NCBI GenBank assembly: GCA_963971425.1
Contig: OZ020518.1
Span: 11,662,190-11,726,189 of the forward strand
Length of the DNA: 64,000 nucleotides
From: Bryoerythrophyllum caledonicum
Lineage: Eukaryota > Streptophyta > Bryopsida > Pottiales > Pottiaceae
Direction of reading: 5' to 3'
Shown here: positions 1 through 64,000 of the stretch, piece after piece
Layout: the number at the start of each line of letters is the position of its first letter
How positions within the stretch are numbered: position 1 is the first letter of the stretch
The notes under the pieces: model-generated
Databases searched by the model: none
Told to the model about the DNA's origin: nothing
The model's input: only the letters and a program-made list of their open reading frames with translations
Translations under genes and position numbers: made by a program

Positions 1-3000
1 CCGGGTTGCAGCCCCATGGAAATTTTCCACATTATAAGCAACAAATTTCCAGGAGTCACGTGAGCAAAATTAGCCTCAAGTTTTCCTGCGAGTTGGTTAT
101 TGGTTTCTCAAGTTGGTTGAATTAGAAAAAATATAAAATAGAGTGGTTTTCCTTGTTGTAAAAAACTAGGGGCGTTTTTTGCTGCCGTCTTCCATGTGTA
201 CGTTTATGAGGTCCATGAAGCTTATTCCCAGAATGTCTGTCTATGTCCATATCGCAGAACTCCTACGAAGGCTTTACTTCTTTCAGCGTGTGTGAAGATC
301 ATGATGCACTGTCAGCCTCCAAACCGGGAGCTCGGCGAGCAGGTCGTTGCCGTGTTTAGAAGGTAATTTGATGTTTTTCATAGAGTTTTTTGTCACTAAG
401 ATCTTTTACTCTCGGTTATTTATCTTGGTTATTGTAGTAGACGACAAAATGGAGAACTCAGGTTTTTTTTCTGTGAAATGACTTTTTGAACAATGTTGAG
501 CAGGTATGAGAGTTCCGTGGATGCGGAACTGCAGCAAAGAGCTGTGGAGTTTCTTGCATTGAGTCGTAAGGGACTGGCCATGGTGGACATCATGGCTGAA
601 ATGCCCAAGTTTCCTGAACGCCAGGTATGGACTAGTTTCTGAAATTAAGATGTTGATTGTATATGCCGTTCAAGTTTTTCGTGGATGGTTTTTGAGGCCA
701 ACTCCTGTAACAGATAACTCTGGTTGTTTAGCGTATATCGTTTCTGTATTGATATTCTTGTAGTTTATAAATCTTTGTTGGATGTATCTTGTGTGAACTG
801 CAGTCAGCTTTATTGAAGAAAGCAGAGGACACAGACGGAGATGCAGCTGAAATAAGTGCAACCAAGATGCGTTTGCAGCAACAAAGCTCAACGGCCTTGG
901 TGGTGAGAGATCCGGAGCCTAACACCGGTGGCCTTCAGCCAGTTTTCATGTCCAGGGCAGCATCTTCCGGCCGACATCCAGTAAGCAGCTACATCCCCCT
1001 GGACTAGATCAGATCGTCTAAATTTGTGCTTTTGCCAACTTGTTGAGCGCACTAATTGGTTATGCCTGATGGTATTGAAATGCCCTAAAATCTTTTACGG
1101 TGTGCCCTGCATGAATGTCATAAATTGCAGCCCTTCATTAGTTCTAGGATATTCTCTTAGGCGCTTAGTTGGACAACTGCTGTTAGTCGATGTTATCGCT
1201 TCAATGCATGAATCTGGAGGGACTTGACTAGAATCACTTGATTCTGTCATGTCTCACAGCGAATAGTATTACAAAAGTATCTGCAGCTGGTTTTATGAAT
1301 GGCATTTTGTTGCATGCAGGAGCAAGCAGCCGATCCCGAGACTCCACAAGCTTCAGAAGCAGTACCTTCGTCGGAACCTTATTCTAATGGAACAAACCCT
1401 CAACAGGCTCCTCGTGCAGCTTCTCGCGAATCTTCTGGTGACTTACTAGGTGATCTTATGGGCCCGCTGGCCATAGAGGCACCTCCTTCTGCAGCTTCCA
1501 CAAGTTCAAGTGATTTATTGGCACTTGAAGGTCCTCCAGGACCACCTGCTGCAGCAGCTGCCCCTGGAGACACTCTTGCATTGGCCCTACTTGATGAAGC
1601 TCCTACGAAGGTCCAGGTATGTCATAGTGGGCCTTTAACACGTTTTGAAATACGCTACTATCAAATTGTCCTTTTATTTCCAGGATTTGGTAGTTAGATC
1701 TTTCTTTCTTATCGACTGAAATGGTACTAAGGAACCATACCAGGGGCTAACTATATGTATCACAAAAATTTCTTTCTAATCAGTATTTGAATTCGCTAGG
1801 CCTTGGTAATGCACGAGTAGAAGCACTAAATTGTGCAATTTGTGTGTCGTACGCAGCCTCTTAGAAATGTAGCGGAATGGTTCAAAGAACTTTCCATGAA
1901 GGACAGTGGTGTGTTGTATGAAGATCCTTATGTACAGGTATGTTTGTTTCGAAACTCTGGGTGCCTCTTATTTATGTGTACGATCATTGTTTTGCTTATG
2001 TTGGAGGTGGCGCCCATTGAGTGATAGTGATGCCTCTGAAATCTATTACCAAATTCGTGTGCATTATTAGCGATGAATGTTATATTTCATACACGATCTT
2101 ATATTTTGAAATTCATGCAGATTGGTTTGAAGGCAGAGTGGCGTAATGCCCAAGGCAGAATGGTCCTTTTTGTTGGGAATAAACACACGGGACCGTTAAC
2201 AAATGTTAGAATTTCAGTTTTGCCGCCACCTCATCTACGAGTGCAATCAGCAGTTGTTCCCAATACCATTCCTCCAAGAGCACAGGTATGTACTTCATCC
2301 ATTTTCACTAATTCAGGACTTTTTGATAGCACGTAAATTTCATGTTTTCTCCAAGCCAAGCGATCTTTCGATATGTAATCTTCTCCACTAAAAGAAGTGC
2401 TTATTAGAGGGTGGTGATCCATCTTTATTTTGCATTGGCTGTGGAGAGATGGAAAGTAATTTTCCAGCTGTCGATGGGAGCTTGCAAATGCAGAACTGTA
2501 TTTTCTCGTTTGTCTCACTCAAGGTTTTATTCCACTTACTTTTATCATGAGGCATGATTTGGCAGGTGCAAGTTCCAGTTGATGTGGCATGCATTCGTGC
2601 AAGCAGAGAGACTGCGGTTCTTGACTTCAACTATCATGTTGGCCATACTCCTGTATGTTCGCAACCTTTAATTTTCAAGGATGTCTGAAAGATATTTGAT
2701 TATATTTTCGAAGTTTTCATTCTTCATTTTGTGGTCCTTCTTCTTTGTGGTGTTACTGCAGTTTTATTTTAGTGTTATGCACTGGTTACATCCCAGTGGG
2801 AGTCGTCTGTTCTTTTATGGTCATTTTTTCCTCCAGTTAAACGTGACAGTCACGCTGATGTTTGCAGGTGAATGTAACAATTAAGTTGCCAACGCTGTTA
2901 AACAAATTTTTGCAAGTTGCTCCTGTATCGGCTAACGAGTTTGTCGCCCGGTGGAGAGCACTTGGGGGCCCACCGACCAAGCTCCAAGAAGTGGTAGTTA

Positions 3001-4016
3001 TTTCTAACTTCGTGTCATCCTAAAAACTTTTGAATGGATGCATCTTTCGCACAATTTTGTTGATTATTTGCAAGTAGTTTGACACAGTGACCTTCGATGT
3101 TCTTTCATCAGTCTCTGCTTGTGATGAGAACTTAGGTTACATCACCTGAATCCATCATGTATCTCGAAGATTGGAAGACTGGAAACAACAGCGTGTATTA
3201 AAGTTCAGTGTGATCAATTGCACTGTGTCTCTGCAAATAGAGTGAGAGATCACTGACCAATTGATTTGTTCTTCGTAGGTTCGTGGTGTAAGGCCTATGC
3301 CACTCGCGGAAATGGCAGACCTCTTTACTCGTCTTCATATTGGTGTTGCCCCCGGCCTTGTACGTTTCAACGCCCGACTTCTATGATTTTCGCTGCGTGG
3401 TCTCAGTATTGTGTTCACACCAGATAGTCCGTTGGATCTGTCTCTCAGAATCAGATCTGTCCTGACATTGGTTACAACCCTAAACTAATGCTGCGAGAGG
3501 TGCAAACTCTGCAGGATCCAAACGTCAACAACATTGTTGCTGCAACAACATTCTATTCTGGAACTGCAGCCACGTTGTGCCTGGTACTGAAACACTTCTC
3601 TTGTCTGTGTTACATTCCAAACTTGCACACAGTCAATGATTGTGAATATGATGTCAACGGCGTGACTTCTGTCTTACAGGTACGCGTTGAGACAGATCCG
3701 TCGGATAGGACACAAATGAGGTTAACAGCTGCTTCAGAAGATCCCAACACTACATACGAGTACTCCATCTCACCTCCTTCGCATGATGAACTGTTATCAA
3801 GAGCTTTCTGAATGCGCCTTGGTTCGTGATTACAAACGTAAAACAGTGGGTTCGTAATGAGATTTATGCAGCTTCTGATTGCGTGTACTGTTCTACAGGC
3901 TGAAGGAGCTGATTAAAGAGCACGTTATGATGGGCATCTCGTTTGCACCGCAACGGCCTCAAGCTCCGCCGCCTTCCGCAATGGGCCTGCCTGCTGCTTT
4001 CGCAGGCCTTATTTGA
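1..4016 (+). CDS. AP-2 complex subunit alpha (alpha-adaptin), C-terminal part, 13 exons
   Basis: Large subunit of the AP-2 clathrin adaptor, which binds membrane, cargo and accessory proteins at the plasma membrane during endocytosis. The 5' part lies outside the window. Exons: 1-59, 258-362, 504-624, 804-980, 1320-1616, 1857-1937, 2121-2285, 2566-2652, 2868-2993, 3279-3359, 3515-3583, 3680-3759, 3899-4016. Joined, they read 521 residues without a stop. The end of the trunk is recognisable (PGCSPMEIFHII, then YESSVDAELQQRAVEF and DIMAEMPKFPERQ). Exon 5 is a low-complexity hinge rich in Ala, Pro and Ser with DLL motifs. The ear follows and ends with VRVETDPSDRTQ and LKELIKEH. The donor after 3759 (GTACTC) is weak but is the only join that restores the expected TYE-LKEL ending. 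All other introns are ordinary GT-AG. Identity is secure; minor exon edges could shift. Confidence 0.93.
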
Positions 4017-4451
4017 TATCCTTTCCTCTTTCCAGGTTCGTGTCATAGATTCTCCCTTTCTAAAAAGAAGAGGATGTTTTGAGCTTACAGAGGTTTGCAC
4101 GCCTCATGCAACGCTTTGTCACACCGCAAATCGTGATTTAGAATTCGACATCAGGATGGTTGGTGAAGTTTTACTCAGATAAGGAATCATCGTCCAAGCG
4201 TTGTTTTTATGTAGAATATGGGTATTTATTTCATGCAAGTGTCTCACTAGTGTTTATTTCAAATAATGGTATTCCAAAGTTCTGCAAGACTTTCTGTCTT
4301 TACTACTTCGTTGCTGACCGAGGCCATCTTTGTTATTGTAAAGTCCGGGTAATGTACTCTGACTAACACAAATTTCATTCTTTTGAAAAAATTGTCCACC
4401 AAATCACCATTCCATTTTTTCATGTTTGGTGATTTGATGGACTTGTTGCCT
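4017..4451. other. 3' flank of the AP-2 alpha gene
   Basis: AT-rich sequence containing the likely 3' UTR and downstream flank of the alpha-adaptin gene. I see no convincing gene. The short open frames here lack splice or family signals. Confidence 0.5.
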
Positions 4452-5385
4452 TTAACCCCTAAAGGACCAGAGTCTCCTTTGGGGGGATTTCTGATTTTGG
4501 GCAGGTTCCTAAAATTCGAAAAAAAATCCTTTTTCTCTGAAATTTTTATTCTAGATTGCCTCTGATAAGAGCTTCATGGACATATTTTTATTTTATTTTT
4601 TGGATTTGTGGTTTGAAAGTTAGTACCACTTAAAGCCAAAAGTGGGGAGACCGGGCACCTCCAAAAAATTTGACAAAAGTTTCTATTGACATTGAGATTT
4701 TTCACACACATAAAGAATATTTCCTTTTTTGGAAATTTTCAAAAAAAAAACTTGTCTTTAGTGTAAAAAGGCATTATATTCCAAGTCAAACATTTTCACA
4801 CATTGTCGGGCAACTGGGGAAAAATACTTCATCTTTTCTACATAAAACCTAGAGATCTTCATATTTTTCACTTTTTATTTTTTCAAAAACAATATATGGT
4901 GCAAACCTTCTTATTGACCGTTTGGATTATCATTTGAATACATACGTAGTTCACAAAAAAATAAAACGTGAAATGACAATTTTTGATTTTCCACTCCTTG
5001 CACACTTGTTTTGAATATGCTACACCCCTTTTTTACCTCTAAAAATTGGTGTGCTCGGAAATAACATCATGTTTAAGACAATGGTATAGGATTTAGACCT
5101 TGTACAATGCAAAAATTTGATACAAAGTGAAGTCAAAGTCTGCTGATCTACTCAACGCAGGGAAGAACTTGAACCATTGTTTTGACTTCAAACACTAAAA
5201 TCTATCAATCCGTGCGATGGATTGCAACCAGAATTTTATGGCATGTTTATATAGATGTCTATTTTAAGATCTTACGATTGAAAATCCAAAATTCACTTTA
5301 AGATGTGATTTTCATGTCTCTTTTTGGCAGTGGCAATTTTGGACTGGTTTTAGAGCGAAAGTGGTCGTGGTCCTTCAGGGGTTAA
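4452..5385 (+). mobile_element. TTAA-flanked terminal-inverted-repeat element, copy A (934 bp)
   Basis: It begins TTAACCCCTAAAGGACC and ends GGTCCTTCAGGGGTTAA, so the ends are near-perfect inverted repeats bounded by TTAA. The interior is non-coding and co-linear with the copies at 16251-17180 and 53206-54136, with the same landmarks (GACCGTTTGGATTATC, CACTTGTTTTGAATATGC, AAGTGAAGTCAAAGT). It lies between the AP-2 alpha gene and the SIP gene. It is a non-autonomous element. TTAA duplication and an end starting CCC are piggyBac hallmarks, but no transposase is present, so the superfamily is an inference. Confidence 0.85.
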
Positions 5386-5387
5386 TT

Positions 5388-5700
5388 GTGCTTTAGTGAG
5401 CTCCCTTTACGACAACCTCGTTGGTTTTGCCTCCTCTATATATATAGAAAATGCTATAATGGAGAAGGTGGGTGAAGTTTGTAATGTGGGAGTATTGGAT
5501 GAATGGTGATCGCTTTATCAATTTGGTGGGAGAGATGACAACTTGGAAGTGTACAGAAAGCAAGGTCTAGGGAAGGAATTTGATGATGAATAAGGTTGTA
5601 ATGGCGAATGGTTGTTATAATGAACTAAAATTTGTTTCTTGACCCAAGCCGCCTCTTATAATGAGATTGTTGTTATAAAAGATGCTTTTCTAAAGGAAGT
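5388..5700 (-). repeat. Old dispersed element, homologous to 34909-36385
   Basis: The reverse complement shares long blocks with 34909-35030 and 36110-36385, for example TCTCATTATAAGAGGCGGCT, CTCCCACATTA and GTAAAGGGAGCT. At the second locus the homology is split by a TTAA element. I see no coding capacity. It ends just before the last exon of the SIP gene. Confidence 0.7.
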
Positions 5701-5753
5701 TGATTGTATATTAAAAAAAATTGTGGGACACAATTAAAGTTATAGACATTTTT

Positions 5754-8598
5754 TCACAAAAAAATATTTTCCTTCCATACTTTTTTTGATGGTTGTGGAG
5801 TGAGCTCAAGTCTTGTGGCAGAATCTGATTTGTAGAGCAACTTCATAGTCTTGACTGCTACTAGAGTTCCTAAGATAGGCCCAAGCCAATATACAGCATA
5901 ATGCTCTCCTAAATCATTTTGTTCATTTACAACTGCCCATCCATAAACCTACCATGCCAATATGTCATAAGTATTAGTTGAACACCCAAAAAAACTCAGT
6001 ATTTTTGCTAAACATTGAATTTAAGTGTACAATTTATCAAAAAAATTGAAAATAAGTTTGTAATGTGAGGCAAAGATACCATGAGACGGACCACTCTACT
6101 CATTTTGAATAGTCCTAAATAGTTCTCAATTCATCTGTAATTAAGTCAAAGAAGAGAAAGGTAACTAAGATTTATGGTTCATTATAATCTCTCTTTTTCT
6201 TCTAAATTGTGACTAAGATTAGTTTTGACTTGAGTAGAAAGACTACCATATTCATTTACAGATCTAATAGCCATTAAGTATGAAGAAAGAATAGTATTAA
6301 AATCAAAAGACCGATATCTTATTGGATGGCTAACTCAATTATTAAAAAAATAAGGTAAGCTTAGACATAGAACTTTATTATTTCTAGTTCACAATCCAAG
6401 ACTCCACTATCACATGTCCTTTAAAATATAGTACCAATTTTGAACTTATTGGAATGTTTATTACCCACTTAAAGAACATGATTCTAAAGCTATTGATTGG
6501 ATTAAGATTTTGCGATTTTATAAAAGCTATTGTTTGCATTTAGTATTTTGTGATTTTTTTAAAGCTACTGTTTGGATTTATGATTTTGTGATTTTATAAC
6601 ACAGTTCAACCCTCAAACATCAGAACCTATGACTATGGCATCTTTATCCATTCTAACGTATGCTCTAATTTTTCATTAATATAAGTGTCAACTTTTTTAT
6701 TTCATTTTTTAGAGATGACACCACATGTCTTGTACATGTTACAAATATTCTGAATCTTTTTATTAATGTTCATTATAGTGCCAAAAGTTGTGGTGTGAGT
6801 GAAACTTCTGTGACTAGCTAGATTTAGAAAATCATTCAACCATGGTTATTTTCATAAAACTCAAAATTTTATTACTTATTCTATTTTATGATTATATATT
6901 ATTTTGTTATCTTAAACGCACAATTTCAAATTGTGCATATAATCTATTCAATATTATGGACAACTTTTTTTAATTTCATATTGGAGTAGAAACTAGACTT
7001 TAGGAGCTTCATTTCATTGGTTGGACTGAAATTTTCAAAAAAATCATTCTATTGACTCAAATTTAGATTTAGCACAAAAGCTATAAATTTCTAAAATTCA
7101 CTACATCAATATCCGTGCCACAATTTTTTTTTGGAAGAAACATAATCACCTCAATGAGGCAAGTTTCATCATCATCTAAAGCTTACACATTTATCGAACT
7201 TTCCAAAATAGAATCGGATGAACAATTCTTCAGCTAGTGTCATGCATTCAAAGTCATCGAAGAAGCCACATTTTGGCTTCTCATATGTTCTAGGGTTAAA
7301 AAGGTTTCATTCTAGTCGAGAGTCTCATACACCATACAACGTGAAGGCTGGATTCTAAAAGTAGATGTTTGGCCAGATATATATTTTAGGAAATTAAATT
7401 TTCCACCAAGAAGGAATTAAGTTATTTTGGAAAAATGTTCACCGGAAATGCCGCATAAAAATGTTATATTTCTAATAATGAGTACTCTATTAATGAATAC
7501 CCTCTATTTCTAATAATAGATGATGACAGTTCATTTTTGCAATATTCTCATATGAGACAAACATGTGAAAAAAGGATGCATGGTATGTAGTTTGAAATTG
7601 GACTGTACAAACTTACATTTGTGGGGTTCATTGATGGTCCTGTGTACGGCCCACCAAGGATGACAAGCATAATAGTGGTCAGAACTGGGATGAGCCGCTT
7701 GGCCCATGGATGATTGACTGGCCCCCTGAACGTGGTCATGAGAGACACCAGAATGAGCATGTAGGTTAGGATACCCTCCACCAGAACTCCCTTGAAAGGA
7801 TCCACTTGGAGTGTGGGCCCTCCCACCAAGTGCTTGGCATCGGGTGGCACAAATTGCATGACAAATACCGCCGCCCACATGGCTGCCACCATCTGCCCAC
7901 ACAAAACTTGAAATTAGTCCATTTCCATGAGGTTTGGAGACAACATAGCAATCATAACATTTCTACACACAAACAAAATTGGTGAAAATGAGAGCATAAT
8001 TCACAATGTCTTAATTGGCAATTGAATTCCACATTGTGAATTATATATTCTAATCATTTCAGTTTTAAGAAAAAAAAAGAATTGTCTTGCCTGAGCCATC
8101 GAGCGGACCAAGATGGTTACCACAGTGTGCCGATTGTAACTCTCTCCCAAGTACGCAAACGCCACCAAGCTCAAAATGTTCCAGCACGCGCCGCCCATCC
8201 ACGTCGCCAGATACAAAAAAGACGGCAACACCACAAGCATCGCCCCCGCCATCAACACACCCAACACATCAAGATCCCAATCCAACTCCTGCACCACCAA
8301 ATTGTTGTGTAACGTGTCGTTACAATAATGCAAACGCAGTAGTGGAGGAACAAGCTAAAAACTTCAACATATTTGCTCTGGAAAACAGAATTATAGGAAC
8401 GACTCAATAATGGCTACCATCACAGAGAAGGAGGGTTATGCAGCTAGTGAGTGTTCTGCTAACTTTAACACGTGAAGAGTTATGTACCTGCACCATCTGA
8501 TGGGCCCCCACTCCCACGGCCGACATGCACGTCATCCACACGAACGTGATGGCGGCGTCCTTCACCGCCATCTCCGCCAGCCACAGGTCGCGGTCCAT
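5754..8598 (-). CDS. SIP-class aquaporin (small basic intrinsic protein), 4 exons, 259 aa
   Basis: A membrane channel of the MIP family; plant SIPs sit mainly in the ER and conduct water or small solutes. Exons on the minus strand: 8598-8488, 8288-8091, 7892-7617, 5948-5754. Phases match throughout. The product has hydrophobic segments typical of the six-helix fold, and the second half is diagnostic: GPYTGPSMNPTN joins directly to VYGWAVVNEQ and then HYAVYWLGPILG. Odd points: the first NPA box reads N-I-L (residues 74-76, in GGACWNIL), the second reads N-P-T (192-194), and intron 2 has a GC donor (CAG/GCAAGA). The last intron is about 1.7 kb. I chose the ATG at 8598 because it gives a normal SIP length. 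The frame stays open upstream to about 8760 but has no ATG, so an extra 5' exon is possible. Confidence 0.86.
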
Positions 8599-9878
8599 CT
8601 CGCACCAGAGCGGTTGTATGTGGAAGCGCGGGCGGAGGAAGCCGGTGCTGTCCTCCTTCCATAGCCAGGGCGGCTTGCAGTAGTAGTCCGGGGAGAAGAT
8701 CACCGCGGTGTACTGTTCCCCCCTGTGCCGCTCCTTCCTCGGTCTACCTATCTTTGTGTCTCACAAATCCAGGATCATACTATGATTCTGGCTCCTAGAT
8801 TCCTCAAGTGGCTCCTCAGTTTCACTATCTGATTCTCATGAAACTACAGGTTCTATCTCTAGGGGTTTACTAAACTCTACACGGCTACACAAAATTTTAA
8901 TAAAAACACGTCTCTTATTTGTAAATTGCTCTTTAGCTCTTGTTAAGAAACTATTTCAGCTCAAGAAAACAGAAAATCAAGCTCAGAATTTTTCACAAAG
9001 GACCAGATTCATTGCGGTCCTGAAAGAGGAATCATGAGAAGCTCCAAACATGCACTCCAGAGCCATCAATTAAGTTGCCCTAATAGATGAGTATGTCGCT
9101 CTACCACTCCTTGAATCAAACCAGAAGAACGCACAATTGCTGTAGATGATTACAAATTTCAATCAAAGGTGACGTTGGAGAGGTAAACGTTTTCAACTTT
9201 ACAAGTCAGGCAAGTCGTTTGTAGAGCTTTTACCGTGTCAAACAACTGGAGCCGAGGATTACACCTGATCATGACAACGTACTATTTGCTACACAGAAAT
9301 TGTCGGTGCACGAGTTGCATATCTAGACCACCAGCTTGCTACTTCAAGATGTTTGCGCAAAGAAATAAATGTGTGGTACCTGTTGGTGTCAAAGGTCAAC
9401 TCAAAGGACGTTCTCACAAGCGATTGAGCCACTTCGAATCTGCCATTCCTGGACGGCAGCAAATGCACCTCAAGGCTGTAACAGCCAGTTTCATGTCGAT
9501 GGAAGTCATCCCCTTTCAAATACAAGAGATGATACGGTATGCCGTCAATCTACGTCAGATTATTCAGTGTTGCAAGACACGTAGAATTATCACACCCGTT
9601 GGATAAAATAAATTCAAAGTGTATGACCCTCAATCACAATGGTTGCAATTAAACCACGGATTACTACACGGTGCTTTTTACAGCCATGGAATACTAGCAG
9701 ACTTGCAATCCTATCCCCCCACTTCTCAAAGTCCTTCCAACTCAAACTCACTCGCTGACTCTATTGATTAAGTGGCATGAGAGCCCTAGTTTAGTGATGC
9801 TAACAAGTGGTGGGGAGGCAAGTAAGTGAGAGTTGTTACCTAGAACCTTGTTGATATTGTACATGAGAGAAAACCTCA
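8599..9878. other. Intergenic, upstream of SIP and downstream of the E2/E3 gene
   Basis: Both neighbouring genes are on the minus strand, so this 1.3 kb should hold the SIP promoter and 5' UTR and the 3' end of the E2/E3 transcript. Open frames at 9235-9606 have no recognisable product or splice support. No repeat structure was seen. Confidence 0.5.
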
Positions 9879-12800
9879 TCAAACGAAACGGTTCTTGAGC
9901 TCAGTTTTTATTTCCTTGATAAAGGAAACCATCCGTTTCTGGGCTGCGGTTTCTGTGGTCAAGATCAACCACTCATCACATTGTTGCTCCACCTCTTCTC
10001 GCTTGTATCTAAAATGCTCACAAATGAGGTCAGCGAACATCGGATCGGGCTTTTGCAAAGGAGCCAAAATGGCTAATGAAAGGGTATTTTCACGATGTCG
10101 CATGTTCTCTTTCTCAGCTTGATCTGTACTCTTCTTTCTCTCATACCCCGGTTCATTGTAGTATGGATCCTGTACGAAGATCAGTGATTGGATCGAAACC
10201 AAAACTTGTAAAAGTGTAGACTTTCCAGGCGTCCAACTGGGTCCACTCCATGTGCCCAATAAACTTAAGCAAATCTTCCCTGTATTGTAGAGATTTGGAT
10301 TGAACCGCACTTTACCACCTCCCGTTGTCAAAAAATGCACAGAGGGTGGAACTTGGGGGTAATCTGCATAGAACAGATTCAAAGAATGTTCAATCACGTG
10401 AAAGTAATCACTTTCACGACAAAAATTAATCAAGATATTTCTGTATTTGATTACATTGGTTACAATTCTTTTTTTGAAACGTCGTTTGGAGGAAAATAAT
10501 ACGTACCAGGAGGCAAAAATATGTCAAAGAGGAAGATTCCATTTTGATATGGAGTGGCACTTGGTCCAATAATCAAAGCTCGTAAAACATCCATTCGATG
10601 TTGGTCCACACAGAGGTGAATCCCAGATTCCCATTCCAAAGGTAGTGTTGTGGATAATGATGAGACCTCCTTCACCATGTACAGCATGCGCTTCTGATTA
10701 TGAACCCCTCTTTTATCGATTGCATGTGATGCTTTCCCTGCAATTTGATCTCTAAAATGGTGCCTATATTGTCCATTCTCATCCACCATTTGAACCTCTT
10801 GAAACTGGAGGCCTTTGAGCTTTTCTTTATAGATTGCGGCAGCTTGTTGCTTAAGCTTTGAATCATCCCCCAACAGCGTATTAGTGGAAACCATAACACC
10901 TTCTAGTGAAAGGGACGCAGGGGACACAGTTGCATTTGCCTCATGAAGTGATTCATAACACTCACATATGCCGATGGCAAGGTTAATATCCATCTGAGCA
11001 GTTGCATCAGTTGCTTCGTTGGCTTGGAAACGCTGTACCATGACCTGTGTAACAAAAAGTTTCGATAGGATACGAATTAAAGATTGAAGTTTGCGAAGTC
11101 TTTGAAATTCTTATTAATCAATTGGCACATGATCTATCTAGGATTGATTTAACATTACCTTTGCCTGCTTGTAAATGTTTTGCATCTTCTTGACCAGAGT
11201 ATTGTCTTTGTCTTCAGATACTTTAACACCATTTGCATTCGAATTATTGCTTTTGTGGGGGAAAACTGAACTGTTCGCATCCCAAATTTCTTGATCTTCG
11301 TGAAAGCTTGACTCCAATAAAATGGGCTCCAGTTCCTTGTGAAGTCTAATAGCTTTCAATAATGCAATCTGCACTACATTCTTTTGATTAGCAGATGACA
11401 TACGACCAGGAAAAGAAAATAAAATCATTGGAAAGGAAAATTAGAAAAGAAAACGTGCAAAACATTTTCAATTTCAAATAATACTAACCATTTTGCTGTA
11501 AAGATTTCTCCTCTCTGAGATATCAAGCATGGAGTCGTTGGTAGCCAACTGGCACAGCACATTCTTTAAAATATTCTCCGAACCAAACAGCATACATATA
11601 TATGCAGGTAAGACAATCCCAGAACCTCCTCGATCCAATGCAGTGGAGAGATAGTGAAATGCAACTGCAACTTTGTTATCAAGCTCCAGCTCTTTCTTCT
11701 TAGCTGCGAGCAGCATGCTCTCGGTCGATTTCTTGTTTTCAACATTATCTCCGCCGAAACCTGGAACAAGAAATTCAGTAGTTAGAAAAACGTCTGGTAA
11801 GAAAACACAGTATGAATCTTCACATAAATTGTAGTGGTTTCAACTCCAGGTTATGAAGAAAAGTATACCTGTTCCAGAGGCCCATATTGTTGAATTGCTA
11901 GACTTTGGTGTAGTTTTGCGCTCTGATGAAAGCTGCAAAAACAAAACTATTACTCAGTGTCTTGACTTAAGAGGGCAAAGCCATTTTGATAGAATCCAAC
12001 GTCTTTAAAGGTCAAGAAAATCGTTAACTTGTAACCTTCTTCCTAGATAGCTTGAACCGAGAATAGTATTCCCACAGGCCAAGGCACTCGGAGAATCTTT
12101 ACTGCTAAATTGTCTTTGCAACTCTATTAAGATTTTTAAAATTATTGATTAAAAGCCATTAGAAGTGAATAAGTAGAAACTTGCGTCACCTGGCGGCCCT
12201 GTGTGAGGATCGTACAAGCTTTGTCAAGATCCACTATGCACTTGTATACCATAAACTTCCACTGCCCCTTGCATTGTGGATGCATTTTGTTTCTTTCATT
12301 TTTACTTCGGGGAGCTGGCATGACCATCCCACAAAAAGCACACCAGGCTGTATCACAAACTGCGCACGACCAGAATACCTTGCTCCCTTCTTCTTTGAAT
12401 CCCCCTGAATGCAAGTACAACCTCGCATGCATCAATTTCATGTTTTCTGTGTGACGACTGATTTCTCTGAACTTCGTCATTATGGCATATACGACGAGGA
12501 AAAGGCAATATACAGCCTGGTCTCGCACATCATGAGCGGCAATGAAATCCGATATTTCAAAAATCAGAAAGAGGAGTAAACAAATAATAAAGAAACTTTC
12601 AGAATCTCGATCACAACGGAAAATTCAAGGCTATCAACTATTAATCTTCTGAAATTTATCATGCACTTCGTCGAACATGAACAATCTTTAACACAAACTC
12701 ACAGGAGTAGATTTTCATCTACTTCGCTCAACGATGACATCAAAGAATACTTACCTTCTGGTATAAGAAGATCTTTCTGGGTTACCAATAGAGTTGCATT

Positions 12801-14578
12801 GGACTTCCTCTGATCGCAATTCAGGTTCAAGCAACGCATGGACTGAGCTGTCGTCGACTTTGTGAGAGGGGCAAAATATTTTCCGTAGTTCGATAAATAC
12901 CATTTTCCATAAGATCGTACCCTTTTGTCGCCGAGAAGGTCTACCAAGTTCTTCCAACCTAACTCCTCCGAGCAACTGTCCACGTACACAGTTGAGAATT
13001 TTGTGAATAACATTACAAATACTGACTGCCAAACCAGGTATTCGCTCTTTCTCAACAGATTGAACGACCGTTGAAGAGGGAATACTACGACCTTTGAACT
13101 GATCTTATCAGTCATGAGAAAGACCCGTGAGGACACTTCTAGACAGCATCCTCGCAGATGGAATACTTCACAGAAAAATTATTGGTGTTTTACATTCACT
13201 GTTATTATTGCGACCATTCCTAACGCTTAATGCCAAGACCGAATCGACTATGATAGTCTATTACGACGCAATCATTGACAAAGATAATTCGCTTGAAAAA
13301 AAGTCATTACTATATTCTTAGGTGTAATATTAAACAGGAAAGAAGACATTAACTACAACTATCAATTGCATTCAATAAAGTAGTAATGCAATTGATAGTT
13401 GTAATAAATGCAATGACTCAAATGTGACGCACGATGTACCTGGACATTGGACAGCAAGAACGAGTAGCAAGAGACTCTTTCAAAGTTGAATTATCGAGGC
13501 CTTTCACGGCATTCGAGGCGTGCTCTTTGATACAGCTACGACAGAATTGGTGACCGCAACTTGTGGTAAATGCATCTTCTGCTTTTGATGTATGACACAC
13601 TCCGCATTCATCACTATCTCCTGCTCAGAAAACATGTAGGCAATTTCTACACCAATAAGTACCATAACAACTCTAAGTTAGCAGCAGATAGGCAGATAAC
13701 ACCGTAATATACGTTTGAGGGGATCTTCAATTACCCTCGCAATAAGCACTGAGCTAACTTCCAAAGGAAAAATCAGTCACAGTCGCTAATTTTCATCATA
13801 AACTCTCCTCCTGATATACTCACAATCTCAACAGGCTGATCCAAAATCATCGCCTAGTGCATGACAGAATTGCTCGAACGAAACGAGCATGCAGACGGCG
13901 ATAGACCGTAATTAACAGTTCTGCGAATCAGCGCACGTATCACTCGCACGCGCACAATACGAGGCAGGTTTTGGACAATTACCGCCGGCCAATACCGCGG
14001 CCGTCACGACAAGAACAGTCTACGTCAACAACAAGAAAACTTCTGTGCATGCACGACACTCGGGAATCAACGATCTCAACCACCACCAAACCTCTCACCA
14101 CCCCGCAATCAATCAACAAAGAAATTGCGCCGACACGCAACAAACGCCCAATTCCAAATTGCAACAACGAATCACCTTCGTCGTCGTCATCACTGAGGAT
14201 AATCACATCACCAACAGCGTCGTCATCACTGAGGATAATCACATCACCAACAGCGCCGTGCGCGCGATACTCCTCCACGCCGTCCATGGCGCCATCGTCC
14301 TCATCGCCGCCGCGCCTCGGAAGTTTCAAGCCGCGGCCGCCGAACTCGTCTCCGTCCGCCGTAATTGGCCGATGGAAACACGAGAACAGCTTCTTCGGGA
14401 AGGAGAAACCGCTCGACTTGTTGTTCGCATGGGGAATTGCGACCGCGGCGCCTCCTCCCGCCAACGCCTCCTTCTTCAGCGCTCCGCCTTCCCCGTCCAT
14501 CTCCGCCGCGCGCTTCTTGCTCTTAATCCGCGTCGAAGGCCCGCCCGTCGCGCGATCCTCCTCCGCTGCTACCGCCAT
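9879..14578 (-). CDS. SIM-RING-IBR-UBC protein: candidate E2/E3 ubiquitin hybrid, 9 exons, 862 aa
   Basis: Exons: 14578-14176, 13620-13440, 12975-12755, 12404-12190, 11932-11869, 11760-11489, 11368-11159, 11044-10507, 10363-9879. They keep phase and give 862 residues. Residues 1-134 are basic and acidic tracts with two tandem VIILSDDD boxes, textbook SUMO-interacting motifs. Residues 140-196 are a RING of the RBR RING1 type (C140, C143, C156, H158, C161, C164, C191, C196). Residues 243-313 fit an IBR zinc domain (CxxxxC at 243-248, CxxC at 282 and 285, CxxC at 290 and 293, HPQC at 310-313). A helical region follows (about 360-520, with [16 protein letters not shown]). The C-terminus is a UBC domain of the BIRC6 subtype, with [19 protein letters not shown] placing the catalytic cysteine at C733, then [11 protein letters not shown]. 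No RING2 was found. The donor of exon 1 (GAAG/GTGATT) is the least certain join. A nuclear, SUMO-targeted role is an inference. Confidence 0.85.
13355..13402. repeat. Perfect 18-bp hairpin in an intron
   Basis: ACAACTATCAATTGCATT is followed after 12 bases by its exact reverse complement. It lies in the intron just downstream (in transcript sense) of the RING exon, 38 bases past the donor. It may be a tiny MITE remnant or an RNA hairpin. Confidence 0.8.
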
Positions 14579-15072
14579 AGCCACCAAGCTTCCTGCAAAG
14601 GCAGCAACACAGCTTCCACTCCAGAAAAAACAAATATCTCCGGAGCCTCGGGCCCCGTCCTCTCACTAATCCCTCGGTAACTCCGCCACAAAAAAACTCA
14701 CTAACTCATAATCCCGTGACTAATCACTAACTTAGTCCCGTGACGAAATCGTCGCCGTATGACTGCGTCCGTAATGCCCACGAATTCCGTCCCTGGGGAA
14801 GACGGAAGTGACTGAACAGTCGGGGGTCGTTGGACGAAGAAGTTAGCGGAGAGGAGCATTTGCACTCCAACTAGCTCCGGCTAGTACTGTAGTTGGCAAC
14901 TTGGCGGATTAGCTTTTGTGGAAAGGGATGGTGTGCCAACTTACGCTAAATTTGGAGGTGGAGTTACACCTACACTTGTACGTACTCACGAAGCCTGATT
15001 GCTTCAAAGAATATATGTGGGTCCTACGTGGCAGGTGGCTTTACCGCTTTACCGCTTCGCCTCTCTAATACA
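14579..15072. other. 5' flank and likely promoter of the E2/E3 gene
   Basis: The GC content falls from the GC-rich first exon into this stretch. No clear core promoter element was found. It ends at the 18-bp minisatellite. Confidence 0.4.
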
Positions 15073-15216
15073 ACGGGTTTAGGTCATATGACGGGTTTAG
15101 GTGATAGAACGGACTTAGGTCATAGGACGGGTTTAGGAGATGGAACGGGATTAGGTCATAGGACGGGTTTAGGTGATGGAACGGGATTAGGTCATAGAAC
15201 GGGTTTAGGTGATGGG
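15073..15216. repeat. Minisatellite, eight 18-bp units
   Basis: Eight units of the form ACGGGTTTAGGTSATRGR fill exactly 144 bp. The units alternate between CATAKG/CATAGA and GATGGA types, so the higher-order period is 36 bp. Read on the plus strand it encodes repeating TGLGDG/TGLGHR inside an open frame (15028-15231). I do not regard this as a gene, because nothing around it is gene-like. Confidence 0.9.
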
Positions 15217-15231
15217 AATGATGTCGAATAA

Positions 15232-16250
15232 TCCCAAGTGTGCAAATTCGATAATATGGATAAAATGACCTAATGTGTCATATTATCTTGAAAATAAGCG
15301 AGATGCATGTATAATTCTTCTTTGAAAATTGTAAATTGATATTGTATACTTTCTAGGTCTAATTGGATTGTAAACATAATATTCAGGAGCTAAAGACACC
15401 CCAGCAGACCACATAGATCCATATCCAACCACCACTTCATTGAATTCAGATATTGTAACGATAGCTTTTCACTTGCAAGAATAGAGAACAGAAATAAATA
15501 AGTGTCAACCAGTGGTTGATGACATTGTTGCACTTGGGTGGAAGGTTGATTCCTTTATTATCATCAGAGTTGGTGCCCGAGCCACTGCCTTTATCCCATT
15601 AATGGTGACTCTTAAAGGCATATTTAATATTCCCATTGATTCAATTAGATACACATTATAAAAGACATTAACAATATTGCAGTCCAACCTCCTACTGTAT
15701 GTCCATACTTCTACGTGAAAGAAAAAATTGAGACAACCAACCCATGCCAAAATTATAGGATAACTCATAAGCTTACAAACACGACAAACTTTGGAACAAA
15801 AAATGGCAAAAATGTGTATTTGATCCTTTGTGTATTTAGTCGTTAGTTACATGGTGTGTACCCTTTAGAGAGGGAAGTAGTTCCATACTATTAACCTATG
15901 TTCGGTGGAGATAGACTTAGTGGTGGAATGAATAGACACTTTATTTATGCTCGCCTCCTTTGGATACTAGAGTTGTTCTTTTCCGTTAGCTCAGAAATCC
16001 TTCTCTTTTCTTATGATGGTAAATCATTTCAGGCATAATTGAGTTATTTCCATGATTCTATTTGTATGGTAAATAATCTTACCTAAAGCTAAGTACAAGG
16101 AGGATGATTTTCCTTTGCTTGTCATGATAAGAGAGTCTCAAAACTTATCAATGCATATCTCTTAGTAATGTTATAGAAAATACACAATAAAATATTATTT
16201 TAGATGAATAACGTCTTGGATTAAAAATAATTGACCACTTGAGCCTTGTC
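15232..16250. other. Intergenic, no feature recognised
   Basis: AT-rich sequence with no gene-like exon, clear tandem repeat or terminal-repeat element that I could identify. Confidence 0.4.
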
Positions 16251-17180
16251 TTAACCCCTAAAGGACCAGAGTCTCATTCGGGGGGATTTCTGATTTTGGG
16301 CAGGTTCCTAAAATTCGAAAAAAAATCTTTTTTCTCTAAAAATTTTATTCTAGATTGCCTCTGATAAGAGCTTCGTGGACATATTTTTATTTTATTTTTT
16401 GGATTTGTGGTTTGAAAGCTAGTACCACTTAAAGCCAAAAGTGGGGATACCGGGCACCTCCAAAAATTTTGACAAAAGTTTCTATTGACATTGAGATTTT
16501 TCACACATGTAAAGAATATTTCCTTTTTTGGAAATCTTCAAAAAAAAAATCTTTAGTGTAAAAAGGCATTTTATTCCAAATCAAACATTTTCACACATTG
16601 TCGGGCAACGGGGGAAAAAAGCTTCATCTTTTCTACATAAAACCTAGAGATCTTCATATTTTTCACTTTTTATTTTTTCAACAACAATATGTGGTGAAAA
16701 CCTTCTTATTGACCGTTTGGATTATCATTTGAATACATACGTAGTTCAAAATAAAATTAAACGTGAAATGGCAATTTTTGAACTTCCACTCCTTGCACAC
16801 TTGTTTTGAATATGCTACACCCCTTTTTTACCTCTAGAAACTAGTGTGTTGGGAAAGAACATCATGCTTAAGACAATGGTAAAAGATTTAGACCTTGTAT
16901 AATGCAAAAATTTGATACAAAGTGAAGTCAAAGTTTGTTGATCTACTCAACGCAGGGACAAAAATGAACCATTGTTTTGACTTTAAACACTAAAATCTAT
17001 CAATCCGTGTGGTGGATTGCAACAAAAATTTATAGGCATGTTTATATAGAAGTCTATTTTAGGATCTTACGGTTGGAAATCCAAAATTCACTTTAAAATG
17101 TGATTTTCATGTCTCTTTTTGGCAGTGGCAGTTTTGGACTGGTTTTAGAGCGAAAGTGGTCGTGGTCCTTTAGGGGTTAA
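16251..17180 (+). mobile_element. TTAA-flanked terminal-inverted-repeat element, copy B (930 bp)
   Basis: Begins TTAACCCCTAAAGGACC and ends GGTCCTTTAGGGGTTAA. The ends are perfect inverted complements over 17 bases. The interior is very close to copy A with scattered substitutions and small indels. Non-coding. Confidence 0.88.
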
Positions 17181-19722
17181 AAATTAAATGAAAGTAAAAG
17201 TGAATTTCTAATTATCTTATTTTAATCTCTAGTTTTCTTATTTATATGTTTAGCCATATCTAAAATCAAGACTATAAATTTTTGAAGCAAAGTGTAGACT
17301 AGGAAATCAAATTTGAAATGCATTTTTTTTAAATATTGGATTAGAGAGTTTGTTTTTGAATGAAGATGGCACTAGATAAATGTAAGGAATCTTTATACAT
17401 CTAAGTCATGGATGAATGTAAAATAATTTTAAAATAAAATTTTACGTTCTTATTTCAGTAGGTTGTGGAATGTATATTTATATTAAAAATCAAACAATTG
17501 AAAAAAAAAAAAAAAGTTATAATGCCTTAAAAAACCACATTAACAAATAGAATCAATGTATTGAAATAACATTCCGATGAATGAATACACATTATGTTTT
17601 TAAAATTTTCATCTATAAATGAAAATGATTATTTATTGTACATCTTTATGTTAAGAGTGACTATAGTTGAAGAATTTCTTTATAGCAAAAACATACTACC
17701 ATTACTTTGTAGTATAAGATTCACAATAATTTAAAATGAAATCTACAATCTTTATAAATTTCATATTTGAAGCAATCTATATGACATTAAAGTATCATTA
17801 AGATGATTCAAATTGAGATACCTCAAATTAAAAGGATATTCTTGAGAGTTGCAATGTTGTCTTTTGAAATTTTAAAAGCATATAATCAGACATCTTAAAA
17901 AAATTACATGATTTTCATACATCATTAAAAATATGTATATATATTATATCATTATATCAATTAAATATCTCTTGGATATCTTTTATAAAATTCAATATAA
18001 ATTAATAAATACAAAGAATATATGATTATCTTGGTGTACACAGGATAAAAGTGTACATAATACATGGTCAAGGTTATGGAAGTCTAGTACAATACTTTAT
18101 AAATATGTAGCTATCTAGAAAGGATGTGCATAATTCTTTCAGACTAATTTACTTTTAAGTGAAAATATAAATAGTAGGTTTGAACGAAGGGATTGGAACT
18201 TTACTGTTGTATTACATCTACAGACAACTTCAATTTTTCATGTTGCATAATTCACATGTCCAAAGTAACAACCCTGAAGTTAAGAACGTGCAACTTTATG
18301 AAAGGCATAGAGCAACCAATGTCCATGTAACTTCCTTTAAAAAATTTGGATGTTCAATGTCTCTCATGTGGATCAACTTTTATATAGGAAAGGTCTTTGG
18401 AAAGCACTCAATGTATACATATACGGCACAATAACATTGGCCAATGGAAAATTTGTGGAAACATTGTCTTCATGTCCATGTGAATATATACGGGTATGAA
18501 TGCTCACAATAGCCGCTAGTTTAAGGGGCATGCACGGTGATTGGGCTGCCTTCTTATATAGAAGCGTACTTTAATTGCACCACCTCCGTTGTCTAATTCC
18601 ATACACGACACGAATCTATTTAATTTCCTTCTTACATAGAAGTGTACTTTAATTGCACCACGTCCGTTGTCTAATTCCATACAGTGCACGAATCTATTTA
18701 ATTTCAGAAAATAAACAATTCTAATGTTCATGTATAGAATACACTCTTTATGTATGATGGCTATTGGATTTTTTGTTAAAATTAAGCACAAAGATATACC
18801 ATGTACTTGTGGCACTATAGAGTGCTCAATGTGAATTAGATTTGGAAAATGATATTATATTATACATGTATGACATTATATTAGACATGTATGATTTATA
18901 TTACATCATACATATGAAAGTTGAAAATGCAAAAAATTCTAAATTTGGTGAAAGTTATAAAGCAAAGAAAGCGTTGAGATTTTTCTACAATAAATGTTTA
19001 AGACAATTACTCCTTTATATCTTATGTTGTATGAAATTTGCATCTATTGGGGAAAAAATGAAGTGGTCTATTTTAAAGCACATTGATAAGAATATCTATT
19101 AATTGGAAGAATGAAGCAACTTTGGAATATTTACTAAATTGCAATTTGTAACAAATATATAGATGCAACCTAGATGAACATACCAACCTTTGTTCACCTA
19201 CACACCTATTTTAAAAGTTATTGTCTCTAGTGCATATGAACACTGAAACAAATGTTTATTCCTTGACATTTTAAGGCCGATAAATTTTTTTAGCCTGCGA
19301 GAATCTACGAGTGTTGTAGATCATGCAAAATAACATCTACGCACAAGGTACGTTTGATCACAACCCCCATTCACGGAAATCATTGTTGCTCACTAATGCT
19401 TGCACAATTTTTGTGGCCATTGTCTCAATAGATGCCCATCTTCCCCCACGTCTTTTTCATAGTCTTAAGTCTTTCATGGAGGGGCTTGTAACAGTTGCTA
19501 TTGAGATTATTGTGCCAAAAATCCCTAAGTAGGTCATTGGGCCTTGAAAGATTAAAGTCGTTGTTCCTAAAAATGCAATAAATGTTTTTGTACATTGTAT
19601 GCTATATTTGGAAGGTGAATAGAATACTCTTTTAAAAATATTCTATGAAAGTGCTTCTAAAATCCAAAAATTGATCTTAATAGTTGAGAAATTATTGAAT
19701 ACCTACGATACTAGTAACTCAT
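17181..19722. other. AT-rich intergenic DNA
   Basis: Very AT-rich, with runs of A and T and no gene. Apart from a 78-bp tandem duplication (listed separately), I see nothing structured. Confidence 0.4.
18549..18704. repeat. Tandem duplication, two units of 78 bp
   Basis: Units start CCTTCTTATATAGAAG at 18549 and CCTTCTTACATAGAAG at 18627 and match along their length with a few substitutions. Both contain TCCGTTGTCTAATTCCATAC. No function is apparent. Confidence 0.85.
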
Positions 19723-19963
19723 GTAACACCATATTCATTATATTGGGAGATTGGGAGCCTCCCAAAATATCATATGAAGCTTAAGTCGACCTAAACATGC
19801 AAATGTTTAGTGAATTTACACAATGAAATTTGTCCTATATGTACAATATGGGTACATATTTAGCTCGAGTGGAGATGAATGTGCACAAACAATTTCTATT
19901 GGGAAAACCATTCATACCTTTCAAAGTCCTAGAAATCTCCCAATATAATGAATATGGTGTTAC
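19723..19963. mobile_element. MITE with perfect 30-bp terminal inverted repeats (241 bp)
   Basis: It begins GTAACACCATATTCATTATA and ends with the exact reverse complement; the two arms agree over 30 bases (19723-19752 and 19934-19963). The interior is AT-rich and non-coding. No target-site duplication is obvious. Perfect arms suggest recent insertion or a selected hairpin. Confidence 0.85.
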
Positions 19964-20656
19964 GTACTTTTAAATCCTATCCATGCAAATCATTCTTTAA
20001 AGGTATTGATGTGATTGGTATGATCCAAAATTGTTATTTTGTATACTAGAAACAATATGACCTATGAGTGGAACCCTCGTCGTAACCGACGAGCCAAGAA
20101 AGAGTCGAAGTTAAAAAAGAAAACCATGTCACTTCTTTTTTGCTTCAATTGTGTGTACAATGTGCCTCATTTTGTTGAGACTCATCTTTCTTCTGCAAAT
20201 TATTCAATGCGGCAACATTTCACCCAAAACATCATCTTTGAAGGATGTAACTTAGCTTTTGAATAAAAAAATTAGTTGCAAATTTAAGAAGTATTTACAA
20301 ACTTCTTCATGAACAACTAAAAATTGAATATTGACATTGAGGGAATGCCCGAATCAACATAAGCAAGGGTAGATCAACAATGCAAAGCAATGGCAGTCAA
20401 GCTACTACTCTTTCTTTTTGTGCACCATCTTCTCTTCTACTGGTAAAATCTTGGTGTGTGATTAAGAAACTAATTTTTTAAATAGCAAAAAGGAGATTAA
20501 ATATTTGTCATGTACTGTAAATAGCCATTGATTACTTTAAATATTCATAATTTACTCTATATATCCGGGGTAGTATACCCTATAGTGTCAAAAAAATACT
20601 TAAAATTTTTGTTTAAAAAAATTCATCCAAACATCACCTGATTTAATATTAATGAA
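19964..20656. other. Intergenic, no feature recognised
   Basis: AT-rich with no gene. A short basic open frame at 20039-20266 has no recognisable family or splice context. Confidence 0.35.
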
Positions 20657-21116
20657 CCAGTACATCCCCCGTTGTCATCAATTGGCCGGGGCAATCCCAA
20701 GTAAAATAAACGTATGTAAATGCAAAAATCAAACTTATCCATTATATACGCATTATGAACTATATATACCTATTATTCACTTTAAATACCCATTATTTAT
20801 TTCATATAGGTGTTATTGTCTTTAGATAACTATCATTTATTTTATGTACCCGAGGTAGTATATTGTGTAGATTCAATATGTTGGAAATTGTGGTTTTATT
20901 TTTCTATTTTTGATATATAGTACAATTTTAAAACTCAATAAGCCAAATTTGAATAAAAGGGCACTATAAAGGATTCCTCCAAAGGGCACATGTGGAGGAT
21001 TCTTTCAAAGTTCACATTCAATTCAAAGGGCACATTTGATTCAATTGGCAAATCCAAAGGTCACGTGACCGGGAGCGGCGGACAGATAGATTGACGCCTT
21101 TTATATAGGTAGAAGA
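20657..21116 (-). mobile_element. Non-autonomous Helitron-like element (460 bp)
   Basis: On the minus strand it starts TCTTCTACCTATATAAAAGG, a typical Helitron 5' end, preceded by A. It ends CTGG followed by T, and about 10 bases before that end is a CCCCG...CGGGG hairpin. This fits Helitron rules (5' TC, 3' hairpin plus CTRR, insertion between A and T). The interior has no coding sequence but has repeats such as AAAGGGCAC on the plus strand. Confidence 0.7.
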
Positions 21117-21650
21117 TAACATTAAAATTTGAATGAAAGGGCGCATTTAAATGACTACTTCAAAGGGCACACTTGGTTTATAAGTCACAATGTTCAAAAG
21201 ACAAAATGATTCCTCCAAGATGTTATGTTTGAAAGGATGTCACCATGGAAAAATAAGATGAAAATTCTTGCTTGCTTTGCAACGCATTAGTCCAACCATT
21301 TAAATGTAGTTTATATATTACAAACTATAAAAAAAAAAAAAAAAAAAAAGATAACATGATTCATTGCACCGTTGATTGCGCATTAACTGCTCCGTTGACT
21401 GCACCATTTTTGTAGTTCATTGTACGGTTGACTAGGTGGTTAATTGCTGCGTGGTTCATTGCGTAGATTATGATTTTAGTAGTATAATATAGAGATTAAT
21501 AAGTCACATTGTTCAAAAGACAAAGTGATTCCTCCAAAAGGTTTTGTTCTACACGATGTCACCTTGTAACAATCAGATGAAAACTCTCTCGTATAGAACT
21601 GACGGTTGTTCCGGATAGACACATGACAATTTGTTTTCTACTATATATAG
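21117..21650 (-). mobile_element. Further Helitron-like 5' ends, nested or tandem
   Basis: Reverse-complement reading gives two more Helitron-type starts: TCTCTATATTATACTACTAA with its 5' end near 21503, and TCTCTATATATAGTAGAAAA near 21650. The text between them repeats part of 21165-21260 (AAGTCAC, TTGTTCAAAAGACAAA, GATTCCTCCAA), as if one element copied into another. 3' ends were not resolved. A 20-base A run at about 21330 lies inside. Confidence 0.5.
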
Positions 21651-21792
21651 AGATTGTGGCCTCTAGAATAGTCAATATATACCATTTCTAATATACCAAT
21701 TTTTCTTTTAAAATGAAGAAAGAACTCAAATCAACGAACATAAAGAAATGGATGTGTTGAACATATATGGATGAAAATAACCAAAGTGGATG

Positions 21793-23308
21793 TACAGTAC
21801 CCTCACACAAGTATAAGTACTTTTTGCTTTTGTACGTTTCCACACTACACTGTTGCCAACTTTGGCACCGTTCTGAGGGCTAAACATTTGTCAATTTACC
21901 ATGAAATTTTTGGCACAAGATCACTTCTATGTTGAAAACATGTGTGCCAAGTTTCAAGGCCAAAAGATTTATACAATAATAGATATCCAAGATTCACCAA
22001 CAAGGGATAGTTGTAAGAAAAGTTTCACAGCTGCCAACTTTGACACCCTTCCAAGGGTTGAAAGAATTTTTTTGCCCATGTAATTTTTAGCATGAGACGA
22101 CCTCAATGTTGGTTATATGTGTGAAAAAATTCAAGTCCTAAAGATCCACACAATTAAAACTACATCAAAAGCTAGCAACATGTGTAGTTGTGAGAAACAT
22201 TTCACTCCTAGCTGACTTTGACACACTCCCATGGATTAGATTTTTTGGTATTTTCCCATGAAATTTTTGACATGAGACTATCTCTATGTTGATCACATGC
22301 GTGCAAAATTTGAAGGCCAAAATATCTACATATCAAAAGATTTTTGAAATCTACCAACAAGTGTAGTTGTGAGAAACATTTCACTCCTAGCTGACTTTGA
22401 CACACTCCCATGGATTAGATTTTTTGGTATTTTCCCATGAAATTTTTGACATGAGACTATCTCTATGTTGATCACATGCGTGCAAAATTTGAAGGCCAAA
22501 ATATCTACATATCAAAAGATTTTTGAAATCTACCAACAAGTATAGTTGTGAGAAACATCTCACTGCTGCCAACTTTGACACCCTCCTAAGGATTCAATTT
22601 TTTATTTTTCCCAATGATATTTTGGACATAAGACCACGTCTATGTTGGTTATTCATGTGCTTAATTTCAAGTCCAAAAGATCCACAAAAGAAAAGAAACA
22701 AATCTAAATCTACCAACATGTGTAGTTGTGAGAAACAATCAGCGAAACCATTTCACTATTGTCAACTTTGGCACCCTCCCTAGGTCGGAAAAATTATTAA
22801 TTGACCATGAAATTTTTGGCACAAGATCACCTTCATGTTGATCTAATGTGTGTCAAAACTCAAGGCCAGAAGATGAATACAAAAAACCATCTTCAAAATC
22901 TACCAAAATATGTAGCTACAAGAAACAATTTTGAATATCCTTTTTTCCATTCATCATGTGGCCTTGGAATTTGGCACACTTATTATAAACATAGAGGTGG
23001 TCTCATGCTAAAAATTCCATGGGCAAAAAAAATTCTTTCAATCCTTGGGAGGGTGTTAAAGTTGGTTAGCTGTGAATGGCTCACAACTACACATCTTGGT
23101 AGATTTTGAATATCTTTTTATGTATTCATCTTCTAGCCTTGAAATATGGCATACATGTTGTCAACATAAAGGTGATCTTGTGCCAAAAATTTCATGGTAA
23201 ATTGACAATTTTTCAGCCCTCAGAAGGGTGCCAAAGTTGGCAACAGTGTAGTGTGGAAACGTACAAAATCAAAAAAGTACGTATACTTGTGTGAGGTTAT
23301 TGTATCGT
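21793..23308. mobile_element. Foldback element FB1 (about 1.5 kb)
   Basis: The left end GTACAGTACCCTCACACAAG returns inverted at the right end as CTTGTGTGAGG...GTAC. The match continues inward through GTACGTTTCCACACTACACT and several hundred bases. The arms consist of diverged units of roughly 160-180 bp carrying CCAACTTTGACACCCTCC and TGAAATTTTTGGCA. No coding sequence. It is the first of three abutting elements. Confidence 0.8.
22182..22540. repeat. Near-exact tandem duplication of 179 bp inside FB1
   Basis: The unit starting GTGTAGTTGTGAGAAACATT at 22182 repeats from 22361 almost base for base, far more alike than neighbouring units of the same array. This points to a recent unequal exchange or slippage. 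Confidence 0.88.
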
Positions 23309-24640
23309 ACAGTCCCCTTCAGTAAAGATATGTACTTTTTGCGTTCCTTGGGAAAGTAATTTTTGGTGCTACCGACTTTGACACCATCTTGAGGGTTAGA
23401 AATTGTAATTTTACCATGAAAATTTTGGCACAAGATCATTTCTATGTTGACAACCTGTGTGCAAAATTTCAAGGTGGAAAGTTGAATTAAAAAAAAGATA
23501 TTCAAGATCTACCAACATGGGTAGCACTAAGGAAAGTTTCATAGCTACAAACTTTGACACCCTCCCAAGGATTGAATTTTTAGTTTTTGCCCATGTAATT
23601 TTTGGCATGGGACCGTCTATGTGTTTATTACATGTCTAAAGTCTAAAACATCCACACAAAGAGACATAATTAAAATCTAGCAACCTGTGTAGTTGTTAGT
23701 GTAGTTGTTAGAAAAATTTCACTCCTGGCCAACTTTGACACACTCCCAAGGATTAAATCTCTTCTTTTTGCGCATGAAATTTTTGGCATGAAACCATTTC
23801 TACATCGAATACATGTGTGCCAAGTTTTAAGGCTAGAATACCTACATAGAAAAAGATTTTTGAAATCTACCAACATGTGTAGTTGTGAGAAACATTTCAC
23901 TCTTGCCAAATTTGACACCCTCCCATGGATTGAGTTTTATATTTTTTCCCATGAGATTTTGGACATGAGACCATCTCTATGTTGATTATATGTGTGCTTA
24001 ATTTCAAGTCTAAAATATCCATGATAGAAAAGAAAAAATTCAAAATCTACCAACGTGCTAATTGTGAGAAACAACCAAGGGTACCATTTCAACTTTGGCA
24101 CCTTCCCTAGGTTTGAAAAATTGTTATTTTACTATGGAATTTTTAACACATGATCACCTCTATGAATATAACATGTGTGCCAAATTTCAAGGCCAAAAGA
24201 TGAAAAAAAAACCCATATTCAAAATCTACCAACATGTGTAACTATGAGAAACAATCTTGTGTATCTATTATTGTATTCATCACATGGCTTTGAAATTTAA
24301 CATACCGGTACATGTTATTAGCATAGAGATGATCTTGTGATAATACTTTCATGGTAAAATATCAAATTTTCAGCCCTCAGGAGGGTGTCAAAACTCGCAA
24401 TAGTGAATGGCTTACAACTACACATGTTGGTAAATTTGGAATATCTTTTTCTATATTCATCTTTTGGCCTTGAAATTTGACACACATGTTGTCAACATAG
24501 AAATGATCTTGTGCCAAAAATTTAATGGTAAAACAACAATTTTTTAAACCTCAAGAGGGTGTCAAAGTTGGCAGCTCTGAAAGTTACTATCCCTAAGAAT
24601 GCAAAAGTACGTATCTTTATTGAAGGGGAGTGTATAGTAC
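23305..24640. mobile_element. Foldback element FB2 (about 1.3 kb)
   Basis: It starts GTACAGTCCCCTTCAGTAAA and ends with the inverted version TTTATTGAAGGGGAGTGTATAGTAC (read in two parts). The arms carry the same CCAACTTTGACACC units as FB1, but the outer sequence is distinct (TTCCTTGGGAAAGT near the left edge, ACTATCCCTAAGAA near the right). It shares the junction GTAC with FB1 and FB3. Confidence 0.75.
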
Positions 24641-25903
24641 CCACCAATAAGTATACGTTCATGAACGTTTCTACACTACACTGCTGCCAACTTTGACACC
24701 CTCCTAAGGGTTGAAAAAATGTCATTTTACGGTGAAATTTTTGGCACAAGATCATTTCTATGTTCACAACATGTGTGAAAAATTTCGAGGTCAAAAGATG
24801 AATAAAAAAAAAGATATTTAAAATCTACCAACATGTGTAGTTGTGAGCCATTCACAGCTGCCAACTTTGACACCCTCTCTAGGGTTGATTTTTATTTCAT
24901 TTACGGTGAAATTTATGGCACACAATCATCTTCATCTTTAAAACACATGTGCCAAATTTCAAGACCACATGATGAATATAAAAAAAGATACTCGAAATTG
25001 TTTTTCAAATTACATATGTTGGTAGATTTTGAAGGTGGATTTTTGTATTCATCGTCTGGCCTTAAAATTTGGCACACATTATATCAACATAGGAATGATC
25101 TTGTGCCAAAAATTTCATGGTCAATGAACAACTTTCAAGACCTACCGAGGGTGCCGAAGTTGGCAATAGTGAAATGGTTTCCCTGATTGTTTCTCACAAC
25201 TACACATGTTGGTAGATTTAGAATTTTTCTTTTCATTTGTGGATCTTTTGGACTTAAAATTAAGCACACGTATAATCAACACAACGATGATTTTTTATCC
25301 AAAATCTCATGGGAAAAAAACTAAAATTTAATCCTTGGGAGGGTGTCAAAGTTGGCAGTAGTGAAATGTTTTTCACAACTACACATGTTCGTAGATCTCA
25401 AAAATCGTCGGTTATGTGTATGTTTTAGCCTTTAAATTTGGCACACATGTAATCAACATGGAGATACTTTCCTGCCAAAAAATTTATGGGGAAAAACAAA
25501 AAATTCAATCCTTGGAAGCGTGTCAAAGTTGGCGAGGAGTGAAATATTTCTCACAACTATACATGTTGGTTGTTTTGGAATATTCTTTTTTGTGTGGATC
25601 TTTTGAATGTGAACTTTTTTGCACATGTAATTAACACAGAGGTGGTCTCATGATAAAAATTCCATGGGAAAAAAAAATTCTTTCAATACTTGGAAGGGTG
25701 TCAAAGTTGGTAGCTATGAAACTTTTCTCATAGCTACACATGTTGGCAAATTTTATATATCTTTTTTTGAATTCATCTTCTAGACTTGAAACTTGGCACA
25801 CATGTTGTCAACATAGAAATGATCTTGTGCCAAAAATTTCAGCAGTGTAGTGTGGAAACGTACATCTGCAAAATGAACGTATACTTATTGGTGGGTATTG
25901 TAC
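24637..25903. mobile_element. Foldback element FB3 (about 1.3 kb)
   Basis: It starts GTACCCACCAATAAGTATAC and ends with the inverted GTATACTTATTGGTGGGTA, then TTGTACA. Inside both edges lies a GTTTCYACACTACACTG segment shared with FB1. The interior is repeat units of the same family in opposing orientation. No coding sequence. Confidence 0.78.
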
Positions 25904-26347
25904 ATAGATGGCACAATCTTTCCAATTTTTCATCTATCAAGTAAACAAAACTAAGCACAAATCAATGTCAAATCACAAAATCGGATTAGGTCAAACATGG
26001 ATGTAAAAGAAGGATGAAAGAACAAAGTTGGGCATGGATGAACACGCAAAAAGTCGTGAGCCAAAAAGCAAAAGTAAAAGGTTGGAAAAAGAGAAAAGGA
26101 ATCCAGAGGCTCACCGAAAACTTCGAAATCACTTCAAAAGGAAGCCTGTTTCATCGAGCTTCGTGCTTCACTTGATCAGGAAGAAGAGGAAATTGACGCC
26201 ACCACTCGCCAACCTCCCACTCTCGCTCATCGTGACGACGATCGCGATGCCAGAGTTCCAAATCATGTCCAATATAGAGTAGAATCGAGAACAAACACGT
26301 ACACAGACACGCAACAGTCGCAGAAGAAAGAGTGAGAGCGAAGAGCG
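25904..26347. other. 5' flank, promoter and 5' UTR region of VPS34
   Basis: The first half is AT-rich. From about 26190 the GC content rises towards the start codon. An open frame at 26028-26282 is basic and repetitive and is probably not a gene. No specific regulatory site can be assigned. Confidence 0.45.
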
Positions 26348-29300
26348 ATGGTGGGGAGCGAGTTCCGCTTCTTCCTGTCGTGTGACATCAACCTGCCCGT
26401 CACCTTCCGCGTCGAAGCCCTCCTCGGCGACCCCCCTCCCTCGCCCTCACCCGGTACGCAAAACCCTCCGATGGTCCCCAATGGTCCCCAATGGTGGCCT
26501 AATTGCAGCCTCTGGTGGAGACGAGGGAGTAGAGCATTGGGTTGTGGGGTTTCATAAGTTTGTGAGATGATTCCTCGTTGAATTTGCGGTTTTTTAGGGC
26601 TTTTGTGTGTGGATACTCTGATTGTAGCAAATTGGATTCTAGGTTTTTGCGTCGAGGGAGTGGGTTGTGGGGTTTTATGATTTCGTGAGATGAATTTGCG
26701 ATTTGAGGTTGGATTTTTTGTGGGCTTGAGAGGAATTTTGGGTATTCTTGCAGATGCTGTAGTTGGCGCGCCTGTTTCGACTCCGGAGCTGTTCGTGGAG
26801 TGCGCGCTTTACCTCGATGGCGTGCTCTTTGGCCTTCCAACACGGACTAGGTGTGGCAAGAATTTCATTGCAGGGGTTGGTGAATCAGTGTTTGTCATGA
26901 TTTATGTGATGGATCTCACTTTTGCTCTAGTTTTATTGATCTTCTGGTCCTGTGTTTTTTTACTTGATTTTTTTTCTGCAGGTTGGCTTCGATTGAGAAG
27001 CCCTGGCGTTGGAATGAGCTTGTTACGCTGAGCGCTAAGTACCGAGACTTAACAGCCAATGCTCAACTTGCTCTCACAGTCAGTTTCTCTTTCCTTTCCT
27101 GATGAGAATGAAGAATTATATCATGTTTAAAGATTATGGCATATTTTTTAGGGTTTGTTTAGGTTTGACTCCTAAGTTCCATTGTCAAAGGTGAGATATT
27201 TTAATCATGTGTCGAGAGTAATAGAAGCTTACTGTAGAGCAAACCTTCTTCTTTCTATTGGTATATAAATCTACCCCTTTCTAGAAGGTTCTCAGTGATG
27301 GTTTAGACGTTGAATGAGCCATTTTTGGATAAGTTTTGACTTGCTCTAGAGAGGTGATATATTGCAATTTTGATACTCAGATTAGGATTTGGGACATGAA
27401 GCAGGGTGTTGGTACAAAGTCCAATGACCTATTGGTAGAAACTGGAACTGTTGTGGTGTAGGATTGACACATCTGGCGTTGCAGGTGTGGGACGTTTCTA
27501 CACCAAGGCAAGAAGTGGTGGTCGGAGGCGCAACCTTGGCCCTGTTTAGCAACAAGAAGCAGCTGAGAACAGGCAAACAAAAGCTGCGGTTGTGGCGTGC
27601 AAGGCAAGCAGATGGCTCTGTGCCTACCAGAACTCCTGGCAAGGTAAAGAAAGATTGAATATGATAACCCCCTCTTTTCATTCAAAACCACCTCTTCATA
27701 TTCATGATTGAAATTCTTTCTGCACTCTCAAAGATGGCTGAAAGTTCTCTGTCTTGAGTTTAGAGACCATCAAAGAAGGATAAGACCACTGATTTCTTCT
27801 GTTGATCTAGTTAGAGCGAGGAAAGAGTGGGCAAACGTTTGGGTGACTTTACAAAGCACTCTGTTGATGTGGTTGAAGGATAAGTCTATCAAGCTCTAGT
27901 AACTAATCAGAGTGAGGAAAGAGTAGTCTTAAGAGGGGGTATTTTATTGACTTTTTCAAAAAAACTCTCTGTGGTTCAGGTGCCCAAGCATGAACGCGGT
28001 GAAGTAGAGCGCCTTGAGAACCTGACGAACAAGTTTGAGAGGGGCCTGGTTCCACACATCGACTGGTTGGACCGTCTCACGTTCAAAGCCGTTGAAGAAA
28101 TCAAGGAAGCCGAGAGCAAGCGCAGTGGCAGCTCTCAGCTTCATCTTGCTGTAGACCTGCGCACATTTGAGCATCCTGTTGCATTCCAGGTTCAATTTTT
28201 TCTGGTCTATCTTTCTGTACCTTCTGATGCAGAATTGCCATCTCCTGAACTTAATTCTTTTTTTTTACTCGTCTTGGTCTTTGCAGGAGCTAGGTGCGAA
28301 TTTGTTGATGCAGTCACCTATTTCGCCTTCCAATGAGCTTGTGACAGTTTGGGATCCTGAGCTGGGCCGGCAAAACCCTTCGGAAAACAAGCAACTCAAA
28401 CTCGCTCGCAGTGTGACAAGGGGCGTTATTGATCGTGAGCTGAAGCCAAGTTCTAACGAGAAAAAGTACAGCACCTTCTCAAATTGTCTTTCCATCTTGG
28501 CTATTGACCTGGTGTTCCTCTTTGAAGGGTGGTATCTTGATGTGCCACACTATAGAAACTGGTTCGGAGTATGTGTAGGGTTTCTTGTGGCGTGTTTCTG
28601 GTTTGGGAGGTATTATAATCGAGATGGTGAGTAACTCATTGGTATGTTCCATGTGTTGTTGGCACACAGGGAGATCCAACAGGTTTTGAAACACCCTCCA
28701 GCGCGGAGTTTGAGTGGAGAGGAGAGACAGCTCTTGTGGAGGTTCAGGTTTTACTTGATGTCAGAAAAGAGAGCCCTGACCAAGTTCCTCCGATGTGTCG
28801 ACTGGAGTGATGCGCATGTAAGTCTTCTAATTTCAAGTAAATGGTCAATCCACTAAAGAAAGATTGTTCAGCACTGTCAATAATGCAAGTTTATAGATGC
28901 AATTTTATCTAAGATGGCGTAATTTTGCATGAATCAGGAAGCAAAACAAGCAGTGGACTTGATGAGGCGATGGGCTCCGATTGATATTGCAGATGCTTTG
29001 GAGCTTCTTTCTCCTGTTTTTGAGAGTGAAGAGGTAATGTGGTTTCAGTTTTCTGATCCCCTCTGGAATCATTCATTTCCTTTCGCATTCAAGAAAAAAA
29101 ACCAACCAAATACTTAGAAAATATTGAGGTTTATAATCTAGATATCAATCGGACTATCATCCTGATATTGCATGACTATTTGAAAATACCTCGGCTACAA
29201 GGACGAATTGGAATTAGAAACTATTGACACACCCTCCTTAGTTTGTTGTCACAAATGAATTATGAAACATGAGCTTATTTACTGTTGTTCTTATGTGTAG

Positions 29301-32300
29301 GTTCGAGGACATGCTGTGACGGTGCTTGAGGGAGCAGAAGATGAAGAGCTGCAGTGCTACTTACTTCAATTAGTCCAAGCCCTTCGTTTTGAACGCTCTG
29401 ATAAATCTCGCCTCTCATATTTTCTCGTGAAAAGAGGTATTAGTCATATATTTTCGGAAGATGGTTTTTTCTTAGAGTTCAGCACGTGTGTATCGCTTGA
29501 GATTGTTGATTACTCTGTCGTCCTTGAATTAAATTTTTTTTGGTGGGTGCAGCAATGCAGAAATTCGAACTTGCCAGCTTTCTTCGGTGGTATGTGGCGG
29601 TGGAGCTTCATGACCCTTTATATGCCAAAAGATTCTACTCGATATATGAGATTTTGGAAGATTGTATGCTCAAGGTAAGCTCTATTTACTGGTAATGGTT
29701 TGCAATGTCCTTCATTATATCGTAGCATAGCCTCTCTGCTATGTTTCAGAATCTATGTAATGCAATTATGTGTCATGAAAATGCCTTGAAACACTTTCAG
29801 ATTGGAAGTTGCTAGGTGCCTTATTTTAAACAATTAGTTAAGATCAGGTGCTAATTTTTATGAGGTTTCCGTGTCCTAATATCTCCACAAGTGTCTAATG
29901 TAATGGTTTACTGTTGGTCCTTTTTTCAGGCTAAGATAGAGACTAGGGAAGATGGTGAAAGTGGGGAGAAGATGTGGCAGAGCTTGGTCCGTCAAACAGA
30001 ATTGACTGCACAAATATGCACCATCATGCGAGATGTCAAGAACGTTCGAGGTTCCACTCAAAAGAAAATAGAGCGACTTCGGCAGCTGTTGTCAGGCATT
30101 CTCAGCGAATTGACCTATTTTGATGAGGTATGTATCAGGGCTTTTTTTTCGGTCTTTCAAGTGTAGCCAGATTGATGATTGGAGCTAAATGGTTTCAACA
30201 TCCACTTGTGTTTCTTTTACCTCCAAAGGTTTCATCCAAAATTTGTAAAACGACAAAAAATTCTTGTGACAAAATAACAGTGATTTGAACTGTGATTTTT
30301 ATTTGAAATTGGTGCAATATAAAATCCTGTCAAGAGTCTGATGTATGTTTCTTAAAGAGCATGGTTGTGGAAAGTTCCACTCTAGTATTAAATGGTTCTC
30401 CATTTTTGCAGCCCATTCCTTTACCACTGGAGCCTCGGTTGATGATTACGGGTATCATTCCGTCGGAATCTTCCATCTTCAAGAGTGCCTTGCACCCTCT
30501 GCGGCTCACCTTTCAAACTAGAGATGGCGGAAAATGCAAGTTAATCTTCAAAAAGGGAGATGATTTGAGGCAAGATCAACTGGTATGAATTCCCACCAAT
30601 GCCGCTTCCAAATTTTCTGTAAACGTTGACAGGTCTGAAGTACCCATGAGGACAAAAGTGTCAGTTCATAAAACGTCAAATAAATCACTAGAAAGGGGCT
30701 GGCATTATATACCGACGGAAAGAATTTTTTTTTCCCCAAATGCACATAAGAAGGTTTCATTTTTATCTAGAGACCTTTGAAGTGCAACTTTTAGTCCTAG
30801 CTTGAGTTAAAATGCTCAAGTTAGACTTTTACAATCAGTACTGATAACCTAGATCTTTTATGCTCGTTTTGTTTAGGTCATATTGTTCATTTTTTAATGT
30901 GGATGCACAGTTTCATTCTTAATGGGACGTGGTTTTGTGTTGTGGCAGGTGGTTCAGATGGTTTCATTGATGGATAGGCTCTTGAAGTTGGAGAATCTGG
31001 ATCTACAGCTCACTCCTTATCGTGTGCTGGCCACCGGACCAGATGAAGGAATGGTGGAGTTTGTGCCCTCCACTTCCCTTGCTCAAGTAAGAGTTTGTTT
31101 CTGCAACAATTTGTAACTTATGACTTCATTTTCAAAGAAACCTTGTCCTTGTACTCTTTGATGCATCAGGGTTCTACTTGTTTGTAATGCTTCTTTCGTT
31201 CCTTCATGCTTTGGATCTAGGGTGTATAGAAGGTGACTTTAAAGAGGTTAGAGTGTAGTATGTTTTCATCAAGAGACAAGTAGTTTTGTGAGCTTCCAGG
31301 ACCAAACATCTTACATCTTCCTCTTGCAGGTTCTGGCAGAGCACAAATCCATCGTGAGTTTCTTCCAGCAATTTCATGCAGATCCAGAGGGGCCTTTCGG
31401 CATCACATCAGCTTGCTTGGAGACTTTTGTCAAGAGTTGTGCAGGCTATTGTGTAATCATGTACATACTAGGCGTTGGTGACAGGTACAACTATTCCCCC
31501 CATTATTTTTGAATCGCCATGCCTCTTGACAATTTCCTTTTTCCCGAGTGCTAATGTCATGTCTTTAAGTGCAGGCATTTGGACAATCTGCTTCTGTGTG
31601 ATGATGGGCGCCTCTTCCACATCGACTTCGGGTTCATTTTAGGACGTGATCCCAAGCCCTTTCCGCCTCCAATGAAAATCTCCAAAGAAATGGTGGAAGC
31701 CATGGGCGGTGCCGAAAGGTAGATGTAGTTGATGTGAATTTTATTTTGAGTTTCACCCTGTCGTAGTTAATTTCTCAGCTTCTTGCCTCCGTAAACCTCA
31801 CATTTTCCAGCTTTTTCCACTTATGTTGTGTTTTGTTCGAAATGTGACAGTCCACACTATAGCCGCTTCAAGACATATTGCTGTGAAGCGTACAATATTC
31901 TCAGAAAATCCAGCAATCTCATATTGAATCTGTTTTACTTGATGGCTGGAGCCAACATCCCTGACATTGCTTCTGATCCCGAGAAAGGGATTCTAAAGGT
32001 ACGTGAAATCAAGTACTTTTTGTGGTTCTCAGAAGCTCATAACTGAGTCATTTGTAAAGCCACCCACAGTTTCCCCTCTCTTGATTTCTAATGCTCCCCT
32101 TTCTCAGTCTTACTAGCTATTACATCAATGAAAGAGCTTGGTGGTCTTCAAACTTGAGTTTTAGCTTGCTCTTGGAGGTGATTATAGAAATTCAGAGCTG
32201 GTTTTGATGGTTGGAAATGAGAAAAGAGGTGAAAACTCATGGTATCTTTGCCTCACTTCACTTTCACATGTGCACAGCTGCAAGAGAAGTTTCGATTGGA

Positions 32301-32415
32301 CTTGGACGACGAAGAAGCGGTGCAGTTTTTTCAGTCCTTGATAACGGACAGTGTGAGTGCGCTCTTTCCTCAAATGGTGGAGACTATTCACCGGTGGGCG
32401 CAATATTGGCGCTAG
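26348..32415 (+). CDS. VPS34: Class III phosphatidylinositol 3-kinase VPS34, 17 exons, 813 aa
   Basis: Makes PI3P from phosphatidylinositol on endosomes and autophagy membranes, in complex with VPS15 and Beclin/ATG6. Exons: 26348-26453, 26754-26850, 26982-27078, 27485-27643, 27980-28189, 28287-28465, 28670-28817, 28938-29033, 29301-29436, 29553-29674, 29930-30127, 30412-30582, 30949-31086, 31330-31484, 31575-31718, 31851-31998, 32278-32415. Phases agree at every join. The C2 domain starts with [17 protein letters not shown]. The helical domain includes [18 protein letters not shown] and [14 protein letters not shown]. The kinase domain has ATP-site [13 protein letters not shown] (Lys563), catalytic loop GDRHLDNLL (Asp670 to Asn675) and DFG at 688-690. 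The C-terminus is the hallmark IHRWAQYWR. The length matches plant VPS34 and all key residues are present, so it looks intact. Confidence 0.97.
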
Positions 32416-33078
32416 TAAAACAAGGTCAGATTTTTCACATATTATTCCCTGGACGCGTCTGCAACTTGATCAACACAGATTACCTTATTTAGTCCAAAGC
32501 CAGACTCATTCTGGAATCCGGTGATAGCTTGTAGATAACTCATAGATTCACTTCGTGATAATTTATGCAAATGACAATTTTTAGGACCGAAGCACATCTT
32601 GTTCATAACTTTTCATTCGGTTATAGGTTGATAATGCCATTCAGGGATTAATATTAAGTTGGTATCGACTATCAAATCCATAAAGACAGTGAGATCATTT
32701 GTAACTCCAAATGTTAAATCATCCTTCTCCCTTCAATACATCGCTTGCAAAGCAACTCCAGGTTGTGTCCATCGAAAGCCAACTTGCAAGCAACCATCAT
32801 ATTATCACCTCATCGGAGCATTCAAATGTCATAATCTATCTCCACACAAGTACTGTAAAAACTGCTGTCTGGTGAGAAAACCTACTCTAATGGATTGCAG
32901 TCGAAACCATATTCGGAATAGAAAACAAACACTATCTCCATCGTCTCATTCTCAGAGAAAGAAACAACACATGGACTCAGCCGATCGATAAAACGGTACC
33001 GGATTTCATCGTTCAAAACTAGCAAAACTCACTTCGTCTTCTTCGTCTCTGAGGGATTGTCACCTTCGCAGCTCATCT
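32416..33078. other. Intergenic, 3' flank of VPS34
   Basis: Probable 3' UTR of VPS34, then AT-rich sequence that becomes pyrimidine-rich (CTTCGTCTTCTTCGTCTC) just before the ATG at 33079. No gene is seen on either strand. Confidence 0.45.
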
Positions 33079-34060
33079 ATGGCGACGACCGCCCAGCAGC
33101 TCGGTTTCCGCCACCTGCCCCTGCACACCAGGGTTTGAAGGATACCATTGATTTCTTCTCATCGTTTAAGTGATTTTTATAGATGTAGGTTAGAGAATTG
33201 GCTAGAATTTATGTAGATTTGTACATTCGATGTGGTAAAATTAATATAATTGGGTGTTGTTTCAGCTGCTTCGGGATTCTGAGGGTGTGAATTCCGTGGA
33301 AACATCTCTTATTACTATTGAGCTACAAATATTTTGGCGTACAACAAGCCAACTTCTTGTTGGTAATTTGGTTTGAATAAAAGAGTCGTTTTGTAAAGAA
33401 AACAGGGTTTGAATGAGGGACCATGAGTTCGGTTCAGTTATTTACTTTTTTTTGCACTATTCATTGATGCTCTCCCATTCCTAACTTTGTGCTCCCCAAG
33501 TCAAGAGGGAGCATGCATCTGACACAGTATTATTAGGCCACAATGAGAGGTTAGAGAACACAAGACAGTGGTTGACTTTACAAATGACTTAATTGTATTT
33601 CACTGAACGCTGCTTTCTTTTGAATTTAGGAAAGAAGGTAAAGGGAACACTCTGCGGCGCGAGTATGTTCTTCCGGATGGTGTTCAATACAAGCGAGGTT
33701 TTGTGTAGGAGCCAGAACCTGAACCTGAACCAAAGAAGGTAGATCCTTCTTCAGCTTTGTTTTTTTCCCTTTCTTTACTGCGTTTTCGTAAGTTCTCATG
33801 AGCTTCTCAAAGATTCTTGGTGATTAGATCGTAACTTTGGTCAACTTTTGACCAAGATAAAATACACATTTAGATTAATGTCATCTTATAACATACATCA
33901 GCTAAAAAAATCACCACTTAACTGACTTTGATGTTTAGTGTCATGGGCAGTAAATGACTTGTAAATGATGTAAGCTCTTACTTTTGATATAGATTTTTAC
34001 TAAGAGGATCAAGTTGACCCAAGACTGCCGCCAACGAAGCCCCAAGAGGAACAGGTGATG
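33079..34060 (+). pseudogene. Broken multi-exon gene; one exon resembles actin-related protein 6
   Basis: A CT-rich leader precedes an ATG with MATTAQQLGFRHLPLHTR (33079-33132), which then meets a GT. A possible exon opens at 33267 (LLRDSEGVNSVE). At about 33630, after TTTAG, the frame reads KEGKGNTLRREYVLPDGVQY then KRGFV, followed by an in-frame TAG and EPEPEPEPKK before a GT donor. The YVLPDGV..KRGFV segment recalls a segment of ARP6, but I cannot confirm this. Phases between the pieces do not agree. With the stop, this points to a decayed or chimeric gene. The TAG would be CAG or CGG-like in a working copy. It lies 660 bp after VPS34. Confidence 0.4.
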
Positions 34061-34908
34061 CATTCTTTTGTGATTTGTTTTTCCTTCAGTTTTGGAAAGC
34101 TTCAGCAGCAGTCTTGGTGGATGTGATGCTTCTAGTCATTTGATCGGTCATAAAAGCACGGAGCTGCCACTACAGCAGCTGCTACTGCCACTTTTGGTAT
34201 GCTTGTGAAGAGTATACATTATTTGTTTGACCAAAACAAGTGAAGGGCAATAAATGATTTCATGTGGAAAAGTTGAGCTCTTCTTCAAAATTATTGAAAC
34301 TACCGTGAATGTGCGAGCCAACAAATTCAACCCCATGTGGAAAATGATGGCACATGTTGCAAGAAATACTGTCATGTTTTTTGATGTGGCGTCTTGTTTC
34401 CTGCAATACAGTCAGCTCCCTTTAATGAAGCATCTGATATAAGAGCAACAATGTCCGGGGAGAACCGGGGTTTAGTGTAATGGCGGCCGGTTGGTTTCGT
34501 GAAAAGTCCGGTTGAAATAGGAAAGTGGAGGATGCAAATCCGGTGACTTTATAAGAATGACGGATTTTGACCTGCAATGATTTTGAGGAGGAGGATTTTT
34601 ATCTATAATTGTAAATGTGAATGTACCAAATTCCTTCCGAAATGTTTAAGTAATTTCTAAGTAGTAGGCATGACATGACATGTGTCAGTCATTGACTTGT
34701 TGTTCTATCCAAAAACATAGAAATCGATGGATGGAATCATTCAAGATAGAAAAATTCCGCGGCACCTTCCAAAAATCAAAGGAAAAAACCGGCAGAAATT
34801 TTCAACAACCGGCTTGCAACCGGCCAAGTTCATAGGAAACCGGCTGAAGTTGTGAAACGGCGGATTAAAGCTGGTTTGGAAAATAATCTCCCCGAACCCT
34901 GAAGAGCA
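34061..34908. other. Intergenic with a CCGG-rich patch
   Basis: No gene. At 34450-34540 and 34755-34880 there are several CCGGTT/AACCGG motifs in roughly inverted order, which may be the arms of a degraded inverted-repeat element. The boundaries could not be fixed. Confidence 0.35.
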
Positions 34909-36385
34909 ATCTCATTATAAGAGGCGGCTTGGGTCAAGAACATTATAGCCTCATTCATCATCAAAACAATTTACCCTTAATGAAATCCATGCAAACTTGG
35001 GAGGCATGTCAGATTCCCCATGTCAATGACTTAACCCCTGAATTTCCAAGTGTTCCCTTGGGGGACTCTAGAAGGTTTGGGCAGGTTCCTATGGTGTCAT
35101 TTTGTAATAGTTTTCTTTGAAATTTTTAATGTAGATGGACATTACTAAAAACTTTGTGTGAGTCCAATTTTTTCCTAAATCCGACATTTCATGAAAAAAT
35201 TATAGGGTTTTGAAGTTCAAATAGGGAGAGCGGGCACGTCGGGCAACTCCAAAAACTTTTCCTAGGACACTCTACTAAATGTGAGGATTTCAATGCTAGC
35301 TAATAATATTATTTCCTTAAATATTGTCAAAGAAAATCTCTTGTCTTTAGTTTTAAAAAGCATATAAATCCAAGTCAAACATTTTCACACAATATTGCAC
35401 ATTGTCGGCAAGGTTTCAAAAAAACTTCTTCTTTTTCACATAAAACTTTGAGATCATCATATTTTTTACTTTTTATTTTTTCCACAGCATTACGTGGTGT
35501 AAACCTTCTTATTGACCATTCGGATTCTCATTCTAAAACCTACTAAGTTCACAAAAAAAATATAATGCAAATTGACACTTTTTGAACCTCCACTCCTACA
35601 TTTTTTTTGAATATGCTATACCCAATCTCTATCTCTAAAAATTGGAGTACAAGGAATTAATATCATGCTTAACATGATGGAAATTAATTTAGACCTTGCG
35701 TGGTGCAAAAATCTAACACCAAGTGAAGTCAAAGTCTGCTAATCCACTAAACGCAGGGAAAAGAAATTTTCTGCTGACCCTTTTCTCTACGTCAAACACT
35801 ATCATATTATAATCTATGCGGTCAAACGTTATGAATTTTTTTATGTAAGTTGCTTAATAAGTCTTAATTGAGATCCTAAGGTTAAAACTAGAACTAAAAG
35901 TTTTTTTGTGTTGTCCTTACTCATTGCACTAAAACGAGCAGTTTTGAAGTGTTTTTTGTGTGAAATTGTCTAAGAAATTTACGGGTTAAATTGTATGCAA
36001 TAGCCGTCCTCCAAACTAAGACCGCTCACCTAACCTTCTCACATGGTGCATCATGCATCATCAAGTGTGATATGGCTATAAAACGCCTTGGGGCCTTTAG
36101 GGGTTAAAGAATGTGTTTGTTTGTGTTTAAGACTAGATAGGAAACAGTTGGAAGCTAAAACAATGTGCACTACTGTCATAACTCCCTTCCTTAGCTCTTG
36201 TTTCCCGTGCACTTCTAAGTTGACATCACTTCCACCAAACTAAAAAAGTAATCACCTTTCATCCAACACTCCCACATTATAACCTTCTCCCACCCTTTCC
36301 ATTATAACATCGGTCCATTATAGCAGCCTTAATATATAGTGCTCAGAACCAACAAGACTCTAGTAAAGGGAGCTAATTGTATAGG
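34909..36385 (+). repeat. Old dispersed element interrupted by TTAA element D
   Basis: The two flanks, 34909-35030 and 36108-36385, together match the reverse complement of 5388-5700 in the same order. The older repeat is therefore present twice in the window, and this copy was split by a later insertion. Non-coding. Confidence 0.7.
35031..36107 (+). mobile_element. TTAA-flanked element, copy D (1,077 bp, diverged subfamily)
   Basis: Begins TTAACCCCTGAATTTCC and ends GGCCTTTAGGGGTTAA. The internal order of landmarks is the same as in copies A-C (TTTGGGCAGGTTCCTA near the start, ACCTTCTTATTGACC, CACTCCTACA, AAGTGAAGTCAAAGTCTGCT), but the sequence is clearly diverged. It matches the reverse complement of copy E. 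Confidence 0.83.
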
Positions 36386-37090
36386 AAACCTTAACGTTCA
36401 CACCTGACTATTGCCAAGTCTAGAACCAAGTGGAACAAAATTATCTAATGTCCTGCCATTTTTGAATGCTGAGTGTAATATCAAGTTAAAAAATGAAGCT
36501 TGAATATTGCATTGTTTTACTCTAATATTGGGCATTTCATGCACGGACTTCCTTCAAAACATGTACTCAACAATGGAAATCATTTGCCAAATCAAATATA
36601 GTGTGACATTAGTCTCTCTAATTAAATTCTTGGACATAAAATCCCTCCTTTCTCACCCAAAAAAGTTAAAGGAAAGAAGAAGAAACTTTCCAATCACTCA
36701 AATCAGCCCCTCACAAACATTCTGGATCACCTAATTCCAGACCCAGATTCACCCCACCCGCGGAAATGGACGCCCCACTAACAACCCCCCCCCCCCTCAA
36801 CGGAAAATGGCACCCCAGCCCACCCTTGCCACTAAAGGCTGTAAAGAAACTGCGAGCCGCCCTCAATCCCGCCCGCATGAGCCCAAAGTTCTCATTCTCG
36901 CCCCTCGTACGAGCAACAATTCCATAGACATCAACTCCAATCCGACATACATGAGATTTTGGGGTTTGGAGCTCGGGATTAGAATTTGCTACAAATGTTG
37001 CAAAATTCACGAGGCGAGAATGGCATAACTAAGGAGTACACATTGTGCTGCACAATTTCTCAGCTGGATTCCAAGGTTAGAACGTAAGTG
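36386..37090. other. Intergenic, contains a 14-base C run
   Basis: AT-rich with no clear gene. A run of about 14 C at 36784-36797 sits in an otherwise ordinary stretch. A minus-strand open frame (36711-37010) has no recognisable family. Confidence 0.35.
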
Positions 37091-37099
37091 AGACCAAGG

Positions 37100-37940
37100 G
37101 ATTACCTTTGAGATTTTGGAAGACCATGGAGCTTGCATCACCTCAGCAATAATCAAATTTAATCGCTCATAAACCAATCCCAAGCTCATGAGATTGTCCA
37201 CTAGTTGCGACTACATACCTTGGGCCGCTTTGTGGTCGTAAATCAGTGATCACGTCGCCATACATTGGAGAGCTTCAAGGTAACCGCAATTGCCACCTTC
37301 ACGCTGAAGCAATCTGCCTCAGATATCAATGTGAGATGAATTAAGGTCATGTAACTATTGAACTGCAATCTGACATGACACTACATCATAGACATGTATG
37401 AATCCTAGAATTCACACCTTTTTCAAACTTCTACATACATAATATGATTCTCCAATCTCAGTCACCGCCAACCAGTCGTTAACATGAGGGTTGCGATTTG
37501 AAATGGCGGCAGAGTCGTAGTGATGAAAAGAGGCATAGTAAAAGTGTGAGAAGTAAGGTTTGTCAATTCCCTGGAAAACCTTTGTACAGTGCTATCTATA
37601 TTTGATTTGATTCTCCCGATCAGAAAATGTGAATTACATACAGAACGTATAAAATTGTCCTTTGTGGTTCAGACACAATGGAAATTTGAAAACAGGCTGA
37701 AATCTTTTCAAAATTTAAATGAAAACAAAATAAAATAAAACTACAAAATTACCAAAAATTTCACCATTCTTGAAAGATGGGACAACGCTGCATCCGCAAG
37801 TTGCCACCACAACTTCTAAGATGGTTGTGTGAAACTCACCAAGACCGCGACACACGTCATCTCTACGATATTGCTCAGACCTATTGAAACAGAAGCATTG
37901 CCCAACCCATACATGTCCGTCAATAAGGCCAGTGCTCAAA
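37100..37940 (-). other. Possible unrecognised exons on the minus strand
   Basis: Two stretches look exon-like. 37201-37107 reads NLMSLGLVYERLNLIIAEVM then QAPWSSKISK up to a GTAATC donor. 37935-37750 reads CRGLGEFHTTILEVVVATCG in an open frame. Between them another piece reads LLQREGGNCGYLEALQCMAT before a stop. I do not recognise the protein. Stops between the pieces make a decayed gene more likely than a live one. Confidence 0.25.
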
Positions 37941-38177
37941 ATGAAGTTAGATGAAGTAAGTCATAATAAACGAGGGTAACGTGACATTTTTGGAGTAATT
38001 GTGACCAAAGGAGCAACAACATGAGCAACTCCGTGGGAATTTGATCGCCTACTCCCCACCCAATGTCAAATATCCTCATTTTTTCATATGTCCGATGGTT
38101 CAAGATTGGCTCTATGATTGCAAGATCGACAGAGGAACAACACACCTACAATAGATGTTTTAAGTATTATGACATTG

Positions 38178-38425
38178 TTCTAAGTGTGGGATGTTTCAAA
38201 ACTGTTGAAACAAAATTAATGTGGAGTGATGGGGAGGTGATGGGAGGTGGTGGTGAGGTGGTAGTGAGTGGCATGGAGTCAAAGATACTTGACAATGAGT
38301 TGGTGAGGTGTCAGTGAGTGATGTGACACATGTTGAAATGTATCCAGAGTAATTTTATTTGAGCACTAGAATTGATGTGGTCCACATCATTTTTCACCCA
38401 TAGTAGTAATGCATCCACACTGTGA
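38178..38425. mobile_element. Short inverted-end element with internal GGTGG minisatellite, copy 1
   Basis: Starts GTGTGGGATGTTTCAAAACT and ends AATGCATCCACACT, an imperfect inverted pair. The middle is a degenerate array of GTGAGTGG/GAGGTGGT. Both flanking parts match the copy at 52490-52835 (AATTGATGTGGTC, CATCATTTTTCACCCA). No coding sequence. Confidence 0.65.
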
Positions 38426-38705
38426 ACTGTGTAGTGAATAGAATAGGGAAAAGGGCAAGTCAAAAGAGAGATTTTACACTAAATCATTATACATTCATCC
38501 TACAAGTAAGTTATAATTGCTGCTAACATGATTACTCTATTTACATATAACCTTTGTTAAGTTATAACCTTTGCTCACGTGTAACCTCTCCCAAGACTTT
38601 ACCACTCCCATCGACTAGCACCATACTTAACTATAACTTATTCAAGAGATAAAAGTAATAGAAAAACTTGTCTAACCTACTAACTTGTCACAAACTTGAT
38701 ATAAA
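38426..38705. other. Intergenic, no feature recognised
   Basis: AT-rich; no gene or defined repeat seen. Confidence 0.35.
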
Positions 38706-39035
38706 GAATTAATTCCTAAATTCCCAAAAGTCCTCTACGGGGACCTTTGGAGTTTTGAGGAGGTTTCTTTGGTGTTTATTTGAAACATTCCTCTCTAAAA
38801 TGTTTTCACTAGATGGACATTATTAAAAGCTTTATGTGAGTACAATTTTTCCTAAATCCAACATTCAATGACAAAGTTATGCCATCTTAAAGAAAAAAGT
38901 CCCAAGATTGGGCACGCCAAGCAACTCCAAAAACTTTTGCGATGACATTCTATCGTATGTGCTATTTTTAATACTAGGAAGTAATATAATTCATTTCATG
39001 TTGTCAAAAAACAATTCTAGTCTTAAAACACACAA
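38706..39035 (+). repeat. TTAA-family end fragment H (about 330 bp)
   Basis: Matches the first third of copy D (AGATGGACATTA, TTTTTCCTAAATCC, GGCAACTCCAAAAACTTTT) but is worn at its tip (TTAATTCCTAAATTCCC). It is the inverted counterpart of the right end of copy E, so it could be the left terminal repeat of a larger element enclosing the gene at 39928-42769. Confidence 0.65.
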
Positions 39036-39927
39036 TTAAGCAATTTTGCCCTCACCAAATAAAAGTGCACTTGAGTACAACGGTGGCCATTGCGAACAAA
39101 AGCGGCAAAATTGCAAAAAAATTGTTTTTCAAAGGAAAAAAAATTGAGCTTCTTCAACAATATTATGTACAATCATGGTTGTTAATATTGGAAGTGATTT
39201 TTTGGCATTTTCAACTAATTTTTGGTGGCCCCTCGTTAATACTACATAAATGTGTATTTAATATAGTTTCACAATATTTCAAAGATAGATTTGAAGGATT
39301 GTAGTATACAAACGGGCGTAATCACAAGAAAACATACATTATGCAAGGGTTGGCAGTTGATTACAAGATATTCTACGTAGTACATAATGCATACAATGGT
39401 GGAAACTAAATATAGATAGTTCTACAAATGGACTTAGCACCAATAGTAAAAACACCTTTACTCTATAGGATTAATGACATAACGTCTTACATCACCCTTA
39501 GAATATACTACTGTTACACATACACTACATAGCAATTACCATACACAACTAGTTTACTCTCATAAAGGCACACTATCTACTCTATAGAATTTAGGGTTGC
39601 TTGCAAACGGTTGTCATCGATAGCTTTGGTTTGCATTGCAATATATTGTAGTATGTGAGCCTTTGCCGATTGAAGAATGTGAATCCTGCTTTCAACCTGC
39701 ACTCCAAATACATTGCACTTTCTCCACCCGCTGGCCCCGGACATGGTTCTTTCCGGTGTGTCTACCCATGAAAAAATGCATGCATCTTTGTCTATCCAAC
39801 TATGGCTCTTTCCAGATGGCTCCTAGAGTGAATCCATGCAATTTGCATACCGTTGTGCAGAAGACCCATGTCCATCAACAACCCCCTATTGAATCATGGA
39901 TCAATACCAACAAACCTTTATCTTAAG
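39036..39927. other. Interior of the possible H-E element, non-coding part
   Basis: AT-rich spacer between the H fragment and the minus-strand pseudogene. It includes a short open frame (39065-39304) with no recognisable family. Confidence 0.35.
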
Positions 39928-42769
39928 TCACCATTGGTTTTTTCCTTCCTCAATCACTTTCCCTGCATAGAATGGTACACCGCCTTCTATTTCTACTCGA
40001 TCAACACTCAAGGCTACAAATTGTTTACAATAGATATCACATTGTGGATTAAATGGTCGAAATGGGTCGTGATTACCTTCATACATTGCTCTTTCTTTGG
40101 CTCGTTCCTCATCATAGTTGTGCTCTGTTCGTTGTGCCCTGCGCAATGCTTGATTTGAGGGTCTTTCTCTACGAGGACCAAAGTATCCTTGAGCCTTGGC
40201 ATTTGAAAGCATGGCCACTACCTGCTCTACAACATTTATCTCGCGATTTTCTTCACTTGCACCATCCATCACATCCAAAGATGCACTCTTTGTAGGTCCG
40301 GTGTTGGAGAACTCTGAAGGCCAAAACGGTGAGGAACGATGCTCATTGCTATGATCTTTATGAAGAAATTCAGCTAAATAGAGTTTCAATCTTTCAGCCT
40401 CTACTTTTGCCTTACAATTCTTGTCCTCATGCTGCAATCTTTGAATGCACCTTTGTTTACATACACTGAAGTCATCCAACGCCTTCAACTCCCGTTCGTC
40501 CGCTCCAAATACTTTCGCAAACGATGGTCGCTCATCCCTACTTGGCAACAACCTCAAAGTTTTCGTCCCTGCCTCCGATCCCCATGGATCCTTGCAATAA
40601 TGCTTGTGTTGTACTCGAACCTCACGAGTCCCTTCTCGATTGTCCATATAGAATTGCATGTGGTGCGGAAATGTTATGCCCACTAATGAATCTTGACCTG
40701 TCAATAAGTAAGGAGTTATGAACAATTTCCAATCCCATACATTCCCTAGCAGCCAGGCACTAACAAATGCCTCCGTAGGAGATGTTCCTCGTTCTATAAG
40801 ACTAATCATTTCCTTCAACGAGTCCACATCCGACCTCTTCAACATATTTGATATACAACTCAAGCGTTGATCAATATCTTCGTGTGTATGGCCCACTTTA
40901 AGAAAAGATAATTCCACTTCCTGGAAAAACCCAAATCCCACCAATGTAGCACATAGAGAAAACATATAAATGATTTTGTTCTCGCGTTTTCATTTGTTTG
41001 CCTGAATTTGTTATGTTGGTGGCAAAAAGCCATTCCTCCGCAACACATCTCCAATCACGTACAACAATGTACTCACAACTTACTTGCTATCGTGTTTGTG
41101 GTGAGCCCAAAACCACACGTCGCAATATAAACCAACCCCATATACAAGAGCACCACACAGATGGATTTTAACAAAGCGGTGTCCAATGTTCTTCACAATC
41201 TAACGCATCCTCAGTACCATGGTCGTGTTTTGGTCCATGCCATCCACTATGATGCACATGTACAACTTAGGGCTAATATAACACGACCTCTTGAATATCC
41301 AATAATGCCTACATTCTTCCATCTCGTTGCGCAGATGCATCATAAACAATTCCTTTATCTTTATCCTTGCATCCGCATTGGTGGTTCCCTTCATGGCACA
41401 TTTATACTCCCAACATTGATAACACTTTGACAATCTCGAGAATGGAGGTACCTGAACGTGGGGATACTTGATGCGCCACATCCTCCGGAACGAACTCATA
41501 GAAATGGTTTTGCCATTACAAATTCTCTTAGCCTCATCGTTCACATAATATGAATACATCAAATTTGGTTGTATTCATAGGAAGGAGAATGAGAGGCACC
41601 ACTTCGTTCTCACTCTTACAGCAAATACAACGATGAGGTTGAGGACAACAAACTTTATTGACAAATGATTTAAAGCAAGCCTCTGCCGCACAAATTCTAG
41701 TGCTCTCTCTAATCGGATCTGAAAGGCTATTTCCGTGAATCAATGTCACTCTTCTATAAATTAAACAATCCTTCTTCAATTGCTTAAAGCGCCCCTGTGA
41801 ATATCCAATCCCAGGAGCGTAGCAAACATTGCAAACTTGTTTTCCATCTAACTTTATTACAAATTTGTCTGAACGAGTTCCTTCCGTCCTTGTGTAAAAA
41901 GAAACCAACATCTGTCTTATCCACGTACTTTGTACGAAGAACTCATTAGCCTATGCATTATATCACATGTCCAATAGATACCTTGCTGGAACACCCCTCA
42001 AACAATTGCGTTTGCATCCTCCTTGTGCCATTGCAATTTGCACGCTTCTAAGCGATACCTCAGATGGTGGACCTTCTGTCAATGATGGCTCTCTTGAATC
42101 TCTCCTTCTCTTATCTTGCATAGAATAGGAACGACGTGCTGGTTTAACATAAGCAAATCCATCTACATAGGACAAATCTTGGATGTTTGAGGGAGTAGGT
42201 TGGAAAAACGACGAATTTTCATCTATGGCGTTTGAAGCATGACTACTACGTCGAGAACTCTCGGTGGATCGTGGTGTGTTGATGAACTCAGAAAAATCAA
42301 ATTCTGGGGCCATCACTTGTGTAAGCGCTATCTGTGATCCAATGTCACCTTGGACACTTGTGATATCAGGTTCTACAACCACTACTCGTAGCAAAGACCG
42401 ATGCCAACGAATGATCAAGCCTATACACATGCCAAGGCGTTCTCCTACAATCTCTCCGGTCCAATACAATGCATCATCTACCCTTGTAATATGCACCGCC
42501 ACCTCGAATAGGAACAACTTCGACCCATTCAATTCCATGCCGCTTTAGAATGTATGTTCCCTAGTTGTTAAGCCCACCACATCTCATTTTTTAGAAAGCA
42601 ATTCTACTACCCTTCCCAATTCATATGTCATGATCCCAACAGATCTCTGTTGAATTTGCCTTGCACGTGCTGCTCGTATTAATCGAGCCCCCACAGAGCT
42701 ATTGGAAAGCATATTATCCCTTTGGATGTGTGGCCGTATCGAAGGAGTTTGAATCGTGCCGTTCTCCAT
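39928..42769 (-). pseudogene. Degenerate transposon-type gene with GHTHEDIDQ motif (DUF7869-like)
   Basis: Reading from 42769: an N-terminal piece with RLIRAARARQIQQRSVGIM; 42538-41963 ending in CKRNCLRGVPARYLLDM; 41911-41534 with VCNVCYAPGIGYSQGRFKQL and a cysteine-rich CCPQPHRCICC; 41562-41200 with VPPFSRLSKCYQCWEY and YMCIIVDGMDQNT; and 40965-39928 with ELSFLKVGHTHEDIDQRLS. This order fits a widespread eukaryotic family usually listed as DUF7869 and suspected to be an RNase H-like transposase. It is broken: stops separate the first three pieces and frameshifts occur near 41550 and 41000. In the latter the QHNKFRQTNEN segment, where I would expect a D-N...E-N pattern, is in a different frame from HTHEDIDQ. 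I see no intron signals that repair this. Flanked by TTAA-family repeats H and E. Confidence 0.7.
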
Positions 42770-42995
42770 TATTACTAATTTACTATTGAAAAAATAGGAA
42801 CATTATGGCTGCACATTAATCAAAATACATGTACTAATTGTTGACCTTCAAAGCACCATTCATCTGATAAAATATATGTTTCTAAACACATATATACTGT
42901 TCAAAATATGATAATGATATTGGACCTTTTGATAAAACTGCTATGAAATGAAAAAATTAAGAATTTGTAGAGCATGAACTCTTTGCACGGAGTCT

Positions 42996-43936
42996 TTAAC
43001 CCTGAAGGTACAATGACAGTTTTACACCCAAAAACACTTCAAAATTATTGGATTCTAGTGCAATGAATAAAAAAGGAAACGAAAACTTTTATTTCTAGTT
43101 TTGACCGTAGGATCTCAATTAAGACTTATTAAGTAATATATAAACAAAATTCATAAACTTTGACCGTACGGATTGAAAGATTATAGTGTTTGAAGTCAAG
43201 CATATGGTTCATTTACTTCCCTGCATGGAGTAGATCAGCAGACTTTGACTTCACTTGGTGCCAAATTTTTGCACTACACAAGGTATAAATCCATAACCAT
43301 CTTGTTAAGCATGACGTTAGTTCCTTGTACACCAATTTTTAGAGGTAGAGGACAGGTGTAGCAAATTATAAACAATTGTGCAAGTAGTGGAAGTTTGGAA
43401 TTTGTTAATTAACACTGGAATTTTTTGTGAACTTAATATGTTTTAGATTGGTAATCCAAATGGTCGATAAGAAGGTTTACACCACATATTGTTTTATATT
43501 GAAAAATAAAAAGATATCTAGGTTTTATTTGGAAAACAAGAATTTTGTTTGGTACCTTGCCCAACACTGGCTGACAATGTGTGAAAATGTTTGACTTGGG
43601 TTGGTATGCTATTTTTCACTAAAGACAAGAACTTATTTTGACAACATCAAGGGAAATAATATTACTTGCGAGTACTGAAAATCTTACATTCAACAGAGTG
43701 TCCTAGCAAAATGTTTTGGAGGTGCCCGAGGTGCCCTAGCTCCCCATTTGAAATTCAAAACCCTAAAACTTTTTGATCAAATGTCCAATTTAGGTAAAAA
43801 CCGTTTTCCCACTAAGGTCTTGGTAATGCCTTTCTATAGTAAAATTTTCAAAGAGGAATGTTGGAAATTGACATCATAGGAACCTGACCGAACTTTCAAA
43901 AAGCCCATTTTTGACACTTGATCCTTTAGGGGTTAA
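42996..43936 (-). mobile_element. TTAA-flanked element, copy E (941 bp)
   Basis: Begins TTAACCCTGAAGG and ends CCTTTAGGGGTTAA. The reverse complement is co-linear with copy D over its whole length. It sits 230 bp upstream of the GHTHEDIDQ pseudogene. It is either an independent non-autonomous copy or the upstream terminal region of a larger element. Confidence 0.8.
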
Positions 43937-44105
43937 ATATGCTACACTTCTTCTGCATCCCTAAACATTGGTGTAAAATGGAAAGTAATATCATTCTTGA
44001 CATGATGATAATGAATCTAGATCATGTGTGATGCAATCTTTTGAATCCAAGTGAACTAAAACAAAGGGAATCTACTCAACCTAGGGAAGAAAATGAACCA
44101 TGTTG
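43937..44105 (-). repeat. Internal fragment of the TTAA family
   Basis: TATGCTACACTTCTTCTGC, the GACATGATG..AATGAATCTAGA block and AAGTGAACTAAA match the middle of copies A-D in order. The ends are missing. The assembly gap follows directly. Confidence 0.6.
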
Positions 44106-44122
44106 TCTACTTGCTATTACTG

Positions 44123-44322
44123 NNNNNNNNNNNNNNNNNNNNNNNNNNNNNNNNNNNNNNNNNNNNNNNNNNNNNNNNNNNNNNNNNNNNNNNNNNNNNN
44201 NNNNNNNNNNNNNNNNNNNNNNNNNNNNNNNNNNNNNNNNNNNNNNNNNNNNNNNNNNNNNNNNNNNNNNNNNNNNNNNNNNNNNNNNNNNNNNNNNNNN
44301 NNNNNNNNNNNNNNNNNNNNNN
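44123..44322. other. Assembly gap, exactly 200 N
   Basis: The round size suggests a scaffolding placeholder, so the true distance is unknown. Open frames drawn across it are artefacts. Confidence 0.99.
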
Positions 44323-44559
44323 ATGATAAAAGGTCAGTCATAGTTACGATAGTGTAAGGTGAGTACCAATAATTGAGAACACAAATGAGGCCACCAACTT
44401 GAGTATGTTCAAAATTGCAAATTCAACAAATGTTGAATGTTTACACAATATAGCAGTCAATGACTAGTCAGTTCAGCCTTTGTTCAACTGAAATATGACA
44501 ACAAAAACACACAGAACTGAAGTGATGAGAGTAGTTAGTAGTATAGCACTAAATCCTCA

Positions 44560-45320
44560 GTTTGCACATCAACGCACTACCTGAAACCCTAGCCACGACA
44601 CCCAAACCCTAGCCGCCGCAACCAAATCCTAGTCAACACAAAATTTGTGGAGTTCGCGTGACGCCGCGCGGAGTAACCTTAGACTAGAGGTGTGGCACAC
44701 GCGCATCCTCTACTACTGGTGTTCTTCCATCAAGCAAATCCAAAAACGTCGAGTCGAAAACCAAAACAGAGCTTCCTCCGCGATCAAGCGTAGCAGTAAA
44801 CCTCCTCATTCGATGTGCGACCTCGCAGGCGCGTTGCCGCGGCCTCCTTTCCATTCCATTGCGCGGCCGTGCCACGCACACTTCGCAGCCTGGTAGGCAC
44901 GGCCTTGCACGCGCGTAGGCGCGCTGCCGTGGGCACGCGCAGGCCTTGCGCATAGGCGCCGCAAAAAAAATCTCATCTCTATTCTCCCTACTCTCTCACC
45001 CACAACACAATATTTTCCTCACACATACTCTCCTTCTCTCTCCCAAATCCTAGCCGCTCACAACTTGTCTCCCTCACACCTCCCACAATTTTCCTCTCCT
45101 CTCTCATACCTTCCCCGCCCTCACAAGTCCCTCTCTCCCACACCTTCATTGTCTCTCTCCTCCAAATCTTACACTCTTACACTCACAGCCTCCCTCACAT
45201 CTATTGCCAAGGGTGTGCGCGCGCACACCCCTCCTAGGACTATCCAAAGGTACAAAGGATTGATATCCTATATTGATACCCTCAATTCCAGAACCCTAAT
45301 CTAAAACCCTAAATTGATAA
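44560..45320. other. GC-rich, leader-like island with no gene
   Basis: AAACCCTAG repeats (telo-box like) at 44580-44635, then a GC-rich block 44820-44970 dominated by GCGCAGGC/GCCGTG variants in both orientations, then long CT-rich text (CTCTCTCCC, CCTCACAC) to about 45210, and AACCCTAATC near 45300. It resembles a promoter and 5' leader, perhaps of a retroelement, but no coding exon follows in a consistent frame. Confidence 0.4.
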
Positions 45321-45449
45321 CTTAGATGATAACCGGTTATAGTACCATGGAACTCATACCCTGGTGGTGATACCCTCGATATTGATAACCCAAGTACCTT
45401 GGTCCATAAAGGATGTAGAGAATATCTCATCCAAGAATTATTAATAATG

Positions 45450-48400
45450 CTTGTTTTAGTGCAATTAGCAAGGAAGAATAAATAAAGTTTTTTTTGTAGT
45501 TTAAACCGTAGGATCTCAATTATGACTTATTAAGTAATATGCTCACAAAATTTCATAAAGTTTCACCGCACAGATTGAAAGATAATAATGTTTGAAGTAG
45601 TGAAAAGGCTCATTTTCTTCCTTGCGTTTTCTAGATCAGCAGACTTTGACTTCAATTGGTGTCCAATTTTTGCACTATAAAAGGTCTCAATTAATTACCA
45701 TAATGTTAATCATGATGTTCATTTACTATATACCAATTTTTAGAGGTAGACAAGGGGTGTAGCATATTCAAAAAAACTGTGCAATAAGAATCCAAATGGT
45801 CAATAAGAAGTTTTACATCACATAATGCCCTAGAAAAAATCAAAATTGAATCTTACGAAGTTCTCAAAGTTTTATGTGGAAAGGTAGAAGATTTTTTGGT
45901 ACCGTGGTCAAAAATGTGTGACAATGTGTGAAAATAATTGACTTGGATTAATATGCTATTTCACCAAAGAACTAACAACATGCTTAACACAATGGTATTG
46001 GATTTAGATCTTGTATAGTGACTATCGTTTTGTAATGATACACAGGTTTTGTGTGTATAGCGTTATGGCACCACCAAAAATTGACAGAATCTGGGACAAC
46101 CACAGTTGGTGGATTGTGGAAGTGGATGAGTCGAGCACCTTTTTGTGGGTGACGGATTATCCTTTTGAGTTGGAGAAGCGTACATCGGCGTTAAGGAAGA
46201 GTTTTGGCAAAATCCAGACAATTACTCTTCAACGTGATGATATGGTATACGTAACTTGCGCATTGGGTCTAGGTCAATCGGAGGTGAAGATTTTTCTTCC
46301 GAAGAAGTTGGTTCTTGCACCTGTCCCTTCGAATCATCTTCAAAATCCAGGTCAAGTGAAACTCCTCAAATCATTGCAGACGTTTTGGTTAAACATCTCT
46401 CTTGCGGTACGTACTGCGTGATACAACAACGTTATAGCCTGTTTAGCATTATCACCGGAGAAGGTTCTGAAGGCTAGGAAGATTATGGAGGAGTTAATTA
46501 GATATGAGGCATTACGGGAGAGGGGCCCATCACGTGCGACAACTCAAGCCCAACCGGCGGAACCAGAAGAAACAGAAGTTTATCGAATTTTTGCTGAGCC
46601 GTTGCAATTGGATTGGCTACCAATGGAGGGGGAGAGGGGAAGTGGAGGCCAACATCCCACCACAACTTCTGAGGTACAAACATTTCCTAATCCTCCATTA
46701 ACGAGTAGACATCCTACGAAGAGGCCACGACCTGTTGAGAGTGATGTAGCTTCTGGTTCAAGAGAAGGCCCATCAAGTTTGGATCCAAGCGAGAGGAGGT
46801 TTGATTGAGCGAAGTGTAAGATCGGATGGCAGAGTTCCTAGGTCGGGGCTCAGGACGTCTGATGGTCATCGTAGGGCCCCTGCATCTACACCGGGAGATT
46901 TAGCTGATTTGTCAGCTTTGGCGCGGGAGGAAGAAGCATTTCACAACCTATCAGATAGTGTACCAGGGGATTTTGAAGACAATGTGGAGATACCACATGA
47001 TGTTCCAATTTCAATATATTTAAAAGCACCAGTGCCTACAGCGGAGGAGATTGCAAAATGATCAGCATGGGGGAATTTTGTGTTTAAGGCACACATAAAT
47101 CGCATTATCTCTGTGAAAAATCCGAAAATAAACCACCGGATTTTATCACAGAAGAGGGTTAGAGAAGTATTTAATCGCTTAAGAGACCGAGAATCCGCGA
47201 CTCACGTGAGTAGATTGGTACTTTGACCGATCATATACATCGTGCATGGTACCACCGATGATGGTGCCGTTGAGAAGGAGGGGTTGTCATTTTCGTTGGT
47301 AAGAACAACACGAGAGTTTGAACGCATGTTCATTGCACACAGGAGTGCTTCTACATAGAGTGCCATGGGATCCCAATATTCTTGGCTTCAATATCATATC
47401 ATTTGGGAACCGGTGGATGGGTAACACATAGTAGCAGCTTGTAAGTTTCCACAGAAGCAGTGGAGAGATGGTATTATGCCTTTAAATGAGTACCCAGACA
47501 CGTTCGAGCAGCGGGAGGCCTATTTTGTGATATATGATTATCGCCGCTTTTACATTGAGAAGTCTGCGCAAATCAACGTAGTGGAGTTCCAGAGACAATC
47601 ATATTCTACCATGAAGGAGGATTTGAGGAAGCTCCGTTAGATTTGGGATCTATTAGGGAGGCTTAATAGCACACTACGTACGGACGATGCACGCAGGGCT
47701 ATTGCTTTGGTGAGTGCGGCAAGTGCAATGCGTATGGGGATGGAGTTGTCATGGTGAAGAGGTTGGCTAAAAACATGACGGATTTGACTTATCATGCATG
47801 GAATCCGATCAATGATTGCTTTGAAGCTATCATTCAAATATGCAAGGACTACGAAGACAACATCATCTTTTATAACAAGAAGGAAGAGGACGAGTGGAAG
47901 GACATGGCAAGGAAGAAAGAGTTGGATCCAAATGTGAACGTACGACCAACAAGAAAGGAAATGACTCAGAATTGGTTGAAGCCGTTAGGTAGGGTTCCAA
48001 GTCCATATTATCTTTGATTGGCAAAGCTTGCTGTAACGAAGCCGGTGAAGGAGGTCGGAGTAAGCCCTCGTCAAGCATATTACTTCAACGGTATAAAAGA
48101 CTCGAATCCACATCCTCGTACGATTGCCGGTGTCGTTGACCGGTATCAGAGACGAGAGTTGTGATGAGCTCCATCCGTTGGTTGATAGTGGAAAACAAGG
48201 AAAGTACATCTAATTCCATGGAGGAGTTCTTTCGTATCCGTATAGTGAAGTATTTTCCAAGGGGTAACGAACAACTTGATACCTTTGAAAAGCTTTTGAA
48301 TGCTACCACGAAAACAACTTGAAATGTGCGTGGAAAGGTGGAAAGGTGTCTAAACTAGAAGACATAGGCTACTTCATCCCTCCTTCCATCAGGTTTCATT

Positions 48401-51230
48401 ATGGTGACATTGCAGCAGGGGGGCGTCGATACATTGGATTGTTTGTGGATGTGGTAGGGTTGGCTACTGCTAATTGGGAATGGCAGAAGGAAGTTAGGAG
48501 GCCAGGCCAGAACGAGACAGAGAATTTTCTTCTGGTTCGGTGTAAAAAAGGGTTATTCCGCACCGACTACATATAGCTGGGAAAACCGTGTTTTTGGGTG
48601 ATTGATTGTCGGCGTGGCGGTGGGAGGCATGGAGATAGTCATAGGTGAGACGCCCAGTTATCCGCAACTCTTGCACAACTGACATTATGGATGGCAAATG
48701 TTGAACGATGGAACGTCATCTTCTTATTACCAGCGGCCGAGTATGCGAACGAAGAGTTTTTTACAAAGGTGAAGCTTCCAGAGGGATGTACTGTGCGACA
48801 TGAATATTGGGCATTTGATCCCTGCTCGGTTATTCCCTATGCTCTTGATTTTACAGAGAATGGGCGTTTGGAGCAAGTAGTACAACCAATTGGCGATGTT
48901 ATGATTTGTATGCAGCACCATGTGGGTACATCTCCTGGCCCGAACTATGTTTCTAGAGACCTTCCACTTCCACTTGTATTCTTGGATCACTGGAATCAGG
49001 CACGCCAACCCTGTGAAATTGATTCACTTGCGAGATCTACATCAGAGCTGGCAAGATTAGTGGGCTTTTACTTGCCCCGTGGTTGGGGTTTAGTGGCGTG
49101 TAACATATCTCAGCCATTCCCACGATCCTTCAAGGAAATTTTCAGGGATCTGAGATTTTTATCATTGACGATTGAACAGACAGAGTTTCATTCCTATACA
49201 ACGAGTTGTCCGACAATTTTTAAGGACAACTGTTGCTCATGACTGGTGGAACAAGTATTGGTTGCAATATCGTACATGAGACCATAGAGGCGGTTGGTGG
49301 AGGAAGAAATAAAAACGACAATGAGGATGGCGGTGGTTTATATGAGAGATTGCTACGTTCAAGTACCACTGAAGATTCCTCATCTTGTAGTACCCCGAGG
49401 TATAGGACTTCAGACACCGATGAAGATGAAGTGAATCAGTCTCCTCCAAGAGAGAGGATTCCATCATCGCAGCGGGCGGTGGAAGATACTTCAGGGGAGA
49501 CGTCTACAGCACCTACATAGGAGATGCATGATACCGGTGTAGTGGATGTTAGTTTGTCGACAGTGGCAGGAAGGGGACGTACATTTAATGGTCCTAGGTT
49601 GGAGATGAAGGAAGAAGAATTGGACTCATTGGAATTTTTTTCGGTGTAGAGGAGGAATCCACAACCTTCAATGCCTTCTCAATCAGAGCCAGTATTGGAG
49701 ACACATGAGACGTTCGGAGGTACTCAGAGTGATACCACATCAAGTTTGCCTTCCGTTCCAAGATCTAGCGTATCCAGGGACATCATTGCATTTTAGAGGG
49801 GCTTCTCCTCAGAGCGAGAGATGACTTTCAATATAGAGGATGGCTTTTTCTACAATGATGATATCGAAAGGCATACGCGGGAGGGTGTTCCTGGCAATTA
49901 CCGATATGTTGAGTGCGCGTCCATTAGCATCGAAGATGTGGAAGATCGTCTAGTGTAGGATTATGAACTGTCTCCTATGGTAGGTAGCGCCATTGGACAC
50001 GTGGAGGAAGTCGTTGCGCTAGAAGATGAGCTCTGAGCATTGGAGCTATATACTATAGTAGAGCATGCACGTAGCTAAGGTGGCAGTTATATTAGTATAA
50101 TGCAGTTTAAGATGCGTCTATCGTTCGGTGGGTGGTATATATTTATATATTGGGCGGTTCATATGATATGTTTGATTTTAGAATCTCTCAACCATAGTGT
50201 GGAATTGCTTGATTATGTATGTTTTTGCATATAAAATATAGTGAGGTACTTAATACTGTCTTAGGAAATTGCATATGTATTTTTGTATCTCTTACACATT
50301 GTATTTGTAGTGCAGTACTCTAAAATCCTATAATAACTCAAAACACATTTATAATCTCTTTGGGCACATGATTATAATTTTGTAGCAGGATTTGTAAATT
50401 AGATAAGAAGTCATATATCTTTTTAAAAAAGGTCTCGAATGTAAAAAATATATTACTTCTATGAACATGAAGATGCCAATGTTTGACATGACAAACACAA
50501 AAAATTTGTGACAAAAAACATACTAAACTCTTGCCAAATTTTGATTTTTTAAAAAGTTATGAGCAAATAACTTGCAGCTTTGTACCAACAACCAATGCAC
50601 TTGGCTAAGTGCATAATTGCTTAATTGCGTGTTTCAAGTGAAAAAATAACACATTAATCCAAGTCAAACATATTCACACATTCACACGTTTTTTGGCAAG
50701 GTACCAAAAAAACTTCTTCATTTCCACATAAAACTTAGAGATCTTTATATTTTTCACTTTTTATTTTTCCTACAAAAATATATGGTGTAAAACTTCGTAT
50801 TGACCATTCAAAAAAATAAAATATGAATTGGCATTTTTTGAACCTCCACTCGTTGCACAATTGTTTTGAAAAAGCTACACCCCTTCTCTACCTCTAAAAA
50901 TTGTTGTACAAAGAAGTAATACCACGCTTAACATGATGGTAATGAATTTAGAGGTTGTATACAAGTATAATTTGACACCAAGTGAGGTCAAAGTTTGCTA
51001 ATCCACTTAACGCAGGGAAGAAATTGAACCACCTTCTGTACTTCAAACACTAAAATCTTTCAATTTGTGCACTCAAACTTTATGAAATTTTGTAGGTATA
51101 TCACTTAATAAGTCTTAATCGAGATCCTATAGTTAAAAGTAGAAATAAAAAATTACATTCCCTTCCTTACTCATTGCACTAGAATGAGCAATATTGAAGT
51201 ATTTTCGGTGTGAAAATGCCTTGGGGTTAA
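45450..51230 (+). mobile_element. Large element: about 0.57-kb inverted repeats of the TTAA family around a decayed gene (about 5.8 kb)
   Basis: The left arm (about 45450-46020) is the reverse complement of the right arm (about 50640-51230), matching through TAGGATCTCAATTATGACTT, CAGACTTTGACTTCA, TTTTTAGAGGTAGA and TTGACTTGGATTAATATG. The right arm keeps a family end (CCTTGGGGTTAAAG); the left arm has lost about 45 terminal bases. A degenerate gene reads outward from the left arm and stops about 600 bp before the right arm. This is the layout of a long-TIR DNA transposon that could have mobilised the short copies. The link rests on end homology, not on a recognised transposase. Confidence 0.65.
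46065..50036 (+). pseudogene. Decayed long coding region of unknown family inside the inverted-repeat element
   Basis: From MAPPKIDRIWDNHSWWIVEV on, long stretches of good protein text run along the plus strand with stops and a few frameshifts: a first domain to about 46420; a Pro/Ser/Glu-rich linker (46485-47060); KFPQKQWRDGIMPLNEYPDT to MRMGMELSW (47430-47756); MANVERWNVIFLLPAAEYAN to LPRGWGLVACNISQPF (48691-49200); and an acidic tail with GNYRYVECASISIEDVEDRL (to 50036). I do not recognise the family. Many of the stops are TAG, and several of the TAG, TAA and TGA stops are what CAG, CAA and CGA become by C-to-T change, consistent with methylation-driven decay. No catalytic signature could be named. 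It could be the transposase or a passenger gene. Confidence 0.55.
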
Positions 51231-52489
51231 AGTCACCTTCTGGTAACCAACCGAAACCCATAACCAACACCTCTAAAAATGGAATATACCCAACCAACTT
51301 CCATCCCAGAACCATCCATTTAACTCCAAGTGAAGGTTTGTTGTTAGTCACGACCCATTAATTTAGTCAACGCTAATAACGGGGCTCCTTATCCAGTCGG
51401 TGCTTCACCTAAACATGACAACACACGTTGAAATCCATAACTAATTCACATTTTATCATGAACTCACTCCACTAGAAATTGGCTATCACTAAAAGATACA
51501 TGTATTATCATTTGTTCTCTCCTGCACATTGCTTACCTTGTCGGTTATAGGGACTCAACTTAAGAATTTTACAAGTAGATTGCACATGTGTGTTTGGAAG
51601 GTTTGGACATGTGGAGGAAGAAAAGAGCTCATCCAACTTTAGTAAAAAAGTCCACACACGTAGGAAAGCGCCGCAGAGGTCAACAATCAGCTTCCAAGAA
51701 TCAAGTGAAGTCATCTCATTCGGCAAATGTATATAATAGTGGGCATTAAATGCGCCGTTTGGGAGCATTGACTTCTCCGGAGCGAAAAGGCTCATTGGTA
51801 GCCTATGAGATCATGTTTGAAGTGAATGGAGTTCCACACTCTTCGGTCAAGTGGCGCTTTACTTGGCCCCCACCGACAACAGTTTCCACGGATCTCCCCA
51901 CTTCCTGCTCCTGTTCAGCGAGATGACTTTCGGTGCCTACCAATCACCATTTTGTCAACATTAATTATCAACTTGGTGGAGGTATTATGTTACACCATTT
52001 GAAAGTGCCAAGGACTGAGTCTTTAGTTCCCCCCTATCTTATGTTAGTAAATGGGATTCACGTTCATGGGGTGACTTGACTTGGGAGAGGTGTGGAGAAT
52101 GCCCCAGCGCAAATTGACCTCCTCGTTGGGAGTTTCCCAAGTGGGCCAAACCTAGCCCCTATTTTATTTTTGGATGGGGTCCTAATTTTAGCGAGGGAGG
52201 GATGATGACTGTTGACCCCAAATTTGTCCCAAAAAATCCAAAAAGGCCTTCTGGATCCCCGAAAATAAGAAGGCTAGAAAAATGACCCCATTTAATTAAG
52301 ACGGGGGCCCACCTTGGGTAACTTCCAACGCCGGGGGGTCAATTTGCCTTGGGCTGTGGAGAATTATACCCTTCAGTGCATATACTGTGGACCAAGCTAC
52401 AGTATTCTGAAATACCTGCACTAATTCCAGTATTCGAACATTGCGGTGGTCGGCCTCAATTCTCAATCCACATCAAACCATGTACTTCA
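51231..52489. other. Intergenic with unit-length open frames but no gene
   Basis: Mixed-composition sequence. Pieces such as GGGGGCCCACCTTGGGTAA (near 52300) and GTGGGCCAAACCTAGCCCC look like remnants of another repeat, related in style to 59440-59690. No supported gene. Confidence 0.35.
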
Positions 52490-52835
52490 GAAATAGTGTG
52501 GGATGTTTCAAAATTGTTGACACAATATTAATGTGGATTGATGGAGGGGTGGTGGTGAGAACCGGGGAGTGGAAGATATTTGGTAGTGAGTGGTGTTGCG
52601 GTGGCATTGAGGTGGCGGTGAGTGGTGGTGAGAACCGGGGAGTGGAAGATATTTGGTAGTGAGTGGCGTTGAGGTGGCATTGAGGTGGCGGTGAGTGGTG
52701 GTGAGGTGGCGGTGAGCGGCGTGATACATGTTTAAATGTGTCCACATTAATTGTATTCTAAAACCAAAATTGATGTGGTCGACATCATTTTTTCACCCAC
52801 GTTATCAAATGCATCCACACTATATTTAGTATTTA
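52490..52835. mobile_element. Short inverted-end element with GGTGG minisatellite, copy 2
   Basis: Starts AATAGTGTGGGATGTTTCAA and ends AAATGCATCCACACTAT. The interior holds a duplicated unit of about 75 bp (GGTGGTGAGAACCGGGGAGT and GAAGATATTTGGTAGTGAGT, twice). Its outer parts match 38178-38425. Confidence 0.7.
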
Positions 52836-52856
52836 GTGTGCATTATTCACTGTATT

Positions 52857-54150
52857 GATAGTGTGGATTTGTTAATGATGTGAATTACCTACACTAATTT
52901 ACATCAAGTACATGCAATTTCAAGTTTTAATTGGCTATTTGGTTTCAAGCATGACTCTATCGGTCAACAATTGCATGTAAATTTTCAATTAATGAAGGAT
53001 CTCAAACCACTTTGGTCTACACTATATTCAGAGAAATTATTCATCGTTCATTAAATGTAGTATGGACCATAATAGTTCCAATTTCTACACTAATTGTAAA
53101 TTTACATGCAATTGTTGACTGGCACACACTTGATTAAGAATGATTACCCAAATAGAGATTGACATGCATGTGGGTGTAGGTGATTAGTGTAGGTGATCAA
53201 CATCATTAACCCCTAAGGGACCAAACGTCCCCCCGAGGTCATTTTGGATTTTGGACATGTACCTACAATTCGAAAAAAAATCCTTTTTAATTGATTTTTT
53301 TTTCAAGATAGGATCTCATAAGAGCTTTGTGGAGATACATTTTTTATTTTTTTTGGATTTGTGGTTTGAAAGTTAGTACCACTTAAAGCCAAAAGTGGGG
53401 ACACCGGGCACCTCCAAAATTTTTGACAAAAGTTTCTATTGACAATGAGATTTTTCACACATATAAAGAATATTTTTTTTTTGGAAAGTTTCAAAAAAAA
53501 ATCTTGTCTTTAGTGTAAAAAGGCATTTTATTCCAAGTCAAACATTTTCACACATTTTCGGGCAACGGGGGGAAAAAAATTCATCTTTTCTACATAAAAC
53601 CTAGAGATCTTCATATTTTTCACTTTTTATTTTTTCAACAACAATATGTGGTAAAAACCTTCTTATTAACCGTTTGGATTATCATTTGAATACATACGTA
53701 GTTTACAAAAAATAAAACGTGAAATGGCAATTTTCGAACCTCCACTCTTTGCACACTTGTTTTGAATATGCTACACCCCTTTTTTACCTCTAGAAATTGG
53801 TGTGTTGGGAAATAACATCATGCTTAAGACAATGGTAAAAGATTTAGACCTTGTACAATGCAAAAATTTGATTCAAAGTGAAGTCAAAGTCTGCTGATCT
53901 ACTCAACGCAGGGAAGAAAATGAACCATTGTTTTGACTTCAAACACTAAAATCTATCAATTTGTCCGGTGGATTGCAACCAAAATTTTACAACATGTTCA
54001 TAATGAAGTCTATTTAAAGATCTTTTGGTTGAAAATCCAAAATTCACTTTAAAATGTGATTTTCATGTCTCTTTTTGGCAGTGACAGTTTTGGACTAGTT
54101 TTAGAGCGAAAGTGGTCGTGGTCCTTTAGGGGTTAATGAATCCATACTAG
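52857..54150. mobile_element. Foldback element split by TTAA copy C
   Basis: Left end GATAGTGTGGATTTGTTAAT then GATGTGAATTACCTACACTAAT. Inverted right end ATTAGTGTAGGTGATCAACATCA, then copy C, then TTAATGAATCCATACTA. An inner inverted pair (GTCAACAATTGCATGTAAAT near 52973 and its complement near 53097) supports the palindrome. Without copy C the element is about 360 bp. Confidence 0.78.
53206..54136 (+). mobile_element. TTAA-flanked element, copy C (931 bp)
   Basis: Begins TTAACCCCTAAGGGACC and ends GGTCCTTTAGGGGTTAA, with an interior closely matching copies A and B. It lies inside the right terminal repeat of another element; the left terminal repeat of that host shows a single TTAA at the matching place. 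This is direct evidence for insertion into TTAA with duplication of those four bases. Confidence 0.92.
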
Positions 54151-54207
54151 ATACAATGAACGGTGTACCAATTGACTCTTGAGGTAGTGCCACGTCACAC
54201 TATGACC

Positions 54208-54360
54208 AATCCCTAAGGACCAAAAGTCCTAAGGTGGGCTTCTGAAAGTCTTTGAGGTATGTTTCCCATGATTGCATTTCTAAGTGTAAAATTTTCACTC
54301 GAAGACAATTTAAAGTTTTCTCACCATCTTTAAGCAAGGTGCAAAAACAAAATTCATTTG
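54208..54360 (+). repeat. Truncated start of a TTAA-family member
   Basis: CCAATCCCTAAGGACCAAAA and the following GGTGGGCTTCTGAAAGTC resemble the first part of copies C and E (reverse), then homology fades. No right end was found. Confidence 0.45.
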
Positions 54361-54826
54361 GATTATTTTATTACAAACTTTGACAAATTCTCAAAGGAAG
54401 CTTATGTTGGCAAAAAATGGCGATCAAAGTTTTGCCTCAGATGATGTAGTCATAGCACCAAAACTCTCAAAAATATCTACCATGTAGGCACTTTGGAGGC
54501 CAATGAACTTTGGATTTTGGCCTCTTGAATGAAGGCTAAGCGTAGGCCACACTCTAGCCATTCTTGCAATCTCAATTGATGGAATTCAATGGCCTCTCGA
54601 CATTTGGTTATAATGTGCAGTGGCCTTTAGAGCCTCTCCACCGCAAACAATCCAAAAGACAATTTTTCATCAACTCAATGAGCCCCTAAAAATGAACTTC
54701 CCCACCTATAACACACCAAATTTGCACCCACCAACTCCAAACAAAATTTTAATTTTTTTTGTAGGCCACCTATAACCCACCACACACGTACAGAAAGACA
54801 AAAATCTCATGACAACGTCATCTCAG
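54361..54826. other. Intergenic, no feature recognised
   Basis: AT-rich; nothing gene-like and no resolved repeat. Confidence 0.35.

Positions 54827-54884
<58 letters not shown>
54827..54884. repeat. Compound microsatellite (ACAT)n(AT)n
   Basis: About six ACAT units run straight into about 17 AT units. Likely length-variable and prone to assembly error. Confidence 0.97.
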
Positions 54885-54886
<2 letters not shown>

Positions 54887-55016
54887 TAATATAGGTTTAC
54901 TATGTCTTCTAAATGCACTTTATTTCCAAACAATTTCTAATTAATCTAGAGTAATAGAGGCACCTTACATCCAAATTTATAATTGGCATGCAGTTTGGCA
55001 AGTGTGGTGGAGAGGC

Positions 55017-55566
55017 TTAACCCTTAAGAGCCCAATCGACCATATTCTGGTCGATCCCGAATTTTGAGGAGCTATAGCCGGCTTAAAAAAGATTTTTCTT
55101 GGATTTTTTTTTTACTTTCCAGAAGTTTGGTGAGTTGGGAACTACATCCAATTTACAGAACCTCATTTGGAATCATAGATTGTTCACATCAAGCCTTCAA
55201 ACACAAACGGGGCAAAGTTTTCTTAGTGTTAGAAAACTTACTATTAGGGGAAACTAATAGTATTCTTCTTGAGCTATTAGTAGCCTTTTTCTATTTTATC
55301 ATATAACATATAATATTAGCCAATCATATCAAATTTCAAGTACTAATAATAGAAAGCGTAATTTCTATTGATTTTTAAAGTTTTACCCTTTTTAATTCAT
55401 TACAAAATAAATAGTTACTATTTTAAGGAATTCAACCGTATCGATCTAATTTAAGCATTAAGGTCTTCATATTTTCTTTAGAGAAAAACTTCATAAGGGT
55501 TAGGGAACTCACATTTTATAACACATCTAAGTTTTTCTCCAAACCCCTCGGGCTTTTAGGGGTTAA
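55017..55566. mobile_element. TTAA-flanked element K (550 bp)
   Basis: Begins TTAACCCTTAAGAGCCC and ends GGGCTTTTAGGGGTTAA, inverted over about 17 bases with mismatches. A small CGACCATATTCTGGTCG palindrome lies just inside the left end. The interior is non-coding and not obviously related to copies A-E. Confidence 0.75.
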
Positions 55567-55829
55567 AGAATAGTTGATTGATAGTTCCTCAAAATTGTGA
55601 TGTAGAAGAAGGTTATAGACATTTTGAATTAGTTTAAATCTAATTTTCTATTATAACACGTGCTATGATAGAAAACTAAATTCACAAAAGACACACGATA
55701 GTAAAGTCCTTGGATGCCAAGCATAGATAATATAGACGGTCTACTATAGCACGTGGGAAATATTACAAACAACAATTTGATATGTCTAGTTGTGTGAGTG
55801 AATACACCTCAAAATTTCTTTCTTCTTCT

Positions 55830-56585
55830 ACCCTAAACGGAACTTTGGAGGTGCTAGAACTCATTTTTGCATGAAATCCATGCAGAATTCGGTTGTGAAA
55901 TTTGGAGTGCATATTTATGCACACATTACATGAACACTTTGCAAAAATTAGATCATGATTTGGAGTTATAGAACTCATGGAAAAGCCATAATTACAATAC
56001 AAAATACATCAAGTACACTAAAATACAATGAATACCATGCCACATACTATGTTGTATTTCATACACAAGAAAAATGATTCTGGTCTTAAATTTTGATTGA
56101 AATTTGTCTTTAAGATATTCTTCATTGTTTTATGATTGTGATCTCTCATTGCATACAAAACTTTCATTTTACTTTGTATAAGTTTGGAACATCTTTGTAT
56201 ACAATCAAGCAGACAAAGGTAAAAAATCATCAATGTTCATGTGTAAATGTTTTCTTCACACATGACATATCAATGCGAAGCTATTGACCTAGTGCACATG
56301 TGAACCTCTTTTATTCAAAGTACAAAAATTCTTGCAAGAATCTATTGATGTATAAAGTAGTGTACCCTCCGAAGTCCACAATTTTCATTACAAATACACG
56401 GTAACTTTAAGCACTATAATCCATTCCATCAACCATTGGATGTTGTGCACATCTTCCCAAAAGTTTAAGTCACGGTTTGAGTTCAATTTTGTAAGGTTTG
56501 ATGGATACTAAAATTAGACATTATCTTTCCATCAAGTTAGTTCAAAGAAAAAAATCAGCACATGTCTTGGTTTTGGAGAAACATC
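55830..56585 (-). mobile_element. Copy M of the L-type element, opposite orientation
   Basis: The reverse complement matches 57280-58020 along its length, with shared text such as CTTTGGAGGTGCTA, GAATACCATGCCACATACTA, TGCGAAGCTATTGACCTAGT and TTGGATGTTGTGCA. The terminal sequence is worn. With copy L it forms a large inverted pair around a spacer of about 650 bp. Confidence 0.75.
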
Positions 56586-57238
56586 ACATGCACACTAAAG
56601 CGTTCAGATTTTTCTTAAGCTTTGTCGGATCAGATCTGTAGATCAATTTTGTTTTCTTCAAAGAATTGGTCTAAGATGACCTGAAACTTGCGGATGGAGA
56701 GGGATACCATAGGATTTTGCAGGACCCAATGCGTTGACAATTCTTATTCCAACCATAAATTATGCCCTCTCATGATGAGAAACACCCGTGTCATGAGTTG
56801 CAAGCAACTTGTGTACGTGCCGCAAAATTCCTCGTCATTATCAAATTGTTTTGCAACAGTGGTTTTGCGTGATAACTAATGCGCACCATCGCATCTTCCG
56901 GGATTCCTGCATTCAGAGTCAGCGTGCCTTATGTCAAAGTCCACTCTTCATGCACCATGCTCGGCGCTCACCATCCACTACACGTAAAATACTCACATCA
57001 GGAATCACGTTTCCTCTTCAAAATGCTATTGAGGAATCACTATAAGAAAGCCTGTATGAGACTACTTTTTCAAAGAGTTATAGCAAATATAAATTGCCAT
57101 TTTTGGTGTACTCAATGGTCATCTCACACCATCTTTCTAGTAGTGAAATTTTCATCCCCAACATCATGACTCTTCAAGTAAGATAAGTTGATTACTTTCA
57201 ATGTTTCCATTTCTTGGCTGCTAGAGCACCCGCATTGC
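56586..57238. other. Spacer between copies M and L
   Basis: Holds open frames at 56688-57169 in overlapping registers but no recognisable protein and no exon signals. Confidence 0.35.
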
Positions 57239-58044
57239 CTAACCCTTTACCGCCTTGGTATGTTTCTCGAAAAACCAAGATTTCTGCTGATTTTTTCTTT
57301 GAACGAGATTTGATGGAAAAATAATGACTAATATTAATATCTAACTTTCAAAATTGAACTTAACCTGTGACTTGAACTTTGGGGAAATTTTGCACAACAT
57401 CCAACGGTTGATGGAATATATTATAGTGTTTAAAGTTACCGCACACTGGTAGTGAAAACTGTGGAATTTGGAGGGTGTACTACTTTAACCATCAATAGAT
57501 TCTTGCAAGTTTTTTTTTACTTTGAATAAGAGCAGCTCACATGTGCACTAGGTTGATAGCTTCGCATTGACATATCATATGTGAAGAAAATATATATACA
57601 CAATTATTGGTGATTTTTTAGCTATTTTCTACTCGATTGTATACAAAAATGTTCCAACCTTGTATGAATTAAAATGGAAGTTTTGTATGTGAGGAGAGAG
57701 ATCAACAATCACAAAACAATGAAGAATGTCTTAAAGATAAATTTCAATCAAAATTTAAGACTAAAATCGATAGGCATGTGTGTGAAATACAACATAGTAT
57801 GTGGCATGGTATTCATTGTATTCACTGTATTTTAGTGTACATGATGTATTTTGTGTTGTATTCCTAGCTTTTCCAAGAGTTCTATAAATCCAAATCATGA
57901 TGTGATTGTTGGAAAGTGTTCATGTAATGTGTGTGCGAATCCGAACCTGGTATCTCGAAGCCTAATTCCTCATGGATTTCATGCAAATTGAGTTTTAGCA
58001 CCTCCAAAGTCCCATTTTGAGCTTCTTGGGCGGTAAAGGCTTAA
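57239..58044 (+). mobile_element. L-type element with CTAACCCTTTACCGCC ends (806 bp)
   Basis: Begins CTAACCCTTTACCGCC and ends GGCGGTAAAGGCTTAA. The ends are an inverted pair with one or two mismatches, in the same style as the TTAA family. Non-coding. Parts recur at 62260-62430 (CATCCAACTATTGATGGAAT, TTGGAGGGTATACTAC). Confidence 0.7.
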
Positions 58045-59077
58045 GTTGCCATGCCCGTTGGCTTACTAGGTGTGGATGCTTTTAGTGAAAAATTCATGAT
58101 CCCTTTGCTCTACATAAAGGAAGGCTTTGACATTTTGTTCACTTGTGAATCATGCCACCTCCTTGGATTGTGTTGTAGATGGTCATTTAGGAAGTCCACA
58201 AAATGAACCTCATGAACTTAATCCCTCAAGCACTTATAAACCTCTAAAATTTCTTGACTATTTTATAACAAAAACATTTTCGAACTGTTCATTTTAGTGC
58301 AAAGATTGAAAATGAAAATGAAGTCTTTATTTCCATCACCAACTGTAATATTTGAATTCTTACCACACCATACTTTAAACCCCAATCGGATAAGAGTCTC
58401 GCTCTTGGCCAATCATATTCTAGAATTCCCTTTGATTTGTGACATGTAGCTTTCTCCACCATAGTGTAAAGCCCAAGAAAAAAATTTAGAGTTTAGGGTT
58501 TAGAAATTATAGTCTACGGTTAAGGAATTACAATTTAGGCTTTCGAGTGCAAGGGTTATATGTGGCGTTTTGGGTTTCGGATTTGATTGAAGGAAATGGG
58601 GCTACAGACACGAGCTAGGGAAACAAAGAGGGAATGACCTCATTTGCCTCCGTCCATCCTCGCCAAAAGCAATCAACCTCTTCAAATGTTACAGCGTGGC
58701 AGCGGAAAAAACCATAACACATATTGAAATTAACATTTATACTTTGTCATCCATTTTTTTTGTCATAACCATATTTCATCCACCATTTCCATCCATTAGA
58801 CAAATTTCCATCCATTATACAAATTTCCATCCAAAATAGCCACCCTAAATTGCATTTCCCCCAACCCATTTTACTACCTCGCACTTCATTGAACTACCCG
58901 TGCTCCTATCTACAGCCCAATAATTTCTCCGGCTTTTCCAACTTCAACACTTATAAAAGTAAAATCAATGAAGTAGAGAGCGACAAATAACAAAGAACAC
59001 AAAAAAGAGTAAAATTTTAGCGAGCATCAATTTCCGGAACATATATGAGGTTATAACACAAATAACATTTACTCCCT
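58045..59077. other. Intergenic, no gene recognised
   Basis: Includes TTAGAGTTTAGGGTTTAG-like telomere-motif text near 58485 and short direct repeats of TTTCCATCCATT near 58770-58840. No gene. Confidence 0.35.
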
Positions 59078-59273
59078 AAAGGCCCTTCGACGAATCTCTA
59101 CTCCTTTGACCAAAATTTGCCAAGATGGACTTTATGAGAATGTAACCGTAGGATCTCCTTCTAAACTTGTATGATTCAAAGTGGTTAAAATTAAGTGAAT
59201 TCTGATTGTACAGATTAAAAGATAACTCCAACCAAAGTACCCCGCAGGCAAACTTGTGCCTTCACAGGTTAAA
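59078..59273 (-). mobile_element. Short deletion remnant of the TTAA family
   Basis: Begins ACTCCCTAAAGGCCC and ends CCTTCACAGGTTAAAG. The interior GTAACCGTAGGATCTCC and GTACAGATTAAAAGATA match the same segments in copies E and F. Only about 195 bp remain. Confidence 0.55.
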
Positions 59274-59866
59274 GAAGGTCGACTCTAGTCGGTTCCACTC
59301 TCTTTCCAGGAAAACATCCATTTCACCGATCTCACCCTAGTGGAATGCCAAAATACCCGGTCGAGCGTTGTACCACACCTCCAACTCAGGAGGGTAAAGG
59401 AAGGTAGGAACAAAATCGACCCCTAATTTTTACATCAAAGAGGGATCCTATCTGATCAAAGGGAAGGCTCACTAGGGTAATTTGGAGCACCATGTCGCAA
59501 ATTTGGCCCAAACAATCCCAAAAGAAAGCCTCTGGAGCCCCAAAAGTTAGAAGGCGAGAAAAACGGACCCACCCAACGCTCGACGGGGTAAATAGGGAGA
59601 TCCATGGAAAAGAGGCAAGTGGTGGGCCTCACACTCTTGCACGACTTGGGAAGGGTGTGGGGCCCGCCCTCCCACCCACCTCCCTTTGACATTCCCATCC
59701 CAACCGAGGCGTCAAAGCGCACGGCCCTTCCTACTCGCAAAGTGGCGGAGTCGATGCAGGCTATGGTGGAACATGATATGGGCGGCCTCACGCCTCGCGT
59801 TTGACATTCGCCCGGCTCCTCTCACGCACTCACACTACAGCTTCCTACGTCGGACTGGCTTCGGAG
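59274..59866. other. Upstream region and likely promoter/5' UTR of the PSY-like gene
   Basis: Moderately GC-rich. Open frames on both strands (59456-59970) are not supported by family or splicing. Text like GGGCCTCACACTCTTGCACG resembles 52300-52340, suggesting a shared old repeat. The leader CTCACGCACTCACACTACAG precedes the ATG. Confidence 0.4.
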
Positions 59867-60669
59867 ATGGCGAGAAGACTTCAAGCGGCGGTGGTGTGGG
59901 TGTTGTTGCTGCTGCTGCTGCTCTCGCAGTGCTCCGCCGCGAGGGAGCTTCGGGGAGACCTCCACGGTAATCTCCGCGCTTCTTTCTCGTGTTAGTTCGT
60001 GGGTTGCACGTTTTGGATCTAGGTGCCCAGTTTTTGGGTCGGTTGTGTGCGTGGGAGAGGAGAGCAGACTGTTATCACGCGTAATGTGTGTAGGTTTAGT
60101 TGTTGCTTTTTGCGTTTTTTTTTTGGGGGGGGGGAGGTGAGGAGAGGGGTAGGCATGGTGCTGTGGAGGGTTGCTGTAGGGGAAGAACATGGGAGTCCTT
60201 GTGACGTGGTGTTTGTTTGGGGGTTGTGCACAGGCAGGCGCTTGTCCCCGAGTGTGCGACGGTCGCTGAATTCTGGTGACGATTCGGTATGTCTCATGTC
60301 CCATTTGTTGCAGTTGTTTGTGTTGTCCTCTGATTGTGCCGTAGATACATCGCGGTGCTGGATGTATGAGTGGATCTGAGTTTTGACTGCCTGATCTTTT
60401 GCGAGGCGTTGGTACAACATCTTGTATAGAAAGTCTTTTCAGTAAATGCTTTGTTGGTTGTGTGAGTTTTGGTCAAACTTGGTAGTTTTTGCTGGCTAAT
60501 GCAGGATATCTCAACTGACGCTGTTTTTTTTGTTGTATAACAGGCCTCATCCACTGTGAAAGTGGCAGACTACCAGCGCCAGTTTCATGCGTGGGTGCAC
60601 TTCCAAGCGGAGTCTCTGAACGATTACTCTCCTCCTGCTGCAAACCCTGGTGGTCCGTACACGCCATAA
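59867..60669 (+). CDS. Secreted peptide precursor resembling PSY tyrosine-sulfated peptides, 3 exons, 92 aa
   Basis: Exons 59867-59966, 60234-60286, 60544-60669, with matched phases. Residues 1-25 (MARRLQAAVVWVLLLLLLLS, then QCSAA) are a clear signal peptide. A basic, variable middle follows with RR pairs at 35-36 and 42-43. The C-terminus is NDYSPPAANPGGPYTP (77-92). PSY hormones of land plants carry a C-terminal D-Y-x-x-P-x-A-N-P motif in which the tyrosine is sulfated; here D78, Y79, P82, A84, N85 and P86 all align. The usual K-H after A-N-P is replaced by G-G. Acidic residues before Y79 (E74, D78) suit tyrosylprotein sulfotransferase. Size fits family precursors. It would promote cell expansion or growth through LRR receptor kinases if it acts like known PSYs. 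The gene model is strong; family assignment is probable. Confidence 0.75.
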
Positions 60670-63075
60670 AACCATGAATCAACCTTGATGTCGATGATGG
60701 TGGTGGCGGTGATGGTTTTATCACAGAAACATGCTCAAATGGAGCGGATGACAAATGCCAAGGCAAGAATGTCTCTGACCGAAAGACACGATGATTTGGA
60801 TGTGGAGGCATCAAAGCAGTTTCTTTTATGAGTGTACAGTGGATGGTTTTGAGGCTTGAAGCAACTCACTGCCAAAGAAGTTTTTTGAGCAGTATGGGGT
60901 TTTTTTTCCCTCTTTGGAGTGGTCTTTTTAGTGCATAGGAGGGAGAAGATGATCATCTCTCATATTTGTTTTGCAGTTTAGGGTTTGGCGCACATTGATG
61001 GCCTTCTTGAGAAAGTGGAAAGGGACTGGCCACACGTGTATGATTTGTGTATGTATATCTGAGTGAGATCACTTGTTTGGTGAATACAAGTAGTAAAGTT
61101 GGAACCTCTGTTGAGAGTGTTGAATCTGATGATGTCTGCTGCAGAGTCAAGACCTTTTTAAAGTGATTTTTATTGATGGGATATGGAGGGATGCTCATGG
61201 AAAGCTTCAGCTTGTAAAGTTGCATGTGAACTAAAGAAAAGCTTATTCTTTTGCTAGGTTTGACTTGCAAAGATTTCTGGGCCTGTTGTACTTGATTACC
61301 AGTTGCATGTGATAACTGTAGGGCATGTGGATGTCATAGTGTGATTGAATTTGAAGTACTTGTAAAGGTTAGGAGCTTTTGGTCAAAATTGTCTTTTGCA
61401 CTCATGGGGAAAACAACCTTTGCAGACAACCAAAACAAAATTTTTAAATACCTTATCAAATATGAAGAATTTGCACTCTGAGTATGAGTTTATGTACTTG
61501 GTTATACTTGATGTACTCCAAGTATCACCAAGTTGTACATATTGACTGCAAGCAATTTGTAAGTATGCAAAATATTCATGGAGGCTATGTATATGCTTTT
61601 GATTGTAACATAAGGCTCATCAATTTCATCCTCTAAAGATAAACCCTCGGGTTGGATCATTTGATCAACCACCATTTCTCCAATAATTTATGCTGTAAGA
61701 GTTTGTCATAGTTTTCAATGACATTACATGAAAATATTGATAAAAGAACAAGCAAGAAATCTCAATGTTTTTTTTGCAAGGAATATAGTTTGTTTGTTTC
61801 AATTTTCTGCACTGTTTCTAGCATTGTGTTCTGCACTATTTTTAGCAGTGATGTTCAACCTGAAACTTCTGTTGCTTATTATGAACTCAATTCTTTGAAT
61901 TTGGAGTTGCATTTTGTAGCTTGTTACAGAGCTCTTGACAACGTGCTTCTATTGAAACATTACTTGAAACGTTTGGTGATGAATAGAATCCTTGGCAACA
62001 AGTAAAAATCTATCGCAAGGAGACACAGTGATGACTTAGTTCATAGAGGAAACATGGCAGAAGTAAGGTGAAGTGGCAAAAGTAGTCAATGTGTACCAAG
62101 TACAATATGTACTAAAACATGGTACTGTACTAAGTACATTGGAGTACATGTACTTTGTACCCTAAGTACATGTACTTGTTAACCTTAATCCAAACCCATC
62201 ATCACTTTGTTAAAATCTAGTCTATTAATACTTTTGGTACGATTATACATTATCCAAGGCAGTACAACATCTATGGTGGCTTTGATGGCACAACATCCAA
62301 CTATTGATGGAATAGATAGTAGTGATTGAGGTCAACGTATGTTAGTATTGAAAATTGTGGATTTTGGAGGGTATACTACTTTTCCAATCAATATTACAAC
62401 CTCGCAAAAGATTCATACTCAAAATGGACAAGGTTTATATGTGCACTATGAATTCTTTATTGTAGAACACTTTGTATTATTACCTTAAGAATAGAGCTTG
62501 TGTTCTTTGGTTTTTCAAAGTTTACATTAAAGATTTTATTGAGGAAATTTTCAATAAAGAAACATATTTTTTCAGGGTAAAAAAGGCAAAAACAGTTTTT
62601 TTTAGTGCAATTCGACTAAAAATGCCACTTCTACGTAATTCAAGATAGAATTCAAGATATTCAAGGGTAGCTTTAGCTTGCATTGAGCAAGGCCAAAGAG
62701 CATTGATTTCCATGCATTTCATTGGTGCAGAAAAAAGTAGCATGGAATTCTTCATGCTCTCTTTCTTTCTGTATTTCAATCTCACCTTGCATTTTGCATT
62801 TATTTCCGCTCCAGATAGGCTCTTTTAGTGTGCACTTGTTCTTGCACTCATTGTCACGGTTCACTCGTTTTGATTGTTCATTGGCCCAAAGAGAATTTCA
62901 GGGTGGAATTTTGAAGGTTGGTGGGGTAAGCAACTGTGACTTCCTCCCACATTCCAAAAATAGCCTATGTAGAGTCCAGTTCAAGGGCCTCAATTCTACG
63001 ACTGTTTGGCATGTTCTAATGCATGTACAATTCTAAACTTCAGAGTTCAATATCTGGATTTCTACAAATTGATAC
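60670..63075. other. 3' UTR of the PSY-like gene, then repeat fragments
   Basis: 60670 to roughly 61600 is probably UTR and flank. 61718-62005 is an open frame with no recognisable family. 62090-62185 is crowded with GTAC tetramers in imperfect palindromes (AAGTACATGTACTT). 62260-62430 is a fragment of the L-type element. No supported gene. Confidence 0.45.
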
Positions 63076-63925
63076 TTAACCTCTAAAAGACAACTAATAT
63101 TGGCGAGGTACAAATCAAGTTTGGATAATTTTCCAAAAGTATAATATTAAAGATATCTTTCAAAAACTTTACTGAAGATAGAAACACGCGTTCATTTCAA
63201 GAATTTTTATTTTTTGGGTTTTGGATTTATAAAGGCAAATGTATCTGGATGCTTCAAACATCAAATCTGGACTCTGGGGCAACTAGGCAGGGTACTAAAG
63301 AGCAAAATAGTACAAGTTTTTAAGGCTGGCAGCAGTGAGAACATTTTTTTGGCAATACTAGTTGCTTTTACTAAAAATGCATAGAACTAAGAGATTTTGA
63401 TTTATCTCAAAAACAAATCTTGCAATAGAAGAAGGCATAACAATTCTATCCACGGTTTTGATTTTAGATCCAATGATTTTTTTAAGGAAATGAAATTGCA
63501 ATTCTAAGGAAATGGGTACATGTTCCATACACCTAGTCATTGCAGGACCACTTTCCTTATCCTAAACACCTCCAATACTTGTGATTATTATTGTGCAACG
63601 ACCTAACATAAGGCTCAACATAGTTTCATAATTTTTTAAGCAATTGATAGTGGAAATTCAAGCCATTATCTTGAGTCAATGTAAACTGACCATGTCCGCG
63701 CAGGGAGAAGAAAAACTACATTGCACCCTTCATATGCATGTATCTTTCAATCCGTGTGGTCAAAGTTTATAAAATGTTCTGGGTGTGTTTTGGTAGTACT
63801 AAATTTCAAGTTTCTATGATTGAAAGTAGTAAAACCTTCTTTAGATTAGTCTCATAATAACTCATCTTAGAAAAGCATTTCTTGGGTGGTTTTGGAGAAA
63901 CATAGTCACGGCTCTTTAGAGGTAA
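63076..63925 (+). mobile_element. TTAA-family element J (850 bp)
   Basis: Begins TTAACCTCTAAAAGAC and ends GCTCTTTAGAGGTAAA. The interior carries AATCCGTGTGGTCAAAG and other family landmarks in worn form. Its right edge abuts the start of another family member. Confidence 0.65.
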
Positions 63926-64000
63926 ACCCCTAAGGTACCGTGATAGTTTTACACCAAAAACTTTTCCAAATTGTTGGATTCTAGTACAATATCCAAAGAA
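63922..64000 (-). mobile_element. Start of a further TTAA-family element, cut by the window edge
   Basis: GTAAACCCCTAAGGTACC, then TGATAGTTTTACACC and TTGTTGGATTCTAGTACAAT match the left part of copy E (TACAATGACAGTTTTACACC, TTATTGGATTCTAGTGCAAT). Confidence 0.65.

Follow-up and report, generated by a model that had tools for sequence, protein, structure and literature searches.

A gene of nine exons lies on the minus strand at 14578..9879 of the window, by which we mean the whole 64-kb stretch of DNA that was analysed, and encodes 862 codons followed by one terminal TGA. The exon borders were re-derived from the minus-strand sequence 15600..9001, and all eight introns had GT-AG splice sites with consistent phases, bearing out the nine-exon single model that a preliminary description had proposed. 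Specifically, exon 1 (14176..14578; this and all following exons on the minus strand) starts with the ATG at 14578, encodes a basic, disordered-looking start and SIM-like boxes, and ends at the donor AAG/GTGATT. Exon 2 (13440..13620) carries the RING ligands C140, C143, C156, H158, C161, C164 and C191. Exon 3 (12755..12975) provides the final RING ligand C196, a linker, and C243 and C248 of an IBR-like set, which is continued in exon 4 (12190..12404), as judged by cysteine spacing, with C282, C285, C290, C293, H310 and C313. The start of a BIRC6-like module with a WASGTGFG motif is found in exons 5 and 6 (11932-11869 and 11760-11489), and exons 7 and 8 (11368-11159 and 11044-10507) were assigned by BIRC6 alignment to the linker towards the UBC domain and the first part of that domain. 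Exon 9 (9879..10363) encodes the catalytic part of the UBC, including C733 and LSLLGTW740, a BIRC6-type C-terminal extension and the TGA. The landmark residues were at the positions previously claimed, namely VIILSDDD at 113 and 125, CGVC at 140, C196, and GKICLSLL at 730 with C733, and the presence of SIM-like boxes, RING1, IBR-like cysteines and UBC in one predicted gene model was confirmed. Scans of the 64-kb window for tRNAs and Rfam families gave no matches.

Codon usage was then scored along the model. In their own frame, exons 1-4 scored 0.184, 0.079, 0.066 and 0.161, respectively, and resembled exons 5-9. All 288 intron window-frames scored below exons 1-4 (intron maximum 0.003), although this control is lenient given that the same introns served as the score background, which lowers intron scores by construction. 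The true frame also beat the other two sense frames in 4/4 of these exons. Antisense scores came close to those of the true frame, reaching 0.161 in exon 1 and 0.144 in exon 4, so that the strand is less well separated in these two exons.

The UBC domain was recognized by Pfam UQ_con at residues 663-775 (83.1 bits, E 1.8e-23), and a PDB sequence search aligned residues 339-846 with BIRC6 (E 6.8e-67), in agreement with the earlier claim of a complete BIRC6-subtype UBC with C733 as its catalytic-type cysteine. Among the best 60 of 335 PDB matches, UBC-bearing BIRC6 fragments scored 213 bits, entry 9qgg ('BIR repeat containing ubiquitin-conjugating enzyme', which we take to be Drosophila BRUCE) 187, UBE2Z 133, and UBE2O-type entries 132 or less. 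The fold match, C733 and the NPN asparagine place the domain in the UBC/E2 superfamily. Identity to BIRC6 was 43% over 253 aa, with NPNLYN, GK-x-C, TW and NEPGYER in common; C733 aligns with the catalytic-loop cysteine of BIRC6, and the NPN lies directly upstream. W740, seven residues past C733, aligns with BIRC6 W4645, and the loop past W740 is three residues shorter than that of BIRC6. According to an excerpt of PMC4705383, BIRC6 W4645 and UBE2Z W195 mask the catalytic cysteine.

When residues 341-587 alone were searched against PDB, only BIRC6 chains were matched (5/5 matches listed with E up to 10; E 0.009-0.031), suggesting a relation that is weak when this region is taken alone, yet collinear with the rest of the alignment. 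The UBC thus appears with its own BIRC6-type N- and C-terminal flanks (339-846; E 0.009 for the region before the UBC), and since the relation to BIRC6 exceeds the UBC, the RING is probably joined to the BIRC6 C-terminal module and not to a lone E2. Note that the UBC cores are nearly equal in identity (50% to BIRC6, 47% to UBE2O, and 49% to a UBE2O-like gene in the same genome), so that the subtype is assigned from the flanks and signature residues. A UBE2O subtype for this UBC was rejected on the scores and flanks, though the core identities are close. The Pfam scan of the 862-aa product revealed no BIR domain, and at this length the giant armadillo body is missing; by its predicted architecture, the protein is not BIRC6 but resembles the C-terminal end of BIRC6.

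In the same Pfam check of the product, which the preliminary description had called for, RING and UBC were above their cut-offs and IBR was below. Pfam zf-C3HC4 matched residues 140-170 (26.2 bits, cut-off 21, E 7.3e-6), and the remaining 13 families listed, including several RING models and IBR, were under their cut-offs. All eight RING ligands from C140 to C196 are retained. An hhalign comparison with an ARIH1/ARIH2/Parkin RING1-IBR profile aligned residues 149-218 across the exon 2/3 junction (63 columns, score 46.1, probability 92%), and this score was above the maxima of 30.9 for 40 shuffles with C and H kept and 20.7 for 40 full shuffles. The best PDB match of the RING by phmmer was TRAF6 (E 0.0007), followed by RNF4 (E 0.004), and ARIH2 gave E 0.006. 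We are therefore sure that the zinc domain is a RING. The claim that it is an eight-ligand RING1 of the RBR type stands in its first part, while the RBR type, which we read from the spacing, the following helix and the cysteines behind, is less sure: phmmer favours TRAF6 and RNF4, and the profile comparison covered the RBR ligases ARIH1, ARIH2 and Parkin.

The IBR-like set has the spacing C-x4-C-x33-C-x2-C-x4-C-x2-C. This six-cysteine order occurred in 3/20000 shuffles of the region and 1/5000 shuffles of the whole protein, for a pattern written post hoc, and the last His and Cys (H310 and C313) are oddly spaced. The cysteine order previously noted is thus present, but it fails the profile tests: Pfam IBR scored 8.0 bits against a cut-off of 24.3, and the IBR part of the hhalign comparison alone scored 16.7, inside the shuffled range (maxima 24.4 with C and H kept, 19.1 full). 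The IBR assignment is accordingly weak, coming from cysteine spacing without profile support. The absence of RING2 was upheld, as no CxxC, and hence no RING2 with an acceptor cysteine, was found beyond residue 294 of the 862-aa product. In canonical RING E3s, the arginine after the last ligand helps to activate E2~ubiquitin. Here, the residue following the last RING ligand is a serine (S197), which argues against direct activation of E2~ubiquitin by this predicted RING, so that RING-driven transfer in cis is at most possible. V142, I165 and P192 presumably sit at positions where RINGs contact E2.

The two VIILSDDD boxes arise from an exact tandem duplication of 36 nt on the minus strand (14183..14254), which repeats a 12-residue SIM-like unit (boxes at residues 113-120 and 125-132). 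As the two units, 14254-14219 and 14218-14183, are identical at the DNA level, they represent one motif duplicated and not two independent SIMs. Shuffled exon-1 peptides matched the SIM pattern at least once in 125/20000 cases and at least twice in 2/20000, the latter count not being independent evidence because the second box is a duplication. A SUMO link for this predicted motif is a hypothesis.

Given that the two modules meet no more than two residues from intron 4, and that a false join would be expected at just such a place, we asked whether a RING/IBR-like gene (exons 1-4) and a neighbouring BIRC6-type E2 gene (exons 5-9) were wrongly joined. Consistent with two genes, BIRC6 similarity starts at residue 339, within two residues of the start of exon 5 (341), an exon 4 that read on would reach a stop at 12142, and the phase fit of a single junction is expected by chance one time in three. 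However, exon 5 read upstream meets an in-frame stop before any ATG, and no ATG-to-GT piece in the phase that would suit exon 5 occurs within the 257 nt of intron 4, whereas introns 1, 2, 3 and 6 do contain pieces of this kind. Furthermore, the WASGTGFG motif of exon 5 has a counterpart in BIRC6 (WAKGTGFG), so that this exon is probably coding and must splice to an upstream coding exon, for which exon 4 is the nearest candidate and is in the correct phase. The two-gene reading was largely rejected because exon 5 has no start of its own, and we consider it quite improbable. A look for four polyA-type motifs, which found none in intron 4 and one past the real stop (TGTAA, 9682), says little, since even the real stop was followed by only one. 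At the 5' end, exon 2 read upstream meets a stop before any in-frame ATG and hence needs an upstream exon; intron 1 holds 12 other in-phase ATG-to-GT pieces, so that the SIM-bearing exon 1 could be an alternative first exon and is less certain.

We give about an even chance to the reading that the product of this single gene is a compact ubiquitin enzyme of the E2/E3 hybrid type, in which a RING/IBR-like front replaces the BIR-bearing body. By sequence, the SIM-like/RING1/IBR-like front of exons 1-4 can be spliced in phase to the BIRC6-type module of exons 5-9, whose UBC active site is intact. The substrate-gripping body of BIRC6 would be replaced by the zinc front together with its SIM-like motif. 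E1 would load ubiquitin onto C733. The front may recruit targets, possibly SUMO-modified ones, and may grip or orient the charged UBC, either that of its own chain or that of a partner. The UBC, working like BIRC6 and UBE2O, would transfer ubiquitin directly to a lysine on the target held there. A thioester relay via a ligase cysteine is not expected because RING2 is missing. E2s are charged by E1, and the proposal that the protein charges its own E2 is thus not supported as worded. In the interpretation put forward earlier, the single model, RING and UBC in one chain, the BIRC6 subtype and the lack of RING2 were supported, the IBR and the idea of several SIMs proved weaker than claimed, and the self-charging found no support in that form. 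In the excerpts of the literature seen, the term E2/E3 hybrid is applied to BIRC6 and UBE2O, each of which combines the two functions in a single chain (PMC13061254), and UBA6 loads BIRC6 better than UBA1 does (PMC4705383).

A more novel variant, which we regard as rather doubtful, is an RBR-like ligase whose RING2 has been replaced by the in-cis BIRC6-type E2, so that RING1 would receive the charged E2 from its own chain and the SIM would direct it to SUMO-marked proteins. If true, the in-cis E2 together with the SIM reading would make a one-chain SUMO-to-ubiquitin relay. At the other end, the zinc front might be a binding domain only, with the UBC acting alone in the E3-independent way of UBE2O and the RING neither binding nor activating E2. 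The missing linchpin arginine, the degenerate IBR and the lack of RING2 fit this reading, as does the fact that BIRC6 works without a RING, the domain list in an excerpt of PMC10827748 naming none. On the other hand, all eight RING ligands are kept, which a front for binding alone does not readily account for. The same can be said of V142, I165 and P192 if they lie, as we assume, at RING-E2 contact positions, and we hold this reading to be possible, though somewhat unlikely. RING1 could also recruit a separate E2 in trans while the BIRC6-type UBC extends chains, so that two E2s would act in turn on one scaffold. Separate E2s are common for RING E3s, and UBC-domain matches are numerous elsewhere in the genome (47 at the exon level when this gene is counted), but an E2 is already at hand in cis, which leaves this arrangement with little likelihood in our view.

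As a putative E2/E3 hybrid, the predicted protein can be compared with several known systems. It shares with BIRC6 (BRUCE/Apollon) the UBC subtype, the C-terminal extension and the upstream WAxGTGFG region, whereas it has 862 aa compared with about 4860, no BIR was found in it, and the RING and IBR-like set in front are missing from the BIRC6 domain list (PMC10827748, excerpt). The hybrid idea and the NPNLY...GK-x-C active site (132 bits) are common to UBE2O, which is however without BIRC6-type flanks and has a separate relative in this genome. Plant PHO2-type E2s are of the UBE2O kind. Like the RBR ligases ARIH1, ARIH2 and Parkin, the protein has RING1 with a following helix and an IBR-like cysteine order, but it lacks RING2 and the acceptor cysteine, and its E2 is within the same chain. 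SUMO-targeted ubiquitin ligases (RNF4, RNF111) likewise have a SIM-like box and then a RING, and RNF4 is among the PDB matches of the RING; unlike them, the protein has no linchpin arginine and carries an E2 in cis.

E2/E3 hybrids are already known, and novelty is unproven for the present order of parts, which was not met in the literature searched. No natural RING/IBR plus UBC chain was found among the matches listed in the open-licence literature searched, which was seen in excerpts; these included a survey of ubiquitin-system domain architectures by Grau-Bove et al. (PMC4327156) and a treatment of BIRC6 as a multidomain E2, in the excerpt of which no RING fusion is named (PMC11354881). Public databases may well hold an annotation of this gene already. 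E2/E3 hybrids are few, and a small natural relative in which a RING precedes the BIRC6 catalytic module would offer a tractable 862-aa system for E2-RING cooperation in one chain. Such a compact relative would also make it possible to study the role of the BIRC6 C-terminal module apart from the giant body, and to ask whether E2s of the BIRC6 type take part in SUMO-linked turnover in other lineages.

Relatives were also sought more widely. Two scans of viral contigs for viral relatives yielded 4 and 59 pattern matches, none of which was confirmed, and a scan of genome contigs restricted to prokaryotes yielded 56, again with none confirmed. In the source genome itself (437 Mb, 894 contigs), exon 9 matched itself best, and its only other match was to a UBE2O-type gene on C10 (G000:C10:26276137-26276406; 49% identity over exon-9 query residues 16-102). 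The best PDB match of the C10 gene was an E3-independent E2 (168.6 bits, versus 149.5 for BIRC6). In the genome-wide UBC search, 30 of the exon-level matches became loci. The catalytic-loop pattern was examined at 33 loci (L001-L033), 17 UBC matches without loci being left out, and among these 33 the NPNLYN loop was present only at the loci of the gene described here (L001 and L019), while the loci of the C10 gene (L002 and L003) had NPNLYE.

Two repeats were noted at the nine-exon, minus-strand RING-UBC gene. A minisatellite with 18-nt units like ACGGGTTTAGGTGATAGG lies upstream of the gene, at 15054-15233, and intron 2 holds an inverted repeat at 13347-13410 (26-nt, 92% complementary, with a 12-nt loop), possibly left behind by a small mobile element.

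Downstream of the gene, the minus-strand exons at 7531-8760 resemble those of a small aquaporin-like membrane channel; no Pfam match was obtained in the three pieces scanned. The plus-strand stretch at 1-4020, at the window start, appears to us to encode the C-terminal half of alpha-adaptin, the AP-2 subunit; the single piece scanned gave no Pfam match. Elsewhere in the window, Pfam matched DUF7869 on the minus strand at 39931-40989 (E 9.3e-26), and a weak PI3K_C2 match on the plus strand at 27884-28333 (E 0.0004, under the cut-off) suggests that this segment possibly belongs to a PI3-kinase gene.

The genome-wide UBC search also revealed, in the B. caledonicum assembly itself, two pairs of oppositely oriented UBC-domain places, with equal scores inside each pair. 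One pair is on contig C6 (14553713-14554162 and 14569784-14570233, ~16 kb apart) and the other on contig C3 (23586484 and 23606634, ~20 kb apart); recent inverted duplications are a possible origin of both.
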